Source: Lentisphaeria bacterium
Lineage (GTDB): Bacteria > Verrucomicrobiota > Lentisphaeria > Victivallales > Victivallaceae
Length of the DNA: 54,853 nucleotides
Assembly (NCBI GenBank): GCA_017450705.1
Contig: JAFSTC010000063.1
Location: 1 to 54,853 of the forward strand
Direction of reading: 5' to 3'
Each line of letters begins with the position of its first letter. Within the stretch, counting starts at the first letter, position 1. The position numbers were made by a program, and so were the translations under genes. The notes below the pieces were generated by a model that saw only the letters and a list, made by a program, of their open reading frames with translations, was not told the DNA's origin and made no database searches. Positions 1-54,853 of this stretch are shown here, one piece after another.

Positions 1-45
1 AAATCTCTTTTCACGGGGAAAAGAGGTTTTCCCCTTCCCCCGGAA
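1..45. repeat. Partial copy of a palindromic intergenic repeat
   Basis: A short hairpin (CTCTTTTC at 5-12, GAAAAGAG at 18-25) is followed by TTTCCCCTTCCCCCGG at 28-43. The same order, CTTTTC-loop-GAAAAG then TTTCCCCTTCCCCCGG, occurs at 35366-35400 between bioC and bioD, where a matching left arm is also present. The left arm here would lie before the window begins, so this is probably a truncated view of a dispersed palindromic element. It could also serve as a terminator for an unseen upstream gene. Confidence 0.5.
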
Positions 46-61
46 CAACGCCCCCTGACGT

Positions 62-90
62 TTGCAAAGAGGGGGGAGAGGTGATATACT
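62..90 (+). promoter_or_regulatory. Sigma70-type promoter of the lipase/FG-GAP gene
   Basis: TTGCAA at 62-67 and TATACT at 85-90 are separated by 17 bp. Transcription would start near 97, only about 10 nt before the start codon, so the ribosome site CGGAGG (95-100) would sit at the extreme 5' end of the message. If that spacing is too tight, another promoter may lie upstream of the window. Confidence 0.55.
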
Positions 91-106
91 ATAACGGAGG
101 TCTGTT

Positions 107-2806
107 ATGAGTTTGTTATCCAATGCGGCGTATGAATATTTGGCGCGGGTGATCGCGTATGAGGACGGGCACGAGGGGTATTCCAAGGGGGATCCGCTGG
201 ACTTCACGATCGACAATGCGGAGACGGGGGCGGCGGAGACGTGGCACTTCGTGGTGCGGGAGATTTACGAGCCGACGTGGTACAACGGTTTCGAAGCGAT
301 CCTTTTGGAACAGGTGGACGAAGGGGGGGAATCGCTGAAGCAGGCGGTTCTGGCCTGCGGGGGAACGGATCAGCTGATCGATTTTCTGATCGATCTGGAA
401 CCCATCGGCATCGGCTATGCGGAATTCTACCTCAATTCAAGCGACGTCTACGAGGACCTGAAGGAGCTCGCCGACGAGGGATGCGCGGTCAGTCTCACCG
501 GGCACAGTCTGGGCGGGGCGCTGGCGCAATGGTTCGCCGTTTACGCGCACTCCAAGGGGGACGTTGCGGAGATCGATTCTCTGGTGACTTTCAATTCCCC
601 GGGGATAACCCAGACGATGCCTTTCAAGAGCACGCAGATCGGCACCATCCGGCACTACGTCAACGACGGCGATCTGATTTCCATGGCGGGCAAATTTTAT
701 GTTTCGAACGCGGCGGACTCCTCGGCGGTGCTTTTCGTCAACACGGCGCGGTGTTCCTCCGGGCCCCTCGCCTACGGGGCGAGTTCCCAGCACAGCGGCA
801 CGCTGTTTTTCCTCGGCGCGCTGGACGACATCTCCCGGGATCCCGATCTTGCCGTGCTGGCCGAGGGGAGCCCGGAAACGTTCGCGGAAGAGGGCTTTTC
901 CTATCTCATGGTCCACTGCGACGAAAATTTCCTCATCGGCCATCCGCAGCTGCGGGAGGTCCTCGCGGCGGTGCCCGATCCCGCCGGGGGGTACTGGATG
1001 TTCAACAAGCAGTATGCCGAATTCATTTTGCTGCTGACGATTTCCGATCCGGAGTCCGCCAATCTGTTCGTCGACCGCAAAGGCACGGAGGAGGCCCGGA
1101 CAAGCAAACTCCTCAGCCTGTGGCAGGTCGCGCTGGACGCCCTCGTCACGCAGGCCTTCCGGACCGATTTCGGCGAAGTCGCCGTGGGCGAAGAAAATCT
1201 GATCGCCTCGGACGGCTCCGCGAATGACGCGGTCATCCGCGGCCTGAGCTGCTCGCTGACGGGCCCCGGGCCCTGCGCCCTCTTCGATTTCACCAACGGG
1301 CAGTTCCTGGATTTTTCGAATCAGCCCGCCGACGCCCAGCTGACCTGCGGGGAAAAGGATTCCCAGCTGGTCGTCACGGCCGAACTCGAAGACGGCGGCG
1401 GGTGGATGTATTTCCAGACTCCCGCCTTCGACGAAAGCGCCCGTTACAGCCTCGTCTCCATCGCCAACGGCGCCGGGACCGAGCTCGCGGCGGGCAATCA
1501 CTACCGGGCGGGAGACCTCCGGTTCGTCGTCGATCTCCGGCAGGGATCCTATGAACTTGTCTTCTCCGTCGACGGAAGCATCTCCCGCGAAAAGGCGACG
1601 GTGCTCGCCGATCTCCGGCTGGCGGACGAGGAGGTTTCGTCACTGGCCGTCTACGTCACCGACATCGACGCCGCCGGGAAGAACGTTTCCGTCACGGTCG
1701 GCAGCGCCGCGGCGCCGGAAGGCGTCGAGTTCCAGCTGCAGGAGACCGGCGCGGCGGGGATCTTCTCGGCGGTGATCGACGCGGAGGATCTGCCGGGCGC
1801 GGCCCCGGGAGAGGTCTTCTTCATCTCCTATCTCGATGGCGACGACGGTACCGGCGCCGCCGTGACGGTCCAAAAGGAGGTCGTCGTCCCGAGCGCCGAA
1901 GCCCCGCTGCTGGCCCGCGCCGCCGACGACCTCGACGGCGACAGGCGGGCGGACGTCGTCATGTCCATCGTCGAAGCCGGACACGGCGCGGAAGGCGCCA
2001 CCGGCGCGTGGCTGATCCAGTACGACCAGACCCCGGTGTGGGGCGACTTGAGTCAGCGCAACGAGGGCTGGGAGATCTTCGGCATCGGAGCCACCGCCCC
2101 GGAAAAACTGACGGGCGACGTGTACCTGAAAAGCACCGGCAACGTGGTCGGCGCATGGGTCACCAACGAGTCCGGCCAGGTCGCCGGATGGGAGACCGTC
2201 TGCACGTTCGACGCCGATACGCAGGTGCTGGGCCTCGGCGATTTCAACGGCGACGGCCAATCCGATCTGCTGCTCCGCAACGTCAACGGCGCGGTGGGGT
2301 GCCACCTCACCGACGGGACCGGATGGCACTACTTCCAGAGCCTCGGGGACGAGTGGCAGATCGCCGCCACAGGCGACCTCAACGGCGACGGCCGGTCCGA
2401 CGTGGTCCTGAAGCACGACGCCGGGTTCGCCGGAAGCTGGCTCACCCAAAGCGACTGCACGATGGTCTGGGCGGACCTCGACACCCTGCCGGAAAACTTC
2501 GGCATCGTCGGCTGCGGGGACTTCGACGGGGACGGCACCGACGACGTGCTGCTCCGGACCGGAGACTACTACGGCGCGTGGCTGGTCGACAACGGCAGCG
2601 CGGCAAGCTGGTTCGGCCTCGGCGACCTCGGAAACATCACCGTCGAGCAGATCGCGGACTTCGACGCGGACGGCACCGACGATCTCCGGATCCGGACTTC
2701 GGCGGGCGACCTCGGCGCCCAGCTGGTCAAGGGCGAGGATACCCTCGAGTGGCACTATTACGGCTCGGTCGGCTCCGAGTGGAGCACCCGCCTTGCCGCG
2801 ATCTGA
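107..2806 (+). CDS. Lipase-like protein with C-terminal FG-GAP/VCBS repeats
   Basis: This 899-residue protein joins an alpha/beta-hydrolase region to a calcium-type repeat region. GHSLGG, typical of class 3 lipases, places a presumed nucleophile at Ser134. From about residue 608 onward, loops such as DLDGD, DFNGDG, DLNGDG, DFDGDG and DFDADG recur every 40-50 residues, as in FG-GAP/VCBS beta-propellers. The middle (about 400-600) looks like beta-sandwich material of unknown type. No Sec signal peptide is visible although the architecture suggests an exported or surface protein, so another export route is possible. The start is fixed by CGGAGG six nucleotides upstream. A 62-residue gene follows 14 nt downstream and is probably co-expressed. 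Substrate is unknown, and the catalytic Asp and His were not assigned. Confidence 0.75.
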   Translation: MSLLSNAAYEYLARVIAYEDGHEGYSKGDPLDFTIDNAETGAAETWHFVVREIYEPTWYNGFEAILLEQVDEGGESLKQAVLACGGTDQLIDFLIDLEPIGIGYAEFYLNSSDVYEDLKELADEGCAVSLTGHSLGGALAQWFAVYAHSKGDVAEIDSLVTFNSPGITQTMPFKSTQIGTIRHYVNDGDLISMAGKFYVSNAADSSAVLFVNTARCSSGPLAYGASSQHSGTLFFLGALDDISRDPDLAVLAEGSPETFAEEGFSYLMVHCDENFLIGHPQLREVLAAVPDPAGGYWMFNKQYAEFILLLTISDPESANLFVDRKGTEEARTSKLLSLWQVALDALVTQAFRTDFGEVAVGEENLIASDGSANDAVIRGLSCSLTGPGPCALFDFTNGQFLDFSNQPADAQLTCGEKDSQLVVTAELEDGGGWMYFQTPAFDESARYSLVSIANGAGTELAAGNHYRAGDLRFVVDLRQGSYELVFSVDGSISREKATVLADLRLADEEVSSLAVYVTDIDAAGKNVSVTVGSAAAPEGVEFQLQETGAAGIFSAVIDAEDLPGAAPGEVFFISYLDGDDGTGAAVTVQKEVVVPSAEAPLLARAADDLDGDRRADVVMSIVEAGHGAEGATGAWLIQYDQTPVWGDLSQRNEGWEIFGIGATAPEKLTGDVYLKSTGNVVGAWVTNESGQVAGWETVCTFDADTQVLGLGDFNGDGQSDLLLRNVNGAVGCHLTDGTGWHYFQSLGDEWQIAATGDLNGDGRSDVVLKHDAGFAGSWLTQSDCTMVWADLDTLPENFGIVGCGDFDGDGTDDVLLRTGDYYGAWLVDNGSAASWFGLGDLGNITVEQIADFDADGTDDLRIRTSAGDLGAQLVKGEDTLEWHYYGSVGSEWSTRLAAI

Positions 2807-2820
2807 ACGGCGTGACGGCA

Positions 2821-3009
2821 ATGGATCCGGAAAAAGACAGGGACGGCCGCGGGGGAAACGCCTCCCCCGCGGAAAAAAAACGCGAACTTTTCCTTCGCCA
2901 GAAGGCCCTGCTGGAGACCTTCCTCGCCACCGGCGCCATCACCCGGGCCCAGCACGACAAAAGCCTGAACTGCCTCATCGAAAAAATGGGGATCGAAGAC
3001 AGCCGGTAA
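2821..3009 (+). CDS. Small hypothetical protein (62 aa), partner of the FG-GAP protein
   Basis: A short charged protein starting with ATG at 2821, 14 nt after the preceding stop. Its N-terminus is hydrophilic (Asp, Lys, Arg, Gly rich). The C-terminal half is predicted helical, with the pattern LFLRQKALLETFLATGAI followed by TRAQHDKSLNCL. It has no signal peptide, membrane segment or cysteine pair. The tight spacing suggests translation with the large upstream protein, so a chaperone or adaptor role for that protein is possible but purely inferred. The family was not recognised. Confidence 0.6.
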   Translation: MDPEKDRDGRGGNASPAEKKRELFLRQKALLETFLATGAITRAQHDKSLNCLIEKMGIEDSR

Positions 3010-3045
3010 CGCCCGGCAAAAGTGGGGAACGCATGTTTTTTCAAT

Positions 3046-3074
3046 TTGCATTTCACATTTTGCCGCAGTATATT
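3046..3074 (+). promoter_or_regulatory. Promoter of the zinc-ribbon/membrane protein operon
   Basis: TTGCAT at 3046-3051, a 17-bp spacer and TATATT at 3069-3074 match the promoter form repeated through this window. Transcription would begin near 3081, giving a leader of about 70 nt before the gene at 3154. Confidence 0.6.
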
Positions 3075-3153
3075 ACGACAAATATTTCTGTCGGGCCGCA
3101 TCATCGGAACTCCATGAGGGAGGTCCGGAGCGGAAAGACTGGGGGAGGATATC

Positions 3154-3645
3154 ATGTTTATCAACTGCCCGAATTGTCAAACGCTGATCGACGTTCCCGA
3201 AACATCCTATCCGCGGCACAATGAAAGGTGTTCCGCCTGCGGGAAACCCTTTCTTGCGGCCGCCGGACTGACCTTCCGGTACGGCAGCGGGATCCCGGGA
3301 TTCTCCAAAGCGCAAAAAGTCGCCTGTCCCTATTGCGGACAGCATTACGACCTCTCCGCGGTGAAGCCGCACAACCGCATGATCGGCTGTATGAGCTGCG
3401 CCGGCGTCTTCGCCCTCCCCGAGGCTGAAAATCCTTCGGAACGCCGGCAGGTCGCCTCTTCGGCTTCCAGCGTCGAAACGAAACGCCTGCCCCGGGTAAA
3501 GAAAACCGAAGAAAATCTTCCTTCGCCCGCAAAGAAAGGCCGCGGCGGACGCCCTGCGGCCGGAAGCGGACACTCCCGGCCGATCTCCCTCGCGCCCCGG
3601 CCGCCGAAACCGCTGTCCCTGTCTTCCATCGCGGATAACAAATAA
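3154..3645 (+). CDS. Zinc-ribbon protein with two CxxC-pair modules
   Basis: A 163-residue cytosolic protein with no signal peptide. The N-terminal half holds two zinc-ribbon-like modules: CPNC paired with CSAC (about residues 5-30) and CPYC paired with CMSC (about residues 60-85). This is like MJ0042-type or small FYDLN/zinc-ribbon domains. The C-terminal half is basic, Pro/Ser rich and probably disordered. The start is set by GGGGGAGG at 3141-3148. It is the first of three closely spaced genes, the next two encoding membrane proteins. Zinc binding is inferred from cysteine spacing; the physiological role is unknown. Confidence 0.7.
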   Translation: MFINCPNCQTLIDVPETSYPRHNERCSACGKPFLAAAGLTFRYGSGIPGFSKAQKVACPYCGQHYDLSAVKPHNRMIGCMSCAGVFALPEAENPSERRQVASSASSVETKRLPRVKKTEENLPSPAKKGRGGRPAAGSGHSRPISLAPRPPKPLSLSSIADNK

Positions 3646-3693
3646 AGCGCAGACAAAACACAACACAGTCAGAAAAGGAAAGGGAGTCCGATC

Positions 3694-4254
3694 ATGCATT
3701 TTTTGGCAGTTCTCATCGGCGGCAACGCGCTGGTCCTCAAGGAAAAGGCCATCGACCTCAATGGTCCGTGCTACGTAAGGCTCTCCGGCCGCAAGGGGGG
3801 GCTCATCGACCTGATCCTGACCATCATCGGGGTCAATACGACCCAAACGCTGGAGATTTACGAGGACCGCGTGGAATACATCCGCGGTTCCCTCTCCGGA
3901 AACATCAGGCAGATCATCCCCACCGCCAAAATCAGCGACATGCTCTGCGGCTTCTTCCGGCCCGTGCTGTTTCTCATACTCGGGATCGCCTCCGTCATCG
4001 GATGCGTCGTCTGCCTCATCTCCGCCAGCTGGGTGTTTCTGGCGGTCTCGCTGATCCTCGCCGCACTCTTCCTCACCCGGTACTGGTTCAAAAAAACCAC
4101 GCTGATCTCCATCACTGCAGACAGTTCGTCCTCCGTGGAGATCTCCTTCCGGCGCTCCATGACGCACAGTCTTTCCGAAGACGAGGCCCGGCAGGTCGTC
4201 CGCATCATCAACGAGCTTGTCAGACGCGCGAATTTCGGAGACGACGGTCTCTGA
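3694..4254 (+). CDS. Conserved-looking membrane protein, function unknown (186 aa)
   Basis: The N-terminal 80 residues are soluble and beta-rich. Two adjacent hydrophobic stretches at about residues 90-125 form a transmembrane hairpin (around FRPVLFLILGIASVIGCVV and SWVFLAVSLILAALFLT). A soluble C-terminal tail ends in a helix. A purine-rich AAGGAAAGGGAG stretch just upstream supports the ATG at 3694. The domain order, with a small beta domain flanking a two-helix hairpin, resembles bacterial PH-like membrane proteins, but no family signature was recognised. The gene lies between a zinc-ribbon gene and an EI24-like membrane protein gene and is probably in their operon. Confidence 0.65.
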   Translation: MHFLAVLIGGNALVLKEKAIDLNGPCYVRLSGRKGGLIDLILTIIGVNTTQTLEIYEDRVEYIRGSLSGNIRQIIPTAKISDMLCGFFRPVLFLILGIASVIGCVVCLISASWVFLAVSLILAALFLTRYWFKKTTLISITADSSSSVEISFRRSMTHSLSEDEARQVVRIINELVRRANFGDDGL

Positions 4255-4319
4255 AAATCCCGGCACCGTCCCCGCAAAAAAAGGAGCTGCCGAAAGCTCC
4301 GGAAAAAGAGAGTTTTTCA

Positions 4320-5090
4320 ATGGAAAACCATCCCGACGATCTCCTCCGGGGAGCGAAATACATCTCCCGCGGCATCGGACTGTTCCTCCGCAAAACCGCC
4401 CTGTGGCGCGAAGCGGCGATGCCGCTGCTCGTTTCGGCGGCGGTCTATCTGCCGCTGATGTGCGTCTGTCTGTATCTCCGCGCCCGGACGATCGCTTATC
4501 TCAAGGAGGAATGCGGGAAACTTCTGCATATCAAAATCGAGTTTCTCAACAACCTCGTCACCTCGATCGTCTTCGGCGAGATCGTGTCCATGACGCTGGG
4601 ATTTGCGGTCTTCGTGTTTTTTTCCGTCACGCTGCTGAGCTGGCGGTTCTCGGGGGAGCGTTTCTGCGATTTGGTCCCGGAAAGGGACGGCACGCCGTAC
4701 GCGATGCCGAAAAGGCCGAAAGGCGGCAGCTTCCGAACGGTCTCCGCCCTTTTCTGGCTGGTGTATTTTTTCAACACGCTCGTTCTCGTTCTGCTTCTCT
4801 TCGTTCTGATGGCATGGCTGCCGATATTGGGGCAACTGATCGCCCTGTCGGCCGCGGGATACCGCTTCGGCGTGATGATCCTGGCCACGATCGGTTGCGG
4901 GAGGGGCCTTCATATCTGGGAGATCCAGCGACTGGCGCGGAAAAACATCGCCGCAGTCGCCGGTCTGGGACTCGGAGCGTATTTCGTCCAGCTTTTCCCC
5001 TTCGCCGGATTGATCCTGCTGCCCGGCGCGATCTCCGGCGCGGCGCTGTTTTTCAGGGATTACCGGTTCGACGCACCGAAGTCGAACTGA
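4320..5090 (+). CDS. EI24/CysZ-like integral membrane protein
   Basis: A 256-residue protein with four to five hydrophobic segments (about residues 35-55, 85-110, 145-175, 180-200 and 215-245). The N-terminus (GAKYISRGIGLFLRKTALW) and the C-terminal re-entrant segment (PFAGLILLPGAISGAALFF) resemble the EI24 domain of CysZ-type proteins, whose usual length is about 250 residues. CysZ imports sulfate in proteobacteria, but nothing nearby points to sulfur metabolism, so the substrate is open. The ATG at 4320 is preferred because the upstream in-frame sequence overlaps the previous gene and is not hydrophobic. The ribosome site is weak. Confidence 0.6.
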   Translation: MENHPDDLLRGAKYISRGIGLFLRKTALWREAAMPLLVSAAVYLPLMCVCLYLRARTIAYLKEECGKLLHIKIEFLNNLVTSIVFGEIVSMTLGFAVFVFFSVTLLSWRFSGERFCDLVPERDGTPYAMPKRPKGGSFRTVSALFWLVYFFNTLVLVLLLFVLMAWLPILGQLIALSAAGYRFGVMILATIGCGRGLHIWEIQRLARKNIAAVAGLGLGAYFVQLFPFAGLILLPGAISGAALFFRDYRFDAPKSN

Positions 5091-5148
5091 CCGATCCTCC
5101 CGGAGTCGCCGCGCACCCTTCCCCGTGCGGAAAACTCCCGCCCCGAAC

Positions 5149-5199
5149 TTGACGGGAAAAAATTCCCCGTGTATATTATCGTTCGTTCACCGAACGAAC
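5149..5199 (+). promoter_or_regulatory. Promoter with palindromic operator-like site
   Basis: TTGACG (5149-5154), 17 bp and TATATT (5172-5177) form one of the strongest promoters in the window. Immediately after the -10 lies the dyad GTTCGTTC-ACC-GAACGAAC (5181-5199), a perfect 8-bp inverted repeat covering the expected transcription start near 5184. In that position it could be a repressor operator, or a small hairpin at the 5' end of the transcript. Confidence 0.6.
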
Positions 5200-5219
5200 A
5201 GAAGGGTAAGAGTGCGCTC

Positions 5220-6434
5220 ATGGGAAAGTACCGTTTTTTTGCGATCGTATCGTTTTTCTGCTGCGTCCTGGCGGGCGCGGGGGAGATCTTCGTGGACTAC
5301 AACGCTTCCGCCCCGGGCGACGGCTCCCGGAAAAAACCCTTCAGTGACTTCGACCGCGCCATCCGCAAGGCGAAGCCGGGAGACACGGTCAAAATTTTGC
5401 CCGCGGGGAAGATCATCCACGACACGCTGCGTTTCGCGAACATCCGCGGCACCGCCGACAAACCCATCGTCGTCGACGGCATGTTCAACATCTTTTCCGG
5501 CGTCAAGGCGATCGATCCCGCCCAGTGGCAGGAGAAAAGCCCCGGATTGTACTGCCGCCGGGCCAAGATGGCAGAGCCCATGCGGAACCGCTTCTTTCTG
5601 GTGATGAAGGGCAAGATCGTCCGCATGGGACGCTACACCAAGGGCCGGGGAAGCGCCAAATTCAAAAAGCCCGAGACCCTCGGTCCCGGCGAATGGACGA
5701 CCTGCCCCACGCCCGAGAAAAACATCTGGGAGATCTTCGTGCGGCTCCCCGAAAACTGCGCGTCTCTCAAGGATGCTCATATCGAGGAGCCCACGATGAA
5801 AACCGTCTCCGGCGTCATTTTCTACGGCAAGGAGGGCAGTTCCCACGTCACCGTGCGCAACGTCATCGTCCGGCACGTCTGGAACGACGGCTTCAATTTC
5901 CACGGCCCCAACACCCATCTGGTGCTTGAAAACATCGCCGCCGTCGAGTGCGGCGACGACGGGATCAGCGCCCACGAGGCCAATCAGATCTTCGTCCGCA
6001 ACTTCGTCGCCATCGGCAACTCCACCGGCATCTGCCACATCCAGAAGGCCGACTGCACCCATGAAAACGTCTATCTCGAAAACAACCTCGGTCTGGACGT
6101 CGAATTCGTCCAGGACACCCGGAACGTGCTGAAAAACGCCGCGGTCAGCGGCATCGCCCATGACGGGATCCTCATCGGCAACCGCACGGGGTACATGCTG
6201 ATGGAGAACTGCCGCTTCATTGACCGCTCCGGAAAGAGCCCCTTCCGCTTCCCGACGAAAACCGAGGCGAAACTTGAGGTCCGCGACGTGCAGTTCTCGG
6301 GCTACCGGCCGAAGAACCTTCCTGAAAGCATCAAAAAAACCGGGGAGGAACAGCTGAAAACCGCAGTCGAAGAGCAGCGGAAAAAACTTTTCGCCATTTT
6401 CGGCGGCCAGCTGGAACGCGCCCTGAAGCCCTGA
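5220..6434 (+). CDS. Secreted right-handed beta-helix protein (pectate-lyase-like)
   Basis: A 404-residue protein with a clear signal peptide (MGKYRFFAIVSFFCCVLAGA, cleavage near residue 20-22). The mature start, with GEIFVDYNASAPGDGSRKKP and FSDFDRAIRKAKPGDTVKI, is the usual opening of parallel beta-helix proteins. Rungs run to about residue 345, and Asn/Asp-rich turns around 215-290 (WNDGFNFHGP, CGDDGISAHE) could form the active-site face. A Lys/Glu-rich helix closes the protein. Family knowledge points to polysaccharide lyase or glycosidase activity, but catalytic residues cannot be assigned. An in-frame ATG at 5169 lies upstream of the -10 element, so the ATG at 5220 is used. The next gene follows after 25 nt. 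Confidence 0.75.
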   Translation: MGKYRFFAIVSFFCCVLAGAGEIFVDYNASAPGDGSRKKPFSDFDRAIRKAKPGDTVKILPAGKIIHDTLRFANIRGTADKPIVVDGMFNIFSGVKAIDPAQWQEKSPGLYCRRAKMAEPMRNRFFLVMKGKIVRMGRYTKGRGSAKFKKPETLGPGEWTTCPTPEKNIWEIFVRLPENCASLKDAHIEEPTMKTVSGVIFYGKEGSSHVTVRNVIVRHVWNDGFNFHGPNTHLVLENIAAVECGDDGISAHEANQIFVRNFVAIGNSTGICHIQKADCTHENVYLENNLGLDVEFVQDTRNVLKNAAVSGIAHDGILIGNRTGYMLMENCRFIDRSGKSPFRFPTKTEAKLEVRDVQFSGYRPKNLPESIKKTGEEQLKTAVEEQRKKLFAIFGGQLERALKP

Positions 6435-6459
6435 CGGTCCCGCATCCGGAGAAACGGCC

Positions 6460-7566
6460 ATGAAAACATATTCCGCCGGTCATGACGATCTTTCCCACGA
6501 ATGCACCAGCTGGATGGTCTTCGGCGACCTGACGAAGAACGGCACCCTGCTTCTGCACAAGAACCGGGACGCGGGCGCCCGGGCCATCACGCCCCTGAAA
6601 AGTCCCCCGGGGGCCCCGCGGCAATGGATCGGCCTTGGCGACATAGACCCGAAAAAAACGGATCCGGAAAACGTCTGCATGGGCCTCAACGCCTCCGGTC
6701 TGGCCGCCGCCGTCAACAGCGGGGAGAAAACGACCGAACCCAGCGACCCGGACGCGAAGACCGAGACGCCCGACATCATCAAACTCTGCCTCGCCCGGTG
6801 CGACACGGCGGCTCAGGCCGTGGAAAAGCTGGAGGAGATCCGGCGCGCCCGGTGTTATGCCCACGGCGACAAGGGCTCCATTTTCCTCTTCATGGATCTT
6901 GCGGAGGGTTTCATCGTCGACATGACCGCCGACCGACGTTCCGTGGCGCGGTATGACCACGATTACGCGGTCCGCGCCAACATCTGGCACAATCCCGGCA
7001 TGGCGGCCGCCGCCTGCGGCACGGCCGCGAGCTGGCTCGAAAGCTGCAACCGGGAGTACATGGCGATCCGGGGCCTGAACCGCGCCCTGCGGGCCAATGG
7101 CGAAATCACCGTGGCCGACGCCGTCGCCATCGCCCGGGACACCGTGCTTCTGGAGGACTCCCCCTTCCCCCGGACCCTCTGTTACAAGACCACCAACTCC
7201 GCCTCGACGCTGGAGCTGAACATTGCCTTCCCCGACGTTCTCTCCACCGGGTATTTTCTGATCGGCCCGCCCCGTCAGACCATCCTCGTCCCCGTGCCCG
7301 TGTGCACCGAAGCGTACCTTCCGGAGATGACGGATCTCCGCTGGTCCTCGGCCGCGTGGAACCTCTTTGAGGCAAATGGCTTCGGCGCGGAGATCCCCCG
7401 GACGTGGCTGACCTTCGAAGCCGATGCGCTGGCCGGATACAAAGCCGCTCAGGCGGCCGCGGAAGACCTGCTGAAAGCCGGGAAACGCGCCGACGCCGTC
7501 AAGCTCCTCAACGACCGGGCCCGTACCATTTGGCAGGCCGCGGCGCGCCTGCTGGATCTCGCCTGA
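6460..7566 (+). CDS. Ntn-hydrolase-like protein (C45/C69 type amidohydrolase or acyltransferase)
   Basis: A 368-residue protein with the pattern ECTSWMVFGDLTKNGTLLLHKNRD near the N-terminus. This is the form seen in N-terminal-nucleophile hydrolases of peptidase families C45 and C69, where a Cys (here Cys15) becomes the N-terminal nucleophile after removal of a short propeptide and an NRD segment follows. Later motifs include GLNASGLA (about 75-82) and IVDMTADRRSVARYDHDYAVRANIW (about 150-175), also typical of the fold. No Sec signal is evident. It is probably co-transcribed with the beta-helix gene 25 nt upstream. The ribosome site GGAGAAA precedes ATG 6460. The substrate (peptide, amide or acyl compound) is unknown. 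Confidence 0.65.
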   Translation: MKTYSAGHDDLSHECTSWMVFGDLTKNGTLLLHKNRDAGARAITPLKSPPGAPRQWIGLGDIDPKKTDPENVCMGLNASGLAAAVNSGEKTTEPSDPDAKTETPDIIKLCLARCDTAAQAVEKLEEIRRARCYAHGDKGSIFLFMDLAEGFIVDMTADRRSVARYDHDYAVRANIWHNPGMAAAACGTAASWLESCNREYMAIRGLNRALRANGEITVADAVAIARDTVLLEDSPFPRTLCYKTTNSASTLELNIAFPDVLSTGYFLIGPPRQTILVPVPVCTEAYLPEMTDLRWSSAAWNLFEANGFGAEIPRTWLTFEADALAGYKAAQAAAEDLLKAGKRADAVKLLNDRARTIWQAAARLLDLA

Positions 7567-7591
7567 TCCGCCGGGATGCGAAGACCGGGGG

Positions 7592-7627
7592 ACTGTGAGT
7601 ACTGTGAATACTGCGAATACTGAATTG
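7592..7627 (+). repeat. 9-bp direct repeat array, left flank of the four-helix gene
   Basis: The unit ACTGTGAAT is repeated about 3.5 times (7592-7600 with one change, 7601-7609 exact, 7610-7618 with one change, then a partial unit). The array begins 25 nt after the stop of the Ntn-hydrolase gene and ends 11 nt before the four-helix-bundle start codon. The same unit recurs in direct and inverted form after that gene. Confidence 0.85.
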
Positions 7628-7638
7628 ACGGGGAACCG

Positions 7639-8232
7639 ATGACCGACGGCCGCAAAAATCTGACCTCTCCCAACGGCGATGTCAGGACATTTCTGCCCTT
7701 TCGAAAGGCGATGATCATTTACGATCTGACCTTTCATTTTGCCCATACATTTCTCGCCCGAAACGACCGAACGGTCGATCAGATGATCCAGGCCGCCCGC
7801 AGCGGCAAACAGAACATCGCGGAGGGGAGCGCGGCAGGCGTCACCTCCATGGAGACCGCCATCAAATTGACCAATGTCGCAAAAGCGAGTTTTCTGGAAC
7901 TGCTGTTGGATTACGAGGATTTTCTGCGGGTGCATGATTTCCGGCAGTGGGAGAAAGACTCCGAAGAAGTCCGGTTTCTGCGGCAAAAGTCGACCGATCC
8001 CGCGGTTCCCGACCGGTGGTTCGTCGATCTGGCGAAGACCCGGCCGGCCGAAACCGTCGCCAACATGGCGATCGTCTTTCTGCATCAGGAAGATTATCTG
8101 CTTCAGGCGCAGCTCGATGCGCTGGAGCGGAAGTTTCTTTCCCTGGGCGGCTTCCGGGAACAGATGTTTGCCGCAAGATCGAAGGCAAGAAACGAGGAAA
8201 GCAGGAAAAACAAGGGAGGCTGTGAATACTAA
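7639..8232 (+). CDS. Four-helix-bundle protein (23S rRNA intervening-sequence/Avd-like family, suffix-domain type)
   Basis: A 197-residue, mostly helical cytosolic protein. The core RTVDQMIQAARSGKQNIAEG, then ETAIKLTNVAKASFLELLLD, is the signature of the four-helix-bundle proteins first found in rRNA intervening sequences and also seen as Avd in diversity-generating retroelements. A C-terminal helical extension (about 120-190) matches the form carrying a 'suffix' domain. No rRNA gene or reverse transcriptase is nearby. The gene is bracketed by arrays of a 9-bp repeat, and its last codons (Cys-Glu-Tyr-stop) are written by the right-hand array. The ATG at 7639 has only a weak ribosome site (GGGGA). 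Base composition looks a little lower in GC than its neighbours. The function is unknown; nucleic-acid binding is a reasonable guess for the family. Confidence 0.8.
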   Translation: MTDGRKNLTSPNGDVRTFLPFRKAMIIYDLTFHFAHTFLARNDRTVDQMIQAARSGKQNIAEGSAAGVTSMETAIKLTNVAKASFLELLLDYEDFLRVHDFRQWEKDSEEVRFLRQKSTDPAVPDRWFVDLAKTRPAETVANMAIVFLHQEDYLLQAQLDALERKFLSLGGFREQMFAARSKARNEESRKNKGGCEY

Positions 8233-8248
8233 GAATACTATGAATACT
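8221..8248 (+). repeat. 9-bp direct repeat array overlapping the four-helix gene's stop
   Basis: Three units, TGTGAATAC, TAAGAATAC and TATGAATAC, in the same orientation as the left array. The stop codon TAA at 8230-8232 lies inside the second unit. About 23 bp later the array is mirrored by five inverted units. Confidence 0.85.
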
Positions 8249-8270
8249 GGATCAGGGTTGACTTTGCGGC

Positions 8271-8314
8271 ATTCACAGTATTCATAGTATTCACAGTATT
8301 CACAGTATTCATAG
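8271..8314 (-). repeat. Inverted 9-bp repeat array, distal right flank
   Basis: Five successive units of ATTCACAGT or ATTCATAGT, the reverse complement of the ACTGTGAAT unit. With the direct array at 8221-8248 it can fold into a long imperfect hairpin of about 28 bp with a loop near 20 nt. It lies between convergent genes, so it may also end transcription. Confidence 0.85.
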
Positions 8315-8331
8315 ACCGCCTCCCCCCAGGG

Positions 8332-10092
8332 TCACCGTGACGGCTTCGCCGGGGCGGCCTCGGCGGCGCGGCGGCGGAACTCGGAGGGCCAGTCGACGTC
8401 GAAGAAACGGCAGGGACGGCCCGCGGCGATGTCCTCCTGCCACAGCTTCAGGTAGCCCTGAACCGGAAAAGCGAAGATCCGGCGGCCGCTTCCGCGGGCG
8501 ATCCGGCGGCGGAAACGGCGCATCTCCTCCACCGTGATCCGGCGCGCCATCTCGCTGTCGTAGAGCTTTTTGAAGGCGATAAGATAACGCACCCAGCACG
8601 CAAGATCCGCGGCGGGGCGGAGATGAGGAATTTTCCGCGCGATCCTCCGGGCGGGCGGAAGAAGTTTTTCCAGCTGTTCCAGCTTGATCCTGCTGAAAAG
8701 CGAGGCCGGGGTCGGGATGTGGCACCCGCCGACGGAATCCACCACCGCCTGCACCCCGTCGAAAAACGCTTCCGCCTCCTTGACCATCCCCGGGAAACGG
8801 CGGCTGAAGAAACGCGCCCGGGCGTCTTCGAAACTCTCCCCCCGGGCCGCCGCGGCCATGAAGCGGTAATTGCTCCCGTAGACGCTCCAGTGCCCCAGCT
8901 GGAACTGCGTCAGGACGCCGTCCACGGCGTGGTCCCGATAGAACCGCAGTTCGTCGAACATCCGCTTCCGGAAGAGCAGCGGCAAGGACATGTAGAAGTT
9001 GATCCCCATGTAGTACTCGTAGATCAGAAGCTCCCCGCCGTCTTTGGCCTTCTCCCAGGCCAGCAGATCCCGGAGGAACCCCCGGTTGGTGGGACAGGCG
9101 GGGTCGTCGAGATCGTGCTGCACGCAGCGCCAGTAATTGGCGAGCTCGACGGCGATCCCCCGGGTCAGGCGGAAGTTTTTCGCGGGCGAGGAGTAATTCA
9201 CGTACCCGAAGAAATCCAGCACGAGATCGGGACGCTTCGCATGGATCTTCTCAGCCACCGCCCCGATGAATTCGTCGTAGGCGTTTTCGGCGAAGAAGTA
9301 GGGTTTTCCCGGCGTGGGGACGCGGCATTTCCTGTCGTCGTCCGGCTGGTAATACTTGCGGCAGCGGGCGCACTCGCACCAGCCGAAGCCGTCGTTGGGA
9401 TTGAGCCCGAGCCGGGTGAGCTCCGGGTGTTTTTCCGCATAGGCCAGAAGCCGCCGGGCGATCTCCTCCCGCAGGCCCGGCTCGGTGGTGCATAATTGTC
9501 GGGTGGCGTGCCGCACTCCGGGCAGTTCCCTTTCCCCGCCCCCGCGGGGACGGAGCGCGAAGTACTCCGGATGGCTTTTGCCGTATTTTTCGAGGGGGAT
9601 GAGGTACTCGAAGTTGTGATGCCCGCTCTCGATGACGATCCCCCGGCAGGCGGCGTACCGCTTGAGGTCGTCCGGGAGCTCATCGTAATACTTCATCCAC
9701 ACCAAAAGATAATTGAGCTTGTTTTTGGCCATCCAATCGAAGAGTTCCCGGGTCTTTCCGGGGTCGAAGGGGAATTCCTGGATGAACCCGCGGTGCCGGA
9801 GCAGCGGCCGCCGGGCCGGAACGAGGACGCCGGAGGAGAGATCGCGCCGGACCTGCGCCGGATCGAAGTCCTCCGTGCCGGGCTCGAAAAAGTCGTACCC
9901 GAGAAAACGCTCGGCGCAGTCGTAGACGGCGTAGAGAAGCTCCGTCTCCGTGGGGCCCGAAAGAAGCCAGACGCCTCCCCTGCGGGCGATCTCGAAGGAG
10001 GGCAATCCAAGGTCGAGGCGGAACTCGGCCTTGCCGCCGCCCAGCCGCCGGAACTCGCTTTCGGCCAGAAGACGCGTCGGAGAGGGATCCAT
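8332..10092 (-). CDS. DUF4838-type glycoside-hydrolase-like protein
   Basis: A 586-residue protein resembling DUF4838 proteins, which are distant relatives of alpha-glucuronidase-type TIM-barrel glycosidases. The family-like segment GLNPNDGFGWCECARCRKYY (about residues 228-247) carries a Cys cluster that may bind a metal. The preceding YAVYDCAERFLGYDFFEPG is typical of the N-terminal half of such proteins. No signal peptide is visible at the ATG, which lies 9 nt after the pseudopilin stop. A TGA/GGGGGAG context gives a possible ribosome site 11 nt upstream. It is the last gene of the operon gntR - glycosidase-like protein - pseudopilin - this gene. Lack of a signal is unusual beside two exported partners, so cytosolic oligosaccharide processing is possible. 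Confidence 0.7.
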   Translation of the reverse strand: MDPSPTRLLAESEFRRLGGGKAEFRLDLGLPSFEIARRGGVWLLSGPTETELLYAVYDCAERFLGYDFFEPGTEDFDPAQVRRDLSSGVLVPARRPLLRHRGFIQEFPFDPGKTRELFDWMAKNKLNYLLVWMKYYDELPDDLKRYAACRGIVIESGHHNFEYLIPLEKYGKSHPEYFALRPRGGGERELPGVRHATRQLCTTEPGLREEIARRLLAYAEKHPELTRLGLNPNDGFGWCECARCRKYYQPDDDRKCRVPTPGKPYFFAENAYDEFIGAVAEKIHAKRPDLVLDFFGYVNYSSPAKNFRLTRGIAVELANYWRCVQHDLDDPACPTNRGFLRDLLAWEKAKDGGELLIYEYYMGINFYMSLPLLFRKRMFDELRFYRDHAVDGVLTQFQLGHWSVYGSNYRFMAAAARGESFEDARARFFSRRFPGMVKEAEAFFDGVQAVVDSVGGCHIPTPASLFSRIKLEQLEKLLPPARRIARKIPHLRPAADLACWVRYLIAFKKLYDSEMARRITVEEMRRFRRRIARGSGRRIFAFPVQGYLKLWQEDIAAGRPCRFFDVDWPSEFRRRAAEAAPAKPSR

Positions 10093-10101
10093 CCCGGCTT
10101 T

Positions 10102-10833
10102 TCACTCCCCCTTCATCAGGGCCGTGATGGCGACGGCGGTGGTGTACTTGGAGATGACCTCCTGATGGGTCAGATTGTGTCCGCTGCCGTCGAGGTTGCT
10201 GTGATTGGCGCTCCGGTTGTGCCACAACCCGAGGAGGCTCGAATAGGGATGGCCGGAGTAATTGGAATCCGTTATCACGTAATTGCCCACGTCGGGCACC
10301 AGATTCTTCGTGCTGTAGGCCGTGAAGGCGCCCGCGCCGAGGGACTTGTTGTAGTTGCCGTCCATGTACATCGGGACCCGGGAGGGCCGGGTGACGTCGG
10401 TGAGCTTGCGGAAAACGTCCCCCGCCTGTCCGCCGCGCCCGGTGATGCGCTGGACGGAGTAGGTCCCCTTGAAGAGGGAGCCGTCGCTGAACTTGACGCC
10501 CACGTCGTACCGCCGGGTGTGCCGGGGGCCGCCGGGGCAGTCGAAGGTGCTGACGGAGCAGTATTTCTCCAGCTGCTGGTACCAGGCGATGGAGGTGTAG
10601 ACCAACGTGGTGTTCGTGCCGCTGGCGAAAACGAGGTAATCGTCGTAGTCGCTGCTGTACTGGGTCCCCGCCAGCGCCAGCTGTTTCAGGTTGTTGAGGC
10701 AGTTGGAAGTGCGGGCCCGGTCCCGGGCCTGCTGCAAGGCGGGCATGAGCATCGCGGCCAGAATGGCGATGATGGCGATCACGACCAGGAGCTCGATCAG
10801 GGTGAAAGGTGCTTTTCTTGTTCCGGAAACCAT
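10102..10833 (-). CDS. Type II secretion-style pseudopilin (DUF1559-like)
   Basis: A 243-residue protein with a nine-residue basic leader followed by [20 protein letters not shown]. This is the prepilin cleavage/methylation site and hydrophobic helix, with Glu at mature position 5. A helical [20 protein letters not shown] segment and a Cys-containing globular C-terminal domain follow. It would be processed by a prepilin peptidase and assembled in, or anchored to, the inner membrane. AGGAGG seven nucleotides before the ATG is the best ribosome site in the operon. It lies between a giant secreted protein gene (36 nt upstream) and a DUF4838 gene (9 nt downstream). Two close relatives occur in this window. 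Confidence 0.85.
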
Positions 10834-10869
10834 TTTTTCCTCCTTTATCCTGTTTGAAAGGGTGATTTT

Positions 10870-13800
10870 TTATTCCAATATGAGCAGTTTGAAATCGTAG
10901 GGAGCCAGCGCGATCCCCGCGGGCATCTCCGCTTTGCCCGTCTCGGCGTTCTTCACCTCGAAGCCGGAACGCAGACCCAGTTTTTCCCGGTCGACCGCAA
11001 GTTTCAGGGTCTGATCCTTCCCCGACATGTTTCCCAGCACCAGCAGAACTTTTCCGGGCAGACGCCAGGAACTGGCCAGCACGTCGGGGGAATCGACCCT
11101 GAGCGCCGCGGCGCCGGCCTCCCAGAAGGGAACGAACCGGCATTCCGGCTTCCAGAACCCGAATTCGCCCGCGAGGGAAATGACAGAGAAATAAAACTCC
11201 GCATCCCCCGCCCGGGTCACAGGGGCCTTGAACTTCGCGCCGAAGGGCAGCGACAGGGCGATCAGGGAACGGGTGAGTTTGCGGCAGACTTGCGGCCAAG
11301 CCTTCGCCGGCGTCTTCTGCCGCTTGATCCCGCCCAGCACGCAGCTCTCGGCCCCCACCTGGAGCCCCGTGCCGGTGGTGAGGATGTCGTCCACCGCAAA
11401 GCGCGTCGGCAGAGGCGTTTCACCGTAGTTTTTCTCCCAGCCCAGCGTGCTGGTCGCCAAGCTGAAGCAGGGGATCAACAGCGCGTTGGTCATGTGGATC
11501 TGCAGAAGACGGGGATAGAGGCCGCGCTTGTGCTGGAGCACGGCGACCCGCTTGACCAGCTCCCGCATCCCGAGGATCCCCATGGCGGGATGCACGACGC
11601 CCTCGGGATCGGTCTTCGCCAGCGTCTCCGGGTTGGGGTCGGGCATGAGGTACATGTCGTCCAGATAGATCCCGTGGGCGCCGTTGCGCAGTTCGAGGTC
11701 GAGGCAGTGAACGAGGTAATCCACGGCGGAGGGGGTCAAAGAGGTCCGCCGGGCGCCGAAGTAGCTCTGGGGCGCGGGATTGTACCACTCGGCCCGGAAA
11801 TACTCCGGGATCTCCTCGAACATCCACGCAAGCTTGGGATCGGTGTACTTGTAGGGCAGAGACGGGCGGCGCGCCGGGTTTTGGAGCTGGGAGCGCCGGA
11901 AGTTGATCCGGACCTTGCGGTAGTGCTCCGGGTAGTCCCCCGCGTTGGGCACCTGTTTCATCTGGGCGCGCATCCGCGGCTCGTACCGGGCGAGCCAGTC
12001 GTCCAGTTCTTTGGCCATGTCGTCTTTTCCGCCGTTACGCACCGCACGGCAGGCCGCCCGGAAGAGGGTGTAATCCCGCGCAAAGGCTTCATGCTCCCAC
12101 AGGGCGAAGCCCATGAGCTGACGGCCGATGAAGGTGAAGTTTTTCATCTCCCGCGCGCCGATGCCCAGACTGTCGTGGGTGTAGTGACGCAGCGCGGGAT
12201 CGGCCCGCTTCACCGGGGTCGGCATGAGACCGAAGGAAAAATGCCGGGGCGTTTTGAGCGTCACGGGGCGGTTGACGATGTCCCATTCGACCGTCAGAAC
12301 GCCGTTTTTGCGGATCAGCCGCACGGCGCTTTTCGTCCGGCTCAGGGCGTAACCGCAGGTGGTCTCGAAGAACACGGCCGCGCCCCGGGAGGTCCCGCCC
12401 AGCCAGAGGTAGGGCACGGCCTGGGGATGGAGCGTCTCCTGCCCCGCGGCGGTCCGCCGGGGGAGTTTGGAGCCGTCCCAGACGATCCCCTCCCCCGCCG
12501 GGATCCGGCCCGAGGGATTTTCGCGGATGAAGTTGGAGACGGCGTGGAAAAACGGCGTCTCCGCATCCCGCAGGGGGATCTGCAAGGTCAGTCTCTCCAG
12601 CTTGTCCTGCGGCGCGCCCGAAAGGGTCACGTCAACATACTGGAATCCGTCGTACTCGACCCGGGAGACCCCGGCGAGCACGACGCTCTCCCCCAGCTTC
12701 GTGCGGAAGCTGTGGCGCAGCGCGTATCCCGCGTCCTCCGTTTCCGGCTCGGAAAGTTTCCCCGCCGCGGCATGGAAAGTTTTCCCGCCGACCACCGCCT
12801 CCCAGCGCATGGGAGAAGCCAGCATCGGGACGCCTTCGGCCTCGAAATTCTCCCACAGGCCCGTGCCGCTGAGCGCGATCCGGCTGTGGGCGAGCCCCAG
12901 GACCGCGCCGTCGGAGACGAGAGGTTTGAAGGGCGGCAGGACGATCTTGTCCTTCCCAAGATCGCCGTGGAGCCACGGAAAGGATTTTTTCTCCAGCTGA
13001 AACGCGTTTTCGTGAAGCGCCGAATCGATCCTGAGCGCAAAAGCGTACCTGCCGGGAGCGGAGGGCACGGGGAAGGAAAAGCGCCACAGATCCCGCCCGG
13101 CCTTGCCCGGGACCTCCCGGCCGCCGGGCAGGACCAGCGAAATATGCGAAACCTTCTTCCCCGACGGCCGGAACTCCGCCGTCGCCTTGTCGTACCCGGG
13201 GTAGTAGCGGCACGTCCCCGCGCCTTGGCCCTTCACCGAAAACGAAACGCTGACGGGATGCCGCTCGGCGAGGCCCCGGGCTCCCGCGAAAGAACGGGAG
13301 GCGTGGACTTTTCCCCCGACGGGTTCGAAGAGGACCGCGCTGTAATGATACCGCTGATTCCCCTGCGCCTGAAAAGCGGCGTCCAAACCGCCGCTCTTTC
13401 CCGGGGGGATGCGGACGGCTTTGACGACATCTCGGTGCTCGCTCTTCTTCCCCCCGGCATAGGTGAAGTGCCGCAGCAGGAGGGCGAGACAGAGCTCCCG
13501 GGGCGAAGGATTGTCCGCCTCGAGGGCAAGACGCCACTCGCCCCGGCCCACGTCGCCGGGATCAAACTCGCGCAGAACGCCGGAGTTCCGGCCGAGGGAG
13601 ACCGTGATCATGCGTTTGACGTCGAAGTATTTGCCCGAAGGGTTGAGCAGAGAAGGACCGGCCTTGTTCCAGCTGCGGCCCACGTTGAGCTTCAGGAACT
13701 TCTCCGGGGAGCCCGCCTCTTCGAGAGGACAGGCCATCTCCAGATCCCAGAAGCCCTTGTCCACGCGGGAGCGGCACTTGAGATGGCGGAAGTTCCACGA

Positions 13801-14325
13801 CACATCCCCCTCCCCGGCCGCCCGGTCGGCGGGGCACACCCGGTCGAACACCGTGTCCCGGGCGTTGACGATCCAGTGGTACATTTTCCGCGGATCCCGG
13901 TCGGAGATCAGCATGAAATCGAGGGCGTCGTCCTGATGGACTTTGCCGTCATGCACCGTGGCATTGGCGGTCAGACTGCCGCCGGGGTCGTTGTTGGGCG
14001 TCGTGGTGCGGACGGCGAAATAAAGATAATTCTTGTCCCGCATGAGATAAACGGAACCCTTCCCTGCCGTGACGTAGTTGCCGTTGAGGTGGGTGAATCC
14101 CGAAAATTCCGCGGCGTTTTTCCACTCCCCGGGGTCGATGACGCCGTCGATCACGGGGGCGCGTTCGACCTCAGGGACGGCGATCCGGGCGTTGCCGGGC
14201 CACTGGCGGAGCAGGATCTCCTCCGCGGACTTTTCCCGCGGCGCGGCCGCAACGCTCAAAGAGAGCAGACACGCGAGGACCGCCCCGAGCCGGAGCGGAT
14301 GAACTGTTTTTTCAACTTCTGTCAT
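10870..14325 (-). CDS. Giant secreted CBM9/glycosidase-like protein (DUF6067-like)
   Basis: A 1151-residue protein with a signal peptide (hydrophobic LGAVLACLLSLSVAAA, cleavage near residue 28). Residues about 45-240 look like a CBM9/DOMON-type sugar-binding domain (PVIDGVIDPGEWKNAAEFSG, then YLYFAVRTTTPN). A long beta-rich middle is followed by a TIM-barrel-like region around residues 780-1060 containing GIYLDDMYLMPDPN (about 885), an acidic strand end suitable for catalysis. The two giant proteins near the right end of the window share this general layout. It starts 22 nt after the GntR gene and precedes the pseudopilin by 36 nt, so it is second in a four-gene operon. Glycan hydrolysis is inferred from domain layout; no substrate can be assigned. 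Confidence 0.7.
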   Translation of the reverse strand: MTEVEKTVHPLRLGAVLACLLSLSVAAAPREKSAEEILLRQWPGNARIAVPEVERAPVIDGVIDPGEWKNAAEFSGFTHLNGNYVTAGKGSVYLMRDKNYLYFAVRTTTPNNDPGGSLTANATVHDGKVHQDDALDFMLISDRDPRKMYHWIVNARDTVFDRVCPADRAAGEGDVSWNFRHLKCRSRVDKGFWDLEMACPLEEAGSPEKFLKLNVGRSWNKAGPSLLNPSGKYFDVKRMITVSLGRNSGVLREFDPGDVGRGEWRLALEADNPSPRELCLALLLRHFTYAGGKKSEHRDVVKAVRIPPGKSGGLDAAFQAQGNQRYHYSAVLFEPVGGKVHASRSFAGARGLAERHPVSVSFSVKGQGAGTCRYYPGYDKATAEFRPSGKKVSHISLVLPGGREVPGKAGRDLWRFSFPVPSAPGRYAFALRIDSALHENAFQLEKKSFPWLHGDLGKDKIVLPPFKPLVSDGAVLGLAHSRIALSGTGLWENFEAEGVPMLASPMRWEAVVGGKTFHAAAGKLSEPETEDAGYALRHSFRTKLGESVVLAGVSRVEYDGFQYVDVTLSGAPQDKLERLTLQIPLRDAETPFFHAVSNFIRENPSGRIPAGEGIVWDGSKLPRRTAAGQETLHPQAVPYLWLGGTSRGAAVFFETTCGYALSRTKSAVRLIRKNGVLTVEWDIVNRPVTLKTPRHFSFGLMPTPVKRADPALRHYTHDSLGIGAREMKNFTFIGRQLMGFALWEHEAFARDYTLFRAACRAVRNGGKDDMAKELDDWLARYEPRMRAQMKQVPNAGDYPEHYRKVRINFRRSQLQNPARRPSLPYKYTDPKLAWMFEEIPEYFRAEWYNPAPQSYFGARRTSLTPSAVDYLVHCLDLELRNGAHGIYLDDMYLMPDPNPETLAKTDPEGVVHPAMGILGMRELVKRVAVLQHKRGLYPRLLQIHMTNALLIPCFSLATSTLGWEKNYGETPLPTRFAVDDILTTGTGLQVGAESCVLGGIKRQKTPAKAWPQVCRKLTRSLIALSLPFGAKFKAPVTRAGDAEFYFSVISLAGEFGFWKPECRFVPFWEAGAAALRVDSPDVLASSWRLPGKVLLVLGNMSGKDQTLKLAVDREKLGLRSGFEVKNAETGKAEMPAGIALAPYDFKLLILE

Positions 14326-14347
14326 AAAACATCTTCCCCCGATCCCG

Positions 14348-15352
14348 TTACAGACAATGCAGTTTTTTCAGCAGTTCCTCCATGAGCCCGCGGTACTCCT
14401 CCGGCGTCGGACCGGGAAGTTCGAGATCGGCAAGTCCCGGCGGAAGCGAAATGGACCAGCCGGGCATGACGATCACTTCCGGGCGCGGAAGTTCCGGATG
14501 CTCCTCCGCGTACTTCCGGTATCCGAGGCACTGCTCCCCGCAGAAGAACAACAGTTCCGGCGGTTCCCCCGGAGGAGAGAGGAGACGGCTGATCTCGGGA
14601 TACCCGTCCTCGCGGGCATAGACGATCTTCACCTGAGCCCCCGAAACGCTCTCCGAGAGGATCCGTGCATATTTTTCCGCAAAACGGCGGTCGGAATAGG
14701 ACGTATTCGGTCCGGCGATGACGGCGATCCTTCTGCAGCGCCTGTTTTTCAGAAAACGGAGAAGCCTCTTCCGGTCCTCCCGCCAGACGGGAAAAGCGTC
14801 CGTCGCCGGATGCTTCCCGGAAACGGCATACTCTCCCAAAACGACGTAGGGAAGTTTCCCGCGGGCAAAAGCGGTCAGCAGCTGATCGGTGATGCCGCGG
14901 CCGGTGAGGATGATTCCGTCAATATCCGCCGTGTTTTTCAACAGGTCCTCCGCGGGGACATCGCTCTCGAAATTGTGGTAGGGGATCAGCTGATATCCGA
15001 AATACAGCGCCGCCGCGTACAGGGCGTGATCCAGCGCGGAACGAAGCGGATTGATGTCGTTCTTCAGATAACCGATGCGGTGGAACCGATTCGGCTGAAA
15101 CGCCGGTGAAAGGAAATACCCCCGCCGGGCGGAACTCGTGAGGATCCCCTGCTTTACCAACTGTCCCAGCGCATACAGCACGACCTGGCGGCCGACCTCG
15201 AAACGGTCGGCCAGCTGCCGGACGCTCTCCAGTTTTTCCCCGGGCCGGTAACGCCCGGCATAGATCTCTCCCCGCAGATAGCGGATCAGAAAACTGCTGG
15301 AAAACGGTTTCTCCGTCTGTTTTGCCTTCCCGCCGGTGCCGGAGCCTCGCAT
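14348..15352 (-). CDS. GntR-family regulator with LacI-type sensor domain
   Basis: A 334-residue protein. The N-terminal winged helix (about residues 18-75; LRGEIYAGRYRPGEKLESVR, then QLADRFEVGRQVVLYAL) is GntR-like. The rest resembles a periplasmic-binding-protein/LacI sensor domain (residues about 85-330), the layout of AraR-type sugar-responsive repressors. An ATG at 15424 lies upstream of the predicted promoter, so the ATG at 15352 is preferred; the ribosome site there is weak. It is the first gene of the operon that continues with a giant CBM/glycosidase-like protein, a pseudopilin and a DUF4838 protein, so it probably controls its own operon in response to a sugar. Confidence 0.8.
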   Translation of the reverse strand: MRGSGTGGKAKQTEKPFSSSFLIRYLRGEIYAGRYRPGEKLESVRQLADRFEVGRQVVLYALGQLVKQGILTSSARRGYFLSPAFQPNRFHRIGYLKNDINPLRSALDHALYAAALYFGYQLIPYHNFESDVPAEDLLKNTADIDGIILTGRGITDQLLTAFARGKLPYVVLGEYAVSGKHPATDAFPVWREDRKRLLRFLKNRRCRRIAVIAGPNTSYSDRRFAEKYARILSESVSGAQVKIVYAREDGYPEISRLLSPPGEPPELLFFCGEQCLGYRKYAEEHPELPRPEVIVMPGWSISLPPGLADLELPGPTPEEYRGLMEELLKKLHCL

Positions 15353-15396
15353 TTTTTCATCTGTTCCCGTGATCAGACTTTGTTCATCCGGCACAT

Positions 15397-15442
15397 AATA
15401 TAGCACGCATCTGACATATTTCAAATAAAATCTGACATATTT
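15397..15442 (-). promoter_or_regulatory. gntR operon promoter with 13-bp direct repeats
   Basis: On the minus strand TTGAAA (15424-15419), 16 bp and TATATT (15402-15397) form a promoter. Two perfect direct copies of ATCTGACATATTT (15409-15421 and 15430-15442, plus-strand spelling) are spaced 21 bp apart, two helical turns. One copy overlaps the -35 box and the other lies just upstream. This is a plausible binding site for the GntR protein encoded next or for another regulator. Confidence 0.65.
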
Positions 15443-15445
15443 TCA

Positions 15446-16780
15446 TCACGGTTTCAAAGCGAAGGTCTGAGTGTCCTTCAGATATTTCAGGGTTTTCAGC
15501 GCGACGTAGTCGTGGCCGCGGTCGGTCAGATGGACCCCGTCCTGCGGCCGGGTCAGCGCGGCCTTGTCCGGCAGGGCCTTCATGTCGGTGTAAAGATCCA
15601 GATACTCGACACCGTTTTCCCGGGCCAGAGTCCGCAGCACCCGGTCGAAAGCCTCCAGATGGGCCGGTTCGCCGAAGCGGTTGTGCACCCGTTTCGTCTT
15701 CTTCGCGATGGCGTCGCAGACGGCGAAATTGGAGGACGTCGGGGAAAAGAGGATGATCCTTTTCACGCCCCGCTTCCGGAGTTCCGAGATCAGCTGGAGA
15801 TAAAGCTCCTTCTGCCTCGCGGGCGGGACGAGGACCTCCCTGTAGCCGTTGGCGCTGGAGGCCTTGGTGTCGTTGTGACCCAGAAAAACGACCGCCCAGT
15901 CGTAATGCCGGGCCCAGAGGTCACGGTAGCGGTTCTCCCCGGGCTTGAAGCCCTTGCCGTTCAGCCGCTGGATCACCCGCGAGACGGAGTCGCCGCCGCA
16001 GGCGTAGTTCCAGATCTTCACTTTGCCCGGGTTGTACTTGTTGAGGAAGTACCCGACCTTGTCCGCGTGGTTGCGCCCCAGGTCGAAAAAGGTCAGCGAG
16101 TCGCCGAGATAGAGGAAACTCACCGGCTTGTCGATTTTGATCGCCCGGGCGACGGCGTCGAAGGGAGCCGGATCGCCCCTGTCGATGAAGGCGTGAGCCG
16201 TCGCGCCGGAGGACGGATGGACGGCGTCTTGTCCGTTACGGCGGATCTCGGCGTCCGGCACCTCCTCATCGTTCCGGAAAAGCCTGAATTTAAAGGGCGC
16301 GGGCTCGCCCGACACCAGCTGGTACCCGGGATCGGCCTCCAGACGGAAGGCGGGATCGCACAAACGGACCAGTTCCGCCTTGCGGTAGACGCCCTGTCCC
16401 TGAACGATCAGGCCGACGCTCCGGGCCCGCACCGGCAGTTCGGCCGTGAAACTCCCCGCGCCGGAGAGTTCCGGGCTCATCAGACGCGGGGCCTTCTTGC
16501 CCGGTTCTTCGGGGTAGAAGATGAAACCGATCCGGTAAGGACCGGCGTCGGTTTTTTCAATGGCAAAACGGATCTTCGCCCCCCAGGGGAAGATCCTGGG
16601 GACCGTACGGAAATACGGCCGGCCGTCGGTCAGGCGCAAAGTCCGGTCCTTCAGTTCGGCCTGCTGCCGGGTGTTGATGACGCGCCACACGGAATTGGTG
16701 AAGTTGTCCGTGTAGATCCGCTCGTCGGCGGCCGCGGTCAGCACGGCCGCTGCGGCGGCGCAGCAGAGAAGCTTTTTCAT
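15446..16780 (-). CDS. Secreted SGNH/GDSL hydrolase
   Basis: A 444-residue protein with a short signal peptide (MKKLLCCAAAAAVLTAAADE). A beta-sandwich region (about residues 20-200) precedes an SGNH hydrolase domain. The catalytic-block signatures are FLYLGDSLTF (block I, nucleophile Ser), CGGDS (block II Gly), GHND (block III Asn) and DGVHLTDRG (block V, Asp and His). Family members are carbohydrate esterases that remove acetyl or acyl groups from glycans. AAGGGATCGGA just upstream marks the ATG at 16780, 23 nt after the isomerase gene. The two genes form an operon under the promoter at 17757-17730. Confidence 0.85.
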   Translation of the reverse strand: MKKLLCCAAAAAVLTAAADERIYTDNFTNSVWRVINTRQQAELKDRTLRLTDGRPYFRTVPRIFPWGAKIRFAIEKTDAGPYRIGFIFYPEEPGKKAPRLMSPELSGAGSFTAELPVRARSVGLIVQGQGVYRKAELVRLCDPAFRLEADPGYQLVSGEPAPFKFRLFRNDEEVPDAEIRRNGQDAVHPSSGATAHAFIDRGDPAPFDAVARAIKIDKPVSFLYLGDSLTFFDLGRNHADKVGYFLNKYNPGKVKIWNYACGGDSVSRVIQRLNGKGFKPGENRYRDLWARHYDWAVVFLGHNDTKASSANGYREVLVPPARQKELYLQLISELRKRGVKRIILFSPTSSNFAVCDAIAKKTKRVHNRFGEPAHLEAFDRVLRTLARENGVEYLDLYTDMKALPDKAALTRPQDGVHLTDRGHDYVALKTLKYLKDTQTFALKP

Positions 16781-16803
16781 TCCGATCCCTTCCCCCGCAA
16801 AGA

Positions 16804-17637
16804 TCAGGGCTTGTATTTTTCCAGCAGTTCCGTCAGTTTGCCGACGGCCAGCCGGATGTCGGCGATCTGCTGCGGACCTGCGATCTCCCGTTCGATGATG
16901 AGCTCTCCTGTGAAGCCCAGGTCGTAGAGCTTGGGGATGATCCGGTCGAAATCCGCCCGGCCCTCCCCGAAGGGGACCTCCTTGCCCAGACTGCGGCCGT
17001 CGGTGGGGAAAACGCCGTCCTTGACGTGCAGATTCCGCACGTATTTCCCCACGACCTCCAGCGCGTCCACGGGGTTGCCGCGCCCGTACAAAATGAGATT
17101 GGCCGTGTCGAGATTGACGCCGAGATTGTCCAGACCGACGTCCTCGATGGTGCGCAGGAGCGTAAGCGGCGTCTCCTGACCGGATTCGAACCAGAAGCCG
17201 ATGCCCCGTTCCCGGCAATGGAGCGCGACATCTTTGATCGCCGCCACCGTTTCGGCGTACAGCGGATCCATGGGGTTTTCCGGAATGAAGCCGCAATGGG
17301 TGATGAGGGCCGGCGCACCGATCATGGCGGCGAAGTCCGCGCCCCGTTTCAGCTCGCCGACGCGGCGGGCCCGCTGGTCCCGGGGCACGATTCCGCAGGT
17401 GTCGGGGCCGCCGTAGGAATTCCAAACGATCTTCCCCGTGTACCCGGCCCAGAAGGCCGCCAGCCGGATGCCCGAAGCGGCGAGGTCATGCTTCACTTTC
17501 TCCGCCGTCGCCGCATTCAGATTGTCCATGTCCCAGTTTTGGAGCTGAGCCGTTTTCAGCCCGTAGTCGCGGATCGGAGCAAAGGGGTCCTCCCCCTTCC
17601 TCAGCATGGCGAGAACGCCGATCTCCATCGTCTTCAT
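16804..17637 (-). CDS. Sugar phosphate isomerase/epimerase (AP-endonuclease-2 family TIM barrel)
   Basis: A 277-residue cytosolic TIM barrel of the xylose-isomerase-like family. Typical segments are ITHCGFIPENP (about 110-120), GFWFESGQETP, LGVNLDTANLILYGRGNP (about 168-185), NLHVKDGVFP (about 200-210) and LIIEREIAG (about 245-253). The Glu, Asp, His and Glu at those strand ends usually bind the metal. The substrate is not predictable within this family. It is the first gene of an operon with the SGNH hydrolase. Its promoter carries the same upstream element as the Gfo/Idh and pseudopilin promoters, so it appears to belong to the AraC regulon. Confidence 0.8.
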   Translation of the reverse strand: MKTMEIGVLAMLRKGEDPFAPIRDYGLKTAQLQNWDMDNLNAATAEKVKHDLAASGIRLAAFWAGYTGKIVWNSYGGPDTCGIVPRDQRARRVGELKRGADFAAMIGAPALITHCGFIPENPMDPLYAETVAAIKDVALHCRERGIGFWFESGQETPLTLLRTIEDVGLDNLGVNLDTANLILYGRGNPVDALEVVGKYVRNLHVKDGVFPTDGRSLGKEVPFGEGRADFDRIIPKLYDLGFTGELIIEREIAGPQQIADIRLAVGKLTELLEKYKP

Positions 17638-17729
17638 CTCGAGAAACCCCTTATGTAAAGTTGGCGAAGCGCTTCATCCCGCAGCGGTCACTCTTTTTTT
17701 CACCGGCGGGCTCCCTGTTTCCGGAAGGG

Positions 17730-17795
17730 AATATACATGACCGCTCCCTGTTTGCAAATCCGGTGAACATCAATATTTTTGCAAAAAATTTCATT
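17730..17795 (-). promoter_or_regulatory. Isomerase-SGNH promoter with conserved AraC-type element (copy 2)
   Basis: On the minus strand TTGCAA (17757-17752), 16 bp and TATATT (17735-17730) form the promoter. Just upstream (17795-17766), read in the direction of transcription, is TGAAATTTTTTGCAAA followed by ATATTGATGTT. The same element lies at the same place in front of the Gfo/Idh gene and the pseudopilin gene. Its position against the -35 box suits an activator such as an AraC-family protein. Confidence 0.7.
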
Positions 17796-17834
17796 ATTTT
17801 TGCATTCCATCCGGACGGCAAAGGGAAACGGAAG

Positions 17835-17930
17835 ATGAAGACGGCAGCGTCCTCTCTCCGGAGAATCCACGCGGGGGGGGAGACGCTCCTCTCCCGTTCC
17901 GGGAGCAGCGATTGCGGCATGCCGCAGGAT
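17835..17930 (+). pseudogene. Remnant of a duplicated araC gene (5' end only)
   Basis: The 32 codons from ATG 17835 align with the first 37 codons of the intact AraC gene at 24768. Shared residues include MKTA, RRIHA, ETLLS, SG and MP-D, with an in-frame loss of five codons at a run of eight G residues. DNA identity is also plain: GGAGAATCCACGCGG and GAGACGCTCCTCTCC occur in both. After Asp32 similarity stops and no sensor or HTH sequence follows. The adjacent divergent promoter is duplicated as well. This is therefore a decayed copy of the araC control region; a short peptide product is not excluded. Confidence 0.75.
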
Positions 17931-18048
17931 CGTGATTCGCTTCCGCCCCCCCGGCTCCGTCGCAGGAAACGCCTCGAAACAGCAAATTTTTGAAATGTAT
18001 CAAAAAAGGAACCAAACGAATCTCCGGCAGTCGGACAGTCGGTCTTAA

Positions 18049-18116
18049 AACTGATATTTTTTGCAAAGATATTGATACTCACGCGATTTGCAAAAAGCGT
18101 TTCCCTGTTCTAAATT
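18049..18116 (+). promoter_or_regulatory. Pseudopilin-GH operon promoter with conserved AraC-type element (copy 3)
   Basis: TTGCAA (18088-18093), 17 bp and TAAATT (18111-18116) form the promoter. At 18049-18079 the sequence TGATATTTTTTGCAAA then ATATTGATACT repeats the element found before the isomerase and Gfo/Idh promoters, again ending a few bases upstream of the -35 box. Orientation relative to transcription is the same in all three copies. Confidence 0.7.
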
Positions 18117-18186
18117 AGTATCGTGTGAGGGCGAGTACGCTCAAAATAATCGGATTGGGCAGGAAAAACAGGAGAGGGATGTCTTG

Positions 18187-19239
18187 ATGAAACGTTCAGA
18201 TGACTATTGTGACTTTGCAAGGCCGCCGTATAATAGCTTTGCCCCTCAGACCGCGGGGAGAAGCTCAATCCCCCGTCTGCCGGGCGGATCGGACACGACG
18301 GATGCAACAGGGCAAGCGGTGCGTGTCCCGCGCGACAGCGCCGACCGGCGGAGACGGCAAAGCGGATCGTTTTTCGGATCGGGGCGTCCCTCCGGGAACG
18401 CTTCGTGTCCCGGAGCCGAACTCCCGGCCCGTCGCCGACCGGGCTTTCATACCAGTGGTCCGTGCTCCATCAGGCCCGCTTTCACATTAATCGAACTTCT
18501 TGTTGTCATAGCGATCATAGCGATCCTGGCGTCGATGCTGATGCCGGCGCTGAACAAAGCAAGAATGTCCGCCCAGGGCGGGGCCTGCCGGAACAATTTG
18601 AAGCAGATCGGTCTGGCATCAGCCCTTTATTCCGAATCGATGGACGGCTGGATAATCCCCGGCGATCTGCCTTACAACGGTTCCACGGCAGCCTGGTGTG
18701 CCGTCCTGGGCGGCGGTTACAAGGGACTTGGGAACTTCGGCGTCACGTATTACGGCAATACGAAAACAGCCGGATCATTTGTTTGTCCGGCGGAACCGAT
18801 CCCGTTTGCCTCCAACAAAAACAACGGTTTCACCGGTTGTCATTACGCGGTCAATGTCGCTCTGGCCGGTTCCTATAAATATGCAGGTTCCGTCCGGAGC
18901 TGGGAAATGACCCGGAAGATCCAGGAGATGAAAAGGCCGGCGATGGTCATCTTTGCAATGGACCATATCCGGACCGGAGAAAATATCATCACCTATTCTC
19001 TGTTTACTCCCGCATACCGCCATGGCACCGCGGATTTCCGGCAGCGCACCGTGTATCAGGAAATCATTCAGCAGGGGCAGACCCAGGCGGCAATGCAGGA
19101 TGGACATGTGGAGGACTTCAGTTACGGCGCCCTCGAATCACGCAAAGCATTGTACCCGCAGTCCCCGCCTTCCAACTGTGAACGCTGGCAGTGTGTCGGC
19201 TTCGACGCCTCCACTTCCGCCGGCAAATTTGTCAAATGA
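18187..19239 (+). CDS. Pseudopilin with an unusually long N-terminal leader
   Basis: A 350-residue protein in which the prepilin helix [20 protein letters not shown] starts only at residue 99. The two related pilins in this window have leaders of 6-9 residues. The leader is Arg/Ser/Pro/Gly rich. The mature part is normal: a Cys-containing C-terminal domain and a Gln-rich stretch near residue 300. The ATG at 18187 has GGAGAGGG eight nucleotides upstream. There is no ATG, GTG or TTG in frame close to the pilin motif, so either the long leader is real or a non-standard start is used. A good promoter-like pair, TTGTGA (18207-18212) and TATAAT (18229-18234), lies inside the leader. The gene precedes a giant secreted protein by 73 nt. 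Confidence 0.7.
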
Positions 19240-19312
19240 CTTTTCATGTCCGCTTCCGCGCCGGCAACGAAGCTGCAAACGAACAAATCCTTGAAATCAG
19301 GAGCCATGTAAA

Positions 19313-22300
19313 ATGTTGAAGAAAATATCGATTCTGCTTCTGGCGACCGGAACTCTGCTGGCTCACGGATCCCCCGCTCTGCTGCAGAACGGCGACTTCC
19401 GGAAGGGGCTCGAGTGCTGGAGCGTGCGGGATCCGAACGGCGTATCTGTCATCAGAAATGCCGCTCCCGGCGGCGGGAACGCGTTGAAGGCGGTGACCGC
19501 CAAAGAGCATTACGCCGTCAATTACACATTTCAAGGGAAAAAAATCAAGCCCGACACGGACTATACTTTACACGGCTGGATCAAAACCGAGGGGAAGGCA
19601 AAAGTTTACCTTTACTTCACCACACTGCCGATCGTCGATGGAGTCCAGCGATCCGCCAAATCCCGGGTTTTCCAAAAGACTTCGGATTGGACCGAAGTCA
19701 GCGTTCTGCTCAACAGCGGCAAGGCGGCCTGCATGCCGGTTTTGACGCGGGTGATCGGTACGGGAACGGCTTGGTTTGCCGATATTTCAGTGGAAGAGGG
19801 AAATCATCTGCCGCGGGAGAATCTGATCGAAAACAGTGATTTCAAACGCAAGACCCGTTACCGCGACGTGCCGGACAACTGGACTCCCAATCTCCATACG
19901 GGAGCGGCTGAACCTGAAAACTACATTTTCAGACTCTGCGGGGAAACGCCCCCCGTGCCGGATGCCGGAGTCCTCGAAGTTTCAAGAGCGCAGATCGTTC
20001 CGCAGCTGATCCGGCCGCCGGAACCGCAGTTGGCGCACACCTACTCATTTTATGCCAAAAACGCCGTCCCGGGAAAAACCGCGCAGTTGGCCGTCCGTTT
20101 CGGTTTCAACACATACCGTCCGGAAAAGTTCCGGCTGACGGATCAGTGGAAACGTTACTCGTTCACCGGAGACCTGAAAACAGGCAGCCCCTCTTTGTGC
20201 GTTTATTCGCCGGACAACGGACATTTTCTCTATGCCGCACCGCAGTTGATTCTCGGGGAAACGCCGCAGCCGTGGCGGGCTCCGGCTCCCCAGTCCGTTG
20301 TCCGACCGGTCACGGAAAACCGGGAAGCCGTCGCGGAAGCCGTCAGCCGGGAAATTCCGGGGACTCCGTCCGAAGCGGATTGGTCCGCGGCTCCCGCATA
20401 TCCCATCCGGCATATCACAAGAGGGAACCGGCTGGGCCTCGTCGAATCGCACGTCAATATTCTGCACAACAGGGAAAACATTTTTATCCGTTTCAGCGGA
20501 AAAAAAGATCCGGCGATCAAATCCGGAAACCGCGCCGCTCTGGACTGGCGAAACATCTGCGATATCTTCGAACTGTTCATCACCGATACGGCAGCGGACG
20601 GCACATATGTCCAGTATGCCGTCGACGAAAACGGACACAGTTATTCGGGGCGCGGCAAAGAGACCGGGATGCTGGAAATAACATCGCGGGTGACGCGGCA
20701 TCGCGACCGCTGGACCGCCGACGTCAAGATCCCGCTTGACATGTTCCATTCCGACAAAAACTGGAAGATCGCCTTCGGACGCTCTTACGATCACAGCCGT
20801 TACCGGAGAACGGCGTTGGACTGGTCGATGCCCGACAGCCGTCACAATACAGCGAATTTCGGTATTTTGAAGGGCGTATCGGTCAAACCGCTGCCATCGC
20901 CGGAACTGACAAAACTTTATGGGTCCGTCGACGGAACGAAACTGCATTTCGAATTCAGAAATTTCAAAAAGGAAATGCTTCCCGGCAACCTGGAGATCGT
21001 TATTTTCCGGAAAAACCGGCGTCTGTGGAAGCATGAACAGACGTTGACCGACACCCGCGGCGAAATCGTTCTGCCGCGGGACTATGTCAAAATGATGGAC
21101 TCGGAAACCCGGATCCGGCTGACGGTCTCTCAAAGGGACGGCCGGACAAACTATCAGGCGTCACGGATACTCTATCTGCTGTTCTCCTCCTTCGCACGGC
21201 ATGATCCGGCGATGTTTGTCTATCCGAAATACAACTTTTTTACCGAACGGGACCGTACTGTCGATCTTTTGGTCGCGCTGGACAAAAAACGGTATGACAA
21301 TTTGCGGATTTCGATTCTCGGAAAGGACGGCAAAGCAGTGTTCCGGCAAACGGTCTCCGGAGATGTTTCCATTCCCGGGAACAAAATCCCATTCGGCGAT
21401 TACAGCATCAAGACGGAGGCCTTAAAAGACGGCAGCGTCGCCGATATCCGCTGTTATGAGTCTTTCCGGAAACAGCCGTTCCGTCCCGAAATGATCAGAA
21501 TCAACCGCCTGACCGGCTGTCTGGCGAACGCGGAAAAGCAGCTGCTCCCGATGCTGTACTATCCGGGTCCAAACAACCGCTACGCGTACGATCCCGACCG
21601 TGACGCCGGCATGGACCGCCTGTTCGACGGGGCTCTGAGAGCCGGGTTCAGCGGCGTAAAGACCACGTTTTCGCTGCGTGATCCGGCAAAAGAACAGCAA
21701 TGGCTGCGGATCGCGGCAAAACGCGGCTCCTTCTTTCTCGCGGACCTCGAACCGCTGTATCCTCCCGGTTTTTACGGCAAACTGTCGGAAGACATGACCG
21801 GCGCGGAGACCGAAAAGATCCTGATCGAATATACCGGAAAAATGCTCAAACACTGCTTCGGGAAACCGGGAATCCTCTCTTACGCGCCGTACCACGAGCC
21901 GGGATATTACCGCAAGGGGAAAGGCATCGTCGACTCTTACCGGGCGGCGAAGATCCTGCCGGAACTGCGAAAGGAAGATCCTTACCGCCCGCTCACCGGC
22001 TTCTGGGCTCCGCCGCATTGGGATTCCAACGGCGAACCCTTCGGGTCGGTCGACGGCGTGGATTATTTCATCGTGGATGTTTATTCCCGCAACCTGAAAA
22101 AACATTGTGACGAATTATTCCGCATCAGCCGTGCCTCCCGCATCGTCCGGCGTCCTGTCGGTCAGATCTTCAATATCGACAATCAGGGCTCGGATGAGCG
22201 TGAGTGTCCGACTCCGGCGGAGTACAAAGCGGAAGTATATGCGGCTCTGGCCGCCGGATACCGGATATTTTTCCCCTATATCGGCATTGCTCCTGTTCGG

Positions 22301-22636
22301 GAAACATGGCAGGAAATGATCCGGATCAACCGCCAACTGCCCGTTATTGCGGAACTCATATGCGGCGACAATTGCCGGGAACTGGCTTCGGTCAACGACG
22401 AACATATCTGTTACGCCGTCTACCGGCGCGGCGGCGAATTGATCGTGATCGCCGCCAGCAAGGAAAATACCGAAAAAAGCCGTTTGCACCTGAATGTGGA
22501 GAAATTGGCCGGCATCGGCAATGCCCGGGGGCGAGAGCGCTTCACCTCGGAGAAAGTCCGTGTGCGGGACGGATTTTTCGACTGCGTCCTGCCTCCGGCC
22601 GGGAGCGGCATCTGGGTATTTCGGTGTCGGAAATGA
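19313..22636 (+). CDS. Secreted multi-domain glycoside-hydrolase-like protein (1107 aa)
   Basis: A signal peptide (MLKKISILLLATGTLLAHGS) precedes two carbohydrate-binding jelly-roll-like modules (about 20-155 and 165-320; openings LLQNGDF and LIENSDF). A CBM9/DOMON-like module follows (about 345-530), then beta-sandwich sequence and a TIM-barrel-like domain (about 720-1060). The segment YAPYHEPGYY places Glu862 after His and before Pro, like the acid/base Glu of clan GH-A enzymes, where Asn is usual. The second catalytic Glu was not assigned. The gene is in the operon started by the pseudopilin and under the conserved AraC-type element. Base composition is visibly less GC-rich than the genes on either side. 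An AGGAG ribosome site precedes ATG 19313. Confidence 0.7.
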   Translation: MLKKISILLLATGTLLAHGSPALLQNGDFRKGLECWSVRDPNGVSVIRNAAPGGGNALKAVTAKEHYAVNYTFQGKKIKPDTDYTLHGWIKTEGKAKVYLYFTTLPIVDGVQRSAKSRVFQKTSDWTEVSVLLNSGKAACMPVLTRVIGTGTAWFADISVEEGNHLPRENLIENSDFKRKTRYRDVPDNWTPNLHTGAAEPENYIFRLCGETPPVPDAGVLEVSRAQIVPQLIRPPEPQLAHTYSFYAKNAVPGKTAQLAVRFGFNTYRPEKFRLTDQWKRYSFTGDLKTGSPSLCVYSPDNGHFLYAAPQLILGETPQPWRAPAPQSVVRPVTENREAVAEAVSREIPGTPSEADWSAAPAYPIRHITRGNRLGLVESHVNILHNRENIFIRFSGKKDPAIKSGNRAALDWRNICDIFELFITDTAADGTYVQYAVDENGHSYSGRGKETGMLEITSRVTRHRDRWTADVKIPLDMFHSDKNWKIAFGRSYDHSRYRRTALDWSMPDSRHNTANFGILKGVSVKPLPSPELTKLYGSVDGTKLHFEFRNFKKEMLPGNLEIVIFRKNRRLWKHEQTLTDTRGEIVLPRDYVKMMDSETRIRLTVSQRDGRTNYQASRILYLLFSSFARHDPAMFVYPKYNFFTERDRTVDLLVALDKKRYDNLRISILGKDGKAVFRQTVSGDVSIPGNKIPFGDYSIKTEALKDGSVADIRCYESFRKQPFRPEMIRINRLTGCLANAEKQLLPMLYYPGPNNRYAYDPDRDAGMDRLFDGALRAGFSGVKTTFSLRDPAKEQQWLRIAAKRGSFFLADLEPLYPPGFYGKLSEDMTGAETEKILIEYTGKMLKHCFGKPGILSYAPYHEPGYYRKGKGIVDSYRAAKILPELRKEDPYRPLTGFWAPPHWDSNGEPFGSVDGVDYFIVDVYSRNLKKHCDELFRISRASRIVRRPVGQIFNIDNQGSDERECPTPAEYKAEVYAALAAGYRIFFPYIGIAPVRETWQEMIRINRQLPVIAELICGDNCRELASVNDEHICYAVYRRGGELIVIAASKENTEKSRLHLNVEKLAGIGNARGRERFTSEKVRVRDGFFDCVLPPAGSGIWVFRCRK

Positions 22637-22769
22637 AACGGATTTTTCCGCGGCGCCACCGCCGAGGTCCTTCCGGGGCGGACCGCAGGGCACGCCCCTC
22701 AAAATCATCAGTTCCGCCGGTTTTGCAATGGCCCGCGAATCATTCGCCGCCGCTTTCGGCAGCTGCGTT

Positions 22770-23567
22770 CTACCAGTTTCTCAACAGATCCGCTGTCCTG
22801 CCGAGAACCGCCGCGGCGGATGACTCTCCCGAGAAATCGGTTGTTTCCAAGTCAACGTAGAGTTCCCTGCCGCGGGCATCGACCGTGTTCCAGAAACCTT
22901 CAAGATCCCAATCGCCTTCGCCGATCACCGCATTGACGAAGTATTTTCCACACCGTTTCAAATCGGAGTTTTCCGTCGGCTTATCGTAAATCTTCCAATC
23001 TTTCAAATGGAACTGCACCACATATTTTTTCAAAACGGCATAGGAATTTACCGCGGGCTCGGCAGTTTCCATGTTTCCCGGATCCAGCGTGCACATAAGT
23101 CCCGGCACCGCACGCAGGACCTCGAGGATTTCCTCCGCCGTGGTGATCGGGCTGTTGCGCAGACCGGTGCTCTCGGCCGTCAAGGTGATTCCGGCCGACT
23201 GGGCCAACGGCTGCGTCCGCGCATAAAATTCGATCCACGCTTTGCGGTCGTCCTCCATGGAGATCTGCTCTCGCCGCGGAAACGGCGGCAGCATCATGAC
23301 CGGCGCGCCCAAATCACAAGCGAATTCGAGGCTTCTCCTGAAATCGTCCAGCGCATTCGGGTCACGGGTCGGAAACGTCGAATCCAATACCGTATGGGAG
23401 ACGATCTTAAGTCCGCTGTCTTCGGATAATTTCCGCAATTGTTTCGCCGGAGCATACCGACGGCTGCAAACCCAGTCGATCGCCGCCATGCCGCATTCCA
23501 CGGCGGTCCGAACGATTTTTTCCGGTCCGGCATCCCGCATCACGCAGGACATCATGCAAAGTTTCAT
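22770..23567 (-). CDS. Sugar phosphate isomerase/epimerase (TIM barrel)
   Basis: A 265-residue xylose-isomerase-like TIM barrel starting MKLCMMSCVMRDAG. Characteristic segments are PVMMLPPFPRRE (about 90-101), ITLTAESTGLRNSP (about 125-138), MCTLDPGNMETAEP (about 157-170), VVQFHLKDWKIYD (about 182-194) and LYVDLETTD (about 240-248). These supply the usual Glu/Asp/His/Glu metal site. Its ATG overlaps the stop of the Gfo/Idh gene in ATGA, so the two are translationally coupled. The pairing with an oxidoreductase suggests catabolism of a modified or unusual sugar. It is clearly different in sequence from the isomerase at 16804. Confidence 0.8.
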   Translation of the reverse strand: MKLCMMSCVMRDAGPEKIVRTAVECGMAAIDWVCSRRYAPAKQLRKLSEDSGLKIVSHTVLDSTFPTRDPNALDDFRRSLEFACDLGAPVMMLPPFPRREQISMEDDRKAWIEFYARTQPLAQSAGITLTAESTGLRNSPITTAEEILEVLRAVPGLMCTLDPGNMETAEPAVNSYAVLKKYVVQFHLKDWKIYDKPTENSDLKRCGKYFVNAVIGEGDWDLEGFWNTVDARGRELYVDLETTDFSGESSAAAVLGRTADLLRNW

Positions 23568-24583
23568 GATCGCCGCCGCGCCTTCGCTTCCGGCAGCGGA
23601 TGACCGGTCTCTTCGGCGATCCGCGTACAGCACAGGATCGTGCCGCGGGCGTCCTCTCCGGAACAGATCTCCGACCTGTCGCCGGTCCTCACCGCCCGGA
23701 TGAAATCTTCGATCTCCGTGAAATACGGGTCGTCCGGCCGGAAATCATGTTCCGTGACGCCGCCCGGCCCGTACTCAGTGACCTTTCCCGCCTCGGAACT
23801 CACCAACGTACCATTTTCGAAATATGCGGCAAAACTCCGCCCGAAGGGATACCCCGGGGGAGTCACGAACCCGCCCTCGACGGAAACGGCGGCGTCGCCG
23901 AAACGCAGGACCGACGAGATCATCTCGAACTGCGATCCGCCGAGCCCCCGCACGGACTCGATCCCGTCGGGCTCCCCGAGACAGGACCGGGCGAAGTCGA
24001 TGTCGTGGGAGACCAGGTCGAAGAGCGCCCCGCCGGAGGCGCGGAGGAACTCGGGATCGTTCCAGCTGCCCCAGTTCGGGATCCCCGTGATCCGCGACAT
24101 TTTGAGATAGGTCAGGTGCCCCGGACGTCCGGAGGAGATGGTCTCTTTCAGGAAACGGTATTCCTTCATCCGGCGGACGACGTAGCCCACGGCGAGCAGT
24201 TTGTTTGCCTCTTCTGCCGCACGGATCATGCGGCCGCACTCCGGCAGACTCACGGCGAAGGGTTTCTCCACAAAAACGTGCAGTCCCGCGCCGAAGCACC
24301 GGAGGACGGCGCCGCAATGCAGTTTCGTCGGCAGGGCAATGACCGCCGCGTCCGCGTCGCCCGACCGGAGCGCCTCGTCCAGGCTGCGGAAATGCCGGAT
24401 AGCGCCCAGCGCCTCCTGAGAAACCCGCTCCGTCGCGCGGTTGCCCGTGATCGTCCTCAGGCGCTCCAGGGGATCGGCGGGATCGACGATGCCGGTCAAT
24501 GCCGCATCGGGCATTTTCAGCAGGCTGGCGGCATGGGTCTGCCCCATGAACCCGAAGCCCAGAACGATCACTCTTGTTTTCAC
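23564..24583 (-). CDS. Gfo/Idh/MocA-family oxidoreductase
   Basis: A 339-residue NAD(P)-dependent dehydrogenase. The N-terminal Rossmann fold has VLGFGFMGQTHAASL (about 5-20), and the family motif VFVEKPFA (about 95-103) carries the catalytic-type Lys in EKP. The C-terminal alpha/beta domain contains GGALFDLVSHDIDFARSCLG with the conserved Asp and His. I place the start at GTG 24583, with CGGAG about 8 nt upstream, because the ATG at 24628 lies upstream of the predicted -10 box. The gene is coupled by an ATGA overlap to the isomerase downstream and is divergent from araC. The substrate is likely a sugar or cyclitol. Confidence 0.85.
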   Translation of the reverse strand: MKTRVIVLGFGFMGQTHAASLLKMPDAALTGIVDPADPLERLRTITGNRATERVSQEALGAIRHFRSLDEALRSGDADAAVIALPTKLHCGAVLRCFGAGLHVFVEKPFAVSLPECGRMIRAAEEANKLLAVGYVVRRMKEYRFLKETISSGRPGHLTYLKMSRITGIPNWGSWNDPEFLRASGGALFDLVSHDIDFARSCLGEPDGIESVRGLGGSQFEMISSVLRFGDAAVSVEGGFVTPPGYPFGRSFAAYFENGTLVSSEAGKVTEYGPGGVTEHDFRPDDPYFTEIEDFIRAVRTGDRSEICSGEDARGTILCCTRIAEETGHPLPEAKARRRS

Positions 24584-24610
24584 CGATCCACTCCGTTTGT
24601 TCCGGAAAGA

Positions 24611-24676
24611 ATATACATGGCCGCCCACCTGTTTTCAAATTTCGGCAATATCAATATATTTGCAAAAAATTTCATT
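24611..24676 (-). promoter_or_regulatory. Gfo/Idh promoter with conserved AraC-type element (copy 1)
   Basis: On the minus strand TTGAAA (24639-24634), 17 bp and TATATT (24616-24611) form the promoter. Immediately upstream (24676-24648), in the direction of transcription, is TGAAATTTTTTGCAAA followed by ATATTGATATT. This is nearly identical to the element before the isomerase-SGNH operon. It is within 100 bp of the divergent araC gene, which probably encodes its regulator. Confidence 0.75.
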
Positions 24677-24714
24677 TTTTCATGCCCCGAATTCGGACAG
24701 ATGTTTCACTTGAT

Positions 24715-24742
24715 TTGAATATTCCGAGTCTCGCGGTATATT
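24715..24742 (+). promoter_or_regulatory. araC promoter
   Basis: TTGAAT (24715-24720), 16 bp and TATATT (24737-24742) fit the local promoter form. Transcription would begin near 24749, which rules out the in-frame ATG at 24744 and leaves ATG 24768 with GGGAG (24756-24760) as ribosome site. Confidence 0.6.
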
Positions 24743-24767
24743 AATGCCGGTTGCCGGGAGAATGACG

Positions 24768-25664
24768 ATGAAAACAGCAATTTCCCTCGTGCGGAGAATC
24801 CACGCGGAACGTCCTTTTTACGATGAGGAGACGCTCCTCTCCTGTTCCGGAGCGGACGATCACAGCATGCCTCTGGATATCTTCTGCTTCGGCCACTCGC
24901 TTTTCAGGCGGGGAGCCGAGATCCATATCGTGCGGCATGACTGGATCGTCCAGTTCCAGCTCTCGGGGCGGACGCAGATCCTCACCCGGGACGAAAAGAT
25001 CCTCATGGAGCCGGGGGATCTTCTGATCTCTCCGCCGGGCGTGCCCTACACCTACAACGTCCCGCAGGCGAACGACATGACGAAATACTACATGATCTTC
25101 CGCTCGAGTCCGCTGCTGGAGATCCTGCTGGGGCGGGAGATCCGTCAGAACGGCATGAAGATCCGATTTCAGGAGCCGGACTCCGTCCGGACTTTGCTGG
25201 AGGAGATCGGCACTCTGTTCGAGAAACAGGAATTCGCCTTCAGGGAACGGCTCAGCATCAAACTTTACGACCTGGTCTGCCGGATCCGGAGCGCCGTCCG
25301 CATGACCGGCCCCGAGGACGGCTTTTTCAAAAAGCTGAACAAGTCCGTCAACGATCTGATGAACCGGCAGATAACGCTGGAAAAACTCTCCGAAAGTTTC
25401 GGCGTCGGCAAAGTCACATTGATCCGGGAATTCAAAAAACACACCGGGATGCCGCCCGTGGCCTACATGATCCGGATCCGGCACGAGTACGCCCGGCAGC
25501 TGCTCCAGATGAGCGACATGACCGTTTCCGAGATCGCCGCGTGCTGCGGCTACTCATCGGCCTCCTTTTTCATCAGCGATTTCAGGAAGCATCAGGGACT
25601 CACCCCCGGACAGTTCCGCGCCCGCAGCACCGGGGAAGCCCCGCCGCCGCCCGAAGAGGCATGA
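24768..25664 (+). CDS. AraC-family transcriptional regulator
   Basis: A 298-residue regulator. The N-terminal cupin-like sensor (about residues 15-150) includes VQFQLSGRTQILTRDEKILM and EPGDLLISPPGVPYTYNVP. The C-terminal AraC double helix-turn-helix (about 190-285) includes ITLEKLSESFGVGKVTLIRE and MTVSEIAACCGYSSASFFIS, with the second helix followed by the typical FRKHQGLTPGQFR. It diverges from the Gfo/Idh operon, and the intergenic space holds one of three copies of a conserved element, so it is the obvious candidate regulator of all three operons. A decayed copy of its first codons lies at 17835. The start is chosen from the promoter and ribosome site. Confidence 0.9.
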   Translation: MKTAISLVRRIHAERPFYDEETLLSCSGADDHSMPLDIFCFGHSLFRRGAEIHIVRHDWIVQFQLSGRTQILTRDEKILMEPGDLLISPPGVPYTYNVPQANDMTKYYMIFRSSPLLEILLGREIRQNGMKIRFQEPDSVRTLLEEIGTLFEKQEFAFRERLSIKLYDLVCRIRSAVRMTGPEDGFFKKLNKSVNDLMNRQITLEKLSESFGVGKVTLIREFKKHTGMPPVAYMIRIRHEYARQLLQMSDMTVSEIAACCGYSSASFFISDFRKHQGLTPGQFRARSTGEAPPPPEEA

Positions 25665-25800
25665 CACCTTTTGACGCGGCTCGGGAGCCGTATCAGGGCA
25701 AACACGGCACACAGGGTCGACAGCGGAACTTTCGGTTTGCCATGGAAGCTTTTTCGAATCGAAGCCGCGCGGAGGATGATCTCCGGGAGCGGAAAACCGC

Positions 25801-25845
25801 TTGCATTCCGGAAAAGTGACGTTATCTTATGGAGGACCGCGGTCC
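25801..25845 (+). promoter_or_regulatory. Probable GH2 promoter with 12-bp perfect dyad
   Basis: TTGCAT (25801-25806), 16 bp and TATCTT (25823-25828) form a moderate promoter. The perfect palindrome GGACCGCGGTCC (25834-25845) overlaps the expected start of transcription. The 223-bp gap from araC (25665-25887) otherwise contains only a small CGGCTC/GAGCCG hairpin at 25677-25690 that could weakly end araC transcription. Confidence 0.4.
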
Positions 25846-25887
25846 GGACTGACCGCATCGGAAAGAGACTCAACGGGAGAAACCGCC

Positions 25888-28302
25888 ATGCCGGAAAACG
25901 ATCTTTATCTTCACGCTTCATACGGGGAAAAACTCCTTTACTGCGACAGCACAGAGGCCGTCGAAAACGCCGCCGTCACCGCTTCTTCGGGGGAGAGGAT
26001 CCCCCTCACGCTCCTGAAAAGGGAGATGCTTGAGGACGGCCGGATCCGCTGCACCTTCGACGCGGCAAACCTCGCCTTCTGGTCGCCGGACGCCCCCGTC
26101 CTTTACGCCTTTTCCGCCGAGGGCTTTTCCCCCGAGACCTTCGGGCTCTGCGAGATCGGGACGATCGGCGGCAAAGCCGTCACCGTCAACGGGAAGCCCT
26201 TCCTTTTCCGCGGCTGCATCCGGGGCATCACGGCCCACGACCACCCGAACCTTTCGGGGGAAAGCGACTACGCGAGTTTCCGCAAATACATCTCGCAGGC
26301 GAAAAAATACGGCTTCAACCTCGTGCGCTTCCACAGCACCGTCCCGTCGGAGGATTTCGTCCGGGCCGCCGACGAGCTGGGGTTCTTCATCCACATGGAG
26401 ATCGGTTTCGCCTACGAGTACGACGAACAGGGGAACAAAAAAAACCTCGCCCTCGACAACGCCGACTGGCGCAAAACGATCCTCCGCTTCCGGAACCGCC
26501 CCTCCGTCGCGATCTTCTGCATCGGCAACGAGATGCACAACGCGGGACACCAGATCCTCGTGGAGAAGCTCTACCGCGAAGGCAAGTCCCTGGCCCCGGC
26601 GAAACTCGTCCTCGACAACTCCGGCTGGGGGGAGTTCGACCGCGCCTCCGCAGACATTTTCTCCCAGCACATCGCCTACTACTTCCCCTACAAACGCCAC
26701 CGGGACATGTTTCTTTCGGACGACTGCTGGCACCTCAACGGTTCGGCCAAAGACACGCCCATGACGGAAGAAAACGGTCCGGTGAAGATCCGCCGTCACG
26801 CCAACCCGGCAAAGCCCGTTCTGGCCCACGAGGCGCTGCACTACATTGAGATCCCCGATTACGAGGCGCTCAACGCCAAGTTCGATGCGTTTTCAAAAAG
26901 GGTCGGGCCGGAATATCTGGCAAAACACGGCATCGCAAAGCCCCGCTATATGGAGGGATTTTCGGAGCTCGTCAAAACCAAGGGCATCGCGGCAAAACTG
27001 CCCGATTACCGGGCCGCGTCGGAACATTTCAAAAAGTTCGCCCTCAAAACTTACCTCGAACGGCTCCGCCTCTCCGGGCTCTGCGGTTTCGAGATGCTCC
27101 AGTTTTCCGACTGCTTCAAGTACGAGAACAAAAACGGCATCGTCGACTGTTTCGACGACGACAAGTACATCGATCCGGCGTGGATGCGCCAATTCAACGA
27201 CGACGCCGTCCTGCTGACCGATCTGCCCGAAGAGTGCTTTGCGGGGGACGAAAAAATAAGAGTTCCCCTCTTCCTCTCCAACTTCACCCGCGCCGAAAAC
27301 GTGTTCGGGACCTTGACCGTCACCGTCGAAACGCCCTCGGGGTCTGCCGAACTCTACAGACGGGACAACATTTTCGCCGTCTCCGGCGTGCAGAAGCTCA
27401 TCGACATCGAATTTGCGCTGCCCGCGCCGGACGCGCCGGAGGAGGATATCCTCCGCGCCGAGTTCTCCGCGCCCGGGATCGTCTGCCGCAACGGCTGGAA
27501 GATCTGGCGCTATCCCGCCCGAAACACCCTGCAGGCAAAATTCGACCTCCGTCTGGAGGACCGCACGTTCGCAGACTGGATCCGGAGGAACACCGCCCCC
27601 GGCGCGGCGTCCTGCGGCGTCGTTCTGCGGGACCGGCTCGGAGAAGAGCTTTTTTCCGATCTGGAAGCGGGCAAAACCGTCATCCTCTTCTACCACCGGG
27701 ACAACCCCGGGCAGGAGCCCTTCTACTGGCCCGGGGCGCTGGAGCGCTTCAAGCCCTGCATCTGGGACCGGGGCAGCAACCTGGGCGGGATCATCCGGGA
27801 GGAAACGCTCCGCCGCGCCCTCGGCTGCGGCAAGTTCTTCGACGCCCCCCTGTACGACCTGATCGAAGGAGCCTACAAACTGGATCTCGACCATTTCCCG
27901 GGCAAAATGACCGAATTGATCTCCGGCGTGGACAAACCCGTCCGGGACCGCATGAAGGGGCTGATCCACGGCGTCCGGGACTTCATCCCCGACGACACAT
28001 TGCGGAACTTCTGCCACTGCGGCGTCATCGACGCGGGCAAAGGCAAACTCGTCGTCTGCACCTTCAATACGGCTTCCTGCGGAAAGCCCGCGGCGGCGGG
28101 CTTCTTTGCCGCGCTGCTGGACAACGCGGCGGACTTCCGGGCGGAGAGCGCCGTCGGCGTCGCGGCGCTGAAAGACTATCTATCTCACGCGCCTGTGGTC
28201 AGAGAAGACGTGATGAACCACTTCTGGGAGCTGGACGACAAGCCCGTGGAGGACACCCTCTTCTGGGAGGAGACCGGCATCGACCTGAGCAAGCTCAAGT
28301 AG
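25888..28302 (+). CDS. GH2-family glycoside hydrolase lacking the N-terminal jelly-roll domain
   Basis: An 804-residue protein without a signal peptide. After about 90 residues of Ig-like sequence comes the GH2 barrel entry (GGKAVTVNGKPFLFRGCIRG, about 93-112). CIGNEMH places the likely acid/base at Glu215, and HEALHY gives a candidate nucleophile at Glu315, a spacing usual for the family. Beta-galactosidase, glucuronidase or mannosidase activities are all possible. Canonical GH2 enzymes have a jelly-roll domain of about 180 residues before the Ig domain; here it is missing, and the upstream DNA does not encode it in any frame. Residues beyond about 480 form extra beta-rich domains. A GGGAG site supports ATG 25888 over the ATG-less upstream extension. 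Its stop lies 3 bp from that of the convergent symporter. Confidence 0.75.
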   Translation: MPENDLYLHASYGEKLLYCDSTEAVENAAVTASSGERIPLTLLKREMLEDGRIRCTFDAANLAFWSPDAPVLYAFSAEGFSPETFGLCEIGTIGGKAVTVNGKPFLFRGCIRGITAHDHPNLSGESDYASFRKYISQAKKYGFNLVRFHSTVPSEDFVRAADELGFFIHMEIGFAYEYDEQGNKKNLALDNADWRKTILRFRNRPSVAIFCIGNEMHNAGHQILVEKLYREGKSLAPAKLVLDNSGWGEFDRASADIFSQHIAYYFPYKRHRDMFLSDDCWHLNGSAKDTPMTEENGPVKIRRHANPAKPVLAHEALHYIEIPDYEALNAKFDAFSKRVGPEYLAKHGIAKPRYMEGFSELVKTKGIAAKLPDYRAASEHFKKFALKTYLERLRLSGLCGFEMLQFSDCFKYENKNGIVDCFDDDKYIDPAWMRQFNDDAVLLTDLPEECFAGDEKIRVPLFLSNFTRAENVFGTLTVTVETPSGSAELYRRDNIFAVSGVQKLIDIEFALPAPDAPEEDILRAEFSAPGIVCRNGWKIWRYPARNTLQAKFDLRLEDRTFADWIRRNTAPGAASCGVVLRDRLGEELFSDLEAGKTVILFYHRDNPGQEPFYWPGALERFKPCIWDRGSNLGGIIREETLRRALGCGKFFDAPLYDLIEGAYKLDLDHFPGKMTELISGVDKPVRDRMKGLIHGVRDFIPDDTLRNFCHCGVIDAGKGKLVVCTFNTASCGKPAAAGFFAALLDNAADFRAESAVGVAALKDYLSHAPVVREDVMNHFWELDDKPVEDTLFWEETGIDLSKLK

Positions 28303-28305
28303 GCC

Positions 28306-30621
28306 CTATCGGCTCTGCTTTTCCCTGTTGTCGATGGCTTCGAAGGCCTTCTTGTCGGCCAGCGAGACGTGGCCCTCCACGCGGCCGTCGTCCAGCACAT
28401 CCACCTCCTTGCGGTTTTTGAGATCGCGGAAGAGCCGGCGCATGTCGCGGACGCCGCCGATGGTGAACCAGACCGTCGTGAACACCGCCACGGTGCCCGG
28501 AATGACCATGTGGGTGTAGAGGAAGTAATTCCCCCACCACCAGGTCGAGAAAGGCACCACGGCGTTGACGATCAGCACCAGCACGAAGGCGAGGAAGAAC
28601 CGGTAGATGATGGAGTAGACGAAGAGGAACCAGGCCAGGAATTTATCCACGCCGGTGTACTCGGGCGTGATGCCGACCATCTTGGCGATGATGCCGCGTA
28701 AACTCCAGTCGGTCTTGATCTTGCGCTCGCCGTCGATGGCGTAGGCGCCCCGGTGGAGCATCCGGTCCAGATTGAACTTCTCATGCCCGATGTTGGTGAG
28801 GATCGACACGAAGCAGTAGAGGAAGAGCGTGACCAGCATGGTCATGAGGTAAAACTCGTAGCTGTTGATGGGGCACTTGACGGGGTTCATCTCCCACACC
28901 ACGTAGGGATTGAGGGGCCGGGAGACCGCCGTGAGGAAGTCGCCCACCGCCGGGACCAGTCCCCGGGCGTCCAGCCAGGGGTAGACCAGAGAGGCCCACT
29001 GGCGCTGGAGGAAGATGCTCCCCAGCCCGAATCCCATGCCGGTGAGGAGCGAGGTCCACGCGCCCCAGATGTTGCCGAAGCGGCTGTAGAGCCCGAGGAT
29101 TATCACAGGGCCGCAGCCTCCCAGCCACATCATGGTCATCAATGTTACGAAGAGCTGGATATAGTCCAGCTGGGCCATGTAGAACGATCCGAAAAAGAAG
29201 ACCACGCCGATGCCGACGGCGACCAGACGGATCATCGTGATGTGCTGCCGGGGCGTCAGGGGATTTTTGCACAGGGGCAGAACGACGTCCTGCGCGATGG
29301 TCCCGGCGGCGCTGTAGATCCGGCTGTCGTCGGTGGAGACCATGGCCATGATCATCAGCAGACAGAACATGCCGATGAGACCGTGGGGCAGCACGTGGCG
29401 CATGGAGACGGCGATCATCATCTGGTGGTACAGCGTACGGAACTGCTGGAAGAGGGCGTTGCCGCCGCCGCCCGAAACCTTTTTCAGTTCGCCGTGGGCG
29501 GCTTCGAGATAGGGGGTGTCCAGATTTTTCTTCTCCGAAAGCGGCTTGTCGCGGCCGATGGTATGGTCGTGCTCGGGGATCCGGGAAACGGCCTCCTCGA
29601 TCCCCTTGCGGGTCCGTTCGTCGGGGGCGATCTGCCGCGCCACGTGGGTGCACAGCTCCGTCCGGATGACCTTGGCATCGGCGGCGTAGTGCCTGTGAGT
29701 GAGCACGGTCAAAATGGAGACGGCGACGAGGGTGTAGAAGATCGAGTTGAGCGCGCCCCGCCAGCCGCCGAGGAGCCCGGCCATCTTCTGTTCATGGGGC
29801 GAACGGGCGCGGCTGTTCCCGGCGGTCGCCCAGCTGCCGCGGTGCAGGATCACGACGCAGATGGTGACGGCGAAGGAGAAGAAGTTGAAGTCCCGCAGTT
29901 CCCGCATGTCGTAGGGATTGAGGAAACTCTCCCCCGGGACGCGGTCGGCCATGACGGGAGCGATCTCGCCGTACCACGAGAACTTCACCAGACAGAAGAT
30001 GATGAAGGTCACGAGCAGCGGATACAGGATGAGGCCCTGCAGCGTGTCGGTGATGACGATCCCCAGATCTCCGCTCACGATGATGATGCTGATGGCCATG
30101 ACGAGGCTCACGAGGATGAAGAAGCCGAAAGTGTAGACCTGGATGCCGAAGACGCTGAAATACTCCGGCAGATCGAAGAAGTAGATGAAAAAGCGCGCCG
30201 CCACCGCGGGCATGATCATGTTGGCGAGGATCTCAGAAACGCTGCGCAGAGCGGCGGCGAAGATGCGGAATTTGCGGCTGTACCGCAGTTCGAGGAACTG
30301 GCCGATGCTGATGGCCTTGGTCTCCCGGAAGCGGTAGTTGAAGAACCCGGTCAGCCCCAGAGCCACCGAGATGGGCACGACAAGATTCTGCCAGAAGCCG
30401 AGAGCGTACCCCGTTTTGTAGTGCATTTCCACATAGGCCACGATCCCGATGATGGAGAGGCCGCTGGCCACATCCGCGACCGTCATGACGTACCGTCCGC
30501 AGAGACGGCCCGTGGCGAGGAAATCCACCACGCCCCGGATGTACCGGCGGCAGTAGAACGCCATACCGTAGATGAAAAGCAGCGGAACGAAGACGATCAG
30601 GTAGTCATACCAGGCCATCAT
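28306..30621 (-). CDS. Large sodium:solute symporter (SSS family)
   Basis: A 771-residue inner-membrane transporter with about 14 hydrophobic segments. SSS features include the N-terminal YDYLIVFVPLLFIYGMAFYC, then FLATGRLCGRYVMTVADVASGLS, ETKAISIGQFLELRYSRKFR and MAMVSTDDSRIYSAAGTIAQDV. Family members are usually about 500-600 residues. This one has a hydrophilic insertion at about residues 320-410 and a C-terminal extension with additional membrane segments and a basic tail. I chose the ATG at 30621 (a second ATG follows at 30618) because the predicted transcript starts near 30734 and AAGGGG lies upstream. The likely substrate is a sugar or organic acid imported with sodium. The adjacent convergent GH2 gene hints at glycan-derived sugar. 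Confidence 0.75.
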   Translation of the reverse strand: MMAWYDYLIVFVPLLFIYGMAFYCRRYIRGVVDFLATGRLCGRYVMTVADVASGLSIIGIVAYVEMHYKTGYALGFWQNLVVPISVALGLTGFFNYRFRETKAISIGQFLELRYSRKFRIFAAALRSVSEILANMIMPAVAARFFIYFFDLPEYFSVFGIQVYTFGFFILVSLVMAISIIIVSGDLGIVITDTLQGLILYPLLVTFIIFCLVKFSWYGEIAPVMADRVPGESFLNPYDMRELRDFNFFSFAVTICVVILHRGSWATAGNSRARSPHEQKMAGLLGGWRGALNSIFYTLVAVSILTVLTHRHYAADAKVIRTELCTHVARQIAPDERTRKGIEEAVSRIPEHDHTIGRDKPLSEKKNLDTPYLEAAHGELKKVSGGGGNALFQQFRTLYHQMMIAVSMRHVLPHGLIGMFCLLMIMAMVSTDDSRIYSAAGTIAQDVVLPLCKNPLTPRQHITMIRLVAVGIGVVFFFGSFYMAQLDYIQLFVTLMTMMWLGGCGPVIILGLYSRFGNIWGAWTSLLTGMGFGLGSIFLQRQWASLVYPWLDARGLVPAVGDFLTAVSRPLNPYVVWEMNPVKCPINSYEFYLMTMLVTLFLYCFVSILTNIGHEKFNLDRMLHRGAYAIDGERKIKTDWSLRGIIAKMVGITPEYTGVDKFLAWFLFVYSIIYRFFLAFVLVLIVNAVVPFSTWWWGNYFLYTHMVIPGTVAVFTTVWFTIGGVRDMRRLFRDLKNRKEVDVLDDGRVEGHVSLADKKAFEAIDNREKQSR

Positions 30622-30740
30622 AATGTGTTTTCCCCTTTTTTCCCGCGGGAACGCGCCTTCTGCGAGATCCTCTTCCGCGGAACGCGCCCGCCCGGCGGGC
30701 CGTTTTTGTACGACAATAAGACAATTCAAACCCGGCTTTT

Positions 30741-30769
30741 AATTTAGCACCTGTCGGGGAAAAAAGCAA
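30741..30769 (-). promoter_or_regulatory. Promoter of the SSS symporter gene
   Basis: On the minus strand TTGCTT (30769-30764), 17 bp and TAAATT (30746-30741). Transcription from near 30734 gives a leader of about 110 nt before the start codon at 30621. Confidence 0.5.
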
Positions 30770-30808
30770 ACGGCCTCGCCGAAAACCGCCGGGATCCGAC
30801 AGCCTTTC

Positions 30809-31717
30809 TCACGAACGGGGGGCGAGGGAGGGGGCGCGGCGGCGGCGGCAGAAGCGGATGAAACCGTCGATGAAGGCGTGTTTGCCGGAAGGGGTATAGA
30901 CGAAGTCGACGGGACGCGCGAGGGGGCCCTCGGAAAAGACGCCCCGGAGGAGGACGCCGGCCTTGAGTTCGTTTTCCACGGCGAGGGAGGAGAGGATGGC
31001 GATCCCGGCGCCGGACTGGGCCAGCTGCTTGACGGCATCGAGGGATCCGGCAGCGGTCAGCTGACCGTCGGCGGGTTCCGGCAGACGGCGGCGGCGGAGA
31101 TAGTGGAGAAAGGCGCGGCAGCTTCCGGAGTTGAGTCCGACAAAGATGAAGCGGCTCCCCCGCCGGAGGTGCTCTTTGACCGAAAGGTCTCTCTCCCGGA
31201 TCAGTCCCGGAGCGAAAACCGGGATCAGTTCGTCGGTGCAGTAGGGTTCGCAGAGAAAGTGTTTCCGGTCGTAGACGTCGTCGGTCAGGACGAGATCCAG
31301 TTCCCCCGCGTCGAGCCGGGCCAGCAGATCGGCCGCGCCGCCGATCTCGAGATCCAGCGCGCACTCGGGATTTTCCCGGCGGTAAGCGGCGATCATGCCG
31401 ATGAGGAGAAAGCTCCCGGCGGTGACGGTCCCGCCGAGGGTGTAGGAGCTCCGGCCCTTCGCCGCGTCGCGGAGTTTCCGCAGTATGCCGGACTCCATGG
31501 AGAAGAGCTTTTCGCACTCCTCCTTCAAGACCTCGCCCTCGGGCGTGAGCTCGACGCTCCGCCCGGTGCGCAGAAAGAGCATGGTCCCGAGTTCCCGTTC
31601 GAGCCGGGCCAGCTGCCGGGTCACGTTGGGCTGGGACATGCCCAGGATCTCCGCGGCCTCGGTGAAATTCAGCACCGCCGCCGCGGTCCGGAAGATCCGC
31701 AGATTTCTTTCGATCAC
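30809..31717 (-). CDS. LysR-type regulator divergent from the biotin operon
   Basis: A 302-residue LysR-type transcriptional regulator. The N-terminal winged helix-turn-helix (about residues 3-62) contains FTEAAEILGMSQPNVTRQLA, then LERELGTMLFLRTGRSVELT. The effector domain (about 90-295) has the usual two alpha/beta lobes. I place the start at GTG 31717, preceded by GGGAGG, because the ATG at 31771 is upstream of the -10 box. The gene is divergent from bioB with a 125-bp intergenic region holding a T-N11-A dyad. By the normal LysR logic it should repress itself and activate bioB. Biotin genes are more often controlled by BirA, BioQ or BioR, and no such gene is seen here. Confidence 0.85.
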   Translation of the reverse strand: MIERNLRIFRTAAAVLNFTEAAEILGMSQPNVTRQLARLERELGTMLFLRTGRSVELTPEGEVLKEECEKLFSMESGILRKLRDAAKGRSSYTLGGTVTAGSFLLIGMIAAYRRENPECALDLEIGGAADLLARLDAGELDLVLTDDVYDRKHFLCEPYCTDELIPVFAPGLIRERDLSVKEHLRRGSRFIFVGLNSGSCRAFLHYLRRRRLPEPADGQLTAAGSLDAVKQLAQSGAGIAILSSLAVENELKAGVLLRGVFSEGPLARPVDFVYTPSGKHAFIDGFIRFCRRRRAPSLAPRS

Positions 31718-31742
31718 GAAAACACCTCCCTGTCGCGAAGAT

Positions 31743-31771
31743 AATATACAACGATAACTTTTGGTTATCAA
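31743..31771 (-). promoter_or_regulatory. lysR promoter
   Basis: On the minus strand TTGATA (31771-31766), 17 bp and TATATT (31748-31743). The LysR-type dyad at 31753-31769 covers the spacer and -35 box, the position expected for self-repression. Confidence 0.65.
31753..31769. promoter_or_regulatory. LysR-type T-N11-A operator between lysR and bioB
   Basis: GATAAC-TTTTG-GTTATC is a perfect 6-bp dyad containing T-N11-A (T31755, A31767), the standard LysR-type box. Its centre (31761) is about 63 bp upstream of the expected bioB transcription start, the usual activator distance, and it overlaps the lysR promoter. Confidence 0.7.
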
Positions 31772-31788
31772 TCAATTTTCATCGATTA

Positions 31789-31817
31789 TTTCCAATTTTC
31801 GATTTCCCGGGTATATT
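31789..31817 (+). promoter_or_regulatory. bioB operon promoter
   Basis: TATATT (31812-31817) is preceded at 17 bp by TTTCCA (31789-31794), a poor -35 box. That combination is common in activator-dependent promoters and fits control by the divergent LysR protein. GGGAGG at 31830-31835 is the bioB ribosome site. Confidence 0.55.
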
Positions 31818-31842
31818 CTGCTTGAGAACGGGAGGTTCGAAA

Positions 31843-32826
31843 ATGAGGATACATCCATCGATCGAAGACGCATACCGGGTACTGGAGGGGGAGACCCTCG
31901 GCCGCGAAGAACTGCTGACGCTGGCCCGGGAGATCCACGGAGAGGATCTGCTTGACCTGATCTCTCTGGCCAACAAGGTGCGGAAAAAGTTCGCCCCGGC
32001 GTGGAGCCGCTGCTCCATCATCAACGCCAAGTCGGGCAAGTGCGGAGAAAACTGCCGCTTCTGCGCCCAGAGCGGACACCACGATTCGAAGATCGAGACC
32101 TATCCCCTGCTGGGACCGGAAAAGGTCCTCGCGGCGGCCCGGGAGGTGTACGCTCAGGGCGTGCACACTTTCGGTTACGTGACCAGCGGCCGGGGGTGGC
32201 AGAAACCCGACGGGGATTTCCTCAACATCCTCGACACCATGGATCTCCTCCACCGGGAGCTGCCGGACATGTATCTTTGCGTCTCGCTGGGGATCCTCTC
32301 GGAGGAATGCGTGAAGCTTCTGGCGGAACACCACGTGAAACGGTACAACATGAATCTCCAGACCGCGCCGGGGAAGTACGAAAAACTCATTTCGACGACC
32401 CACACCGTCGCGGAAAAGCTCGAAACCATCCGCCTGATGAAAAAGTACGGCATCGCCAACTGCACCGGGGGGATCTTCGGACTGGGCGAAACGTGGGAGG
32501 ACCGCGTCGATCTGGCGCTGGCCGTCCGGGAGCTGGATGTGGAGGGGTCTCCCCTCAATGTCCTGCTCCCCATCCCCGGGACGCCGCTGGAAGGGGAAAA
32601 GCTCCTCTCCCCGGCGGACGCGGCCAAGGCCTTTTCCCTCTTCCGGCTGGCCAATCCCCGCAAAATGCTGAAGTTCTGTGCGGGGCGCGAAACGGTGATG
32701 AGCGATTTTCAGGGGCTTCTCATGCTCTCGGGCCTCAGCGCGCTGATGACGGGAGGCTATCTCACCACCCGGGGACGGGAGATCGCTGCCGACGCTCGTC
32801 TGCTCCGGCAGCTGGAGGACTTCTGA
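31843..32826 (+). CDS. bioB: Biotin synthase BioB
   Basis: A 327-residue radical-SAM enzyme that inserts sulfur into dethiobiotin. The cluster-binding motif is CGENCRFC (CxxxCxxC, about residues 55-62) inside SIINAKSGKCGENCRFCAQS. The YNMNLQTAP and NCTGGIFGLGE segments are typical of the family, and length is normal. The ATG at 31843 follows GGGAGG by seven nucleotides. An in-frame start at 31822 would lie at or before the transcription start and is rejected. It is first in the operon bioB-F-G-C-D-A, and its stop overlaps the bioF start in TGATG. Confidence 0.95.
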   Translation: MRIHPSIEDAYRVLEGETLGREELLTLAREIHGEDLLDLISLANKVRKKFAPAWSRCSIINAKSGKCGENCRFCAQSGHHDSKIETYPLLGPEKVLAAAREVYAQGVHTFGYVTSGRGWQKPDGDFLNILDTMDLLHRELPDMYLCVSLGILSEECVKLLAEHHVKRYNMNLQTAPGKYEKLISTTHTVAEKLETIRLMKKYGIANCTGGIFGLGETWEDRVDLALAVRELDVEGSPLNVLLPIPGTPLEGEKLLSPADAAKAFSLFRLANPRKMLKFCAGRETVMSDFQGLLMLSGLSALMTGGYLTTRGREIAADARLLRQLEDF

Positions 32827-33968
32827 TGGAACTCCTGGAGAGAATGCCGCAAGTCCTCGCGCAGCTGCGGGAAACGGGGTGCTGCCGCGCGCTCCGGGAG
32901 ACGCGCCCGGACCGGGACGGCGTCAACCTCTCGGGCAACGATTATCTGGGCATCACAGCCTGCGCCGCCCTGCGGGAAGAATTTTTTCAGGGATACCGGG
33001 AAAACTTCGGTTCGGAGGAGCTGGCCCTCTCCAGCGCCTCGAGCCGTCTGCTCACGGGGAACACCCCCGCGTACACCCGGCTGGAGGAGAAGCTCTCGTC
33101 CCTCTACGGCGGCCGGGCGGCCCTCGTCTTCAACAGCGGCTACCACGCCAACATCGGCATCCTCCCCGCCCTGTCGGGCAAGGGGGATCTGATCCTCGCG
33201 GACAAGCTGGATCACGCCAGCATCATCGACGGTCTGCGGCTCTGCGAGGCCGATTTCCTCCGCTACCGCCATCTGGACTGCGGCCACCTGGAAAGTCTGC
33301 TGGAAAGCCGGAGGGAGAAATACCGGAACGTCTTCATCGTCACGGAAAGCGTATTTTCCATGGACGGCGACGAAACCGATCTGCGGCGCCTGGCCGAACT
33401 GAAAAGAAAGTTCGACTGTTTTCTCATCGTCGACGAGGCCCACGGCGTGGGCGTCCGGGGCCCCCGGGGACGGGGACTGGCCGCCGAGTGCGGCGTCGAA
33501 GAAAGCGTCGACGTGCTGATCGGGACCTTCGGCAAGGCGCTGGGCTCCACCGGAGCCTACGCGGTCATGGCGCCGGAGACCCGGGAGTTCCTCATCAACA
33601 GGATGCGCCCCTTCATCTTCACCACCGCATTGCCCCCAGTCATCCTCAACTGGAGCGCCTTCGTTCTGGAAAAAGTCCCCGGCATGACGGACCGGCGGGA
33701 AAAACTCCGCCGCATGGGGATCCGCCTGCGGGAGAGATTGTCGGCCATCGATCAGAAGCGGACGATCCCCGGCGTCTCCCAGATCGTGCCGTGGATCGCG
33801 GGGAGCGACATTCAGGCACTGGAACTGGCCGCGAAACTGCAAAAAAAGGGCTTCCTCGTCTTCGCCATCCGGCCGCCCACGGTGCCCCAAGGAACAGCCC
33901 GGCTCAGGTTCTCCCTCTCCGCCGCCCTGGAGGAACCGGTCATCGAGGAGCTGGCGGACGCGCTGTGA
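32826..33968 (+). CDS. bioF: 8-amino-7-oxononanoate synthase BioF
   Basis: A 380-residue PLP enzyme condensing pimeloyl-ACP with alanine. NLSGNDYLGI near residue 35, SSASSRLLTGN, FNSGYHANIG and DEAHGVGVRGPRGRG are family signatures. IGTFGKALGSTGAY carries the PLP-binding Lys237. Length is as expected. Translation is coupled to bioB (TGATG overlap) and to bioG (GTGA overlap). Confidence 0.95.
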   Translation: MELLERMPQVLAQLRETGCCRALRETRPDRDGVNLSGNDYLGITACAALREEFFQGYRENFGSEELALSSASSRLLTGNTPAYTRLEEKLSSLYGGRAALVFNSGYHANIGILPALSGKGDLILADKLDHASIIDGLRLCEADFLRYRHLDCGHLESLLESRREKYRNVFIVTESVFSMDGDETDLRRLAELKRKFDCFLIVDEAHGVGVRGPRGRGLAAECGVEESVDVLIGTFGKALGSTGAYAVMAPETREFLINRMRPFIFTTALPPVILNWSAFVLEKVPGMTDRREKLRRMGIRLRERLSAIDQKRTIPGVSQIVPWIAGSDIQALELAAKLQKKGFLVFAIRPPTVPQGTARLRFSLSAALEEPVIEELADAL

Positions 33969-34618
33969 GATACGATCTTCTGCACACGGAACACGCCCCG
34001 CGGCTCGTCCTCTTTTTCAACGGCTGGGGCATGGATTCGGAACGCCTCGCGAAATGGGATCTCCGCGGCTGCGACGTGCTGGCGGTCTCGGATTATTCCC
34101 GCTTCGGCCCCCTGCCCGAGATGTGCCGCGCCTACGCAGCGTGCGCCGTCGTCGCGTGGAGTCTGGGCGTGTGGTGCGCCGCCGCTTCCGGCGTCTGCGC
34201 TGCCCTGCCGCCGGGCCCCCGGATCGCCGTCAACGGCACGCTGGCCCCCGTGAGCGCAACGGACGGCATCCCGCCGGAGGTCTTCGACGGGACGCTCCGC
34301 AACTGGCTCCTCCCGGGCGTCCGGGAGAAATTTTTCCGCCGCATCTCGGGGAACAGCGCCGTTTTCTCCCGGCGCACGGCCGAGTCCCAAAAAGAGGAAC
34401 TGGCCGCGCTGAAAGAACGGATCGCGGGAACCGGCACGCCGCAAAATCCTTTCCGCACCGTCTTCGTCGGGCGGCGTGACCGCATATTTCCCCCGGCGGC
34501 GCAACGGACGTTCTGGGAGGGTGTTCCCGGAGTCCGGATCATCGAACGGGACTGGCTCCACGACCCCTTCGGGGACCCCGCCGCCCGGGAGGAGGTGAGG
34601 CGCCATGCGCTCCTGTGA
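33965..34618 (+). CDS. bioG: Pimeloyl-ACP methyl ester esterase BioG
   Basis: A 217-residue alpha/beta-hydrolase of the BioG (DUF452) type, which removes the methyl group from pimeloyl-ACP methyl ester. The N-terminal FFNGWGMD and the nucleophile motif AWSLGVW (Ser66) are diagnostic. The C-terminal EEVRRHALL carries no domain. The start is GTG at 33965, overlapping the bioF stop in GTGA; no ATG fits. Its 3' end overlaps bioC by 14 nt. BioG replaces BioH here, so the pimeloyl pathway is BioC-BioG. Confidence 0.9.
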   Translation: MRYDLLHTEHAPRLVLFFNGWGMDSERLAKWDLRGCDVLAVSDYSRFGPLPEMCRAYAACAVVAWSLGVWCAAASGVCAALPPGPRIAVNGTLAPVSATDGIPPEVFDGTLRNWLLPGVREKFFRRISGNSAVFSRRTAESQKEELAALKERIAGTGTPQNPFRTVFVGRRDRIFPPAAQRTFWEGVPGVRIIERDWLHDPFGDPAAREEVRRHALL

Positions 34619-35339
34619 CGCCCGTTTCTCGCGCCATCTGGCGACCTACGACGCCAACGCTTTCGTCCAGCGGATGCTCGCGGCCAAGCTGGTTTCCCTC
34701 CTCGCCGCCCGCACATGGCGACGCCGTTTCGGCCGCGTCCTCGACCTGGGGTGCGGAACGGGTCTGCTGACAAGGCGTTTTCTGCGGGATTTCTCCTGCG
34801 GGGAGATCTTCCTTTACGACCTTGTTCCCGCGTGCGGCAAGTTCGTCTCGGATATTCCGGGAAGCCGCTTTTTCACCGCCGACCTCAACACCCCGGGGCT
34901 CTTCCCGCCCGCGGACGCCATTCTCTCCGGCGCCTGCTGTCAATGGCTGGAAGAGCCCCGGGTCCTTTTCCGCGCCGCGGCACAGGCCCTGCCGCCGGGG
35001 GGCTTTTTCGCCGGTTCCGCGTTCGCCGCGGGAAATCTGGAGGAGCTGGCCCAGTGCGGCGGCACCCCCCTCGTCTGCCCTGCCGCCGGAACGTGGCGCG
35101 CCGCGCTCGAGGAATGCGGCTTCGTGCCGGAGGACTTCACGTGTTCCTGCATGACGCTGCACTTTTCCTCCCCCGCCGCAGCTCTGCGGCACCTCAAAAC
35201 GACCGGCGTGCTGACTCCGGCGCTCAAAAACTGCGCCGAGGTCCGGCATTTTCTCGACAGATACGAAAAACTCCGCCGCCCGGAGCGCGGGATCCCCCTC
35301 ACCTACCGCCCCGTTCTCTGGGTCGCTCGGAAAGCGTGA
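34605..35339 (+). CDS. bioC: Malonyl-ACP O-methyltransferase BioC
   Basis: A 244-residue SAM-dependent methyltransferase. FSRHLATYDANAFVQ at the N-terminus and the SAM site VLDLGCGTGLLTRRFL (about 46-61) match BioC, which methylates malonyl-ACP to start pimeloyl synthesis through the fatty acid cycle. LSGACCQWLEEP (about 108-119) is the second family motif. It overlaps bioG by 14 nt and so is translated with it. It is the last gene of the first half of the operon; bioD follows after 145 nt containing a palindromic repeat. Confidence 0.9.
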   Translation: MRSCDARFSRHLATYDANAFVQRMLAAKLVSLLAARTWRRRFGRVLDLGCGTGLLTRRFLRDFSCGEIFLYDLVPACGKFVSDIPGSRFFTADLNTPGLFPPADAILSGACCQWLEEPRVLFRAAAQALPPGGFFAGSAFAAGNLEELAQCGGTPLVCPAAGTWRAALEECGFVPEDFTCSCMTLHFSSPAAALRHLKTTGVLTPALKNCAEVRHFLDRYEKLRRPERGIPLTYRPVLWVARKA

Positions 35340-35344
35340 GGTTT

Positions 35345-35400
35345 CCGGGGGAAGGGAAAAACTTTCTTTTCGGTCGAAAAGGAGTTTCCCCTTCCCCCGG
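35345..35400. repeat. Long palindromic element between bioC and bioD
   Basis: An imperfect stem of about 25 bp. The left arm (35345-35371) begins CCGGGGGAAGGG, the loop is GGTC (35372-35375), and the right arm (35376-35400) ends CCCTTCCCCCGG. CTTTTC-GGTC-GAAAAG is the tip. The right half matches sequence at 5-43 at the left edge of the window, suggesting a dispersed REP-like repeat. In this place it could cause partial termination or protect the bioB-C part of the message. Confidence 0.75.
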
Positions 35401-35484
35401 GCCCCTTTCAAGAAAAGCGGGTGTATTTTGAAAACGCCGCATCTCCTTGCGGAGAACGGGCAAAGCGTGAAAGGAATTTTTTTC

Positions 35485-36183
35485 ATGGATGACGTCGTTT
35501 TCGTAAGCGGTATCGACACGGGAACGGGCAAGACCGTGGCGGCGGGCATGATGGCCCGTTTTCTGACGGAAAGAAACCTGCGGACCGCCACCGTCAAACT
35601 GGTTCAGACCGGATGCCGCGACCGTTCCGAGGACGTGGAACTGCACCGGAAACTCATGGGCACGGGTCCTCTGCCGGAGGACTCATGCGGTCTCACCGCC
35701 CCCCAGATCTTCGCCTTCCCCGGCTCCCCCCGTCTGGCCGCCGCACTGGAGAGGAAGCGCGTCGATATCGACAGGATCTCCTCCGCCGTAACACAGGTCT
35801 CGCGCCTTTACGACGTGACGATCGTCGAGGGAGCGGGGGGACTGGCCGTGCCCCTGACGCGGGATCTGCTGACGGTGGATCTCGCCGCGGAACGGAAATG
35901 GCCCGTCGTGCTGGTCGTGTCGGGGAAACTGGGCAGTCTCAATCACGCACTGCTCTCTCTGGAGGCGCTGGCCCGCCGCGGCATGGCCCTGCGGGGGATC
36001 GTGTACGACTACGCGCCGGACGTCGACCCCGTCATCGACCGGGACACGCCGGAAGTGCTGACGGAATATCTGGGGCGGTACGGTTTTCCCCAAGTCCTCG
36101 TCCGGCTGGGGAAAGTCGATTTTGCCCGGCCCGGCGCGACGGTCTGCGATTTTGCGCCGCTCTTTCCTGAGGTGTCGAAATGA
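35485..36183 (+). CDS. bioD: Dethiobiotin synthetase BioD
   Basis: A 232-residue ATP-dependent carboxylase that closes the ureido ring of dethiobiotin. SGIDTGTGKTVAAG (about 7-20) is the P-loop in the form used by BioD, VKLVQTGC (about 38-45) carries the substrate Lys/Thr, and IVEGAGGLAVPL (about 113-124) is the second signature. ATG 35485 is preceded by AAGGA; an upstream in-frame ATG at 35428 has no site. Its stop overlaps the bioA start (ATGA). No separate promoter is obvious, so expression probably depends on reading through the palindrome upstream. Confidence 0.9.
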   Translation: MDDVVFVSGIDTGTGKTVAAGMMARFLTERNLRTATVKLVQTGCRDRSEDVELHRKLMGTGPLPEDSCGLTAPQIFAFPGSPRLAAALERKRVDIDRISSAVTQVSRLYDVTIVEGAGGLAVPLTRDLLTVDLAAERKWPVVLVVSGKLGSLNHALLSLEALARRGMALRGIVYDYAPDVDPVIDRDTPEVLTEYLGRYGFPQVLVRLGKVDFARPGATVCDFAPLFPEVSK

Positions 36184-37439
36184 GGCTCGACACCGACCGT
36201 CGCCACATCTGGCACCCCTACGCTTCGGCGGTGACGCCGCCGCCCGTGATCCCGGCGGACCGGACAAGCGGGAACTGCGTTTACACCGAGGACGGGCGCC
36301 CCCTCGTCGACGGCATCTCCTCATGGTGGTGCGCCTCCTTCGGCCACCGGCCGGAACCGGTGGTCCGGGCCATCCACAAACAGGCCGAGAGGATGCCCCA
36401 CGTGATGTTCGCCGGGATCACCCACGGTCCCGCCGCCGCCCTGGCCGACCGGCTGAAAAAACTCCTGCCGGAGGAGATGGAGCACTTCTTCTACGCCGAT
36501 TCCGGCTCCATCGCGGTGGAGTGCGCGCTCAAAATGGCGATCCAGTACCAGCGGTCCTGCGGGCGGCCCCGGCGGACGAAGACCGCCGCACTCCGGGGCG
36601 GGTATCACGGGGACACTGTCGGCGCCATGTCGGTCAGCGATCCCGGCGGCATGCACGCCGTGTTCGGCGGCCTCCTGCCCGAACAGTATTTCGCCGACCG
36701 GCCGAAATGCCCCTTCGGCGGCGCGTGGAAAGACGAAGACTTCTCCTCCATGGCGCAGCTTCTGGAGACCCGTCAGGAGGAGATCGCCTCCGTCATCGTC
36801 GAACCGGTCTTTCAGGCCGCCAACGCCATGTGGTTCTATCACCCGGAATATCTGAGAAAACTCAGAGCGGCCTGCGACAGGTACGACATCGTGCTGATCT
36901 TCGACGAGATCGCCACCGGCTTCGGCCGGACGGGGAAGCCCTTTGCCCTGAACCACGCGGGGGTGGCGCCGGACATCATGTGCATCGGCAAAGCGCTGAC
37001 GGCGGGGTGCATCTCCCTCGGCTGCACGGCGGCCAAACAAAAGATCGCTTCCGGAGCGGGGGTCTTTCTCCACGGACCGACCTTCATGGCCAATCCCCTG
37101 GCCTGCGCCGCGGCCAGTGCCGCGCTGGACCTTTTCTGCAGTTTCGACTGGTGCGGACAGGTGTCGGCCATCGAAAAACAGCTCAAACGGGAACTGGAGA
37201 GCTTCCGGAACCATCCCCTCGTCCGGGACGTCCGCGTGCTGGGCGCGGCGGGGGTGCTGGAAACGGAAAAGATCCCTCCGCCCGAAACGGTGCGGCGGAT
37301 CGTGCTCAAAACGGGGGTCTGGCTGCGGCCCTTCGCCCGGTTCGTCTACACCATGCCGCCCTTCACCGTGACGCCGGAAGAATTGACGCGCATCACGAAC
37401 GCCATGGGCGAACTCCTTTCCGCCGCGGGAAAAGCCTGA
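36180..37439 (+). CDS. bioA: Adenosylmethionine-8-amino-7-oxononanoate aminotransferase BioA
   Basis: A 419-residue class III PLP aminotransferase. HIWHPYASAV at the start, DGISSWWCASFGH (about 44-56), LRGGYHGDTVGAMSVSDPGG (about 139-158), FDEIATGFGRTG and the PLP site CIGKALTAG (Lys271) identify BioA, which uses S-adenosylmethionine as amino donor. The ATGA overlap couples it to bioD. It completes the biotin pathway from malonyl-ACP to biotin in one operon. Its stop lies 7 bp from that of the convergent HD-domain gene. Confidence 0.95.
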   Translation: MRLDTDRRHIWHPYASAVTPPPVIPADRTSGNCVYTEDGRPLVDGISSWWCASFGHRPEPVVRAIHKQAERMPHVMFAGITHGPAAALADRLKKLLPEEMEHFFYADSGSIAVECALKMAIQYQRSCGRPRRTKTAALRGGYHGDTVGAMSVSDPGGMHAVFGGLLPEQYFADRPKCPFGGAWKDEDFSSMAQLLETRQEEIASVIVEPVFQAANAMWFYHPEYLRKLRAACDRYDIVLIFDEIATGFGRTGKPFALNHAGVAPDIMCIGKALTAGCISLGCTAAKQKIASGAGVFLHGPTFMANPLACAAASAALDLFCSFDWCGQVSAIEKQLKRELESFRNHPLVRDVRVLGAAGVLETEKIPPPETVRRIVLKTGVWLRPFARFVYTMPPFTVTPEELTRITNAMGELLSAAGKA

Positions 37440-37446
37440 CGGGGAG

Positions 37447-38070
37447 TCAGAGCGTTTTCCGCAGATACGCGGCAACGGTCTCTTCCGGGAGCTGTTCCAG
37501 GGGAGGCAAAGACGCATCCACGCCGGTCCGGCGGCACAGGGCGTCGAAACGCGCAAGAGAGGCTTCGCCGAACTTTTCGAGGGAACGGCGCACGGCGGGA
37601 AAACTCTTTTCCTCCATCTTCCCCGACTTCGAAAAGAACTTGTCCGCAAGGCAGATGAGGCTTTCCTCGTCCGTCTCCGGCAGGAGATCCCGGCAGGGGA
37701 GCGGCAGATGCTGTTTTACAATGTCCTCTTCGGTCAGTCCGCTGCCGGTGTGCCGCTCGCAGATGCGGGCAAAGACCTCGAGGTCCATCCCCTTCTCCGC
37801 GCCGTAAGCGCGCAGCATCTCCGCCCCGGCGGTCCCGTGGGAAATGTAGGGCAGCTCCCCGAAGCAGAGGATCCCCGGGGCGTGACAGCGGATGATCCCG
37901 ATGTCGTGCAGAAGCGCCCCCGCGGAAACGGTCTCCCGGCCGCAGGGAAGTTTCGAGCGCTCCATGATCTGAAAGGCCTTCTCCCGCACCTGCAGGGAGT
38001 GCTTGAGAAGGAGCCGGCACAGCTCCGGCTCCCCGCGGTAGAACGCGCCTATGATTTTTTCCGGCTCCAT
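37447..38070 (-). CDS. HD-domain phosphohydrolase-like protein
   Basis: A 207-residue cytosolic protein with an HD metal site: LKHSLQVREKAFQIM supplies the first His, ALLHDIG (about residues 51-57) the HD pair, and ISHGTAGAEML and ICERHTGSGL later His residues. Such proteins hydrolyse phosphate esters of nucleotides or other small molecules; the substrate cannot be named. The start lies 4 nt after the MFS stop, so it is the third gene of the operon GH42-like protein - MFS - HD. It ends 7 bp from bioA, to which it is convergent. Confidence 0.8.
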   Translation of the reverse strand: MEPEKIIGAFYRGEPELCRLLLKHSLQVREKAFQIMERSKLPCGRETVSAGALLHDIGIIRCHAPGILCFGELPYISHGTAGAEMLRAYGAEKGMDLEVFARICERHTGSGLTEEDIVKQHLPLPCRDLLPETDEESLICLADKFFSKSGKMEEKSFPAVRRSLEKFGEASLARFDALCRRTGVDASLPPLEQLPEETVAAYLRKTL

Positions 38071-38074
38071 GACG

Positions 38075-39373
38075 TCACTTGCCGGGGTTGTAGTAGTCTT
38101 CGTGTTCGGGGACGAAGGAAGGCAGGATCGGCAGCATCCCCAGCGCCATGGCGACGATCAGGGCCGAGATGAGAAAAACCGACTGATAGACGCTGACCGT
38201 GTGCCCGCAAAAAGTCCACCGGGGCGCCAGAAGCACGCCCCCCAGCAGGACGGAACTGCCCGCGCGCCCGATGGCCGCTCCCAGATTGGCGTAGGTGCTG
38301 CAGAAGGCGATGGCCATGGTCTTGTTCCCGGGCCGGGCCAGCGCCAGATACTCCACGGAGTTGTTGCACATCAGCCAGCTGCCCGCGACGGCGTCGCAGA
38401 AGATGATGATGCCGATGTACACGGCGAAACCCGGCATGTCCTTGTCCAGCCAGAAGAGCAGCAGGGCCAGCACCAGATACCCGAGATGCACGACGAGCTC
38501 CAGATATTTGAGCTTCACCCGCCGGGTCACCAGACCGTACAGAAAGTAGCCGACGATGCATCCGGCGACGCCCACGGAGGAGAGGAGCTGGACCTTGCCC
38601 GGCTCCATCTGGACGTATTTGCGCAGATAGATCAGCGTCAGCGGCAGGAGCGCCGTACAGCCCAGGACGAGGATGCACTGGTAGACCGAAAATCCCGTCA
38701 GCGGGGAATTGCGGATCGAAGTGTACAGCGACTGGCGGAACTTGTACGTCCCGGTCTTCATCTCGGGGTCCTCGGGGAGGCGCTTGATGCAGTACCAGCG
38801 GATCAGCAGGCAACCCGCCGCCACGGCGACGATCGCCTGAAGCAGCCAGATCGACACATAGCGCTCCAGCACCAGTCCGATCAAAAAGAGGAAGGCGCCG
38901 TTGAAGATCATGTAGCAGGTTCGCATGGTCGAAAAGAACTTGCCCCGCTCGTCGGCACGGAGGAAATTGTCCAGCAGGGGATACCAGGCGCTGCCGTAAA
39001 GGGAGCGCTGGGAGCAGTAGACGCAGATGCCGATGAGGGCCAGAGACACGGCGAAGCGCCCGAAAAACGGCGCGACCGCGACGAGCATGAACCCGCCGAA
39101 CCCCGTCCAGCAGGCCACTTTGACCGAGAATTTGAGACCGATCTTATCGGCGATATAGGCGTTGGGGAGCATCAGAAAGAGCCCCAGCACGCCGGAGAGA
39201 CTGGAGGAAAACATCGTCACCGTCGGCGACGCGTGGAGCATGGTGAAGAGCAATATGAGGATGGCGCTCCGGTCGAGCATCACCTCCGAAACGCATCCGG
39301 CGACGGCCGACACCGTCGCATAGATCCTGCCGCGCCGCCGGACATCGTCCGGCAATGTATCCGCATAGGACAT
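38075..39373 (-). CDS. MFS transporter
   Basis: A 432-residue membrane protein with about 12 hydrophobic segments and the MFS cytoplasmic loop LPNAYIADKIGLKFSVK between TM2 and TM3. AGSSVLLGG and QSVFLISALIVAMALGMLPIL near the end form the last helices. It starts 9 nt after the stop of the secreted GH42-like gene and ends 4 nt before the HD gene. Import of the oligosaccharide or monosaccharide released by the upstream enzyme is the natural inference, but the substrate is not readable from sequence. Confidence 0.8.
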   Translation of the reverse strand: MSYADTLPDDVRRRGRIYATVSAVAGCVSEVMLDRSAILILLFTMLHASPTVTMFSSSLSGVLGLFLMLPNAYIADKIGLKFSVKVACWTGFGGFMLVAVAPFFGRFAVSLALIGICVYCSQRSLYGSAWYPLLDNFLRADERGKFFSTMRTCYMIFNGAFLFLIGLVLERYVSIWLLQAIVAVAAGCLLIRWYCIKRLPEDPEMKTGTYKFRQSLYTSIRNSPLTGFSVYQCILVLGCTALLPLTLIYLRKYVQMEPGKVQLLSSVGVAGCIVGYFLYGLVTRRVKLKYLELVVHLGYLVLALLLFWLDKDMPGFAVYIGIIIFCDAVAGSWLMCNNSVEYLALARPGNKTMAIAFCSTYANLGAAIGRAGSSVLLGGVLLAPRWTFCGHTVSVYQSVFLISALIVAMALGMLPILPSFVPEHEDYYNPGK

Positions 39374-39382
39374 TTTTTCGAA

Positions 39383-42088
39383 TCACCTTTCCTTTTTCAC
39401 CAGTTTGAAACTCTGCACTTCGAAATCGTTTTCCGCCCGGAAACGGAGCCGTCCTTCGCGGACGGCATACCCGATCCCCGAGAGGGAAGAGACCACTTCG
39501 AATCCCCGGGGGACGCCGACCGTGATCTCCCCGCCCCGGCAGCAGACCGCGGTGAGCATGCCGTTTTCGGCCAGCACGACCACGTCATTGCTGTCGCTCA
39601 ACACCTCCCCCCCCTGACGGCGGGCCAGGATGCGGAAGAACTCGGGGGAAAACGCCCCCGGCGCGCCGTTCATGTACTCGACGAGGCCGTTCACCCGCCG
39701 CTCGACCAGTCCGGGACGGCGATCGTTGGCGTAGACGGCGGCGATTTTGTCCCCCGGCGCCGGAACGATGCGGGCGGGCTTTTCGTAGAAGGCGACGAAG
39801 CTTCCGCCGAGGCCGGGAACGGTGTAACTCTCGCCCAGCACGGCGTCCTTTCCGATCCCCGTGACGGCCGGATCGGCGGAGAGGAGAGCCGAGAGCGCCC
39901 CCTTCTCCGGCACGGCAAGTTCATACCCCGCGAAAACCGTCGAAGCGGCGGCGACCCGGGGCCGCCAGGCCCCCCAGACGATCACGGAGCCGCTTTTCGC
40001 CGCCTTTTCCCGGAGTCTCGAAATCTCCTCCTTGCCGAACTCCGGCAGGAGCGGGAAATAAACGATCTTCGGCAGCTCGAGCCTTTCGTCGAAGATATCC
40101 GCAACGGAATAGACCTGGAAGGGAACGCCCGAATGCTCCAGCACGTGGCGCGCGGCATACTTCGTCAGGCGGTCGAGGTGGTCCGCCGCCCGGTAGGAAC
40201 ACCCGGCCAGCTGCTGATAGTCGAAGAAGACGCCGACCCCGGGCGTCACGGTGACGTCGGCCAGCGCCCGGTCGTGCTCTGCCCGGACCCGTCCGAAAAA
40301 GTCCGTCGTCTCCCGTCGGCTGTAATAGCACTCGCCGATGTCGAAGAGGTGGTACATGCCCCCCTCACGCTGGACGATGTTGGAGACGGCCTGCCGCACG
40401 ATGTTTTCGAAAGTGGGCCGGTCGAAGACGTAGTTGCCGATGGGCGTCATGATGCCGGGGACCCGCATGTCCACTTCGCCGATGTAAAGTTTGTCGTGGA
40501 GCAGGAAGGAGCCTGCCGGAGTCTCCCGCTTGATGTCGATGAGGAAGTCCGTGTCCTTCGACCGCATCATGAGGTCGAAGTGGAAGTTGCCCGAAGTCCC
40601 GGGCGGGTAGTAGCACCCCGTCATGAGGCGGCCCCGGGAGGCCTTTTTGATGGCTTTGAAGACCGCCAGACGCAGTTCGGCCATCTTGTATGAGGTGAAG
40701 AGGATGTAATCCCTCCCCCGCTGCGACGGCTGGGAACCGCTGTTGTCGTTGCCCCGCTCGCGGCTGCCGGGGATGCCGGGGTTTTCGAAAGTGGCGGCGG
40801 GGTCTCCCCAGGCCTTGCGCAGCAGGGAAACGTCGTTTTTGTAGATCCGTTCGAGGTATTCTTTCCACGCCTTCTTCGCAGCGGGGGAGTGGTCCTCGCC
40901 CCGGGTGACGTCCCGGTCCGGCGGGAAGAACTGCCCGTCCGAACCGCCGACCACATGGATGCCGCAGACGATCTTCCCCTCCGGGGCCCGTTCGAGGAAC
41001 GCCGCCACATCCGCCGCGGCGCGGGCGGAGGTCTCGCGGAAGGCATCGCTGTAATAGGAGGGACAGGGCCCGAATTCCTCGTTGGGACGCTTTTCATGCT
41101 GTTTCGCCGCCTCGTCCCCGTAGTAGAGGACTTTGCCCGTGGTGAGCGCGTAACCGACCTGACCCTTGGCATTCATGAAGAGGGAATCGGGGTGGTCCTT
41201 TTCCCACCCGTCGTAAGTGCCGAGGCACAGAATGAGGATCACCCGCGCCTCGGGGTCGATGGCGTGGATGACCCGCAATTCTTCGGCGAGTTTGGAAAAA
41301 TCGTACTTGCCCGGACCTTTCCACAGGCCCGCCACGCCCTCCTTGTGCAGGGGAGAGGATTCCCCCAGCATGGCGAAAAAGTAGTTGAGATGGATCCCCG
41401 CATCGCGGAAGGCTCCGTAGCGCGTCCAGTAAGGATAGTGGGGGCCCCGGCGGTAGATGGCGGGCGAAACGGCCCTGCCGTCCAGCTGCAGCTCCATGCG
41501 CCCCGCCCGACGGACGAGCCGGTACCGGACGGGCTTCATGGCGCCGAGAGAAGATGCGACCTTTCGGGGATCGTAGGAACGGTTTTCGGGCGATCTGGGC
41601 GGACGCCCGTCCCGGACGATCTTCGTGTTTTTGATCTCGATCTCATCCAGCAGCCAGGTCTGGGGATTGCCGTAGAACTCGATGTTGAAAGCGTATTCCG
41701 TCCCCTTCTTTCCGGCGACGGAGAAATCGAAGCGGTCGGGCCGGTCCGCCGGTTTCGTCTGGGTCCAGGGATCCTGAAAACGGTCGCCCGACATGGTCAA
41801 AACCGGGCGCTGGAGCTCGTTGTTGAGCCGCATGCGGAACATGCTGCCGTACCGGCTTTTCAAAATTTTGTACCGGCCCGAGACGCGGATGTGCTCCCCG
41901 GGCGCGGCGACGGCGGCCTTTTTGGTCGACCACAGGACGGCCCGACCGCCGCCGGAAAAGGTGACAAGCACACGCCCGTTCCCGGCGGGCTTCACTTCGA
42001 GGCCGGAACCGGCGACCCGCCACGGGATCCCGGCGCACTGCGCCCCCAGACACGCGGCCAGACAGACCGCGAACAGCACTCTTTTCAT
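39383..42088 (-). CDS. Secreted GH42/GH-A-like glycoside hydrolase (901 aa)
   Basis: A signal peptide (MKRVLFAVCLAACLGAQCAG) precedes a CBM-like beta-sandwich (about 20-160). The main region resembles GH42-type beta-galactosidases or related clan GH-A barrels. It has a TIM-barrel-like segment from about 195 to 600 (YPYWTRYGAFRDAGIHLNYF near the start, IHVVGGSDGQFFPP mid-barrel), then a Rossmann-like domain (about 650-770) and a small C-terminal beta domain, the order seen in GH42. GEVDMRVPG (about 543) and FDIGECYYSRRE (about 592) could hold catalytic acids, but I do not assign them. First gene of an operon with MFS and HD genes. No promoter was recognised in the short gap after the aldolase terminator. 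Confidence 0.65.
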   Translation of the reverse strand: MKRVLFAVCLAACLGAQCAGIPWRVAGSGLEVKPAGNGRVLVTFSGGGRAVLWSTKKAAVAAPGEHIRVSGRYKILKSRYGSMFRMRLNNELQRPVLTMSGDRFQDPWTQTKPADRPDRFDFSVAGKKGTEYAFNIEFYGNPQTWLLDEIEIKNTKIVRDGRPPRSPENRSYDPRKVASSLGAMKPVRYRLVRRAGRMELQLDGRAVSPAIYRRGPHYPYWTRYGAFRDAGIHLNYFFAMLGESSPLHKEGVAGLWKGPGKYDFSKLAEELRVIHAIDPEARVILILCLGTYDGWEKDHPDSLFMNAKGQVGYALTTGKVLYYGDEAAKQHEKRPNEEFGPCPSYYSDAFRETSARAAADVAAFLERAPEGKIVCGIHVVGGSDGQFFPPDRDVTRGEDHSPAAKKAWKEYLERIYKNDVSLLRKAWGDPAATFENPGIPGSRERGNDNSGSQPSQRGRDYILFTSYKMAELRLAVFKAIKKASRGRLMTGCYYPPGTSGNFHFDLMMRSKDTDFLIDIKRETPAGSFLLHDKLYIGEVDMRVPGIMTPIGNYVFDRPTFENIVRQAVSNIVQREGGMYHLFDIGECYYSRRETTDFFGRVRAEHDRALADVTVTPGVGVFFDYQQLAGCSYRAADHLDRLTKYAARHVLEHSGVPFQVYSVADIFDERLELPKIVYFPLLPEFGKEEISRLREKAAKSGSVIVWGAWRPRVAAASTVFAGYELAVPEKGALSALLSADPAVTGIGKDAVLGESYTVPGLGGSFVAFYEKPARIVPAPGDKIAAVYANDRRPGLVERRVNGLVEYMNGAPGAFSPEFFRILARRQGGEVLSDSNDVVVLAENGMLTAVCCRGGEITVGVPRGFEVVSSLSGIGYAVREGRLRFRAENDFEVQSFKLVKKER

Positions 42089-42125
42089 GCGCCCCTCCCC
42101 TGAAAAGATCCCGGTTCCTTCCTAT

Positions 42126-42162
42126 GAAAAAACACCCGTCCTCACACGAAGCAAAGACGGGT
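42126..42162 (-). terminator. Rho-independent terminator after the aldolase gene
   Basis: On the minus strand ACCCGTC (42162-42156) pairs with GACGGGT (42140-42134) across a 15-nt loop and is followed by a GTTTTTT run (42133-42127). It lies about 25 nt beyond the aldolase stop codon. Confidence 0.75.
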
Positions 42163-42185
42163 ATTTCCGAAGCACTTTCGCGAGA

Positions 42186-43160
42186 TCAGTCGTCGGCGTG
42201 ACCGGCGGAACCGAGGACCTCGATGTTCTTGCGCTTGTAGAGCTCTCTGAGCATGTCGCGGGCGGGGCCGAGGTAGAGCCGGGGATCGAAGACCTCGGGC
42301 TTCTCGGTCAGGACCTTGCGGACGCCCGCGGTCATGGCCAGACGGCCGTCGGAGTCGATGTTGATCTTGCACACCGCGGACTTGGCGGCTTCGCGGAGCT
42401 GATCCTCACCGATGCCGATGGCGTCCTTGAGGCGGCCGCCGTTGTCGTTGATGATCTTGACCAGATCCTGCGGCACGCTGGAGGAGCCGTGGAGCACGAT
42501 GGGGAATCCGGGGATGCGTTTCTCGATCTCGCGGAGGATGTCGAGGCGGATGCGGGGATTCTCGCCCGGCTTGAACTTGTAAGCGCCGTGGCTGGTGCCG
42601 ATGGCAATGGCCAGAGAGTCCACGCCGGTGCGCTTGACGAATTCCTCGACCTCTTCGGGCCGGGTGTAGGTGTGCTTTTCGGCCTTGACTTCGTCCTCGA
42701 TGCCGGCGAGAACGCCCAGCTCGCCCTCGACGGTGACGTCGTACTGGTGGGCGTACTCGACGACCCGGCGGGTCTGCTCGCAGTTCTCATCGAAGCTCAG
42801 CGCGGAGCCGTCGATCATGACCGAGCTGAAGCCGTACTCGATGCAGCTCTTGCACGTGTCGAAATCCGGACCGTGGTCCAGGTGCAGGACGATGGGGATG
42901 CCCTTGCCGGAGGTCAGTTCCTTGGCATATTCGACCGCGCCCTGAGCCATGTAGCGCAGGAGGGTCTGATTGGCGTACTTGCGGGCGCCCTTGGAGATCT
43001 GGAGGATCACGGGGGAGTTGGTCTCGCAGCAGGCCTGGAGGATCGCCTGGAGCTGCTCCATGTTGTTGAAGTTGTACGCGGGGATCGCGTAGCCGCCGTT
43101 GACGGCCTTTTTGAAGAGGTCCCGGGAGTTGACCAGACCGAGGGTTTTGTAACTGACCAT
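42186..43160 (-). CDS. fba: Class II fructose-bisphosphate aldolase
   Basis: A 324-residue zinc aldolase of glycolysis/gluconeogenesis. Class II signatures include YAIPAYNFNNMEQLQAIL (about 24-41), SKGARKYA, VLHLDHGPDFDTCKSCIEYG (about 91-110, zinc His and catalytic Asp), YDVTVEGELG (about 140-149), IAIGTSHGAYKF (zinc His) and LHGSSSVP (about 222-229). Length and sequence fit the class IIB group. The ATG at 43160 lies about 52 nt downstream of the predicted transcription start; an upstream in-frame start at 43247 is in the promoter. Single-gene unit with its own promoter and terminator. Confidence 0.9.
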   Translation of the reverse strand: MVSYKTLGLVNSRDLFKKAVNGGYAIPAYNFNNMEQLQAILQACCETNSPVILQISKGARKYANQTLLRYMAQGAVEYAKELTSGKGIPIVLHLDHGPDFDTCKSCIEYGFSSVMIDGSALSFDENCEQTRRVVEYAHQYDVTVEGELGVLAGIEDEVKAEKHTYTRPEEVEEFVKRTGVDSLAIAIGTSHGAYKFKPGENPRIRLDILREIEKRIPGFPIVLHGSSSVPQDLVKIINDNGGRLKDAIGIGEDQLREAAKSAVCKINIDSDGRLAMTAGVRKVLTEKPEVFDPRLYLGPARDMLRELYKRKNIEVLGSAGHADD

Positions 43161-43218
43161 TTTCTTTTGTCCATCCTTTCCTATTGTTGGATTAGGGAAA
43201 ATTTTCCGGTCGTGTCCT

Positions 43219-43247
43219 AATATACTCCGGCCCGCCCTCTTTTTCAA
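43219..43247 (-). promoter_or_regulatory. Aldolase promoter
   Basis: On the minus strand TTGAAA (43247-43242), 17 bp and TATATT (43224-43219): the clearest example of the promoter form in this window. Start of transcription near 43212. Confidence 0.7.
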
Positions 43248-43277
43248 TCCCGTTTCGACGGAAAATATGCGGGAAGG

Positions 43278-43595
43278 TCAGAGTCCGAGTTTCGCCTTGA
43301 GGACGTCTTTGGTCATGTAGCCGATGAGGCTCTTTTCGACCTGTCCGCCGCGGAAGAGGAACAGCGCGGGGATGGTGTTGACGCCGAGGGAAACGGCCAG
43401 CTGGGGATAAGCGTCCACGTCGACCTTGCCGACGATGATGCCGTCGTTTTCGGCGGCCAGCGCCTCCAGTTCCGGCCCCAGCTTCTGGCAGGGACCGCAC
43501 CACTGGGCCCAGAAGTCGATGAGCACGGGCTTCTCGGTCTGCTTCGTGAGTTTCTCGTAGGATTCGGGGGTGAGGTGCAGGACTTCCATGATCAC
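43278..43595 (-). CDS. trxA: Thioredoxin
   Basis: A 105-residue thioredoxin with the redox site WAQWCGPCQK (about 29-38), conserved cis-Pro in NTIPALFLF and the usual length. The start may be GTG 43595, overlapping the previous stop in GTGA with AAGGAG five nucleotides upstream, or ATG 43589, two codons later. The gene is coupled to a small ferredoxin-thioredoxin-reductase-like gene, a pairing that suggests a ferredoxin-driven rather than NADPH-driven reduction route. Confidence 0.9.
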   Translation of the reverse strand: MIMEVLHLTPESYEKLTKQTEKPVLIDFWAQWCGPCQKLGPELEALAAENDGIIVGKVDVDAYPQLAVSLGVNTIPALFLFRGGQVEKSLIGYMTKDVLKAKLGL

Positions 43596-43813
43596 TTTTT
43601 CTCCTTGTAATAAAGCCGGCAGTGGCAGAAGCCTTCGAACTCGGGATCGGCGATCTGCCGCCGGAACTCCTCGCAGATGCAGAGGTTTTCGGGCGTCTTC
43701 TGAAGGCGGCAGGGGCAGTAGCCCCCCTTCTTCTCGAGCGCCTCCCTGATTTTTTTCACGTACGCCGCATCCGGGTTTTCCCTGACGTTCTCCGGCAGAT
43801 GGTCCTTGTCCAT
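43592..43813 (-). CDS. Ferredoxin-thioredoxin reductase catalytic-chain-like protein
   Basis: A 73-residue protein with three Cys pairs, CPC, CIC and CHC, within GYCPCRLQ, LCICEEF and FCHCRLYY. This is the pattern of the FTR catalytic subunit, which holds a 4Fe-4S cluster and a redox disulfide and passes electrons from ferredoxin to thioredoxin. The second-to-third spacing (15 residues) is longer than the plant/cyanobacterial form. GGGAGG nine nucleotides upstream supports ATG 43813 over the ATG at 43915. It is translationally coupled to the thioredoxin gene. No separate variable chain is nearby. Confidence 0.8.
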   Translation of the reverse strand: MDKDHLPENVRENPDAAYVKKIREALEKKGGYCPCRLQKTPENLCICEEFRRQIADPEFEGFCHCRLYYKEKK

Positions 43814-43850
43814 GGCAGTCGTCCTCCCTGTCTGTTCTCGTCCGCTGGGC

Positions 43851-43879
43851 AATATAGCCACTTCCGGCCTCTTTTTCAA
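43851..43879 (-). promoter_or_regulatory. Promoter of the FTR-like/thioredoxin operon
   Basis: On the minus strand TTGAAA (43879-43874), 17 bp and TATATT (43856-43851), identical in both boxes to the aldolase promoter. Start of transcription near 43844. Confidence 0.7.
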
Positions 43880-43909
43880 GTCCCGAAAGCGATTTTTTCC
43901 GAAGACGCC

Positions 43910-43961
43910 TTGCAAATTCCGGACGGCGGGGTTAAATTAGATCCGAAGTGGGTTAATCCAC
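43910..43961 (+). promoter_or_regulatory. Promoter and dyad of the second gntR operon
   Basis: TTGCAA (43910-43915), 17 bp and TAAATT (43933-43938) form the promoter. Just downstream the dyad GTGGGTTAATCCAC (43948-43961; arms GTGG/CCAC around TTAA) lies near +1 to +15, a typical place for an autorepressor operator. The GntR protein encoded 23 nt further on is the natural candidate. Confidence 0.6.
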
Positions 43962-43983
43962 ATCGATCCATACGGGGAACGAC

Positions 43984-45078
43984 ATGACGGAAACGATATC
44001 GGCATATTCGGTGATCGAACCGACGCGCAAGGCCTTTCTGCGGGACCTTTCCTCGGGGCGGTATCAGCCCGGGGAGCGTCTGCCGGGAGAGCGGGAACTG
44101 GCGAAGCATTACGGCATCGGCCGCAGTTCCATGGTCAAGGTGCTGCACCGGCTGGAAAAAGAGCGCTACGTGGAGCGAATCCCCGTGTACGGCACATTCA
44201 TCCGGCAGGACGTCTCCTCCCGGGTCGAACCGGTCCATCTGGTGGTGGTGAGCAGCGACCGTCCTCTGGCGGGCGCCGCTACGACTCCTTTCGCTTGGGA
44301 GGCCAGTTCGGAAATGCTCCGGGGGATGATCTCCGAGAGCTCCCGGCACAACGGGCTGAGTCTGAGTTGGAAGAGCTTTCCCGACCCCCGGACGGCGCTG
44401 GAACTGCGCCGCCAGGCCGAAGAGCTGGAGAGCGCCGACGGCGTGATCTTCAACGGCTGCGGCATGGAACCGGTCAAGGAGGCGGTCCTGCGGATGGGCA
44501 AGGCCGCCGTGGTCCTGGGCCCCAAACTCATCTACAAGCGGGAGATCTTTCCCGTGATCGACTACGACCGCTGGGGCATTTTCCCCGGCTACTGTCGGCG
44601 GCTGGCGAAAAAATTTCCCGGCCGGTCCGTGATTTTGCTCAGTCACGAGGTCGCTCCCGCCGACGTGGAGGAGTCCAGACGCTTCGACAGTCTCATGGCG
44701 GCGGGCTTTGCCGCCATGGGCGTGCCGGTCTCGCGCCTCGCGGTCGACGTGGCGACGGAAGCCGCTTTCGAGGACCAGTGCGCCGCCCTCGCCTCGCGCA
44801 AAAAGGAGCTGCATCTGAATGAGGCCCCCCTGCTGCTTGCGATGAACCGGATGCTCCTGCCGCCCCTGTGCACCCTCTTGCGGGCGGAGAAGACAGACGC
44901 CGCCGTGGCGGGGCTCGTGGGCGGATGCGCCATCGGTCAGCTCCACGCCGGGATCCCCCGCTGGGAGGAGCCGTTTTTCGACATGGCGGCCTCCGCCGTG
45001 GCCATGCTGACGGAGCATCTCCGCCGGGGCGGAAAGCTCGAAGACAAGAAATTTCCCATGGTATACCATGAAAACTGA
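43984..45078 (+). CDS. GntR-family regulator with LacI-type sensor domain
   Basis: A 364-residue regulator. The winged helix (about residues 10-78; [20 protein letters not shown], then [19 protein letters not shown]) is GntR-like. A sensor region resembling LacI/periplasmic sugar-binding domains covers about 88-340. This is the same layout as the regulator at 14348, though the sequences differ. It heads an operon with a pseudopilin, two giant secreted proteins and an EEP phosphatase, each within about 75 nt, and therefore probably senses the sugar released by those proteins. Confidence 0.85.
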
Positions 45079-45112
45079 CTGTCCGGAAGGACGCGAAAAA
45101 GGAGACGTCATC

Positions 45113-45817
45113 ATGAAAGAAAAACGCCGTTTCACCCTCATCGAGCTCTTGGTCGTGATCGCCATCATCGCCATCCTGGCGGCGATGCTCATGCCCGCGC
45201 TGCAGCAGGCCCGGGACCGGGCCAAACTCAACAACTGCATGGCCAACACGAAACAGATCATCGGGGCCTTCGGCTTCTACGTGGACGGCAACGATCTGTG
45301 GTGCCCCATCGCTTACTACAACTGGCCCAAGCTCAGCGGCACGTGGGCGCGCAAATTCATGGATGCGAAATACCTGACCCTCAAGGTCCTGCAGTGCCCC
45401 GGCGCAACCTTCGAGCCCGGAAAGCCCCACTCCGAGAGCAACACCGGCATCGGTCTCAACTACGGCACCTTCGGCAACACGACGGCAAGCGACTACTTCG
45501 TCCGCGAGCCCACCGTGACCTCCTTCGGCCGGAACAGCCGTCTGGTGACCTTCGCCGACGTGCCCACCCAGAGCGCGAAGTATGCCGGCAGCAACGGCCG
45601 GACCTTCAGCCGCAGTCAGGGGTTCTTCGAAGAGAATCCCGCGGCCTATCACCCCATGTCGGTCCGCCACGCGGGCAATGCCACATGCGGATTCTTCGAC
45701 GGACACGCGGCCGTCAAGAGCCGTTCGGAACTGGAACCCATCAAGGGATATCTGTCGCTCTTCAATCCGACCCGGGCGGGGTCTCCCGTCGCGGGACAGC
45801 TCTGGAACAGACAGTAG
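45113..45817 (+). CDS. Type II secretion-style pseudopilin (DUF1559-like)
   Basis: A 234-residue protein with a six-residue basic leader before [20 protein letters not shown], followed by a [20 protein letters not shown] helix and a globular domain with a C-terminal [12 protein letters not shown] segment typical of these proteins. AAAAGGAG eight nucleotides before ATG 45113 decides the start; an ATG at 45068 overlaps the regulator gene. The first 45 residues are nearly identical to those of the pilin at 10102, while the C-terminal domains differ. Second gene of the gntR operon. Confidence 0.85.
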
Positions 45818-45891
45818 GCTCCCGTTCCGGCGGAGCTCCTCCGGACACGGTCCGATCCCGAAGGCCACAAGGTAAATCAACGAGGTAACGC

Positions 45892-48800
45892 ATGAAACAT
45901 CTCATCGCATTTCTTCTGCCGGCGGTCCTTTCGCTGTCGGCGGCCATTCCGGAGCCCGTGCTCAAGGCCGACTTCGACGGCAAGACCGACGGCGGAACGG
46001 TCAAGGGAAAGGTCTCCTACGCTCCCGGCGTCCGGGGTCTGGCGGCGAAGCTTGCCGACGGGATCGTCACCTTCCCCGCTGCGAAAGGCGTGACGGCCGA
46101 GTCCGGGACCGTGACCGTCTGGATCAAACCCGTCAACTGGAAGTGGTCCAAAAAGAACTTCATCACTTTCGTCGGCGCGGGCAAGTCCTATTCCCTCTAC
46201 AAGTTCCATCTGCCGCTGGGTCTGCTCATGAAGTACGGCCACGGCCCGAAATCCGGAAAAGGCTTCCTCTACGTCAACCGGAAGGCGGAGAAACTCCCCG
46301 ACGGTCAGTGGCTGGCTCTGGGCGCAACGTGGAGCAGAAAACAGCATCTGCTGGCCCTCTACATCAACGGCGAAAAGGTGAGCAGCCTCAAAATTCCGGC
46401 GACCGTCACCGCCGACGATCCCGGCGCGTGGGTCCTCAACGGCATCGCCCACAACCCCTCGGACCGGAGCAACGCCACGCTTTTCGACATGTTCCGCGTC
46501 TACGACAGAGCTCTCTCCGACACCGAGATGGAGGAGCTTTACGCCAAAGAGCGTCCTTCCGCCGTCGCCCTTGACCCGGAACTGCTGCAGCCGATCCGCT
46601 TCAATCTGCCGCGTCTCGCCGCCGCGCCCAAGATCGACGGCAACGTGGATGAACGGGAGTGGGAGGGCGCAGTGAAGATCGGCGGCTTCTCGGCGAACGC
46701 TCCCCCCATGCTGGATACGGCCTATCCCGGCGACGCCTACATGGGATATTTCGGGGACAAACTCTACGTCTGCTGCGTCTTCCAGCTCATGGACCCCACG
46801 CGGATCGTCGCGGACAAGACCCGGCGGGACGATCCCGTCGGCTACGACGACTCCGCCGAGTTCGTCGTCCGTCCGGACAATATGGAAAAGGGCTTCTATC
46901 AGGGCATCTTCAACAGCCGCTGCGCGATCTTCGACCAGAAGAGCGGCAAGACCGCGTGGAACGGCAAATGGGAGGTCAAGGCCAACGTCTACGAAGGCAT
47001 GCTCAACATCGAATTCGCCATTCCGGCAAGCGAACTTAAGTCCTCCATCCGGGACGGCGCGGTGTGGCGCATGAATCTGGCCCGCAACCGCATCGTCGAA
47101 CGGGCGGTGGTCTTCAGCACCATCTCGCCCTTCCTGCCCGGAGAATACTTCTCCCTGACGGGCAAAGCCCGCTTCGTCGACGCCGGTCTCTTCGGCCGCC
47201 TCACGCTGGACTATCACCAGCTCTTCAACCGCAGACTCGAGCTGAAATATCAGGTCGTCAACCGCTCGGAGAAAGCCGCCGAAGTCGATTTCTGCGCGGA
47301 ACTCATCGCCCCCGACGGCAAAACGCTGAAGAAGGAAAAGCTCGCCGCGCGGATCCCCGCCCGGGGATCCCACGTCTTCTCCTGGAGCGACCCCCTGCAG
47401 GGCGTCGCGGGCGCGCTGCTGCGCCTCACCGCGGCCGAGTCCGGGGCAAAGGAGCCCTTCTACTCGCAGGATCTGCCGCTGATCTTCAAGGACGAGTTCC
47501 GCATCACCGATGAAACGGACCTCAAAAACAACACGCTCACCGTCTCCGTGGACTGCACCAGCCACCGGCAGACCGTCAACGCCGCGGAGGTCGCGGGGAC
47601 CCTCGCCGGACGCACGGTCGAATTCACGGGCCTGCCCCAGGCGAAGGGCGTCTTCGATCTCGCCGGTCTGGCGCCCGGAGACTACACGATCGAACTGGTC
47701 TTCCGCGACAAAACGGGCAAAGAACTGCTGCGCCACAAGCGGCCCTACGGCCACATCGGCCAGCCCGAGTGGCTCAAAAAGCATCCGGGAACGAACATGG
47801 GCGTCGTCTGGCCCTACACCCCGCTCAAGCTCGAGAACAACGTCTTCGAGGTCTGGGGCAGAAGCCACAAGTTCGGGAAAAACCTGCTGCCGGACGCCAT
47901 CGTGACGCAAAGAAAAGAGCTCTTTTCCGCCCCGCCCCGGCTGCTGGCCGTTGTCGACGGGAAGAAGCATACCGTCGACAACTTCAAGTTCACCGTGAAG
48001 GAACGCAAACCTGACCGGGCGGTGATGGCCTTCACGGGCTCCGCGGGGAAGGTCAAGTTCGAAGGCACCGCCGTCATGGAGTTCGACGGCCTCATCTGGT
48101 ATGAATTCGACATGACGGGCCCCGCGGGGACGAAGATCGACGATCTGCGTCTTGTCATCCCCCTGGCCCCCGGCATCGCCGAGTTCTACAACGCCCACTA
48201 CTTCGCCCGGGAACGCAGCGGCGGCCGCTTGACGACGCCCCTCGCCCTCAAGCGTTATCCCTCCCTCTGGGCGGGCAACTGCGACGTGGGCTTCTCCTTC
48301 ATGCTGGAGTCCTACAAGTCCTGGCGGAATGCCGACGTGAACAAGGTGTTCGAATTCACGGCCGACGGCAAAGGCGTGGACTGGACGGTCAGGATGATCG
48401 ACCGTCCCGTGAAGCTCGAACGGGTGTTCCATTACGGTTTCGGCATCGAAGCCAACCCGGTGAAGCCCGTTCCCGCGTGGCGGCGCAACTGGCGCATCGG
48501 CCCCCACAAGCCCCAGAACATCATGCACCCCTGGGCCTTCGACCGCAAGAACACAAAAAAATATCCGGGCTGGGGCGGCTTCTACACCCCCGTCTTCAAG
48601 AGCATGGACGTCTTCCGCGGACTGGTTAAGCAGTTCAAGGCCAAAGGCGTGGATTTCTCCGTCTACCTCAACCCGGGACTGGTCAGCACCGACAGCACGG
48701 AATACAAAATTTTCCACAAGGAGTGGACCAATCCCTACAACTGCTACCCCATGTGTCCCAACTCGACCTTCACGGATTTCATCGTCTGGTGCATCGACGG

Positions 48801-49632
48801 CCTGCTCAAAAACGGTCTCAAGGCCGTCTACGTGGACAGTCTGGGATCGGTCAACTGTTACAATCCCCGGCACGGCTGCGGCTACATCGACGAGGAGACA
48901 GGCGAGACCGGTCTCACCTGGCCCATCCGGGGCATGCGCAACTACATGAAGCGCCTCTACTCGCTCATGCACCCCTATGACGGCCGCAATCAGCGGGAGT
49001 ATTTCCTCTGGGCCCACACCTCCGCCCGGAACTGCGCCGCCATCAACGCCTTCGCCGACTCCACCTGCGGCGGCGAGGAGCAGGAGCAGCGGGCCGCCGT
49101 CAATCCCAACTATCTGGAGCTCTACCCGCTGGACGAGTTCCAGGCCTACTACAACCACACGCTGGCCGGCGTGGGCATGATGAACTCCAATCTGGGGCGA
49201 ATCGGCGACAAGTCCGTCCGGCTCAACCACGCCTACAACGATCAGGTGTTCCTGCTGCTCCTGATCCACGACGTGCAGACGTGGCCGCTGTACCTGGACT
49301 TCCCCTACGCCAACCGCTTCTTCGCCATGCTGGACAAGTGGGGCTACGGCGACGAGACGCTCAAATTTTACGGCTTCCGCACGCAGAAGATGATCGTTTC
49401 CCCCGACGCGGACATCCACGTCAGCGTCTACACCCTGCCCGACAGGGCGCTGGCCGTCGTCGGCAACTGGCAGAACAAGGCGAGAAAAGTCAGCGTGAAG
49501 ATCGACAAAAAGGCGCTGGGGCTGGGAGATGACCTCTCCTTCACCGATCTGCGCAGCGGCAAACAGGTGGATCCCGACGCCATCGAGCTCCCCGGATACA
49601 ATTTCATCCTGATGGATATCAGAAAAAAATAA
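45892..49632 (+). CDS. Giant secreted LamG/CBM9/DUF6067-like protein, paralogue A
   Basis: A 1246-residue protein with a signal peptide (MKHLIAFLLPAVLSLSAA). Domain order is a LamG/concanavalin-like sandwich (about 25-215; TVTVWIKPVNWKWSKKNF, LLALYINGEKVSS), a CBM9/DOMON-like module (about 235-420; PKIDGNVDEREWEGAVKIGG), beta-rich linkers, and a TIM-barrel-like DUF6067-type region (about 830-1150). The last includes FSVYLNPGLVS, KAVYVDSLGSVNC, Cys pairs around NPRHGCGYIDEETGETG, and HTSARNC. A small beta domain ends in GYNFILMDIRKK. It is followed after 21 nt by a full-length paralogue. Glycan degradation is inferred; catalytic residues are not assigned. Confidence 0.7.
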   Translation: MKHLIAFLLPAVLSLSAAIPEPVLKADFDGKTDGGTVKGKVSYAPGVRGLAAKLADGIVTFPAAKGVTAESGTVTVWIKPVNWKWSKKNFITFVGAGKSYSLYKFHLPLGLLMKYGHGPKSGKGFLYVNRKAEKLPDGQWLALGATWSRKQHLLALYINGEKVSSLKIPATVTADDPGAWVLNGIAHNPSDRSNATLFDMFRVYDRALSDTEMEELYAKERPSAVALDPELLQPIRFNLPRLAAAPKIDGNVDEREWEGAVKIGGFSANAPPMLDTAYPGDAYMGYFGDKLYVCCVFQLMDPTRIVADKTRRDDPVGYDDSAEFVVRPDNMEKGFYQGIFNSRCAIFDQKSGKTAWNGKWEVKANVYEGMLNIEFAIPASELKSSIRDGAVWRMNLARNRIVERAVVFSTISPFLPGEYFSLTGKARFVDAGLFGRLTLDYHQLFNRRLELKYQVVNRSEKAAEVDFCAELIAPDGKTLKKEKLAARIPARGSHVFSWSDPLQGVAGALLRLTAAESGAKEPFYSQDLPLIFKDEFRITDETDLKNNTLTVSVDCTSHRQTVNAAEVAGTLAGRTVEFTGLPQAKGVFDLAGLAPGDYTIELVFRDKTGKELLRHKRPYGHIGQPEWLKKHPGTNMGVVWPYTPLKLENNVFEVWGRSHKFGKNLLPDAIVTQRKELFSAPPRLLAVVDGKKHTVDNFKFTVKERKPDRAVMAFTGSAGKVKFEGTAVMEFDGLIWYEFDMTGPAGTKIDDLRLVIPLAPGIAEFYNAHYFARERSGGRLTTPLALKRYPSLWAGNCDVGFSFMLESYKSWRNADVNKVFEFTADGKGVDWTVRMIDRPVKLERVFHYGFGIEANPVKPVPAWRRNWRIGPHKPQNIMHPWAFDRKNTKKYPGWGGFYTPVFKSMDVFRGLVKQFKAKGVDFSVYLNPGLVSTDSTEYKIFHKEWTNPYNCYPMCPNSTFTDFIVWCIDGLLKNGLKAVYVDSLGSVNCYNPRHGCGYIDEETGETGLTWPIRGMRNYMKRLYSLMHPYDGRNQREYFLWAHTSARNCAAINAFADSTCGGEEQEQRAAVNPNYLELYPLDEFQAYYNHTLAGVGMMNSNLGRIGDKSVRLNHAYNDQVFLLLLIHDVQTWPLYLDFPYANRFFAMLDKWGYGDETLKFYGFRTQKMIVSPDADIHVSVYTLPDRALAVVGNWQNKARKVSVKIDKKALGLGDDLSFTDLRSGKQVDPDAIELPGYNFILMDIRKK

Positions 49633-49653
49633 TTTTTTTCGAAAGGAGAAAAA

Positions 49654-52600
49654 ATGAAACGACTCACCGCGCTTCTGGCGCTGGCCGCCTTCTCTCTGGC
49701 GGCGGCGGTCCCGGAACCTCTGCTCAAAGCCGACTTCGAGGGCGACACGGGCAGCGGCAAACTCAAGGGCAAGGCCCAGTACGTTCAGGGCGTCCAGGGC
49801 AAGGCCGTCCGTCTGGCCGACGCGCAAATCACCTTCCCCATGCTCGAAAAGCTCAGTCCCGCCGAGGGAAGCGCCACCATCTGGGTGAAGCCGGTCAACT
49901 GGTCGTGGAAAAAGAAGGAATTCGTCTTCTTCCTCACGACGAAAGGGATCCTGCTCTACAAATACCACCTCCCCCTCGGGCTTCTGGCCAACTACGGCCT
50001 CTCCGGGAAATTCGGCGTGGGCCGCACCTACGCCAACATGGACTGGAGCAAATTCCCCGAAAACACCTGGATGGCCCTGGGCATGACGTGGAGCAAAAAA
50101 AAGCATCTGCTGGCCCTCTACGCCAACGGGAAGAAACTGGCCAGTTCGAAACTGGCGGACACCATGGTCCCGCCCGCCCTCGAGACCTGGGTCGTCAACG
50201 CCGTGCCCTTCCATCCCCGGGACCGCAAGAACACCACCGACTTCGACACGCTGCGCATCTATGACCGGGCGCTGTCGGAAGACGAGATGATGGAGCTTTA
50301 TCAGAAGGAGACGCCGAAATCGATCCAGTTCGACCTGGGGCAGCTGCGGAAAACGCGCTTCCATCTGCCGGAGCTGCGCAGCGCGCCCAAGATCGACGGC
50401 GAATTCGACGAGCGGGAGTGGAGCGACGCGGCCAAGCTGGGCGGCTTCCTCTCCTCCAAGGGGCTTGACATCGCTTTCACGGGCGACGTCTACGCGGGAT
50501 TCCACGGGAACAAACTCTATCTCTGCTACATCTTCCAGCTGCCGGGAGCCACCAAGCTCACCGCGGAATGCACCAAGCGCGACTCCGCCGTGTACGGCGA
50601 CGACGCCGCCGAGGTGATCCTGCATCCCGACAACATGGGCCCCGGCGAGTTCTATCAGGGCATCTTCAACAGCCGCAACACGATCTTCGACCAGAAGAAC
50701 GGCAAGAAGGACTGGAACGGCGCGTGGGAGGTCAAGTCCGGCATGTACGAGGGCTACCTCAACATCGAAGTCGCCATCCCCCTCTCGGAGCTGGGCTCGG
50801 TTTTCAAAGACGGCATGGAGTGGGGCTTCAACTTCGCCCGGGACCGCATCGCCAGCCGGGAGATCATCTTCAGCTGCGTCTCGCCCTATCCCGGTTCCCG
50901 GCTCTTCACCGATCCGGGGACGATGAAATTCGTCTCCAAGGGCCTTTCCGGCCGCCTGATGCTCGACTATCACAAGCTCTTCAACCGCAGTCTCGACGCG
51001 GTCTTCCGGGTCAGCAACCGCAGTTCTGCCGAAAAGGAGGTGGAGCTGCTGGTCGAGCTGGCCACCCCCGATCTGGCCGTGCTGGAGAGCAAAAAGCTCA
51101 CGGCGAAGATCCCCGCCAACGGGGCTTTCGATTTCAAGTACGCCAATCCGCTGGCGGGCATCCGCGGCGCGGTCCTGCGGCTCACCGCGACCGAAAAGGG
51201 CGCCGAAAAGCCCTTCCATATCCAGGACATCCCGCTGGCTTTCAAGGATGAGTTCCGGCTCTCGGACAAAACGGATCTCAAAAAGAATCAGGTCTCCGTG
51301 GAAGTGGACTGCTCCAGCCACCGGCTGACCGTCGACGCCGCGGAGGTCACGGGGACCCTCGGCGGACGGCAGGTCAAATTCACCGGACGGCCTCTGGCGA
51401 AGGGCACTTTCGATTTAACCGGCCTCAAACCCGGGGACTACCCCATCGAGCTGGTGTTCCGCGACAAGTCCGGCAAGGAGCTTCTGCGCTACAGGCACCC
51501 CTACACCCACATCGGCCAGCCCGACTGGCTGACGACCCATTACGGGGAAAACGCGGGCGTGCTGTGGCCCTACACCCCGATCAAGTTCGAGAACAACGTC
51601 TTCGAGGTCTGGGGACGCACCCATAAGTTCGGCAAGGGTCTGCTGCCCGAGTCCGTCGTCTCCCAGGGACGCGCCCTCTTTGCCGCGCCCCCCGAGCTGC
51701 GCCTGACCGCCGACGGGAAGAAATACGTCGTCAGCAACTTCAAGTTCAAGACCCGGAGCGTCAAGCCCGAGCTGGTCGTGCTGGACTTCACCGCCGAGGC
51801 GGGCAAAGTCAAGTTCGAAGGCTCCGTCTCCATGGAGTTCGACGGCTTCATCTGGTACGACGTCAAAATGACGGGAAGCAGCAATATCACGATCGACGAT
51901 CTGCGTCTGGTGATCCCCCTGGCCCCCGGCATCGCCGAGTTCTACAACGCCCATTACTTCGGCCGTGAGAAGGAGGCGGGCAAGATGAAGCTGCCGCTGG
52001 TCCTCAAGCGCTTCCCGACCGTCTGGGCGGGCAATCTGGACGTGGGCTTCACCTTCATGCTGGAGTCCTACAAGTCCTGGCGTCACAAGGACGTGAACAG
52101 CGTCTTCGAGTTCGCCGGGACAGGAAAGGGTGTCGAGTGGACGGTCAAAATGATCGACCGCCCGGTGAAGCTGGACCGGGTCTACAATTACGGTTTCGCC
52201 GTGGAGGCCAACCCGGCCAAGCCCAATCCGCCCTGGTTCCGTTCGTGGCGTCTGGGCTCGATGCGTCCCCACAACATCATGCATCCCTGGGGCTTCGACC
52301 GGGTGAACACGAAAAAGTATTCCGGCGCGGGCGGTTTCTACACCCCCGTCTTCAAGAGCATCGAGGTCTTCCGCGGACTGCTCAAGCAGTACAAGGACAA
52401 GGGCGTGGACTTCTCGGTCTACCTCAACCCCTTCCTCTGCAGTCCCGAAAGCACCGAGTGGAAAGTCTTCAACAAGGAGTGGAACAACCCCTACAACTGC
52501 TATCCGGAGTGTCCCAACTCCAGCTTCACCGACTACATCATGGGCTGCATCGACCTCCTGATGAAGAACGGTCTCAAGGTGATCTACGTGGACAGCCTCG

Positions 52601-53388
52601 GCGCGGTCAACTGCGCCAATCCGCTCCACGGCTGCGGCTACACCGACGAGGAGACGGGAGAAACGGTCCTCACCTGGCCGATCCGGGGCATGCGCAACTA
52701 CATGAAGCGGCTCTACGCCATGCTGCACCCCTATGACGGACGCAACCAGAGAGAGTATTTCATGTGGGCCCACACCTCCGCGAGGAACTCCGTGGCGCTC
52801 AACGCCTTCCTCGACTGCTTCAACTGCGGCGAGGAGCTGGAGAACAAGGTCGTCACCGAGCCCAACTACGTCAGGCTCTACCCGCTGGACGAGTATCAGG
52901 TGTTCTATCTGGACACCCTGGCGGGCGTTCCCATGGCGGGGGCCAATCTGGGCCGCATCGGTCCCAAAAAGGACCGCTACCACAAGCCCTACAACGACCA
53001 GTTCGTCATGCTGGTGCTGCTCCACGACTCCCAGATCTGGAACGGCTGGCTGGACGAGCCCTACGTCTCCACCTTCTACCACAAGCTGGACAAGTGGGGC
53101 TACAAGGACGAAAGCCTCAAGTTCCACAGCTACCGCCGGCAGAAGCTCATCGTGTCGCCCGATGCGGACATCCACGTGAGCGTCTACACCCTGCCCGACA
53201 GGGCGCTGGCCGTCATCGGCAACTGGCAGAACACCCCGAGAAAAGTCAGCGTCAAAATCGACAAAAAGGCGCTGGGACTGGGGAACGATCTCACCTTCAC
53301 CGATCTGCGCAGCGGCAAAGCCGTGGATCCCGCGGCCATCGAACTGCCCGGATACAACTTCATCCTCATGGACATAAGGAAAAAGTAA
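49654..53388 (+). CDS. Giant secreted LamG/CBM9/DUF6067-like protein, paralogue B
   Basis: A 1244-residue protein collinear with paralogue A from signal peptide (MKRLTALLALAAFSLAAA) to C-terminus. The last 75 residues are almost identical in the two, and the barrel region keeps FSVYLNPFLCS, KVIYVDSLGAVNC, LHGCGYTDEETGETV and HTSARNS. Differences concentrate in the LamG-like N-terminus and in some barrel loops, which may change glycan specificity. Paralogue A has Cys-Gly-Gly at DSTCGGEE where this one has NCGEE. GAAAGGAG upstream gives a strong ribosome site. Its stop overlaps the EEP gene start in TAATG. A tandem duplication is the simplest origin. Confidence 0.7.
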   Translation: MKRLTALLALAAFSLAAAVPEPLLKADFEGDTGSGKLKGKAQYVQGVQGKAVRLADAQITFPMLEKLSPAEGSATIWVKPVNWSWKKKEFVFFLTTKGILLYKYHLPLGLLANYGLSGKFGVGRTYANMDWSKFPENTWMALGMTWSKKKHLLALYANGKKLASSKLADTMVPPALETWVVNAVPFHPRDRKNTTDFDTLRIYDRALSEDEMMELYQKETPKSIQFDLGQLRKTRFHLPELRSAPKIDGEFDEREWSDAAKLGGFLSSKGLDIAFTGDVYAGFHGNKLYLCYIFQLPGATKLTAECTKRDSAVYGDDAAEVILHPDNMGPGEFYQGIFNSRNTIFDQKNGKKDWNGAWEVKSGMYEGYLNIEVAIPLSELGSVFKDGMEWGFNFARDRIASREIIFSCVSPYPGSRLFTDPGTMKFVSKGLSGRLMLDYHKLFNRSLDAVFRVSNRSSAEKEVELLVELATPDLAVLESKKLTAKIPANGAFDFKYANPLAGIRGAVLRLTATEKGAEKPFHIQDIPLAFKDEFRLSDKTDLKKNQVSVEVDCSSHRLTVDAAEVTGTLGGRQVKFTGRPLAKGTFDLTGLKPGDYPIELVFRDKSGKELLRYRHPYTHIGQPDWLTTHYGENAGVLWPYTPIKFENNVFEVWGRTHKFGKGLLPESVVSQGRALFAAPPELRLTADGKKYVVSNFKFKTRSVKPELVVLDFTAEAGKVKFEGSVSMEFDGFIWYDVKMTGSSNITIDDLRLVIPLAPGIAEFYNAHYFGREKEAGKMKLPLVLKRFPTVWAGNLDVGFTFMLESYKSWRHKDVNSVFEFAGTGKGVEWTVKMIDRPVKLDRVYNYGFAVEANPAKPNPPWFRSWRLGSMRPHNIMHPWGFDRVNTKKYSGAGGFYTPVFKSIEVFRGLLKQYKDKGVDFSVYLNPFLCSPESTEWKVFNKEWNNPYNCYPECPNSSFTDYIMGCIDLLMKNGLKVIYVDSLGAVNCANPLHGCGYTDEETGETVLTWPIRGMRNYMKRLYAMLHPYDGRNQREYFMWAHTSARNSVALNAFLDCFNCGEELENKVVTEPNYVRLYPLDEYQVFYLDTLAGVPMAGANLGRIGPKKDRYHKPYNDQFVMLVLLHDSQIWNGWLDEPYVSTFYHKLDKWGYKDESLKFHSYRRQKLIVSPDADIHVSVYTLPDRALAVIGNWQNTPRKVSVKIDKKALGLGNDLTFTDLRSGKAVDPAAIELPGYNFILMDIRKK

Positions 53389-54185
53389 TGCGCATCATCA
53401 CGTGCAACATACGGGCCTCGACCATGGGACTGGACTTCGGTCCGCGCAAGTGGAGGAACCGCAAAGACTACTGTCTCGACACGATCCTCGGCCGGTCGCC
53501 CGACGTCATCTGCGTTCAGGAGTGCCAGCGGGAACAGTTCACGGACTTCTGCGCCCGCCTGGGCGCGGAATGGGGTTCCTTCGGCATGCGTCTTGCGCCC
53601 GACGGCGGGCCCGAGAACACGATTTTCTACCGCCGGGCCTTCGCCCGGGCGGCAGACGCCGGCGGCTACTGGCTCTCGCAGACGCCTCACATCCCCGGCA
53701 GCAAGTCGTGGAACAGCGAGTGCGTCCGTCTGGCCAATTACGTCGTCCTCGAAACGGCGGAGGGACTGCTCCGGGTGGTCAACACCCACACCGACCACGC
53801 TTCGCAGCGGGCCCGGGAGGAGCAGTCGCGCCTGATCAACGAGGACGCCGCCGTCTGGGAGAAATTCATGCCCCAGATCCTCACGGGGGATCTCAACTGC
53901 GACGTGAACAACCCGGCGATGAAGCTCCTGTTTTCCGCCGGGTGGCGCGACAGCTACGCCGAGGCCACGGGGATCGCCGACGAGCGTTTCACCGCCCACG
54001 ATTTCCTCGGCGAAGCGTGGAACGGCGACCTCGGCGTCTGCGGCAACGGCAAGATGGACTGGATCCTCGTCCGGGGCCGGGTCAGGACCCTTTCGAGCTC
54101 CCTCGTCATGGATCACAAGGACGATCTCTACCCCAGCGACCACTACTTCGTCACGGCTGAGCTGGCGCCGGAACAGAGCAAATAG
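53388..54185 (+). CDS. Endonuclease/exonuclease/phosphatase (EEP) family protein
   Basis: A 265-residue metal-dependent phosphodiesterase-fold protein without a signal peptide. The EEP signatures are in order: ITCNIRAS (Asn near the N-terminus), VICVQECQ (metal Glu), NTHTDHAS, LTGDLNCD (about 163-170) and YPSDHYFV (catalytic His). Related proteins act on DNA, sphingolipids, inositol phosphates or sugar phosphates; those in glycan operons are usually uncharacterised. Its start overlaps the preceding stop in TAATG with AAGGA upstream, so it is coupled to the giant paralogue B. It is the last gene of the operon. Confidence 0.85.
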   Translation: MRIITCNIRASTMGLDFGPRKWRNRKDYCLDTILGRSPDVICVQECQREQFTDFCARLGAEWGSFGMRLAPDGGPENTIFYRRAFARAADAGGYWLSQTPHIPGSKSWNSECVRLANYVVLETAEGLLRVVNTHTDHASQRAREEQSRLINEDAAVWEKFMPQILTGDLNCDVNNPAMKLLFSAGWRDSYAEATGIADERFTAHDFLGEAWNGDLGVCGNGKMDWILVRGRVRTLSSSLVMDHKDDLYPSDHYFVTAELAPEQSK

Positions 54186-54365
54186 CCGAGTCAAAACAAA
54201 TCGCTTTTTTGGCAAAGCTCTGTTCCCCGCGCGGGTAGGGGAACGACACCTGTCCGTGGGAGCCGGGGAGGCGCTTGCGCCGCCCTCCCCTGACCCCTCC
54301 CGGCGCCCCGTGGCACGGGGAGGCGGATGGACCGGCACCACGCGGGCTTCGGGCTGGAAATGCGT

Positions 54366-54429
54366 GTTGCAAAATAAGTGCGCGGTCTTCCCGTTTTTCT
54401 ACGGAAAGACCGCGCACATATTTTGCAAC
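54366..54429. repeat. 28-bp near-perfect inverted repeat with 8-nt loop
   Basis: Left arm 54366-54393 and right arm 54402-54429 pair with only two mismatches; the outer sequence is GTTGCAAAATA and the inner is GTGCGCGGTC. The loop is TTTTTCTA. The stem is far longer than an ordinary terminator and lies about 180 bp after the last gene of the gntR operon. It may be a bidirectional terminator, a REP/MITE-like element or a structured RNA. Confidence 0.85.
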
Positions 54430-54445
54430 GGTTTGCCGGAAGGAC

Positions 54446-54475
54446 GGCGCTGCCAAAAGCAGCGCCGATGGATTT
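54446..54475 (+). terminator. Probable rho-independent terminator
   Basis: GGCGCTGC (54446-54453) and GCAGCGCC (54459-54466) form a perfect 8-bp stem with a CAAAA loop, followed by GATGGATTTTT. The T run is displaced by five bases, so activity is uncertain. Together with the 28-bp inverted repeat it could end the long gntR operon transcript. Confidence 0.5.
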
Positions 54476-54853
54476 TTGATGGATCGCAAAAAAGACAGAC
54501 GGGGTAATTTGAGGATGCTGCCCGCAGTGGCAACACCCGAAAATGCCCCCCGGCCGGACTTTTGCGAGACACGAAAAGACGTGACGGGACTTTTGGCAGT
54601 GCCGTCCGGAAGGGAAAGACAATCGTGTCGTACCTCAACGATTTTCTTTCCCCCTTCACCCCCTATCTTCCCTGTTACTCATGCAATGCCCGTACGGAGA
54701 CAATCGTTCCATCGTGTTTTTATTCGGATTGTGTTTGTCAAGTTCTGCAAAATAAAAAGTCAGATATTTTAGTTACTCTCTCCGATTGCCGGGGCGGCTC
54801 GACGGGGTTACTCACAGTCGGCGCCCCGCCTCCGACGAGTTGGAGGACCCATT

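What the first reader, a model, noticed from the sequence alone, without database searches (positions are those of the whole stretch)
7592..8314. Four-helix-bundle gene packaged between direct and inverted 9-bp repeat arrays
Seen directly: ACTGTGAAT units lie 11 nt before the gene, the same units run through its stop codon, and five inverted units follow 23 bp later, so the gene and arrays form a cassette of about 720 bp. The protein family is known from rRNA intervening sequences and as Avd in retroelements, both nucleic-acid settings. This copy has neither rRNA nor reverse transcriptase. The cassette could be a small mobile or selfish element, or a protein-repeat pair in which the protein binds the arrays or their RNA hairpin.
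Basis: partly seen in the sequence, partly recalled or inferred. Interest (0 to 1): 0.8.

Follow-up and report, generated by a model that had tools for sequence, protein, structure and literature searches.

The report
Four-helix gene cassette with repeat-array ends
A small bacterial gene travels as one piece together with short, precisely spaced repeats at its two ends; the same arrangement surrounds its relatives in many phyla, which points to a widespread kind of compact mobile element that has no recognisable transposase.

Summary
The window holds a four-helix-bundle gene with suffix domain (7639-8232). Around it lie a direct 9-bp array, a second direct array running through the stop codon, and an inverted array. 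A related genome has the two neighbouring genes side by side, about 9 bp apart, with no gene and no arrays. Four Nostoc/Calothrix plasmid sites show the same filled/empty pattern for family members without the suffix. Across at least eight phyla these genes are flanked by tandem arrays. Unit sequences differ and resemble each other more when the proteins are closer. The period depends on the protein class: 9/10 bp with the suffix domain, 7/8 bp without, with almost no overlap. Gene-less inverted pairs of matching units are dispersed in the same genomes, like REPINs. The only precedent found is the Coxiella 23S rRNA intervening sequence, which has tandem heptamers before its S23 gene. Best reading: a small mobile element whose ends are arrays of a 7-nt core, probably bound by its own oligomeric protein. 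Movement as a unit is well supported. Binding and self-mobilisation are inferred. The window's genome has no detected reverse transcriptase or Y1 transposase.

The parts
7592..7622 (+). upstream direct array, core GAATACT + RN, period 9, about 3.5 units
   Evidence: read directly; pattern scan against shuffles
7639..8232 (+). 197-aa S23/IVP-type four-helix bundle protein with four-helix suffix domain (residues 137-185)
   Evidence: TIGR04258 64.8 bits, TIGR02436 24.6 bits; model pLDDT 88, best PDB match 2gsc_B
8220..8249 (+). second direct array, runs through the stop codon (TAA at 8230-8232)
   Evidence: read directly; pattern scan
8271..8314 (-). inverted array, about 5 units of ATTCACAGT, complementary to both direct arrays
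   Evidence: TRF score 75, period 9; inverted pairs I1-I6; hairpin with 8220-8249, z -8.1
7567..8331 (.). interval absent from the syntenic site in relative G053 (about 9 bp there, 765 bp here)
   Evidence: flanking orthologs 68.8% and 77.2% identical, no array in the locus

Best explanation
It is a compact mobile cassette of the S23/IVP family. One gene encodes a four-helix-bundle protein, and the ends of the element are tandem arrays of a conserved 7-nt unit at fixed spacing, direct on the 5' side and inverted on the 3' side. SHOWN: gene and arrays are present or absent together at orthologous sites; the architecture recurs across phyla; the array period differs between the two protein classes; unit sequence follows protein relatedness; gene-less inverted pairs with matching units are dispersed in genomes that hold the matching protein. 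INFERRED: the protein, an oligomer (its nearest solved relative is built of five four-helix bundles), binds the arrays, possibly one subunit per unit. Binding may be to DNA or to the hairpin form of DNA or RNA. It would mark and bring together the element's ends so that the cassette and its gene-less derivatives can be copied or moved. UNKNOWN: which enzyme cuts and joins. No reverse transcriptase or Y1 transposase was detected in the window's genome.
For: Empty/filled sites: window; Nostoc/Calothrix plasmids at four sites, arrays absent from the empty alleles, with insertion between adjacent genes. Flank enrichment about 20-fold. Period: suffix loci 9, 10, 18 or 20 bp in 66 of 68 flanks; canonical loci 7, 8, 14 or 16 bp in 64 of 69 flanks and never 9, 10, 18 or 20. 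On named plasmids all 14 S23 genes tested carried 7- or 8-bp arrays (or their multiples) in at least one flank, almost always both, commonly with the downstream array complementary to the upstream one. In 34 of 45 canonical loci with an upstream array the downstream side holds its reverse complement, against 10 of 268 in cross-locus controls. Protein identity against array similarity: rho 0.32, p about 0.0005 for pairs under 70% identity. All 9 genomes with a closely related protein have GAATACT arrays, against 5 of 69 others, p 1e-8. GTCCCAT arrays in 7 of 9 matching genomes and 0 of 15 others. The window genome's only other suffix gene has the same layout with a different, 10-bp unit. Gene-less hairpin copies in G028, G034, G038.
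Against: No catalytic domain is known for the family, and binding was not tested. Target-site duplications are not clear. The suffix proteins are one clade on the tree (1 change), so the split between 9/10 and 7/8 could reflect ancestry rather than the suffix domain itself. Some arrays have no matching protein: the window's genome has 21 GTCCGAC hits but no protein of that type, and 12 of 43 genomes without any suffix gene have GTCCGAC arrays. At the window's own site the relative is distant (69-77% aa), so loss there is possible.
Confidence: 0.7

Rival explanations
1. Regulatory pair: the protein is an array-binding autoregulator or nucleoid-type protein. Dispersed arrays are its sites, and ordinary recombination moves the gene and its sites together.
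For: Arrays lie next to the start and through the stop of the gene; dispersed arrays lie mostly in intergenic DNA; matching arrays and protein co-occur.
Against: Inverted end-to-end layout, clean insertions between adjacent genes including within cas and nrd gene pairs, and multi-copy gene-less hairpins at contig ends look like mobile elements.
Confidence: 0.15
2. Passive IVS-like element: the inverted arrays matter only as an RNA stem processed by RNase III, which makes insertion harmless; the protein is dispensable.
For: 23S IVS elements have an S23 ORF between complementary ends cut by RNase III, and in Coxiella the ORF is decaying (PMC4990558). The window arrays fold into a strong hairpin.
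Against: The proteins stay strongly conserved (33 invariant columns in 16 diverse members), the period follows protein class, and units track the protein. A stem alone needs no fixed period.
Confidence: 0.1
3. The cassette is moved in trans by a reverse transcriptase or by a Y1/HUH transposase, with the protein as accessory (Avd-like or RAYT-like).
For: The family includes Avd, the accessory of diversity-generating retroelements (known, not tested here). Y1 transposases occur in 77 of 79 genomes with 5 or more PF05635 copies.
Against: 34 of those 79 genomes have no detected RT, and the window's genome has neither RT nor Y1. Mobile-element load confounds the Y1 association.
Confidence: 0.15
4. 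Chance or slippage-born low-complexity repeats unrelated to the gene.
For: Tandem repeats grow by slippage; copy number varies between loci.
Against: No matches in 100 shuffles; about 20-fold flank enrichment; class-specific period.
Confidence: 0.01

Closest known systems
23S rRNA intervening sequences (IVS) with S23 ORF, e.g. Coxiella burnetii (PMC4990558)
   Same: One S23 gene between complementary ends; tandem heptamers before the ORF (GACAGAT in Coxiella); sporadic distribution; long suspected to be mobile
   Different: This one lies between protein genes, not in rRNA; 9-bp period; suffix domain; arrays on both sides with a second direct array through the stop; dispersed gene-less copies
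REPIN-RAYT systems (PMC3116915)
   Same: A gene associated with the same repeats that are dispersed as inverted pairs forming hairpins; repeat type matches protein type
   Different: The protein is a four-helix bundle, not a Y1 tyrosine transposase; ends are tandem 7-mers at fixed period, not a single palindrome; many gene copies occur too
Avd of diversity-generating retroelements
   Same: Same four-helix-bundle superfamily (known, not tested here); nucleic-acid setting
   Different: No RVT_1 match anywhere in the window's genome
Stand-alone four-helix-bundle genes noted in cas loci (PMC3936711, PMC10910872)
   Same: Same protein family; here found between cas6 and cas4 and between cas10 and cmr3, flanked by 7/8-bp arrays
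   Different: Those papers list it among CRISPR-linked genes; the arrays suggest insertion of a mobile cassette

Membership tests
S23 / 23S_rRNA_IVP four-helix-bundle family | sequence match to family profiles | tested here: met
   TIGR04258 64.8 (cut-off 40) and TIGR02436 24.6 (cut-off 24); PF05635 E 2e-4 but below its gathering score
S23 / 23S_rRNA_IVP four-helix-bundle family | four-helix-bundle fold | tested here: met
   model pLDDT 88; Foldseek top hit 2gsc_B, TM by target 0.73, probability 1.0, E 0.12; 2rld_A 0.60
23S rRNA IVS element | inserted in a helix of 23S rRNA | tested here: not met
   lies between two protein-coding genes; no rRNA match in 6400-9400
23S rRNA IVS element | S23 ORF between complementary ends | tested here: met
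   inverted pairs I1 and I3 around the gene
23S rRNA IVS element | excision by RNase III | not testable with these tools
   needs an RNA experiment
REPIN-RAYT | repeats flank the gene and are dispersed as inverted pairs | tested here: met
   gene-less hairpins in G028, G034, G038, two contig-end copies in the window's genome, pairs in G080, G084, G085
REPIN-RAYT | Y1 (HUH) tyrosine transposase | tested here: not met
   the protein is not one; PF01797 finds none in the genome
Diversity-generating retroelement | reverse transcriptase nearby | tested here: not met
   no PF00078 match in the genome
Insertion sequence / MITE | target-site duplication | tested here: inconclusive
   junctions at four plasmid sites show short microhomology at most

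The most novel reading that the evidence does not exclude
The whole S23/IVP four-helix family, including rRNA intervening sequences, is a large class of mobile elements without a recognisable transposase. Their ends are tandem arrays read by the element's own oligomeric protein, with a period fixed by the protein's architecture (7/8 without the suffix domain, 9/10 with it), and they seed REPIN-like non-autonomous copies. This would also account for many short tandem heptamer repeats in bacterial genomes.
Probability: 0.5. Interest if true: 0.92.

Novelty: new variant of a known kind. Interest (0 to 1): 0.82.

Why it matters
rRNA intervening sequences have been a puzzle for decades: how they spread and what their S23 protein does are both unknown. 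The same layout outside rRNA, with strain-level empty sites and a repeat period that follows the protein class, makes both questions directly testable. It may also supply a source for many short tandem repeats in bacterial genomes and a simpler account of why this family shows up inside cas operons.

Tried and rejected
Chance repeats: rejected by shuffles and by control windows. RT in trans as a requirement: rejected, since 34 of 79 copy-rich genomes and the window's genome lack a detected RT. Y1 transposase in trans: not present in the window's genome; association elsewhere is confounded. Phage carriage: one hit in 2.9 million viral contigs and none among 50,697 phage records. Strict unit-to-protein specificity: not supported for GTCCGAC. 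Rfam hit mir-6536 on the hairpin is far below its gathering score and was set aside. Strain-level empty sites for the Prevotella nigrescens suffix gene: only its own record is held. No paper found by the full-text searches describes the array association beyond the Coxiella heptamers; subscription journals are not covered.

Full report
WHAT IS THERE. The window holds a 197-aa gene (7639-8232, +) whose product matches the four-helix suffix domain (TIGR04258, 64.8 bits, cut-off 40) and, marginally, the four-helix bundle family TIGR02436. A direct array precedes it (7592-7622), a second direct array runs through its stop codon (8220-8249), and an inverted array follows (8271-8314). The unit is a conserved 7-mer, GAATACT, plus two variable bases. 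The pattern never appears in 100 shuffles of the window. The second and third arrays can form a strong hairpin.

IT IS ONE INSERTION UNIT. The upstream gene has a 69% identical ortholog in genome G053, of the same genus group. There the downstream neighbour (77% identical) follows after about 9 bp, with no four-helix gene and no arrays; in the window the gap is 765 bp. Those two genomes are distant, so loss in G053 remains possible. Closer comparisons exist for family members without the suffix domain. In Nostoc plasmids of roughly 90-95% DNA identity, three sites are occupied in some records and empty in others, and a fourth occupied site in Nostoc is empty in Calothrix. Arrays are absent from the empty alleles. 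Example: GGTGAGGTA|ATGGGATTTG in two empty plasmids is split by 506 bp carrying arrays and gene in a third. At one site a record retains array remnants of both orientations without the gene (L399), which shows how gene-less copies can arise. Clear target-site duplications were not seen.

IT IS GENERAL. In 80 suffix-domain loci from Lentisphaerota, Verrucomicrobiota, Planctomycetota, Bacteroidota, Hydrogenedentota, Acidobacteria, Chlorobiota, Mariprofundales and Nitrospirae, tandem arrays scoring 12 or more lie in 41% of upstream and 35% of downstream flanks, against 2.2% of 556 control windows on the same contigs. The second suffix gene of the window's own genome (C11:61264, 43% identical) has the same layout with another unit, ACACGGANNN, period 10.

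THE PERIOD FOLLOWS THE PROTEIN CLASS. With periods of 5-20 bp searched, suffix loci give 9 (43 flanks), 10 (8), 18 (12), 20 (3) and only two others. Seventy canonical S23 loci give 7 (43), 8 (7), 14 (10), 16 (4) and five others, none at 9, 10, 18 or 20. This was then tested on new material: 14 S23 genes on named cyanobacterial and Gemmatirosa plasmids. All 14 carried 7- or 8-bp arrays (or their multiples) in at least one flank and almost always both, commonly with the downstream array complementary to the upstream one, for example AGGGAAC upstream and GTTCCCT downstream in Nostoc sp. C052. In canonical loci with an upstream array, the downstream side holds the reverse complement in 34 of 45 cases, against 10 of 268 cross-locus comparisons; for suffix loci 17 of 48. 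Caveat: suffix proteins form one clade, so ancestry and domain cannot be separated with these data.

UNITS FOLLOW THE PROTEIN. Array similarity rises with protein identity (rho 0.32, permutation p about 0.0005, pairs below 70% identity). In 78 genomes of the family, GAATACT arrays occur in all 9 that hold a protein at least 61% identical to the window's and in 5 of the other 69 (Fisher p 1e-8). GTCCCAT arrays occur in 7 of 9 genomes whose suffix gene carries that unit and in 0 of 15 others (p 1e-4). GTCCGAC is looser: 25 of 35 genomes with a suffix gene and 12 of 43 without, and the window's genome has such arrays without such a protein.

DISPERSED GENE-LESS COPIES. In G028, G034 and G038 arrays stand as inverted pairs around a short spacer, in many copies and often at contig ends, as expected of repeats; the body of the element differs between genomes while the 7-mer is kept. 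In the window's genome most gene-less arrays are single, with two contig-end hairpin copies.

HOW IT PROBABLY WORKS. Shown: gene plus arrays behave as a unit, and arrays and protein are linked in type, spacing and occurrence. Inferred: the protein binds the arrays. The model is an S23 fold with an added suffix (pLDDT 88; best PDB match 2gsc). The 2gsc paper's title describes five four-helix bundles assembled together (reference list of PMC3936711). A ring-like oligomer gripping regularly spaced units is an attractive picture but untested. Unknown: the enzyme that moves the element. No RVT_1 or Y1 transposase was found in the window's 97%-complete genome; 34 of 79 genomes with five or more copies have no detected RT.

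KNOWN RELATIVES. The closest precedent is the 23S rRNA intervening sequence. In Coxiella it has an S23 ORF, a 28-bp terminal stem and three tandem heptamers GACAGAT before the ORF (PMC4990558). That paper treats the heptamers as a local variable repeat. The relation of gene to dispersed inverted pairs resembles REPIN-RAYT (PMC3116915), but the protein is unrelated to RAYTs. S23 genes reported in cas loci (PMC3936711, PMC10910872) fit insertion of such cassettes: three of the plasmid examples sit between cas genes. No paper found by the full-text searches describes the array rule; only open-access papers were searchable.

LIMITS. Many genomes are fragmented metagenome assemblies. Loci were chosen by similarity or profile score. 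Function of the arrays was not tested in any experiment.

Noticed in passing
G000:C11:61264-61812 (L010): Second suffix gene of the window's genome, flanked by 10-bp ACACGGANNN arrays in the same layout.
   Followed up: yes
L043, L049, L054: In the GTCCGAC subfamily the array also runs inside the gene, giving SDxSDKSDK-like linkers between the four-helix core and the suffix; the 9-bp period keeps the frame.
   Followed up: partly
L382, L389, L393: S23 genes with 7/8-bp arrays sit between cas6 and cas4 or cas10 and cmr3, a likely source of the reported CRISPR association of this family.
   Followed up: partly
L061, L064: Sequence similarity of these cassettes extends about 280 bp upstream into a SEL1-like coding sequence (function not checked), so some copies may carry a neighbour.
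   Followed up: no
L399 621-880: Array remnants of both orientations without an S23 gene at a site that is occupied or empty in relatives; looks like a gene-less derivative.
   Followed up: partly
G028 L212, L217: Gene-less elements end in an outer inverted repeat GGCTGGC / GCCAGCC beyond the arrays; in L212 it extends to CTGTTGGCTGGC / GCCAGCCAACAG.
   Followed up: no
window 8219-8306: The hairpin gives a sub-threshold Rfam hit to mir-6536 (33.4 bits, gathering 100); taken as chance.
   Followed up: yes

Follow-up and report, generated by a model that had tools for sequence, protein, structure and literature searches.

A decayed duplicate of a divergent Gfo/araC control region and the probable division of an AraC-controlled operon in a Lentisphaeria bacterium

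In a stretch of 54,853 nucleotides (hereafter the window) from a gut-type Lentisphaeria bacterium, the control region between an AraC-family regulator gene and the divergent gene of a Gfo/Idh/MocA oxidoreductase is found a second time, in front of a different gene and followed by only the start of araC. This raises the question of where the second copy came from, and whether it shows how one regulator came to control several operons, as a sequence-only reading of the locus had proposed. The window belongs to a draft assembly (3.97 Mb, 117 contigs) and was compared within a set of 34 genomes of the genus. The key relatives are G005 (nearest), G042 (intermediate; araC 55% identical) and the more distant G012 and G001.

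Extent and content of the duplicated control region

The features of the cluster are as follows; promoter elements are putative and were assigned from promoter geometry or alignment.

15446–16780, − strand: GDSL-lipase/acylhydrolase gene (PF13472)
16804–17637, − strand: iso, intact xylose-isomerase-like TIM-barrel gene (PF01261)
17674–17703, − strand: relict of the Gfo/Idh gene start (alignment; sequence read directly)
17676–17796, no strand: duplicated divergent control region, relict copy A
17730–17735, − strand: −10-like hexamer TATATT of the leftward (iso) promoter
17751–17785, − strand: operator A, 0 mismatches
17835–17930, + strand: relict of the first 37 araC codons, five codons deleted (alignment, translation)
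18060–18094, + strand: operator P1, in front of the prepilin-CBM operon, 0 mismatches, also in G005
18111–18116, + strand: −10-like hexamer TAAATT of the prepilin promoter, 18 bp from TTTGCA
18187–19239, + strand: gene for a protein with a prepilin-type N-methylation motif (PF07963)
19313–22636, + strand: gene for a large protein with a CBM_4_9 carbohydrate-binding domain (PF02018)
22770–23567, − strand: X, second isomerase-like TIM-barrel gene (PF01261)
23564–24583, − strand: intact Gfo/Idh/MocA oxidoreductase gene (PF01408)
24565–24680, no strand: intact divergent control region, copy B (alignment)
24610–24615, − strand: −10-like hexamer TATATT of the Gfo promoter
24632–24666, − strand: operator B, 1 mismatch
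24715–24742, + strand: likely araC promoter (TTGAAT-16-TATATT), conserved in G005
24768–25664, + strand: intact AraC-family regulator gene (PF12833, PF00165, PF02311)

The regulator was shown to contain the C-terminal helix-turn-helix domain of the AraC type (PF12833, E 1.4e-21; PF00165, E 4e-13) and an N-terminal cupin-like sugar-sensing domain (PF02311, E 1.6e-7, above the cut-off of this family). The genome as a whole gives 62 matches to AraC-type genes.

Pairwise alignment of 17685–17799 with 24565–24680 showed 79% DNA identity over 117 bp (E 5e-21), which bears out the match proposed between a promoter at 17715–17796 and 24598–24677; the score was 124, compared to a mean of 19 and a maximum of 34 in 1000 dinucleotide shuffles. 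In addition, two pieces of the araC start were found downstream, 17823–17874 matching 24756–24807 (77%) and 17879–17930 matching 24827–24878 (83%), with a score of 80 (mean 17 and maximum 31 in 1000 dinucleotide shuffles). Homology above chance is present at both ends, beyond the binding boxes, and copy A contains both the Gfo start and the araC start. The divergent Gfo/araC control region is present a second time, in decayed form, at 17676–17930, with differences between the copies at about 29% of aligned sites. The duplicate proposed earlier is thus real, except that its left border lies further left, at about 17676, and takes in the Gfo/Idh start codon plus about nine codons. This relict starts with GTG and reads V-K-K-R-V-T-A-A-G followed by TGA, compared to V-K-T-R-V-I-V-L-G in the intact copy, and forms a nine-codon mini-ORF ahead of iso.

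At the other end, the translation alignment (MKTAASSLRRIHAGG-----ETLLSRSGSSDCGMPQD compared to MKTAISLVRRIHAERPFYDEETLLSCSGADDHSMPLD) confirmed that the 32 codons at 17835–17930 correspond to codons 1–37 of araC, five of which are deleted at a run of eight Gs. Recognisable araC sequence amounts to no more than about 40 codons, in agreement with the earlier statement that the rest of the second gene is gone; it may be that the duplication ended here, rather than that a full second gene slowly decayed. No intact second araC was found at this locus among the 34 genomes of the genus, and G005 contains no relict between GDSL and the prepilin promoter. The relict differs from araC at 26 of 96 bases (9, 7, and 10 at codon positions 1, 2, and 3), compared to 5, 3, and 8 differences for the same codons of intact araC between the window and G005; these numbers are small, and they suggest that the relict is no longer evolving like coding sequence. 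The stretch between the operator and the araC start, which in copy B holds the likely rightward araC promoter, is missing from copy A. Having lost this promoter, the araC piece is probably inert. Its frame does remain open past 17930 to a stop at 17993, with the ATG kept and the remaining residues matching the start of AraC, as would be expected if a 52-residue N-terminal fragment were expressed as a short regulatory peptide. We regard this as highly unlikely given the missing promoter and the lack of a third-position excess among the differences; besides, G005 conserves the stretch removed by the five-codon loss, and the frame ends in a tail that is not AraC-like.

A shared operator and its conservation in copy A

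The constant element in the aligned control regions was found to be a 35-bp operator, TTTGCAAANATATTGAT-N9-ATTTGCAAA. It occurs three times in the window and never in shuffled sequence, and no further site with up to three mismatches was found in the 3.97-Mb genome. A wide regulon with operators dispersed over the genome was rejected, all three sites at this threshold lying in the cluster. Among the 34 genomes of the genus the operator is present in three, the window genome, G005, and G042 (two copies each in the latter two), and all seven copies sit in this cluster. The same three genomes are the only ones with this araC at an identity of at least 55%. G012, which has a relative of araC at 34% identity, contains no operator, and a search with the reversed pattern as control gave no sites.

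The arrangement of operator and −10-like hexamer, with the hexamer 17–18 bp from the inner half-site at all seven sites, fits an AraC-family activator that binds in place of the −35 element. Most likely, the AraC of the cluster recognises two half-sites within the 35-bp operator, of which the inner one lies at the −35 position; we infer such binding from the co-occurrence of the operator and this araC in the same three of 34 genomes. In copy A the spacer between the half-site TTTGCA and the −10 hexamer (17736–17752) is 17 bp, compared to 18 bp at the other six sites, which might make iso depend less on the regulator.

The proposal that the operator was kept while the coding copy decayed was supported by the distribution of changes specific to the relict. 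None of 25 alignable positions in the operator core of copy A carries a change absent from both copy B and G005, compared to 58 of 251 (23%) elsewhere (one-sided Fisher P 0.002; P 0.005 compared to the rest of the promoter only), a comparison slightly favoured by the motif having been recognised partly from copy A, although the other six sites give the same core. The leftward promoter also survives. The iso gene is intact and under purifying selection (dN/dS 0.09 compared to G005). Because the core is unchanged, the araC relict resembles non-coding sequence and iso is constrained, the simplest explanation for operator A and the leftward promoter is that they are the functional promoter of iso-GDSL.

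Gene order and the division of the operon

In G005, the cluster forms one stretch that reads GDSL(−) / prepilin(+) CBM(+) / iso(−) X(−) Gfo(−) / araC(+). In the window it reads GDSL(−) iso(−) / relict of the control region and of the beginning of araC / prepilin(+) CBM(+) / X(−) Gfo(−) / araC(+). The window thus lacks iso exactly between CBM and X, where G005 has it; instead iso lies directly behind the duplicated control region, with GDSL immediately downstream, as in G042. In G005 GDSL and iso are apart. The more distant genomes G012 and G001 likewise have X next to iso (order Gfo-X-iso), so that the separation of iso from X in the window is a derived state and the undivided operon is still seen in relatives. 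G042 has GDSL and iso adjacent, no X, and then Gfo and araC, and its iso has an operator of its own (L066, 6055–6089).

Some further features were observed in and around these genes. A GntR-type regulator gene (14348–15424) lies between GDSL and a GH123-like gene in the window and in G005 and is absent from that place in G042. In the prepilin-like frame, the N-methylation motif is preceded by a long stretch (18187–18480; about 97 residues in the window, about 42 in G005) that starts with MKRS in both and is unusual as a prepilin leader; the true start codon may lie elsewhere than at 18187. About 72 bp encoding the motif (18470–18560) were found with 77–92% DNA identity at 39 other scored places in the genome, including 45126–45223 and 10727–10806; conserved codons, conversion, or shared origin may account for this likeness. 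Between the operator and the start codon of the G042 iso (L066, about 5980–6005) lies a perfect inverted repeat, GGCTGTCC-7-GGACAGCC.

The explanation that we favour, with a probability of roughly 0.7, is that one AraC-controlled operon was divided by a segmental, probably tandem, duplication and subsequent complementary loss, with iso staying under the control of AraC. The duplication, the gene orders, the conservation of the operator, and its co-occurrence with araC were observed directly, and from them we infer a possible order of events. The left end of the duplication would have lain near the prepilin promoter or at GDSL, and the right end at about codon 37–45 of araC. The left copy, beside GDSL, would then have lost X, Gfo apart from its very start, the araC promoter, and araC beyond about 37 codons (in one version also prepilin-CBM), and the right copy would have lost iso. 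What remained on the left would be operator A with the leftward promoter, directly in front of iso-GDSL, and operator A would survive because iso still needs it. AraC is predicted to activate iso-GDSL, Gfo-X, and prepilin-CBM in parallel. The losses of X, Gfo, and iso are deduced from gene order, since no recognisable remains of X or Gfo were found in the 36-bp gap that separates iso from the Gfo relict (17638–17673) and no clear remains of iso at 22640–22750, with nothing beyond chance in either place. Against this explanation stands the adjacency of GDSL and iso that the window has in common with G042, where iso has its own operator; part of the gene order of the window could be old.

As to the timing of the duplication, the sites informative on whether it preceded the split of the window and G005 gave nearly equal support (7:7:6, with G042 as outgroup). 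A common ancestor may have carried both copies, with opposite outcomes in the two lineages: the window would have kept the left iso, and G005 the right iso without any left control region. An older date of this kind is hinted at by the dS of iso compared to G005, which is the highest (1.00, against 0.50–0.69 for prepilin, CBM, X, Gfo, and araC), by the one alignment that runs through the GDSL-iso junction of the window and G042, and by the larger distance of copy A from copy B (81/276) and from G005 (89/276) than between copy B and G005 (64/276). However, dS is also high for GntR (0.92) and GDSL (0.81) on the left side, so that iso may only reflect its region, and a long branch is in any case expected of a copy in decay. 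As G005 has no relict in the corresponding place and about as many events are needed, we consider the older date a tentative variant of the favoured explanation, at somewhat short of even odds. It is unlikely that iso with its own operator is simply an old state common to G042, that G005 was rearranged and that no recent split occurred in the lineage of the window. The order in G042 agrees with this, but the Gfo-X-iso order of G012 and G001 agrees with G005, and the two G042 operators are more alike (86% over 51 bp, with a common half-site change to ATTGAAAA) than either is to copy A. Because of this mutual likeness, which ends at the operator without any Gfo or araC start, the operator of the G042 iso would be a separate gain or the product of later conversion. 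A chimeric join within the contig, for which only the draft state of the assembly speaks, is very improbable, the two copies being too different for mis-joined reads and the GDSL-iso junction being matched by the independent genome G042.

It is quite possible, though we would not bet on it, that iso independently gained a private copy of the same AraC operator twice, by segmental duplication in the window and by an operator-sized copy in G042; if true, this would be a case of repeated, selected splitting of one operon under an unchanged regulator. The proposal that the duplication shows how one regulator gained several operons found no support in that form: in G005 iso is already a member of the Gfo operon next to araC, and the iso of G042 is preceded by a separate operator. 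The third operon, prepilin-CBM, likewise has its operator in G005 without any relict. The relict shows the division of an operon under one regulator, not the first gain of several operons, and on the best reading the duplication brought no new target under the regulator but preserved and partitioned the control already in place.

Comparison with known systems

A search of the literature on promoter duplication with divergent AraC genes and on AraC regulation in Lentisphaerae found nothing directly relevant. To our knowledge, Lentisphaeria genomes hold dozens of AraC-type genes whose targets are mostly unknown. The element described here is a well-defined candidate operator for one such regulator, and searches for the relict starts of regulator genes next to operators might assist in mapping such regulons from sequence alone.

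In local systems of the araC-araBAD type, AraC/XylS-family activators lie beside divergent target operons. The present cluster resembles them in its divergent regulator and target and in its repeated half-sites, with the inner one at the −35 position; it differs in having three local operators within one Lentisphaeria carbohydrate cluster, at which binding is predicted from sequence. Splitting and shuffling in bacterial evolution are reportedly part of the operon 'life cycle' described by Price, Arkin and Alm. As in that scheme, a gene would have left its operon and ended behind a separate promoter near its old neighbours, whereas here the new promoter is traceable to the duplicated divergent control region of the old operon, with relicts of both flanking genes. 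In duplication-degeneration-complementation (subfunctionalisation), two copies each lose what the other keeps. The complementary loss proposed here is similar, but its units are whole operon genes and one shared operator, not the expression domains of one gene. The locus offers a clean snapshot of how an operon can be divided without a gene leaving its regulator, in which the binding site persists after the control region has been duplicated and the coding copies have been trimmed from both sides. This is ordinary operon evolution, an event of a known kind that is unusually well preserved.
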